Source of the DNA: Paludibacteraceae bacterium
GTDB lineage: Bacteria > Bacteroidota > Bacteroidia > Bacteroidales > Paludibacteraceae
Assembly (NCBI GenBank): GCA_017402895.1
Contig: JAFPLG010000072.1
Coordinates: forward strand, 1 to 17,707
Reading direction: 5' to 3'
DNA length: 17,707 bases
The notes under the pieces are model-generated. The model was not told the DNA's origin. It ran no database searches and was given only the letters and a program-made list of their open reading frames with translations. A program made the translations under genes and the position numbers. Positions 1-17,707 of the stretch are shown here, piece by piece; within the stretch, counting starts at the first letter, position 1, and each line of letters opens with the position of its first letter.

Positions 1-1
1 C

Positions 2-520
2 GCTACGGGCTTGGAGCGTGAGTTGAAAGAGAAATATGCTGTATGGCACTACTACACCGATGAGACAACGGGTAAGGTAGATAAATTATATGATAAGGAT
101 GTACGTGCTGAGCTCGGTTTGAACATCAAAGGTGCTATCAACTATACCTACAAGGACTTCAAACTCCAGACCACGCTGGGTCTGTATACCCCGTATGCTT
201 GGGACAAGACCAAAGTGTATAAAGAAAAGGCAACCGGCGATTTGTATGCCGATCTGGGTAACGGTAAAGCGTTCCCGGAATTGGCATATGACTACCTCGG
301 CTACCGCGACAACAACCGTCGTTTCGGTAACTTCGATGTAGACTGGACGGTCAACCTGAGCTATCAGTTCCTGAAGTGCCTGCAAGTGACGCTTTCTACC
401 GATCTGCGTTACTACAACGGTGTGAAGATTGACAAGAAGATGGCGGATGGTACTACCCAGTCGGCTGAGCGTGTTCAGTTCAAGGGCATGATCGGTCTAG
501 GTGTAGGCTATTCGTTCTAA
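2..520 (+). CDS. DUF3078 family outer-membrane protein, C-terminal part
   Basis: Partial gene that enters from the left edge in an open frame; the true start lies outside the window. About 172 residues remain. The visible part alternates polar and aromatic residues in short strands (for example TLGLYTPYAW, FDVDWTVNLSYQFL, VTLSTDLRYYNGVKI) and ends in GLGVGYSF with a terminal phenylalanine. That pattern is typical of outer-membrane beta-barrels recognised by the BAM machinery. The strand pattern and the FGNFDVDW and RVQFK segments match what I recall of the Bacteroidota DUF3078 family, whose molecular role is unknown. Only 15 bases separate it from the next gene, so it may share a transcript with the zapA-rny genes. 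The barrel assignment is strong; the family name is from memory. Confidence 0.8.
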   Translation, partial: ATGLERELKEKYAVWHYYTDETTGKVDKLYDKDVRAELGLNIKGAINYTYKDFKLQTTLGLYTPYAWDKTKVYKEKATGDLYADLGNGKAFPELAYDYLGYRDNNRRFGNFDVDWTVNLSYQFLKCLQVTLSTDLRYYNGVKIDKKMADGTTQSAERVQFKGMIGLGVGYSF

Positions 521-535
521 TCCCATTCTCGTCGG

Positions 536-814
536 ATGGATCAACTGGAGCAACTCTCAGAGAATCTACGAGTTCTTCTCATGCGATACGATGCATTGCG
601 TGAGGAGAATGATCGTTTGCGCGAGGCTAATCAAAGCCAACGTGCAGAGATCTTGCGCTCGCATGCCGAGTTGGCGGAACTGGAGACACAGTATAGTCGT
701 CTCCGCCTGGCCAGCGCCATGACGGGCACGCCCGAAGAGCGTGACTCTGCACGACGCCGTCTCACCCAACTCATTGCCCAGATTGACCATGTGATAGAGG
801 TTTTACGTCAGTAA
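536..814 (+). CDS. Small coiled-coil protein upstream of zapA, possible division factor
   Basis: A 92-residue protein with no signal peptide or membrane segment. Residues 1-60 are almost entirely charged heptad-like helix (LSENLRVLLMRYDALREENDRL and similar), so a parallel coiled coil is likely. The C-terminal 25 residues (ARRRLTQLIAQIDHVIEVLRQ) form a second amphipathic helix. It ends 10 bases before zapA. Size, coiled-coil character and position suggest a ZapB-like partner of ZapA or FtsZ, but there is no sequence signature that proves this. The ATG at 536 is the only sensible start; no strong ribosome binding site precedes it. The gene is real by position and codon use; the function is inference. 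Confidence 0.75.
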   Translation: MDQLEQLSENLRVLLMRYDALREENDRLREANQSQRAEILRSHAELAELETQYSRLRLASAMTGTPEERDSARRRLTQLIAQIDHVIEVLRQ

Positions 815-824
815 TTAGAAAACT

Positions 825-1148
825 ATGGCAGAGAAACAAAATATCCGTTTGCAATTGGATGCGCATTCTATCTCGCTCACGATTGATCGTGATCAGGAGC
901 CGTTCTATCGCGAAGGGGCTAAGTTGCTCAACCAACGTTATCAGTACTTCCGCAAGGTGATGCCACAGGCGACCACCGAACAATTGTGGATGTACGTTGC
1001 ATTGCAGCTGGCAGTCAATTGGCGAAGCGATGCGCATGAGAAAGACTTGCGCCCCGTCGAGAACCAGTTGGCTGCGCTCAACGAATTGGTCAAGCAGCGC
1101 TTGGCTCAGCAGCAACCGGATATCGTGGAGCCTGCCGAACAAGAATAA
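825..1148 (+). CDS. zapA: Cell division protein ZapA
   Basis: A 107-residue cytoplasmic protein of usual ZapA length. The N-terminal half has the ZapA globular domain pattern: two strands (IRLQLDAHSISLTIDRDQEPFYREGAKLLNQRY) followed by a helix. The second half is a long helix (YVALQLAVNWR through LNELVKQRLAQQ) that would form the coiled-coil tetramer stalk. ZapA binds FtsZ and bundles protofilaments at the Z-ring. It lies 10 bases after the small coiled-coil gene and 21 bases before rny, so the three are probably co-transcribed. The tail is acidic (IVEPAEQE). Start at ATG 825 fits the family's N-terminus. Confidence 0.88.
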   Translation: MAEKQNIRLQLDAHSISLTIDRDQEPFYREGAKLLNQRYQYFRKVMPQATTEQLWMYVALQLAVNWRSDAHEKDLRPVENQLAALNELVKQRLAQQQPDIVEPAEQE

Positions 1149-1169
1149 ACACTTAAAATCAAATCATTT

Positions 1170-2690
1170 ATGTTACCAGTAATTATTGGAATTGTATCTC
1201 TCCTTCTCGGAGCCGGCATATGTTTCATGATCGTACGCTTTACGAGCGTGGGGTTGATGAAGAAAGCCGAGGAAGAGGCGGAAATGATTAAGAAAAACAA
1301 AATTGTTGAAGCAAAAGAGAAGTTTATCGCGCTCAAACTCGAGCACGAGAAAATGGTGAGCGAGCACGAACGTCGTCAGCAGCAGACTGACCAGCGTCTG
1401 CAACAACGCGAACAGCAACTCAACCAGCGTCAAGGCGAATTGCAGCGTCAGCAAAACGAGATGCAGCAACGTAGCCAGCAACTAGATCAGCAACTCAAGG
1501 CGATAGAGTTTAAATCGCAAGAGATTGAGAAGATGCACCATCAGGCGCAGCAGCAACTCGAGGCTGTGAGCGGTCTGTCGGCCGAGGAGGCAAAAAAGCA
1601 ACTTGTGGAGGCTCTGAAAGACGAGGCGAAGACCAACGCAATGTCGTATATCAACGATATCATGGACGATGCTCGTATGACCGCCTCCAAGGAAGCCAAG
1701 AAAATCATCATCGAGACCATCCAACGTGTTTCGTCTGAGACGGCTGCGGAGAATACCGTTTCTATTTTCCATATCGAGAATGACGAAGTCAAGGGACGTA
1801 TCATTGGTCGTGAGGGCCGTAATATCCGTGCGCTGGAAGCCGCTACGGGTGTGGAAATCGTCGTAGACGATACGCCCGAGGCTATCACGCTTTCGGCCTT
1901 CGATCCGGTGCGTCGTGAGATAGCTCGCCTATCGCTCCACCAGTTGGTTCAGGACGGACGTATCCACCCGGCTCGTATCGAGGAAGTGGTGGCTAAGGTC
2001 AAGAAGCAAGTAGAAGAGGAAATCATCGAAACCGGTAAGCGCACGACCATTGACCTGGGTATCCATGGTCTGCATCCGGAATTGATTCGTATGGTAGGAC
2101 GTATGAAATACCGTTCTTCGTATGGTCAGAACCTGCTGCAGCACTCGCGTGAAACAGCCAACCTGTGTGCCGCGATGGCAAGCGAACTGGGACTGAATCC
2201 CAAGCGTGCTCGCCGTGCCGGACTGCTCCATGATATAGGCAAAGTGGCCGAGGAAGATCTGGAGATGCCGCACGCAGAAGTAGGTATGAAGATGTGTGAG
2301 AAATATGGCGAGAAACCCGATATCTGCAATGCAGTAGGTGCCCACCACGACGAGTGTGAGATGGAGACGCTGATTGCGCCGATCGTTCAGGCTTGTGATG
2401 CTATCTCGGGTGCTCGTCCGGGTGCGCGTCGTGAGATTGTCGAGACCTACGTAAAGCGTCTGAACGACCTAGAGAATATGGCACGTTCGTATCCGGGTGT
2501 TATCAAGACCTATGCCCTTCAGGCTGGTCGCGAACTTCGCGTGATTGTCGGTGCGGATAAGATTTCAGACAAGGATACCGAGTTGCTCTCGTTTGATTTG
2601 GCTAAACGCATCCAGGACGAGATGACCTATCCGGGACAAGTGAAGGTGACCGTTATCCGCGAGACGCGAGCTGTCAACTATGCAAAATAA
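1170..2690 (+). CDS. rny: Ribonuclease Y
   Basis: Membrane-anchored endoribonuclease that starts mRNA decay. The 506-residue length and domain order match the family. Residues 2-24 are one transmembrane helix. Residues about 30-135 form a long coiled coil, unusually rich in glutamine. The KH RNA-binding domain begins near residue 208, with the GXXG loop at G213-R-E-G216 in [10 protein letters not shown]. The HD catalytic domain carries the metal-binding H354-D355 in LLHDIGK, followed by a second histidine cluster, GAHHDE. The start ATG 1170 is followed at once by the hydrophobic anchor, which supports it. It is the last gene of the plus-strand cluster and is followed by a likely terminator at 2740. 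Confidence 0.96.
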
Positions 2691-2691
2691 A

Positions 2692-2712
2692 GGTTGATGG
2701 CTAATGGCTAAA
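2692..2712. repeat. Heptanucleotide array 1 (3 units) between rny and trmN6
   Basis: Three consecutive 7-base units: GGTTGAT, GGCTAAT, GGCTAAA. In trmN6 orientation they read TTTAGCC, ATTAGCC, ATCAACC. The array starts one base after the rny stop and contains the trmN6 stop codon (minus strand, 2708-2710). It belongs to the same degenerate family as the other period-7 arrays in this window. Confidence 0.65.
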
Positions 2713-3451
2713 GATAAAACTCCTTGCAGAGTTCGGAATAGGCGGCTGAACGGCCGCCTGTTTCGTTTTCTAAGACGAGTTTGTCCTCTGTGGGCTGAAT
2801 GCTGACGGCTGAAAACTGAAAGAAAAGTAACACCCGCCTTGCCGGCTTCGACTCCTTACTAAATACGCGCGTGACGCGCGTGAGCGACAACCCGGCCTCT
2901 TGAGCAAGCTTTTCTACCTCTTTCTCTACTTCTGCCGGCAGGATAATGGCTAACATGCCCTGCGGTTTGAGTAGTCGTGCGCTGTGTGTGATGAGTTCAG
3001 CGTAACTGAGACTATCGGTGTGCCGCGCCAGTTGCCGTCCGGCATCCGGATTCTTCAGGCTGTTCTGAAAATAGGGAGGGTTGGAGACGACCAGGTCGTA
3101 TTTGTGATTTGTGATTAGTGATTGGTGATTGAGCCAGTCTTGTAGACTGGATTGATAGGCTGAAAGCTGTTGACTGAAGGCTGAAGCCTGAAAATTTTCT
3201 TTCGCTTGTTCTACGGCTGCTTCATCTATGTCGATGGCATCTATTTGGGCTTCCGGAACGCGTTGAGCCATCATCAGAGCGACGAGCCCCGAACCGGTTC
3301 CAATATCTAAAATGGTACATGGTAAATGGTCAAATGGTAAATCAACTGGTGCCCACGCACCAAGCAGTACGCCATCCGTGCCCACTTTCATGGCGCAGCG
3401 GTCGTGACGCACATAGAACTGACGAAATTGAAAACCTTCGGAACCGGCCAT
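2708..3451 (-). CDS. trmN6: TrmN6-like tRNA1(Val) A37 N6-methyltransferase
   Basis: SAM-dependent N6-adenine methyltransferase of the YfiC/TrmN6 family, which modifies A37 of tRNA1(Val) in E. coli. The 247-residue protein has the N-terminal signature FRQFYVRHDRCAMKVGTDGVLLGAW, SAM motif I at residues 48-55 (LDIGTGSG), the acidic DAIDID motif, and the catalytic NPPY at 124-127. The start is the ATG at 3451, 2 bases after the preceding gene; an upstream in-frame extension to 3592 would overlap that gene and has no family similarity. Compared with my memory of the family, extra residues occur exactly where short tandem repeats lie: APVDLPFDHLPCT before motif I, FSQQLSAYQ, NHQSLITN before NPPY, and FQFSAVSIQP near the end. 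A TRV-TRV duplication adds to this. None breaks the frame, so the enzyme is probably functional. Confidence 0.88.
   Translation of the reverse strand: MAGSEGFQFRQFYVRHDRCAMKVGTDGVLLGAWAPVDLPFDHLPCTILDIGTGSGLVALMMAQRVPEAQIDAIDIDEAAVEQAKENFQASAFSQQLSAYQSSLQDWLNHQSLITNHKYDLVVSNPPYFQNSLKNPDAGRQLARHTDSLSYAELITHSARLLKPQGMLAIILPAEVEKEVEKLAQEAGLSLTRVTRVFSKESKPARRVLLFFQFSAVSIQPTEDKLVLENETGGRSAAYSELCKEFYL
2740..2771 (+). terminator. Likely rho-independent terminator of rny
   Basis: Inverted repeat AGGCGGC (2740-2746), loop TGAACG, GCCGCCT (2753-2759), followed by the T-rich stretch GTTTCGTTTTCT on the plus strand. The stem is seven perfect base pairs. It sits inside the 3' end of the convergent trmN6 coding sequence, about 50 bases after the rny stop. 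On the minus strand no T tract follows, so it should act mainly on plus-strand transcripts. Confidence 0.6.
2793..2820. repeat. Heptanucleotide array 2 (4 units) inside trmN6
   Basis: Units on the plus strand: GGCTGAA, TGCTGAC, GGCTGAA, AACTGAA. In trmN6 orientation they read as TTCAGCC-type units. The array is translated as part of the FQFSAVSIQP stretch near the TrmN6 C-terminus. Confidence 0.7.
2865..2882. repeat. 9-bp tandem duplication inside trmN6
   Basis: ACGCGCGTG occurs twice in direct succession (2865-2873 and 2874-2882). It encodes the in-frame duplication TRV-TRV in TrmN6. Confidence 0.7.
3102..3129. repeat. Heptanucleotide array 3 (4 units) inside trmN6
   Basis: Units: TTGTGAT, TTGTGAT, TAGTGAT, TGGTGAT. 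In gene orientation they are AATCACA/T/C units. They encode the NHQSLITN stretch just before the catalytic NPPY region, which looks like an insertion relative to the family. Confidence 0.75.
3158..3192. repeat. Heptanucleotide array 4 (5 units) inside trmN6
   Basis: Units: GGCTGAA, AGCTGTT, GACTGAA, GGCTGAA, GCCTGAA. In gene orientation they read TTCAGCC-like. They encode most of FQASAFSQQLSAYQ between the DAIDID motif and NPPY. The units resemble array 2. Confidence 0.72.
3312..3346. repeat. Heptanucleotide array 5 (about 5 units) inside trmN6
   Basis: Units: ATGGTAC, ATGGTAA, ATGGTCA, AATGGTA, AATCAAC; the last two are slightly out of register. In gene orientation they are TTTACCA/TGACCAT-type. 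They encode the VDLPFDHLPCT stretch before SAM motif I. Confidence 0.68.
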
Positions 3452-3453
3452 GG

Positions 3454-4185
3454 TTAGTCGTGATGATGCAAGGGAAATTCTGTGTGGAACAACTCGTGGT
3501 GATGATGTTCGTGCGTCGGATCCGTGATGCAGTGAACGGTTAGGTAGATACCGGCAATCAGGAATAGCACGGCACATACGTGGCGGAACCATTTCTCAAA
3601 AGTACCGAGCCGTGAGGTCAGTTGTCCTACCGTAATAGCACTATAGCTTATCAGCCACGCAATCAGCATGATAGGCAGTCCTGTGGCCAATCCAAAAATG
3701 ACGGGCATCGTCCATCCCCACGACATCGGGAGCGTGAGCATGATATCAATCATACTGAGGAAATAGACCAGTCGGTGCGGACAGAAAGCGATGGCAAAGA
3801 ATATACCGAGCATAAACGACCATAGCCATGATGAACGGTCATCTACATTCTGCAGCCATTTGCTCAGTCCGTGATCGTGTTGGTGGTGATGACCGCTGAG
3901 CAGCAGAATGACGCCGCATAGTAACATAAATCCGGCTAGAATCGGTTCACCCCAATGACCAAGTATGTGTTGTAGACCTTCGGTCTGGGCTCCCAAAAGA
4001 AATGGAACGCTCAGTAGAATATAGGTGGTCAGTTTGCCCAAGACGAACATCAAACCGTTCGCCAGCACCTTGCGTCGGTTGCCAATCTCACGATCGATAT
4101 AACCGATGGCCGTAATCGACGTAAAAAGGGTACATGGGTCCAAAATAGTGAGTAATCCGAGTATAAAAGCAGCCAATATTTGCAT
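3454..4185 (-). CDS. CcdA/DsbD-like membrane protein with histidine-rich segments
   Basis: A 243-residue integral membrane protein with about six hydrophobic helices. Helix 1 carries DPCT (Cys18) and the fourth helix region carries AFCPHR (Cys135); two Pro-Cys or Cys-Pro motifs in equivalent helices of two repeats are the hallmark of the CcdA/DsbD transmembrane and related (LysE/TauE, ArsG-like) families. Residues 99-106 (HHHQHDHG) form a histidine-rich loop. The C-terminus after the last helix is also histidine-rich (HEHHHH, ending HHHD). This suggests binding of a transition metal, with either metal or arsenical efflux or thiol electron transfer as the role; I cannot choose between them. 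The ATG at 4185 is chosen because the first helix starts there and the promoter lies at 4215-4245; the longer frame to 4245 would begin within the promoter. It is 2 bases upstream of trmN6 and probably co-transcribed with it. Confidence 0.82.
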   Translation of the reverse strand: MQILAAFILGLLTILDPCTLFTSITAIGYIDREIGNRRKVLANGLMFVLGKLTTYILLSVPFLLGAQTEGLQHILGHWGEPILAGFMLLCGVILLLSGHHHQHDHGLSKWLQNVDDRSSWLWSFMLGIFFAIAFCPHRLVYFLSMIDIMLTLPMSWGWTMPVIFGLATGLPIMLIAWLISYSAITVGQLTSRLGTFEKWFRHVCAVLFLIAGIYLTVHCITDPTHEHHHHELFHTEFPLHHHD

Positions 4186-4211
4186 AAAATGAAATTTTTT
4201 TTCGAATTTGC

Positions 4212-4245
4212 TTGCAAAGGTACAAAAAATGTTGTACTTTTGCAA
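4212..4245. promoter_or_regulatory. Symmetric divergent promoter pair
   Basis: Plus strand: TTGC at 4212-4215, 19 bases, TACTTTTG at 4235-4242, driving the sensor kinase. Minus strand: TTGC at 4245-4242, 19 bases, TACCTTTG at 4222-4215, driving the membrane protein and trmN6. Both fit the Bacteroides housekeeping consensus TTTG/TTG - about 19 - TAnnTTTG. The two promoters occupy the same 34 bases, which form an inverted repeat: TTGCAAAGGTAC, 10-base spacer, GTACTTTTGCAA (11 of 12 pairs match). Confidence 0.8.
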
Positions 4246-4261
4246 TAGAAAACGAATAATT

Positions 4262-6451
4262 ATGCGAAAAACGAATGTTTTTTTGCTGCTAATGGCGTTT
4301 TTGATGGTCGGTCTGACGGCCTGTCACACCCCAAAACGCGATGCGCGAAGCATACAGCGCACGCTGCTCCACCAGCAGACGTTGGCCGAGCAGAACGTAG
4401 ATAGTCTCTTGGCGGCGTTGGAGCGTGACGAATTGTTGACCGACTGGATTGCTCGCACAGATCTGGGCGAGAATATTCTGTATTATGTCTATCAGGCTGA
4501 CCGACTCATCTATTGGTCAGACAATTGGCTTTCGGCCGACGATATCCGTTCTACCGATTCTCTTACGGGGTGGTGGTATGAGCGGTTCAACAATGCCCAT
4601 GTCGTGGCGCGTTGGATGTGTACCTCCGAATACGACGTACTGGTGGTTATTCCTATTAAGTATCAGTACCAGTTCGAGAATCGTCAGCTGCACAACACCT
4701 TTATCCCGCCGTTCTCGGCTGATGAGCAGTACCAACTGTCCGGATTGACGGTTAGCGGCTTCTATCCGGTATATGCTGCGGATAGTACGTTCCTATTCTC
4801 GCTGACCGGCAGTCAGCCGTTCGAACAACAAGAGGCGGTGGCAGGCCCTCTGGCCGACAGTTTTTCGTATCGTCAGTTGGTCGACCCCAATGCCGACCGT
4901 CCGGCTTGGTACAAGCGTCCGCGAATGCGCGTCCGACTCTATTGGATTCTATTGACATCGCTCTTCGGCGTGTTGCTGGTGTTGGGCGTTATCGGACTTG
5001 TTCGCCATCGTGGTTTCCGCAATATGCCGCTTCGGACACGTGTGGTATACGCCATTATGGCTATGTTGTGCGTGGCCTTTGCCTATGTGTTCTTTATATC
5101 TACGCGCTACGTGCGCAACCACTACCAGCAGCGTCAGGAGGCCGAACTGCTGCGCAAAACGCTCTATATTCAGTCGCATCTCCACGACCTGTATTTCTCT
5201 TCGCCGGGTTCGCGACTGGTGGATGGTAGTACACTTAGTAGCGACCTGCTCAAGCTCAGTTATACCTACGAAACCGATATCCACCTATATGACCGTCAGG
5301 GCGAACTCCTGGGCACGTCAGCTCCCGAACTATTCCAGAAGGGATTGGCCTCTACGCTTATGGCTTCCGCTCCGTTCTTTACGGGCGATTCCGTCGGGAT
5401 CTACCACGAACAGATAGGTGATATGCGCTACCTGGCCGGTTATATCCCATTGTTGGACGCCGATGCCGAGGTGGCCGGTTACGTGGCTGTGCCGCTCTTT
5501 GTGAGCGAATTGGCTATGCACCGCGAGGTGAATACTTTCCTTTTGCAACTCTTGCCTCCGTGTATCGTTATGTTGTTGCTCTCTATCCTGGTTAGCTATA
5601 TGCTCGCACGGGGACTGACACGTCCTATCAGTCGTTTGTCGCAAAAAATGAGCCATTTCCGTCTAGGCGAAGAGGACAACCATATCGATTATGCCTACCG
5701 GGATGAACTCGGTGAACTGGTGGAGCGTTACAATGAGATGGTCGACCAAGTTGAGCAGGCTTCCCGCCAACTGGCTCGTAGCGAGCGAGAAGGCGCATGG
5801 CGAACGATGGCACGCCAAATAGCCCATGAGATCAACAACCTGCTCACGCCAATCAAACTCAATATCCAGCAGCTCCAGCGTATGCGAGGCACCGATCGCT
5901 TCGATACCTATTTCGACCGCACCACCGATTCGCTTGTGGCGGCTATCGACAACCTGAGCCATATCGCTACGTCCTTCTCGTCGTTCGCTAAGATGCCAGA
6001 GGTGGAGGTGAGCCGGACAGATGTCGCACAGCGTCTATCCAGCGTCGTTACCCTGATGCGAACCAACACCGAGAGCGTGCCGATTCGCTACGTCGGACCC
6101 GATGCAGGGGTGATGGCACAGACCGACCCCGAACAGATTGGACAAGTGTTCACTAATATCATCAAGAATGCGATCCAAGCCATCGGCGATCGGAAAGATG
6201 CAGATATTATCATTATCCTCAATACCGCGTATTCCGCTAAGGAGATAGAAATCTCCATCTCCGACAACGGCCCTGGAATATCCGCCGAAGATCAGCCTAA
6301 GATTTTTGTGCCGAACTTCACGACAAAGACCACCGGCACAGGACTGGGACTGGCTATATCAAAGAATATTGTTGAGGGCTCAGGGGGACGCATCCGTTTT
6401 GAAACAAATAGTCGAGGTACAACATTCTTTGTTTACCTCCCCAAAATATAA
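4262..6451 (+). CDS. NtrY-like sensor histidine kinase
   Basis: A 729-residue membrane sensor kinase. N-terminal signal-like helix at residues 6-20 ends in LTAC (Cys21), which fits a lipobox. A periplasmic region of about 200 residues follows, then helices near 226-248 and 261-280, a second periplasmic sensor region, a helix near 426-448, and a HAMP domain to about 500. The phosphoacceptor is H522 in RQIAHEINNLLTPIKL, close to the NtrY motif AHEIKNPLTPIKL. The ATPase domain has N-box N636 (NIIKNAIQAI), D668 in DNGPG, and the G2 box TGTGLGLAI. The start is ATG 4262, about 20 bases after the promoter's -7 element; an earlier in-frame ATG at 4208 lies upstream of the promoter. No response regulator is adjacent. 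The next gene, 45 bases on, is gdhA, which suggests but does not prove a nitrogen-linked signal. Confidence 0.92.
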   Translation: MRKTNVFLLLMAFLMVGLTACHTPKRDARSIQRTLLHQQTLAEQNVDSLLAALERDELLTDWIARTDLGENILYYVYQADRLIYWSDNWLSADDIRSTDSLTGWWYERFNNAHVVARWMCTSEYDVLVVIPIKYQYQFENRQLHNTFIPPFSADEQYQLSGLTVSGFYPVYAADSTFLFSLTGSQPFEQQEAVAGPLADSFSYRQLVDPNADRPAWYKRPRMRVRLYWILLTSLFGVLLVLGVIGLVRHRGFRNMPLRTRVVYAIMAMLCVAFAYVFFISTRYVRNHYQQRQEAELLRKTLYIQSHLHDLYFSSPGSRLVDGSTLSSDLLKLSYTYETDIHLYDRQGELLGTSAPELFQKGLASTLMASAPFFTGDSVGIYHEQIGDMRYLAGYIPLLDADAEVAGYVAVPLFVSELAMHREVNTFLLQLLPPCIVMLLLSILVSYMLARGLTRPISRLSQKMSHFRLGEEDNHIDYAYRDELGELVERYNEMVDQVEQASRQLARSEREGAWRTMARQIAHEINNLLTPIKLNIQQLQRMRGTDRFDTYFDRTTDSLVAAIDNLSHIATSFSSFAKMPEVEVSRTDVAQRLSSVVTLMRTNTESVPIRYVGPDAGVMAQTDPEQIGQVFTNIIKNAIQAIGDRKDADIIIILNTAYSAKEIEISISDNGPGISAEDQPKIFVPNFTTKTTGTGLGLAISKNIVEGSGGRIRFETNSRGTTFFVYLPKI

Positions 6452-6496
6452 AACACAACAATAATTAAACATGTTTTTTAATTTAAAAACAACAGC
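6452..6496 (+). other. Kinase-gdhA gap with small palindrome
   Basis: This A/T-rich 45-base gap holds the perfect 10-base palindrome AAACATGTTT (6467-6476), flanked by TTA and TTTA. No TAnnTTTG promoter element is visible, so gdhA may be read from the kinase promoter or from an unrecognised one. The palindrome could be an operator, but it is short. Confidence 0.3.
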
Positions 6497-7840
6497 ATGA
6501 AAACACAAACTATCATGCAGCAACTAGCTGCAAAGCATCCGGGCGAGGCAGAGTATCTGCAGGCCGTTCAAGAGGTTCTGGAATCTATCGAACCTGTTTA
6601 CAATCAGCATCCTGAGTTCGAAGAGGCGCGCATTGTTGAGCGTCTGGTTGAGCCCGATCGTATCTTCACTTTCCGCGTGACATGGATCGATGACGAGGGC
6701 CAGGTTCAGACCAACCTCGGTTACCGCGTTCAGTTCAACAGCGCCATTGGCCCGTACAAGGGTGGTCTTCGTTTCCACCGTGCCGTGACGCCTTCGATGC
6801 TCAAGTTCTTGGGCTTTGAGCAGACCTTCAAGAATGCTCTGACTACGCTGCCTATGGGTGGTGCCAAGGGTGGTGCTGACTTCGACCCAGTGGGCAAGTC
6901 CGATGCAGAGATCATGCGTTTCTGCCAGGCCTTTATGCTCGAACTCTGGCGTTGCATTGGTCCCGACCAGGATATTCCGGCAGGTGACGTAGGTGTTGGT
7001 GGCCGTGAGATAGGTTTCCTAAATGGTATGTACCAGAAGCTCGCTCGCGAATATCATACGGGTGTGCTCACCGGCAAAGGTATGACTTGGGGTGGCTCGA
7101 TTCTGCGTCCTGAAGCAACCGGTTTCGGTGCACTCTATTTCACCCAACATCTGCTCCACCAGGCAGGCAAGGACATCCAGGGTAAGACTGTCGCTATCTC
7201 CGGTTTCGGAAATGTAGCATGGGGCGCTGCCACCAAGGCTGTCGAACTGGGTGCTAAGGTCGTAGCTATCTCTGGTCCGGACGGCGTAGTGGCTATCCCG
7301 GGCGGTATTACCAAGGAGATGATCGACTACATGCTTGTTATGCGTGCGTCGAACCGTAATAAAGTACAAGATATGGCCGATAAGTTCCCGAAGGAGTGCC
7401 AGTTTACGGCCGGCAAGAAGGCTTGGTCCGTTTCGTGTGACATCGCACTGCCGTGTGCTTTCCAAAACGAGCTCTCTGAGGAGGACGCCAAGGAACTCAA
7501 GGCTAACGGCTGCTGGTGCTGCTGCGAGGTTAGCAATATGGGATGCCAACCTGGCGCTATTCATTTCTTCCAGCACAATGGTGTACTTTTCGCACCGGGC
7601 AAGGCTGTCAATGCTGGTGGCGTAGCCACTTCCGGTCTGGAGATGACCCAGAATGCCGAGCACCTCAGCTGGACGGCCAAGGAGGTAGACGAGCGTCTGC
7701 ACCATATCATGCAGTCGATCCACGAGCAGTGCGTCAAGTTCGGTACGCAACCCGATGGCACGATCGACTATGTCAAGGGTGCTAATATCGCAGGATTTAT
7801 GAAGGTTGCTACGGCGATGCTCGAGCAGGGAATCATTTGA
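6497..7840 (+). CDS. gdhA: NADP-type glutamate dehydrogenase
   Basis: Hexameric glutamate dehydrogenase that aminates 2-oxoglutarate with ammonia to glutamate in the cytoplasm. Its 447 residues match the small hexameric bacterial class. The substrate domain has PYKGGLRFH with K88 and PMGGAKGG with catalytic K124. The Rossmann domain has GFGNVAWGAATKAVELGAKVVAISGPDG. The LxxMGG and GPDQDIPAGDVGVGGREIGF segments are diagnostic. NADP preference is inferred from overall similarity to GdhA of enteric and Bacteroides type rather than from a tested residue. It ends in a bidirectional terminator shared with the convergent sulP gene. It lies 45 bases after the NtrY-like kinase. Confidence 0.96.
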   Translation: MKTQTIMQQLAAKHPGEAEYLQAVQEVLESIEPVYNQHPEFEEARIVERLVEPDRIFTFRVTWIDDEGQVQTNLGYRVQFNSAIGPYKGGLRFHRAVTPSMLKFLGFEQTFKNALTTLPMGGAKGGADFDPVGKSDAEIMRFCQAFMLELWRCIGPDQDIPAGDVGVGGREIGFLNGMYQKLAREYHTGVLTGKGMTWGGSILRPEATGFGALYFTQHLLHQAGKDIQGKTVAISGFGNVAWGAATKAVELGAKVVAISGPDGVVAIPGGITKEMIDYMLVMRASNRNKVQDMADKFPKECQFTAGKKAWSVSCDIALPCAFQNELSEEDAKELKANGCWCCCEVSNMGCQPGAIHFFQHNGVLFAPGKAVNAGGVATSGLEMTQNAEHLSWTAKEVDERLHHIMQSIHEQCVKFGTQPDGTIDYVKGANIAGFMKVATAMLEQGII

Positions 7841-7866
7841 TTCGGTTGGACTCGACAATAAAAAAT

Positions 7867-7904
7867 GGAGCAAGGCTTATTTCTGCCTTGCTCCTTTTCT
7901 TTCT
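7867..7904. terminator. Bidirectional terminator between gdhA and sulP
   Basis: Perfect 10-bp stem GGAGCAAGGC (7867-7876), 8-base loop, GCCTTGCTCC (7885-7894). It is followed by TTTTCTTTCT on the plus strand and by ATTTTTTATTG on the minus strand, so it can stop both converging genes. The sulP stop codon (7877-7879, minus) lies in the loop, so the right arm is translated as the SulP C-terminus. Confidence 0.9.
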
Positions 7905-9595
7905 GCCATCAGTTGTTCGGCGCGTTGTAGTGCTACGTGAATATTCGGACAGATATTTTTCGGATTCATCAGTTGCTCTATGCCACCGATGTGCAGCTGT
8001 TTGTGCACGTGCGGAATGACGCCCGACAGAATAATCGTTGTGCCATCCTTATGCGAACGCTGGATGAGCATGCCCAAGTTGTGCATAGCTGTAGAATCCA
8101 CAAAGGGGACCTTCCTCATTCGAATAATACGAATTGGAAATTTCTCGCCCGACACATGGGTCATAATGTCATCAAACTTATTGGCAATGCCAAAGAAGTA
8201 CGGACCGTCTATTTCATATACTTCCACACCCTGCGGAATGGTCAGATGTTCCAGATTCAGTTGGATATCCGTGTCCTCATTCGGATCTATCTCATTGTGG
8301 AACGTTCGGATATGCGTGGCCTCGCTTGTGCGCATCAGGAATAGAACCAACGCCAAGAGTATACCCACCTCAATAGCGACGGTCAGGTCGAAGATGACCG
8401 TCAGAAAGAATGTGATCAGCAGTACGTACAAGTCGCGGTTCGGATGCCTAATCAGTCCATAAATCGTCTTCCAACCCGACATCGAGTAGCTCACCATAAT
8501 CAATACGGCTGCCAGACAGGCCATCGGGATCATACCTACCATCTGCCCCAAGAAGAGCAACACCAGTAGTAGCACGATGGCATGAATGATACCTGCAACC
8601 GGTGTGCGGCCGCCGTTGTTGATGTTCGTCATCGTTCGTGCTATGGCGCCCGTAGCCGGAATGCCGCCGAAGAAAGGCACTACTACATTGGCCACGCCCT
8701 GTGCAATCAACTCGGTGTTCGAGTTGTGCTTGTCGCCTATCACGCCATCTGCCACCATGGCCGACAATAGCGATTCAATAGCACCAAGCATCGCAATCGT
8801 AAAGGCCGACGGGAAGAGCTTCTGCACCAGCGTGAAGAACGACTCTCCGTCTCCCAGGTTCAGCGAAGGTACATGCGGTGCGGGAATACCGTGGGGCAAG
8901 GTATACAGGTCGCTGATGGTCTGCAGCGAAGCTACGTTCCACGATTCCGGCGCATACTTCCTCAGCAGCCACACACCTGTCGTAGCCAGCACGATGGCAG
9001 CCAACGAACCCGGTATGCGCTTTGTCAGTAGCGGCATGCAGATACATATCAGTAGTGAGAACCCGCCTATCGCCACGGCCCACCAGTTGATGCTGAAATG
9101 CTGTGCGTAGAATATCCATTTATCAATGAAGTTGGCCGGCACATTCGTCAGCTCCAGCCCGAAGAAGTCGTTCATCTGGGTGGAGAAGATCGTCACGGCA
9201 ATACCTGCCGTAAATCCTACAATCACAGGGTAGGGCACAAACTTAATCACCGATCCCAAATGAGCTACACCCATCAGAATCAGTAGTATGCCGGCCATGA
9301 TGGTGGCAATCATCAGCCCTCCGAGTCCATACTGCTGAATGATGCCGTAAATGATCACGATAAACGCACCCGTCGGACCGCCGATTTGCACTTTGCTGCC
9401 ACCCAGAAACGAGATAATCAATCCCGCAATAATGGCCGTCACCAATCCTTCCGTCGGACCGACGCCGGATGAGATACCAAAGGCGATGGCCAGCGGAATT
9501 GCTACGATACCTACTATGATGCCCGAAAGCGCATCCTGACCAAACTGCGCACGATTGTACTTTCGTAGCGATGAAAAAAGTTTAGGTGCGAATAC
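7877..9595 (-). CDS. SulP family anion transporter with STAS domain; start codon unclear
   Basis: Inner-membrane SulP/SLC26 transporter for sulfate, bicarbonate or a similar anion. The open frame of about 572 codons is full length. The first helix region (DALSGIIVGIVAIPLAIAFG) and the next (LVTAIIAGLIISFLGGSKVQIGGPTGAF) are diagnostic, about ten more hydrophobic helices follow, and a C-terminal STAS domain has VPFVDSTAMHNL. The homologous N-terminus reads FAPKLFSSLRKYNRAQFGQD, but no ATG, GTG or TTG precedes it in frame: the codon before FAPK is GTA and the one before that is a TAA stop. Upstream in the same frame, ATG 9616 gives only MQFSIR before that TAA. The first in-frame TTG (9445) would delete the first helix. 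So the gene has a rare start codon, an early nonsense mutation, or a sequencing error. The promoter is at 9638-9668. It converges on gdhA and shares its terminator. Confidence 0.85.
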   Translation of the reverse strand, partial: VFAPKLFSSLRKYNRAQFGQDALSGIIVGIVAIPLAIAFGISSGVGPTEGLVTAIIAGLIISFLGGSKVQIGGPTGAFIVIIYGIIQQYGLGGLMIATIMAGILLILMGVAHLGSVIKFVPYPVIVGFTAGIAVTIFSTQMNDFFGLELTNVPANFIDKWIFYAQHFSINWWAVAIGGFSLLICICMPLLTKRIPGSLAAIVLATTGVWLLRKYAPESWNVASLQTISDLYTLPHGIPAPHVPSLNLGDGESFFTLVQKLFPSAFTIAMLGAIESLLSAMVADGVIGDKHNSNTELIAQGVANVVVPFFGGIPATGAIARTMTNINNGGRTPVAGIIHAIVLLLVLLFLGQMVGMIPMACLAAVLIMVSYSMSGWKTIYGLIRHPNRDLYVLLITFFLTVIFDLTVAIEVGILLALVLFLMRTSEATHIRTFHNEIDPNEDTDIQLNLEHLTIPQGVEVYEIDGPYFFGIANKFDDIMTHVSGEKFPIRIIRMRKVPFVDSTAMHNLGMLIQRSHKDGTTIILSGVIPHVHKQLHIGGIEQLMNPKNICPNIHVALQRAEQLMAERKGARQK

Positions 9596-9616
9596 TTAGC
9601 GAATCGAAAATTGCAT
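9596..9616 (-). other. Six-codon frame ahead of and in phase with sulP
   Basis: ATG at 9616 gives MQFSIR then TAA (9598-9596). It is in phase with the SulP frame, and the first SulP-like codons follow immediately. It lies about 22 bases after the minus-strand -7 element, where a start codon is expected. It may be the original SulP N-terminus broken by a stop codon, a leader peptide, or chance. Confidence 0.4.
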
Positions 9617-9637
9617 AGTCTTCGTGATAATTTGCCG

Positions 9638-9668
9638 CAAAAGTACGACAAAATTTGCAATTACGCAA
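9638..9668 (-). promoter_or_regulatory. Promoter of sulP
   Basis: On the minus strand, TTGC (9668-9665), 19 bases, TACTTTTG (9645-9638) fits the Bacteroides consensus. An inverted repeat ATTTGC-6-GCAAAT (9653-9670) overlaps the -33 element and could bind a regulator. Confidence 0.75.
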
Positions 9669-9680
9669 ATATTTTTTTGA

Positions 9681-9698
9681 ATATACGCTTGCGTATAT
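9681..9698. promoter_or_regulatory. Palindromic operator candidate at kbl promoter
   Basis: Perfect inverted repeat ATATACGC-TT-GCGTATAT. The central TTGC is also the -33 element of the kbl promoter, so a protein bound here would block or modulate kbl-tdh transcription. No regulator gene is present in the window. Confidence 0.5.
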
Positions 9699-9719
9699 CA
9701 TTTTTTTTCTGTACCTTTG
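9689..9719 (+). promoter_or_regulatory. Promoter of kbl-tdh
   Basis: TTGC (9689-9692), 19 bases, TACCTTTG (9712-9719) fits the Bacteroides consensus. The start codon of kbl lies 40 bases downstream of the -7 element, leaving a leader of roughly 30 bases. Confidence 0.8.
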
Positions 9720-9758
9720 CAGCCGAATTAGTGGAGAATTTTTTATTTAACTCATACC

Positions 9759-10949
9759 ATGTATACCGAATTTCAAAAACATCTGCAGCAGACGCTGCAA
9801 GAAATCAAGGACGCAGGGCTCTATAAGAACGAGCGCGTCATCATTACCCCGCAATCGTCGGGTATCCGCGTTGAGGGTGGTCAGGAAGTGATTAACTTCT
9901 GTGCGAACAACTACCTTGGGTTGGCAGACAACCCCGAGCTTATTGAGGCGGCTAAGCAGAAGATGGACGAGCGTGGCTATGGTATGGCTTCGGTGCGCTT
10001 TATCTGCGGCACCCAGGATACCCATAAGCAACTCGAGCGCACGATCTCCGAGTTCTTCGGCACCGAGGATACTATCCTCTATGCTGCCTGCTTCGATGCC
10101 AACGGCGGTTTGTTCGAGCCGCTGCTCACAGCCGACGATGCCATTATCTCCGATGCACTCAACCATGCGTCGATTATTGATGGTGTACGCCTCTGTAAGG
10201 CCGTGCGTTATCGTTATGCCAATGGCGATATGGCCGACCTCGAGGAGCAACTCAAGAAGGCTCAAGCGCAACGTTTCCGTATCATCGCTACCGACGGTGT
10301 CTTCTCGATGGACGGTAACGTATGTCCGCTGGATAAGATATACGAACTGGCGCAGAAATACAACGCCATGGTCATGGTTGATGAGAGCCACTCGGCCGGT
10401 GTTGTTGGCCGTACGGGCCACGGTGTGACCGAACTCTATAACATGCGTGGAAAGGTGGAGATCATCACAGGTACGCTGGGTAAGGCCTTCGGTGGTTCGG
10501 TAGGTGGATTCACTACGGGTAAGAAAGAAATCATCGACCTGCTTCGTCAGCGTAGTCGTCCATATCTCTTCTCCAATTCGATCCCACCGATGATTGCTGC
10601 GGCTGGTCTGAAGACCTTCGAACTGCTGACTCGCTCCAACGAATTGCAAGACCGTCTCCACGAGAATACGGCCTACTTCGTTGAGCGCATGAAGGCTGCC
10701 GGTTTTGATATCAAGCCGACGCAGTCTGCTATCTGTGCCGTGATGCTTTATGATGCACGTCTTAGCCAGGAGTTTGCTGCGGCGCTCCAGGAGGAGGGCA
10801 TCTACGTTACGGGTTTCTATTATCCCGTTGTGCCGCAGGGCCAGGCACGTATTCGTGTCCAGGTTTCCGCAGCCCACACCCGCGAACAGTTAGACAAGTG
10901 CATCGCCGCCTTTACGAAGATTGGCACGAAACTTGCAGTGTTGAAATAA
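9759..10949 (+). CDS. kbl: 2-amino-3-ketobutyrate CoA ligase (glycine C-acetyltransferase)
   Basis: PLP enzyme that splits 2-amino-3-ketobutyrate with CoA into glycine and acetyl-CoA, the second step of threonine breakdown. The 396-residue length equals the usual KBL length. Visible motifs are CANNYLGLADNPE near the N-terminus, YGMASVRFICGTQDTHKQLE, the DESHSAG segment with the PLP-binding aspartate, and the Schiff-base lysine K242 in TGTLGKAFGG. The start ATG 9759 gives the family-like MYTEFQKHLQQTLQEIKDAGLYK. tdh follows after 43 bases, and the order kbl-tdh places both pathway enzymes in one operon. A kbl identity over 8-amino-7-oxononanoate synthase is supported by this neighbour and by the GTQDTHKQLE segment. 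Confidence 0.96.
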   Translation: MYTEFQKHLQQTLQEIKDAGLYKNERVIITPQSSGIRVEGGQEVINFCANNYLGLADNPELIEAAKQKMDERGYGMASVRFICGTQDTHKQLERTISEFFGTEDTILYAACFDANGGLFEPLLTADDAIISDALNHASIIDGVRLCKAVRYRYANGDMADLEEQLKKAQAQRFRIIATDGVFSMDGNVCPLDKIYELAQKYNAMVMVDESHSAGVVGRTGHGVTELYNMRGKVEIITGTLGKAFGGSVGGFTTGKKEIIDLLRQRSRPYLFSNSIPPMIAAAGLKTFELLTRSNELQDRLHENTAYFVERMKAAGFDIKPTQSAICAVMLYDARLSQEFAAALQEEGIYVTGFYYPVVPQGQARIRVQVSAAHTREQLDKCIAAFTKIGTKLAVLK

Positions 10950-10951
10950 AG

Positions 10952-10992
10952 CCTAGGACCATAGTGCCCTAGGACTATAGTATCCTAGAACA
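10952..10992. repeat. 16-bp tandem array between kbl and tdh
   Basis: Three units start at 10952, 10968 and 10984, an exact period of 16: CCTAGGACCATAGTGC, CCTAGGACTATAGTAT, and the partial CCTAGAACA, which runs into the tdh ATG. CCTAGG is itself a palindrome. CTAGGA of unit 2 pairs with TCCTAG spanning units 2 and 3. The array fills the gap and occupies the tdh ribosome-binding region. Confidence 0.75.
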
Positions 10993-12018
10993 ATGAAAGC
11001 ATTAGTAAAGAAATATGCAAAGCCTGGCATCTGGATGGAAGATGTGCCGATGCCGGAAGTAGGCGTCAATGACGTCCTTATCAAGGTCAAGAAGGCTGCT
11101 ATCTGCGGCACCGACCTGCATATGTACAAGTGGGATGCTTGGTCGCAAGCGCATTGCCGTCCGCCTTATACGATGGGCCATGAGTTTGTGGGTGAGGTCG
11201 CCGAAGTTGGTGCCGGAGTGCGGAATATCAAGGTGGGCGAACGCGTGACAGCCGAGGGACATATCGTCTGCGGACATTGCCGTAACTGCCGCCGTGGCAT
11301 GGGCCATGTGTGCGAGAATACGATATCCGTGGGTATTATGGGCAAGGATGGCTGTTTTGCTGAGTATGTCACGATCCCCGAGTCCAATGTCGTTAAGCTC
11401 CATCCCTCTATTCCGGACGATTTCGCAGCTATCATGGACCCGTTCGGCAACGCCACCCATACTGCGCTGGCTTTCCCGCTCTTGGGCGAAGATGTGCTCA
11501 TCACGGGAGCCGGTCTGATAGGCACGATGGCGGCAGGTATATGTCGCTACGCCGGAGCGAAACATATCGTGGTGACGGATATCAACCCGCTGCGACTGGA
11601 GATAGCGAAGAAAATGGGTGCTACCCTCACCGTGGATGGCTCGAAAGGAGAGACCGTGGAGGGCGCGATGAAGCAATTAGGTATCAAGGGCTTCGACGTA
11701 GGACTCGAGATGTCCGGCGCACCTGCTGCCTTCAACGACATGATCGAGCATATGTACAAGGGTGCCAATATCGCCCAACTCGGAATCCTGCCGTCCGACA
11801 CCCAGGTCAACTGGTCTGATGTCATCTTCAATGCACTGACCATCAAGGGTATCACGGGCCGCCGTATGTGGGAGACCTGGTACCAGATGGAGCAGATGTT
11901 GCTCGGCGGACTCGACCTATCGCCTGTCATCACCCACCGCTTCCCGTTTGCTGACTTCCAGAAAGGCTTCGACGTCATGGTCAGCGGCCAGTGCGGAAAG
12001 GTATTATTAGAGTGGTAA
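10993..12018 (+). CDS. tdh: L-threonine 3-dehydrogenase
   Basis: Zinc-dependent medium-chain dehydrogenase that oxidises threonine to 2-amino-3-ketobutyrate with NAD, feeding KBL. The 341 residues match E. coli Tdh in length and numbering. Catalytic zinc ligand C38 is in AAICGTDLHMYKWD, with H63-E64 in MGHEFVGEV. The structural zinc site has C93, C96, C99 and C107. The NAD-binding loop is GAGLIGTMAAG. The start is ATG 10993, immediately after the 16-bp repeat array. It is the second gene of the kbl operon; tdh is followed by another short array and then the M16 protease gene. Confidence 0.96.
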   Translation: MKALVKKYAKPGIWMEDVPMPEVGVNDVLIKVKKAAICGTDLHMYKWDAWSQAHCRPPYTMGHEFVGEVAEVGAGVRNIKVGERVTAEGHIVCGHCRNCRRGMGHVCENTISVGIMGKDGCFAEYVTIPESNVVKLHPSIPDDFAAIMDPFGNATHTALAFPLLGEDVLITGAGLIGTMAAGICRYAGAKHIVVTDINPLRLEIAKKMGATLTVDGSKGETVEGAMKQLGIKGFDVGLEMSGAPAAFNDMIEHMYKGANIAQLGILPSDTQVNWSDVIFNALTIKGITGRRMWETWYQMEQMLLGGLDLSPVITHRFPFADFQKGFDVMVSGQCGKVLLEW

Positions 12019-12020
12019 AT

Positions 12021-12060
12021 CATTCGTTATTACGACATTACGTAGTTACGTAATTGCGAA
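12021..12060. repeat. 8-bp tandem array after tdh
   Basis: Five units in register: CATTCGTT, ATTACGAC, ATTACGTA, GTTACGTA, ATTGCGAA. The core TTACGTAA is palindromic. The array begins two bases after the tdh stop. The remaining 29 bases to the next ATG are A-rich, with no recognisable promoter. Confidence 0.6.
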
Positions 12061-12089
12061 AATTAAAAACAACCAAAATAATAACAACA

Positions 12090-14999
12090 ATGAAGAAAAT
12101 TCTACTTAGCGCTCTGCTGCTGATAGGCGGCATCGCGATGAGCTTCGCTTTTACCCGCGAGGGACTGACGGAGTACAAATTGGACAACGGTCTGACCGTC
12201 ATGTTGTGGGAAGACCACGACCAACCGGACGTAACGGGCTACGTAGTAGTTCGTGCCGGTGCGGTAGACGAACCGGCTGAATACACCGGTCTGGCCCACT
12301 ATTTGGAGCACATGCTCTTCAAGGGTACACAACGTATCGGTGCCCTCGATTGGGAGAAAGAGAAACCGATGTACGATTCTATCATTGCGCTCTACGACCA
12401 GTATAGCGAGACAACTGACGCCAAACTGCGTGAGCAACTGGCTACACAGATCAACGAGATCTCTATGCGCGAGGCAAAGATCTCCTCTACCGAGGACTTC
12501 TTCAACATGCTCGACCTTATCGGTGCCGAGGGTGTGAATGCCTATACCTCGTTCGACCTCACGGCCTACCACAACTCGTTCCCGGCTGCTGAGATGTACC
12601 GCTGGTTGACGATCTTCTCCGACCGTCTGATCAATCCGGTATTCCGTACTTTCCAGGCTGAGTTGGAGAACGTGTTCGAGGAGTACAATATGTACGCCAA
12701 CGATCCTTCGTCCCAGGCCCAGAAGCAACTCATGGAGGATATCTACAAGGGTAGCCCCTACGAGCGTGACGTGATCGGTCTGCCCGAGCACCTGAAGAAC
12801 CCGCGCCTGAGCCGACTGATTGAGTTCTACAACACCTGGTATGTGCCTAACAACATGGCACTTATCATCGTGGGTGACTTCAATACCGAGAGCACCAAAC
12901 CGATGATTGCCGAGACCTTTGGTCGTCTCGAGCCGAAGGAGTTGCCTGCTCGCCCGAGCTATCCGGAAGTAAAACTGACGGGTAAGAAGCACTACAACCT
13001 GGGCTACAACCCGATGGTTACCTGGATCTATCCCGGCGTGAAAGAGGGAGATCCCGACCAGGATGTGCTCGACTTCGTATGCGCACTGCTCTACAACGGC
13101 CAGACCGGTCTGTTGGACAAGGTCAATACCAAGGGTGACGTACAGTTTGCAGGCGTCTTCAGCGACGCACGTCGTAACTCCGGTCGTATCATCATCGAGG
13201 CTGTGCCTTACTACGATGCTAACCAGCAGATGTTCGAGGACGATAAGACTACCGAGAAAATCGTTATGCGTGAGGTCGACAAGATCAAGAACGGCCAGAT
13301 CGACGACGAGTTGATTGCTAACGTAAAGCGCCTCTATGCCCAGAGCGAGAAGGTGTCCAACGAGACCCCGTCGGCTAAGATGAGCGCCCTCGTCGACTGC
13401 TTCACCTATGGCAAGCCGACCGATGATATCTTCACCGCTAACGAGAAGATCCAGGCTCTCACCAAAGACGAGATCGTGCGCGTAGCCAAGAAGTACTTCG
13501 GTGCTGACTACATGACCATCTCCTTCGACGAGGATAAGAAGAATGTGAAACCCAAGACGCTTCCGAAACCGAATATCAAGCCGCTTGACCCGGTTAAGGA
13601 CGCTAAGACCGAGTATGCCGAGGCCTTCCAGAAGCTGCCGAAGGGCGAACTCAAGCAGACCTTCAACGACTTCAACGACGTTCAGGTTAGCTCGCTGGGT
13701 GAGAACGTAACCATGCGTTACACCAAGAATACCAAGAACGATATCTTCACGCTCACGTTGCGTTATGGTATCGGAGCGCATGAGATGCCTATGTTGCCTT
13801 ATGCAACCCAGCTCATGGAGAACGCTGGTATCCAGGGTAACCCGGCTATCGAGGGTAAGGACTTCGACCAGAAAGTGGCTGAACTCGGTGGCTCTGTTTC
13901 CTATGGATGCAGCGACTCGTACTTTACGATCTCTATCTCCGGAGAGGATGAGAACCTGGCTAAGATCATGAACCTCGTCAACCGTCAGCTCCTCATGCCG
14001 TACCTCGAGCAGAAGCAGCTGGATGCTGTCAAGGGTTCGGAGTTCTATAGCCGCCTCAGCCGCCAGAAACGTACGGCTGTCCAGAAGTCGGCTCTCCTCC
14101 AGTACGCCCTCTACGGCAAGAAATCGGCCTACCTCGACGAGGTGAAGTTTGCCGATATCTGGACGCTGGATGGTATTAAGGTGCAGCAGCTGATTGCTTC
14201 GGCTCGTACCTATGCGCTGGATGTGTTCTATTGTGGTACGCTCGACAAGGACGCAGTCGTTAAGGAACTGCCGCTTACCGAAGGTATGCAGCCGTCCAAA
14301 TCGCCGTATATCAAGGATCGCGTATCCTACGACAAACCGACCATCCTCTTCCTGCCGAACAGCAACGTACAGCAGGCTGACCTCTACTTCTATATCAATG
14401 GTCGTCCGTACGATATATCGTCCGACGTAGCTTCGGATGCCTTCAACCAGTATATGTCGGGTGGCTTCACGGGTGTTGTACTCAACGAGATTCGTGTGAA
14501 GCGTTCGATGGCCTATACCGCGTATGGTGTAGATGCAACGCCGGCTCTGCCGGGTAAGGAGTGCTACTTCTACGGCTACGTAGGTACCCAGAGCGACAAG
14601 GTGGCAGATGCTATCAACGTCTATATGGATATCCTTACCAATATGCCGCAAGACTCCACCAATATCGCATCGCTCAAGGCTGCCCTCAAGCAGGCTGCCC
14701 AGACGGCTAAACCGTCGATGCGTGGCAAGGCTTCTACCTTCGAGCACTGGCAACGTCTTGGTTACACCGACGACCCGTCTCGCGTCAATGCAGCAGCTAT
14801 CGATGCACTGACCTTCAGCGATATCGAGCGCTTCTACGAGGAGAATATCAAGGGCAAACCTGTCACCATCATCCTCATGGGCGACCCCAAGAAGATCGAC
14901 CTGAAGGCTATCCAGCAGAAGTGCGGTTGCAAGGTAACTAAACTCTCGCCGGCTAAGCTCTTCAACTCGACCCAAGAGCTCTTCGACGCGATTATGTAA
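12090..14999 (+). CDS. Secreted M16 family zinc metalloprotease
   Basis: Pitrilysin-type peptidase with 969 residues. Residues 1-20 form a signal peptide (basic MKK, hydrophobic core, SFA before the cut), so it acts in the periplasm or at the envelope. The inverted zinc motif is HYLEH with H70, E73 and H74. The third ligand is probably the glutamate in ELENVFEEYNM. A second M16 half (from about residue 520, TFNDFNDVQVSSLGENVTMRY) lacks the zinc motif, as is usual for the second domain. An in-frame TTG start at 12054 would put a basic tail before the signal peptide and lies in the 8-bp array; ATG 12090 is preferred. era follows after a single base, so translation may be coupled. Substrate is unknown; members of this family degrade peptides. 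Confidence 0.93.
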   Translation: MKKILLSALLLIGGIAMSFAFTREGLTEYKLDNGLTVMLWEDHDQPDVTGYVVVRAGAVDEPAEYTGLAHYLEHMLFKGTQRIGALDWEKEKPMYDSIIALYDQYSETTDAKLREQLATQINEISMREAKISSTEDFFNMLDLIGAEGVNAYTSFDLTAYHNSFPAAEMYRWLTIFSDRLINPVFRTFQAELENVFEEYNMYANDPSSQAQKQLMEDIYKGSPYERDVIGLPEHLKNPRLSRLIEFYNTWYVPNNMALIIVGDFNTESTKPMIAETFGRLEPKELPARPSYPEVKLTGKKHYNLGYNPMVTWIYPGVKEGDPDQDVLDFVCALLYNGQTGLLDKVNTKGDVQFAGVFSDARRNSGRIIIEAVPYYDANQQMFEDDKTTEKIVMREVDKIKNGQIDDELIANVKRLYAQSEKVSNETPSAKMSALVDCFTYGKPTDDIFTANEKIQALTKDEIVRVAKKYFGADYMTISFDEDKKNVKPKTLPKPNIKPLDPVKDAKTEYAEAFQKLPKGELKQTFNDFNDVQVSSLGENVTMRYTKNTKNDIFTLTLRYGIGAHEMPMLPYATQLMENAGIQGNPAIEGKDFDQKVAELGGSVSYGCSDSYFTISISGEDENLAKIMNLVNRQLLMPYLEQKQLDAVKGSEFYSRLSRQKRTAVQKSALLQYALYGKKSAYLDEVKFADIWTLDGIKVQQLIASARTYALDVFYCGTLDKDAVVKELPLTEGMQPSKSPYIKDRVSYDKPTILFLPNSNVQQADLYFYINGRPYDISSDVASDAFNQYMSGGFTGVVLNEIRVKRSMAYTAYGVDATPALPGKECYFYGYVGTQSDKVADAINVYMDILTNMPQDSTNIASLKAALKQAAQTAKPSMRGKASTFEHWQRLGYTDDPSRVNAAAIDALTFSDIERFYEENIKGKPVTIILMGDPKKIDLKAIQQKCGCKVTKLSPAKLFNSTQELFDAIM

Positions 15000-15000
15000 T

Positions 15001-16017
15001 ATGTCTAACGACAAACGACAAACGACAAACGACCAATGTTCACAGGCCCACCGCAGTGGGTTTGTGAACATTGTCGGTAATCCTAACGTGGGCAAATCCA
15101 CGCTGATGAATGCGCTGGTGGGCGAGCGCCTGTCGATTATCACATCCAAGGCGCAAACTACCCGCCATCGTATCCTCGGCATCGTCAACGGAGATGACTT
15201 CCAAATGGTGTATTCCGATACGCCGGGCGTCCTCTCTCCAAACTATCGGCTCCAGGAACAGATGCTCGAGTTCTCGCGCTCAGCCCTGGTGGATGCCGAC
15301 GTCCTGCTTTATGTCACCGAGCCGCAAGACTCTATCGACCGCAATGCCGATTTTGTCGATAAGGTCAAGCGCATGGCTGCGGCTGGCACCAAAGTCTTTC
15401 TCATTATCAACAAGATAGATCTTACTACCCAGGATACCCTCGAGCGTCTGGTTGACTTCTGGCATGCCCAACTGCCCGAGGCTACGATATTTCCTATCTC
15501 TGCCCAGGAGCGCTTTGGCGTGGCCCAATTGTTCGACGCCATCCGCGAGGCATTGCCCGTCGGACCGCCGTTCTTCCCCAAGGATCAACTGACCGACAAA
15601 CCTGCCCGTTTCTTCGTCAACGAAATCATCCGCGAGAAGATTCTTCTCAACTACGACAAGGAGATTCCGTACTCCGTAGAGGTAGAGGTAGAGTCCTTCA
15701 AAGAAGTAGAAAGAAAAAAGTCTTTTAGTCCGAAGGACGGTCTTTCAGCGGAGCGGTCTTTCAGTGATAACGGTCTTTCAGGCGAAGCCGGTCCATCGCT
15801 GCACATCAGTGCAGTGATATATTGCGAGCGCGACAGCCAGAAGGGTATCATCATCGGTCGTGCCGGCTCTGCTCTCAAACGTGTAGGGTCTATGGCACGC
15901 AAAGACATCGAGGAGTTCTTCCAGCGTCCTGTCTTCCTCGAGCTCTTTGTCAAGGTGGATCGCGATTGGCGCTCCAACCAGAACCGCCTCCGCCACTATG
16001 GCTACGATTTGTCATAA
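15001..16017 (+). CDS. era: GTPase Era with repeat-derived N-terminus and KH-domain insertion
   Basis: Ribosome-assembly GTPase that binds the 3' end of 16S rRNA. The G1 motif is at 26-34 (GNPNVGKST), G3 at 73-76 (DTPG), G4 at 137-140 (NKID), and the KH loop at 285-289 (IGRAG). The 338 residues exceed the roughly 295-300 usual for Era. Two stretches explain this. Residues 3-12 (NDKRQTTNDQ) are encoded by four 7-bp repeats. Residues about 241-264 (from SFSPKD to GEAG) are encoded by four hairpin repeats, inserted between a strand of the KH domain (VEVEVESFK) and the next (LHISAVIYCERDS). ATG 15001 is the only in-frame start before the G1 region; no GTG or TTG serves. The frame is intact, so Era is likely functional. 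It is one base after the M16 gene. Confidence 0.95.
   Translation: MSNDKRQTTNDQCSQAHRSGFVNIVGNPNVGKSTLMNALVGERLSIITSKAQTTRHRILGIVNGDDFQMVYSDTPGVLSPNYRLQEQMLEFSRSALVDADVLLYVTEPQDSIDRNADFVDKVKRMAAAGTKVFLIINKIDLTTQDTLERLVDFWHAQLPEATIFPISAQERFGVAQLFDAIREALPVGPPFFPKDQLTDKPARFFVNEIIREKILLNYDKEIPYSVEVEVESFKEVERKKSFSPKDGLSAERSFSDNGLSGEAGPSLHISAVIYCERDSQKGIIIGRAGSALKRVGSMARKDIEEFFQRPVFLELFVKVDRDWRSNQNRLRHYGYDLS
15007..15034. repeat. Heptanucleotide array 6 (4 units) at the era start
   Basis: AACGACA three times, then AACGACC. The array starts two codons after the era ATG and is translated. Four copies keep the frame; gain or loss of one or two copies would shift it. Confidence 0.85.
15721..15791. repeat. 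Hairpin-repeat array A (4 units) inside era
   Basis: Units start at 15721, 15741, 15757 and 15774 (spacing 20, 16, 17). Each is TCTTTCA (TCTTTTA in unit 1), then a small stem-loop, then GG. The stem-loops are GTCC-GAA-GGAC, GC-GGA-GC, GT-GATA-AC and GGC-GAA-GCC. The shared TCTTTCAG is translated as SFS in units 1 and 3 and as GLS in units 2 and 4, so the repeat exists at the DNA level, not the protein level. Confidence 0.85.
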
Positions 16018-16044
16018 TTACCATTGACCAATCACCAATGACCA
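16017..16044. repeat. Heptanucleotide array 7 (4 units) between era and the hydrolase
   Basis: Units: ATTACCA, TTGACCA, ATCACCA, ATGACCA. It begins at the last base of the era stop and ends 2 bases before the preferred hydrolase start. The last unit contains an alternative in-frame ATG at 16038. Confidence 0.78.
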
Positions 16045-16046
16045 AC

Positions 16047-17126
16047 ATGCGCCGAGCAACGCTCATATTCCTTTTGTTGGCTGCATGCCTCGTCGGCTAT
16101 GCTGCCGATAAGGTCATGGAACGAGCCGTCTCGTATTCCTCTCTTGACCAGAACAATGAGCCTGTCCTCCTCTCCGGTCTGTTGAGCGTGCCGCAGGGAA
16201 AAACGCCCCGAGGCATCATCCTCATTCCGCATTTTACCATCAGTTCCGTAGCCGAGTCGCCCTCCGTTAAGCCGACGGGCGAAGCAAAAGCTTTTCGCGA
16301 GGATTATGTGCTCGTCATGCCCGACTATATCGGCTATGGCGCCACTGCCGATCGCGTCCATCCGTATCTGGCGGGGGAACTGACCGCTCGCAACACCGTA
16401 GATATGCTTCTCTCCGTCCGTCCCATCCTGGACAGTATGGCGCTGGGCATATCGCTGGATAGTATCTATATCGTGGGCTTTTCCCAGGGTGGGGCAGCGG
16501 CCCTCTGGACTCTCCGACTCCTGGAGGAGCAGTATGCCGACCGCATCTATGTCCGTCGCTGTTTCGCAGGAAGTGGGCCCTACGATGTGGCTTCCACGTT
16601 CGACCAGGCGGTCCTCACGAACCATGTAACCTTGCCGCTCACAATTCCGATGCTTATCCTCGGAACGAGCGAAGCCTACGGCTTGAATCTGCAGGTCGAT
16701 TCGCTCTTCACACCGGCTATGGTCCGCTATAATGCCAAGTATGTAGCCTCGAAGCAATACAAGGGAATGCAACTCTTCTTCCGTTTCCCCTGCCGCAAAG
16801 CCACGCATTGGCTGACGCCCTATGGTATGGATAAATCACGACCTGAGACGTCTCGCTTCTATAGTGGCATGCTGCGTTCTAGCTTGGTGCATTATCCAAT
16901 CGACGGCCAGTCATCAGATTCGATCTGTCCGCAATGGACGCCCCGCACACCGGTCTATGTCTTCCATTCCACCCGGGATGATATCGTCTCCTTCCGCAAC
17001 GCCGAACACCTCCGCCGTTGTTACGCGTCCTGCCCCTCTTTCACGTGGGACTTCGGTAACTACGGAGGCCATTACCGTTCGGTGCTCACCTTCTTTCCGC
17101 GTGTAAAGCGCCTTCTCGAGCAGTAA
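16047..17126 (+). CDS. Secreted alpha/beta hydrolase (esterase or lipase-like)
   Basis: A 359-residue serine hydrolase. A signal sequence covers residues 1-20 (MRRATLIFLLLAACLVGYAA). LAAC at 11-14 could also be a lipobox, so it may be periplasmic or a lipoprotein. The nucleophile elbow is GFSQGG with S146. The likely acid is D311 or D312 in STRDD, and the likely histidine is H342 in GGHYRS. MPDYIGYGAT before the elbow resembles secretory lipase and dipeptidyl-peptidase-like hydrolases. Substrate is unknown. ATG 16047 is preferred; ATG 16038 would add MTN and lies within the heptamer array. A longer open frame to 15822 overlaps era and has no family support. It is 29 bases after era and may share its transcript. 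Confidence 0.88.
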   Translation: MRRATLIFLLLAACLVGYAADKVMERAVSYSSLDQNNEPVLLSGLLSVPQGKTPRGIILIPHFTISSVAESPSVKPTGEAKAFREDYVLVMPDYIGYGATADRVHPYLAGELTARNTVDMLLSVRPILDSMALGISLDSIYIVGFSQGGAAALWTLRLLEEQYADRIYVRRCFAGSGPYDVASTFDQAVLTNHVTLPLTIPMLILGTSEAYGLNLQVDSLFTPAMVRYNAKYVASKQYKGMQLFFRFPCRKATHWLTPYGMDKSRPETSRFYSGMLRSSLVHYPIDGQSSDSICPQWTPRTPVYVFHSTRDDIVSFRNAEHLRRCYASCPSFTWDFGNYGGHYRSVLTFFPRVKRLLEQ

Positions 17127-17128
17127 AT

Positions 17129-17156
17129 CTGCCATTTTGTCAGTCATTTTCTGCCA
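17129..17156. promoter_or_regulatory. Inverted-repeat activator site candidate upstream of dnaK
   Basis: CTGCCA-TTT-TGTCAG (17129-17143) is an inverted repeat with 5 of 6 pairs matching. Another CTGCCA lies at 17151-17156. It starts just after the hydrolase stop, about 30-60 bases upstream of the sigma-54-like element. Confidence 0.4.
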
Positions 17157-17186
17157 AAACATACCAATCCTGTGCTAAATTCGATT

Positions 17187-17202
17187 TGGCACGGGATTTG
17201 TC
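17187..17202 (+). promoter_or_regulatory. Sigma-54-like promoter of dnaK
   Basis: TGGCACG, four bases, TTGT matches the -24/-12 sigma-54 consensus TGGCAC-N5-TTGC with correct GG-to-G spacing of 12, apart from T instead of C at -12. No TAnnTTTG element is visible in the gap. Transcription from here would start near 17213 and include the whole hairpin-repeat array in the dnaK leader. Confidence 0.45.
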
Positions 17203-17220
17203 ATATCTAGGGTGACTGAG

Positions 17221-17295
17221 TCTTTCAGCGAAGCGATCTTTCAGTGAACGACAGTGAACGGTCTTTCAGTGAAACGGTCTTTCAGCCGAAGGCGG
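17221..17295. repeat. Hairpin-repeat array B (4 units) in the dnaK leader
   Basis: TCTTTCAG occurs at 17221, 17237, 17262 and 17278. Stem-loops after TCTTTCA are GC-GAA-GC, GT-GA-AC, GT-GAA-AC and GCC-GAA-GGC. Unit 2 is followed by an extra partial copy (CAGTGAACGG). Same family as the array in era, but noncoding here. Apart from these repeats, the candidate promoter sites and an A/T-rich stretch before the ATG, the gap 17127-17333 holds nothing I recognise. Confidence 0.85.
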
Positions 17296-17333
17296 TCATA
17301 AATTTGATTGTTAAATAAAATTTATATACAACT

Positions 17334-17707
17334 ATGTCTAAGATTATTGGAATTGATTTAGGAACTACGAACTCCTGCGTTGCTGTTATGGAAGGCAACG
17401 AACCTATTGTGATTGCCAACTCGGAAGGCAAGCGTACTACGCCTTCTGTTGTCGGTTTTGTAGAGGGCGGTGAGCGTAAGGTAGGTGATCCGGCTAAGCG
17501 TCAGGCTATTACCAACCCGACCAAGACCGTCTATTCGATCAAGCGCTTTATGGGTGAGACCTACGATCGTCTCCAGAAGGAGATCGAGCGCGTTCCGTAT
17601 AAAGTAGCTAAGGGCGACAACAACACCCCGCGTGTTGATATCGACGGACGTCTCTATACCCCGCATGAGATCTCGGCTATCATCCTCCAGAAGATGAAGA
17701 AGACCGC
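17334..17707 (+). CDS. dnaK: Chaperone DnaK (Hsp70), N-terminal part
   Basis: The gene runs off the right edge; about 124 codons are visible. The N-terminus is the diagnostic Hsp70 ATPase start: [21 protein letters not shown] with phosphate loop DLGTTNS. It continues with [33 protein letters not shown] and [16 protein letters not shown]. This is cytoplasmic DnaK, which folds and refolds proteins with DnaJ and GrpE. ATG 17334 matches the family start exactly and follows an A/T-rich leader. It lies 207 bases after the hydrolase stop with its own candidate promoter, so it is probably a separate, stress-regulated unit. Confidence 0.97.

Follow-up and report, generated by a model that had tools for sequence, protein, structure and literature searches.

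Two arrays of small hairpins, one inside era and one in the dnaK leader of a Paludibacteraceae contig, belong to an interspersed repeat family that is restricted to one Paludibacteraceae genus (Bacteroidales) and in which pairing is kept, with G.A mismatches at fixed places, and the stem letters change. We consider it probable that these are genus-restricted DNA micro-hairpin repeats whose shape is maintained in single-stranded DNA, whose units turn over by slippage or recombination and which may spread via single-stranded DNA.

The window, as we call the whole 17,707-nucleotide stretch analyzed, carries an era array (15721-15793) and a dnaK-leader array (17221-17297). A sequence-only reading of this DNA had described eight units, four in era and four before dnaK, and all eight were located where it had put them (Table 1). 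The cores are, in order, GTCCGAAGGAC, GCGGAGC, GTGATAAC and GGCGAAGCC in era and GCGAAGC, GTGAACGACAGTGAAC, GTGAAAC and GCCGAAGGC in the leader, with start-to-start spacings of 20, 16 and 17 and of 16, 25 and 16, respectively. The spacing of mostly 16-17 bases given by that reading thus holds except for the values of 20 and 25, and the self-complementarity it saw in all eight stems is real. Its bare GT/AC stem for one dnaK unit gave way to a longer stem with a GA/GA mismatch (unit 6), and its GAA-type loop had to be widened to GNA/GNNA to take in one GATA and one GGA. Both arrays were picked up by Tandem Repeats Finder and by a repeat finder run on the window, where TCTTTCAG (at most one mismatch) occurs 25 times versus 12.8 expected, a count reached in none of 200 shuffles.

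Table 1 Features of the window (positions are those of the whole stretch).
Feature	Coordinates	Strand	Composition or support
era, 338 aa, with the first array inserted in frame	15001..16017	+	best solved Era 9jkp_B and allele P0002
Unit 1	15721..15742	+	TCTTTTA + GTCC-GAA-GGAC (15728-15738) + GGTC
Unit 2	15743..15758	+	TTTCA + GC-GGA-GC (15748-15754) + GGTC
Unit 3	15759..15775	+	TTTCA + GT-GATA-AC (15764-15771) + GGTC
Unit 4	15776..15793	+	TTTCA + GGC-GAA-GCC (15781-15789) + GGTC
Motif TTTGGCACGGGATTTGTC	17185..17202	+	conserved in related dnaK leaders too, 5' of their arrays
Unit 5	17221..17238	+	TCTTTCA + GC-GAA-GC (17228-17234) + GATC
Unit 6	17239..17263	+	TTTCA + GT-GA-AC-GACA-GT-GA-AC (17244-17259) + GGTC; GA/GA mismatch class
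Unit 7	17264..17279	+	TTTCA + GT-GAA-AC (17269-17275) + GGTC
Unit 8	17280..17297	+	TTTCA + GCC-GAA-GGC (17285-17293) + GGTC
dnaK start, 3' of the second array	17334..17705	+	open at window end

Further copies, which the sequence-only reading had expected, are present in the bacterium's own genome and across the genus, both within and between genes. The unit is CA, a stem of 2-6 bp, a loop, the complementary stem and GGTC, about 16-25 nt in all, and units follow one another head to tail across a spacer that is usually 3 nt but variable. Note that the unit detector was anchored on CA and GGTC and hence the constancy of both is partly built in; a stricter version was used because cores of up to 34 nt had pulled in unrelated gene motifs. 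The pattern TCTTTCAGN{3,20}CGGTC matched in 168 of 178 genus genomes, many of them only one to four times. The seven richest genomes were G046 (103 copies), G160 (100), G105 (69), G202 (57), G052 (51), G024 (44) and G044 (41), in which the reversed control pattern gave 0-2 matches; a genome of about 2 Mb therefore holds up to 103 copies by this strict pattern. The hosts are gut and rumen bacteria. In a sample of 393 Bacteroidales genomes, at least two pairs formed in 9 of 10 matches within the genus and in 12 of 39 among the matches listed outside it, the latter being close to the quarter given by chance, and none of those 39 closed a GNA/GNNA loop. Matches outside the genus thus look like chance. 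When era loci alone were searched, further paired units were found only in L077, few of them above chance.

The covariation of the stems claimed by the sequence-only reading was borne out on 284 units from three genomes (G160, G046 and G000). With cores of length 11, Watson-Crick pairing at pairs 2 and 3 was 0.96 and 0.98, versus 0.46 and 0.48 after partner shuffling, and with cores of length 7 it was 0.94 versus 0.75 at pair 2; values as high were reached in 0 of 500 shuffles in both cases. In cores of length 15, GA/GA occupies both positions in 24 of the 32 units, and the pairs flanking it on both sides covary. Stem mismatches at chance level, which would have argued against a selected hairpin, were not seen: among 62 units with full linkers on both sides, taken with no pairing filter, 53 were perfect (50 Watson-Crick, 3 with only GA/GA), five had one mismatch, two had more than one and two had unscored lengths. 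Fully paired units have GNA in 137 of 179 triloops and GNNA in 33 of 38 tetraloops (170 of 217 combined), a minority of units having A-T pairs in the stem (GTGAAAC) or other loops. An orthologous change affects both arms of one unit: GC-GAA-GC of the window's dnaK array is AC-GAA-GT in G111, in which the dnaK DNA is 93% identical.

The same data bear on whether the hairpins are simply replication errors, made and corrected without selection by template switching at quasi-palindromes. The great variety of stems and the scarcity of one-mismatch intermediates (5 of the 62) fit such a process, as does the little copying between arrays in G160. However, correction should convert GA/GA to GA/TC, whereas GA/GA is kept in most long units, none of the 32 in the fetched data having GA/TC (such forms are present in the match lists of G044 and G110), and the loops are mostly GNA/GNNA. 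Arm-to-arm copying is disfavored because it would erase the conserved G.A mismatches of the GNA loops and of the stem GA/GA. We therefore regard this explanation as unlikely; of the two origins offered by the sequence-only reading, a hairpin selected or one made by copying, the kept hairpin stood and copying was disfavored.

GNA or GNNA loops on stems with two or more G-C pairs give unusually stable DNA mini-hairpins, a class termed "extraordinarily stable" of which GCGAAGC melts at 78 °C (PMC4686876, as described there). The units here have this loop and stem, a minority excepted. The kept feature would be this very stable mini-hairpin shape in single-stranded DNA. Loop type was scored against transcription: units antisense to codirectional neighbors had GNA or GNNA in 27 of 36 cases in G046 and 6 of 7 in G160, and sense units in 7 of 9 and 8 of 10, after units with unpaired stems were dropped (three antisense and no sense units in G046, two and one in G160). 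This independence of loop type from transcription orientation favors a single-stranded DNA shape. Averaged over 94 distinct units, the strand as written exceeds its complement in stability by only a little (DNA means of -1.75 and -1.44 kcal/mol, respectively). With neither its DNA nor its RNA energy set did ViennaRNA predict a fold for the shortest units (CAGCGAAGCGG, for example), so the stability claim rests on the published melting data; folding energy from standard nearest-neighbor sets is unusable as proof for these units. A caution follows that elements of this kind are invisible to folding programs with standard energies.

Alternatively, the transcribed hairpins could act in mRNA, as leader structures, in 3' end protection or as neighbors of terminators. 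Of 47 related, distinct dnaK leaders, nearly all have, by eye, a short self-complementary tandem array (8 of hairpin type, 25 CTAG and 14 other), of sequences unrelated between species. Mean folding z-scores were lower as RNA (CTAG -2.7, n = 23; other -2.1, n = 14; hairpin -1.5, n = 9) than as DNA (-2.0, -1.6 and -0.5, respectively), the nine hairpin-type leaders as DNA being barely more stable than shuffles by standard energies. The dnaK leader is thus a special place, and the array there does not lend itself to a simple reading as a random landing, as the sequence-only reading had supposed for leader copies. The motif 5' of the array (TTTGGCACGGGATTTGTC) is one that we take, by eye, to be a putative sigma-54-like element. 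In G046, moreover, many arrays come directly after a stop codon, flanking a palindrome that resembles a terminator. In contrast, intergenic arrays in three genomes run against rather than with codirectional neighbors by 31 to 10 (8 others are convergent, 4 divergent, and the rest have no known orientation), and the antisense units that keep GNA/GNNA would read UNC/UNNC in those transcripts. Only 4 of the 33 GNNA tetraloops are of the RNA type GNRA, and the G160 arrays lie mostly in coding sequence. An RNA function may exist, above all at the dnaK leader, but as the general explanation we judge it improbable.

Within genes, close alleles are shown at the protein level, in two genes, to differ by whole units (ispG, where the stretch fits) or by the whole array (era). 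Era P0001 (338 aa) and P0002 (311 aa) are identical outside the insert stretch, and the best solved Era, 9jkp_B, aligns to query residues 16-233 and 263-335 with 3 residues in place of the query's 29. Residues adjoining the insert also differ between P0001 and P0002, and thus segment exchange could explain the difference. IspG P0121 is set apart from P0123 by a single residue and by a gap of 12 residues that matches units 2 and 3 (36 nt) in the DNA of G160. For era and ispG, whose alleles were compared as proteins, no cleanly empty site bearing a target duplication was seen. In-frame insertion is established by allele comparison for these two genes and by the open frame for the others; genes around arrays were called by open-frame length only, and leuS, ileS, pheT, dsbD and others were named by eye from conserved stretches, the names Era and IspG coming from the sources. 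Ribosomal bypassing (byp-like skipping) is disfavored by the open frames in which genic arrays sit and by the size of the ispG difference, exactly 12 codons; the former argument is weak, since genic arrays had been found through open frames.

Genic arrays are in sense orientation in 36 cases and antisense in 12 (p = 0.0007; G160, G046 and G000), an excess carried by G160 (26 to 6), in which most arrays are within coding sequence, and by G000 (4 to 0). G046 (6 to 6) shows no coding filter. The cluster counts behind these genic and the above intergenic orientations draw on 245 of the 284 units (those with at least two outer pairs, or with both linkers); they were not hand-cleaned and include a few chance matches (e.g., L199:9915, L206:1654, L270:6787 and L270:9117). 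The 26 of 32 sense arrays of G160 could mean that the encoded peptide is under selection and that its GLSAERS-like loops account for the repeats. We find this highly implausible: by eye, all three reading frames are used, units also occur antisense and between genes, and unrelated repeats fill the same Era and IspG loops in other species. Instead, unit number would rise and fall as the alike linkers slip or recombine, and within genes only frame-preserving insertions would survive, to be translated as extra loops.

How units reach new sites is the weakest step of the proposed mechanism: a single-stranded DNA intermediate may carry them, and the agent might be a putative hairpin-recognizing enzyme or replication template switching. 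Copying between arrays was scored as shared 30-mers. In G160, 4 of 43 clusters shared 30-mers (2 pairs; 1 pair in control windows) and whole-array copying was not seen, and in G046 28 of 73 did (32 pairs; control 5).

The size and location of the units resemble those of REPs, and G046 has tandem and inverted unit pairs, the latter around a core, as might be expected of a classical non-autonomous element (MITE/REP) that depends on a transposase of a familiar type, for example a RAYT. Y1_Tnp (PF01797) scored above cut-off in 48 of 178 genus genomes, but of the seven richest in copies G044 alone was among these; G105 had a sub-threshold match and G046, G160, G202, G052 and G024 had none, the genomes being incomplete. 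RVT_1 was found in 35 of the 178 and, among those seven, only in G202. These distributions disfavor a RAYT and a reverse transcriptase, respectively, as mover in most high-copy genomes and, with neither GTAG nor CGTC tags seen, make the classical element quite unlikely. Carriage by phages or plasmids is not supported by the one collection searched per array or by viral contigs: blastn (E 0.01) gave no match of the era array in 50,697 phage records or of the dnaK array in 72,556 plasmid records, and exact matching of TCTTTCAGCGNAGCGGTC against viral contigs returned three contigs, two with single matches that appear by eye to be chance and one (L233) with two units. It is possible, and we put it forward only tentatively, that the element is self-propagating and defined by shape: a single-stranded DNA process, run by a putative enzyme or by the replication fork itself, would recognize the GNA/GNNA hairpin between CA and GGTC, stems would drift by compensatory change as the G.A stays, and copies would enter essential genes as translated loops.

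The family works like the RPE and REP repeats and by the tests made is a member of neither. Many dispersed copies and self-complementarity above chance are found here as in interspersed palindromic repeats generally, in line with the sequence-only reading of a small repeat of this kind that varies in tandem number and sits in coding and leader DNA. Its likeness to Rickettsia palindromic elements holds in manner and not in membership: those elements are also palindromes in frame in many unrelated protein genes and elsewhere, but as described they are about 150 bp and fall into families each with a conserved peptide (PMC10969869), whereas the units here are about 16-25 nt, free in stem sequence and read in all frames. 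CGTC-tagged REPs (including RPE-4 and RPE-6), reported from some Bacteroidetes, are likewise short palindromes with intragenic copies and without an associated transposase. They are described as tagged with CGTC, with stems of 8-9 bp whose first two pairs contain A/T residues, loops of 4-5 nt and short tails, mostly CCA; most form head-to-head dimers, and clusters are rare (PMC3733652). The units here have neither that tag nor such stems or tails; GGTC follows the hairpin, stems are 2-6 bp and mostly start with G-C, loops are GNA/GNNA and tandem clusters are common. GTAG REPs and BIMEs with RAYT share palindromes near gene ends and inverted pairs around a core (G046), but five of the seven highest-copy genomes here lack a Y1 transposase match, and no GTAG tag was seen at the hairpin foot, the flanks being CA and GGTC (the anchors in the larger sets). 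Sponge mitochondrial hairpin elements are also small and dispersed in spacers and variable gene regions, but of unrelated genomes, and the available text mentions neither a GNA/GNNA rule nor fixed linkers (PMC2800124). The d(GCGAAGC) hairpins share the loop and stem class but come from oligonucleotide studies (PMC4686876), and we found no account of them as repeats of a genome in the open-licence literature searched. Rfam gave no family match for the units in six sources (one tRNA only), and open-licence papers held none, consistent with the statement of the sequence-only reading that it knew of no described family of this form. Conservation of shape only appears new among palindromic repeats.

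Rickettsia and some REP families already provide examples of palindromic repeats within bacterial genes. Here copies numbering up to about a hundred in one small genome combine a near-free stem with a kept, G.A-rich geometry and, as far as the open-licence literature searched goes, form the first natural genomic family built of the chemists' unusually stable mini-hairpins. This combination of near-free stems and kept geometry makes possible a direct test of single-stranded DNA shape alone as a unit of selection or spread.

The sequence-only reading had placed four hairpin units within era and four in the dnaK leader, and a check of the sequence confirmed both arrays (15721-15793 and 17221-17297). 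Read in one direction, a unit consists of CA, a stem, a loop, the opposite arm and GGTC, usually followed by three variable letters and the next CA. The three-letter spacer is TTT in the window, and elsewhere CTT, TTA, ATT, ATA, TAA, GGA, AGA, GTT and others. Because unit lengths vary, the arrays are not a simple tandem repeat. The units are real, beyond chance and more widespread than that reading had found, and we somewhat favor the view that they are best read as a DNA micro-hairpin repeat conserved in shape.

Stem covariation was assessed in 284 units picked by flanking sequence, with chance matches retained, in stretches from three genomes of the group, G160 (27), G046 (40) and G000 (9 plus the window), against a null in which partners were shuffled 500 times, with kinship among units uncorrected. 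Units are classed below by core length (stem, loop and opposite arm), with pairs numbered from the outer end. Among the 49 units of core length 11 (28 distinct), the Watson-Crick fraction was 0.96 at pair 2 and 0.98 at pair 3, versus 0.46 and 0.48 after shuffling, and none of the 500 shuffles reached these values. The same was true of pair 2 at length 7 (96 units; 0.94 versus 0.75), pair 2 at length 9, and pairs 1, 2 and 5 at length 15. Covariation was weaker for pair 2 at lengths 8 (4/500 shuffles) and 10 (6/500), the other pairs at length 10 gave no signal, lengths 12 and 13 had too few units, and length 16 (six units, mostly chance matches) gave no covariation. When units were chosen by a full linker on both sides with no pairing filter, 53 of 62 had perfect stems, five had one mismatch, two had more than one and two were of other lengths.

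The loops follow a rule of their own. Among fully paired units, 137 of 179 triloops were GNA (GAA 68, GCA 33, GTA 29, GGA 7), the remainder being AAA (14), ATA (6) and others, and 33 of 38 tetraloops were GNNA (GTCA 13, GATA 8, GTTA 5 and others). Only four of these 33 were GNRA, the loop type of RNA. According to PMC4686876, DNA mini-hairpins in which at least two G-C pairs close a GNA or GNNA loop resist nucleases and are extraordinarily stable, with GCGAAGC melting at 78 C. ViennaRNA did not fold the shortest units under either of its energy sets, which conflicts with those published data; for the stability of these units we rely on the melting data over the computed energies. With unpaired units dropped, GNA and GNNA loops were found in 27/36 units opposite to genes and 7/9 in the same direction in G046, and in 6/7 and 8/10, respectively, in G160. 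The loop rule is thus independent of orientation, which speaks for DNA over a single transcript strand.

At core length 15, pairs 3 and 4 form a GA/GA mismatch in 24 of 32 units, with covarying pairs on each side, and 2/32 are fully Watson-Crick. Tandem GA steps are stable in both DNA and RNA. Pairing could also arise by copying of one arm onto the other, which would convert GA/GA to GA/TC; GA opposite TC occurred at these pairs in none of the 32 units, and GA/TC forms do occur in the match lists of genomes G044 and G110.

Further copies were found in the window's genome (1.25 Mb, 59% complete), where the loose pattern TTCAGN{1,8}GAAN{1,8}GGTC gave 22 matches and its reversed control 9. Contigs C63, C126, C144, C174 (that of the window) and C181 carry paired hairpins, C36, C70, C88 and C161 near-paired ones, and GTCCGTAGGAC is present on C180. 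The relatives were sampled from rumen and gut and are labelled Paludibacteraceae or Bacteroidales. The pattern TCTTTCAGN{3,20}CGGTC was found in 168 of 178 genus genomes, often with one to four matches each, near the chance level; the richest seven had 103 (G046), 100 (G160), 69 (G105), 57 (G202), 51 (G052), 44 (G024) and 41 (G044), versus 0-2 each for the reversed pattern. Across the order, GGTCTTTCAGN{4,16}CGGTC occurred in 40 of 393 sampled genomes. At least two Watson-Crick pairs were present in 9/10 in-genus matches and in 12 of the 39 out-of-genus matches listed, about a quarter being expected since the pattern fixes the first pair. Two of these 39 have four or five pairs, and none has GNA/GNNA loop closure. 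The three same-family genomes of other genera gave 1, 0 and 0 matches. The repeat family is thus confined to one genus at the sensitivity used, the pattern being blind to relatives with a different linker.

Array placement differs strongly between G160 and G046 (p about 6e-10).

Placement of arrays in three genomes (genes called by open frame length; a few clusters are chance matches)
Genome	Genic sense	Genic antisense	Intergenic	Gene edge
G160	26	6	8	3
G046	6	6	44	17
G000	4	0	4	0

Over the three genomes genic arrays favor the sense direction (36 versus 12, p = 0.0007), a bias absent in G046. It is probably due to translation frames, since units like GGTCTTTCAGCGAAGC are stop-free in every frame, while their complement contains CTGAAAG; GTGAAAC units contain TGA. 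Between codirectional genes, 31 arrays run opposite to the genes and 10 along them (genomes pooled). Inspection of G046 by eye showed many arrays beginning directly after stop codons and, at many loci, abutting a core palindrome, either GACTGATATA...AAATCAGTC or a terminator-like form with a T run, beyond which units resume in the opposite orientation, an arrangement resembling BIMEs. The GACTGATATA...AAATCAGTC core, itself terminator-like, recurs between opposed arrays at G046 gene ends (loci L264-L303).

Among 178 genus genomes, a Y1 transposase exceeded the cut-off in 48 and a reverse transcriptase was present in 35; of the seven highest-copy genomes, only G044 had the former and only G202 the latter, the screened genomes being incomplete (G160 98%, G024 94%, G046 90%). 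The era array had no match in phage records, nor the dnaK array in plasmid records. Different arrays rarely share 30-mers in G160 (4/43 clusters) and do so more often in G046 (28/73). A 37.5-kb contig of a viral collection, IMGVR_UViG_2703719087_000001, carries two units after an apparent gene end (L233:322-369). The family works in a manner like that of Rickettsia palindromic elements (RPE) and transposase-less REPs, but its tags and stem lengths are not those of the REP super-families, and it differs from RPE in size and in lacking a conserved peptide. No description of it was found in the open-licence full texts covered, among them PMC4686876, PMC3733652, PMC10969869, PMC12306157 and PMC2800124.

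In Era and IspG the arrays occupy variable loops. Of 80 related loci, 58 have a short Era loop (SFKEEDKLIRIS-like), 11 distant ones exceed this form by seven residues and 11 have other lengths; the last include hairpin units (L079, L082), in-frame heptamer-like repeats similar to those of the window (L080, L081, L096, L120) and a 15-nt repeat (L138). In the window, tandem heptanucleotide repeats lie at 15007-15033 and 16016-16045, where era begins and ends, and at 3100-3130 and 3310-3342. Aligned segments of the best solved Era match stop and restart on each side of the insert loop. Era proteins P0002 (311 aa) and P0001 (338 aa, close to that of the window) are identical except in the insert stretch, where neighboring residues also differ. 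The insert of the window is also found, without change, in P0003 and P0004, although these Era proteins are only 89% identical overall, which suggests that the stretch was exchanged between species. A four-unit array in IspG is common to G160 and G052 (89% identity) and in frame in both, with units 3 and 4 differing in stem sequence and length. The IspG proteins P0123 and P0121 differ by one residue and a 12-residue gap, which would fit loss of units 2 and 3. In G158 and G153 (L237, L238) this loop is occupied by 9-nt repeats, and additional alleles have other stretches of low complexity there.

The first dnaK-leader unit of the window, GC-GAA-GC, is AC-GAA-GT in genome G111, both arms having changed, and the last is GCC-GAA-GGC versus GC-GAA-GC. 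We compared 60 dnaK leaders, 47 after removal of repeats. By eye, nearly all 47 have a self-complementary short tandem array ahead of the start codon and downstream of a conserved motif (L150 is unstructured, L097 and L322 weak), and arrays at the equivalent place have unrelated sequences (window 17203-17320; L077-L128, L305-L333). Simple pattern rules gave 8 hairpin, 25 CTAG and 14 other leaders, the last including TCGATAT, TCCGGA, GACGACAT and a degraded hairpin leader (L118, equal to L312). The kbl-tdh spacer of the window (10921-10990) matches this layout: by eye, TTGGCACGAAACTTGCA is sigma-54-like, and a CCTAGG array lies between it and the start of tdh. In a tree built from 372 nt of dnaK, 8 changes are required to account for the 8 rows of hairpin type (mean after shuffling 7.6), so this type was gained or lost repeatedly, and well supported branches force at least four changes. 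Mean folding z-scores were stronger as RNA (hairpin -1.5, n = 9; CTAG -2.7, n = 23; other -2.1, n = 14) than as DNA (-0.5, -2.0 and -1.6). The structure itself may matter in the dnaK leader, whatever repeat provides it.
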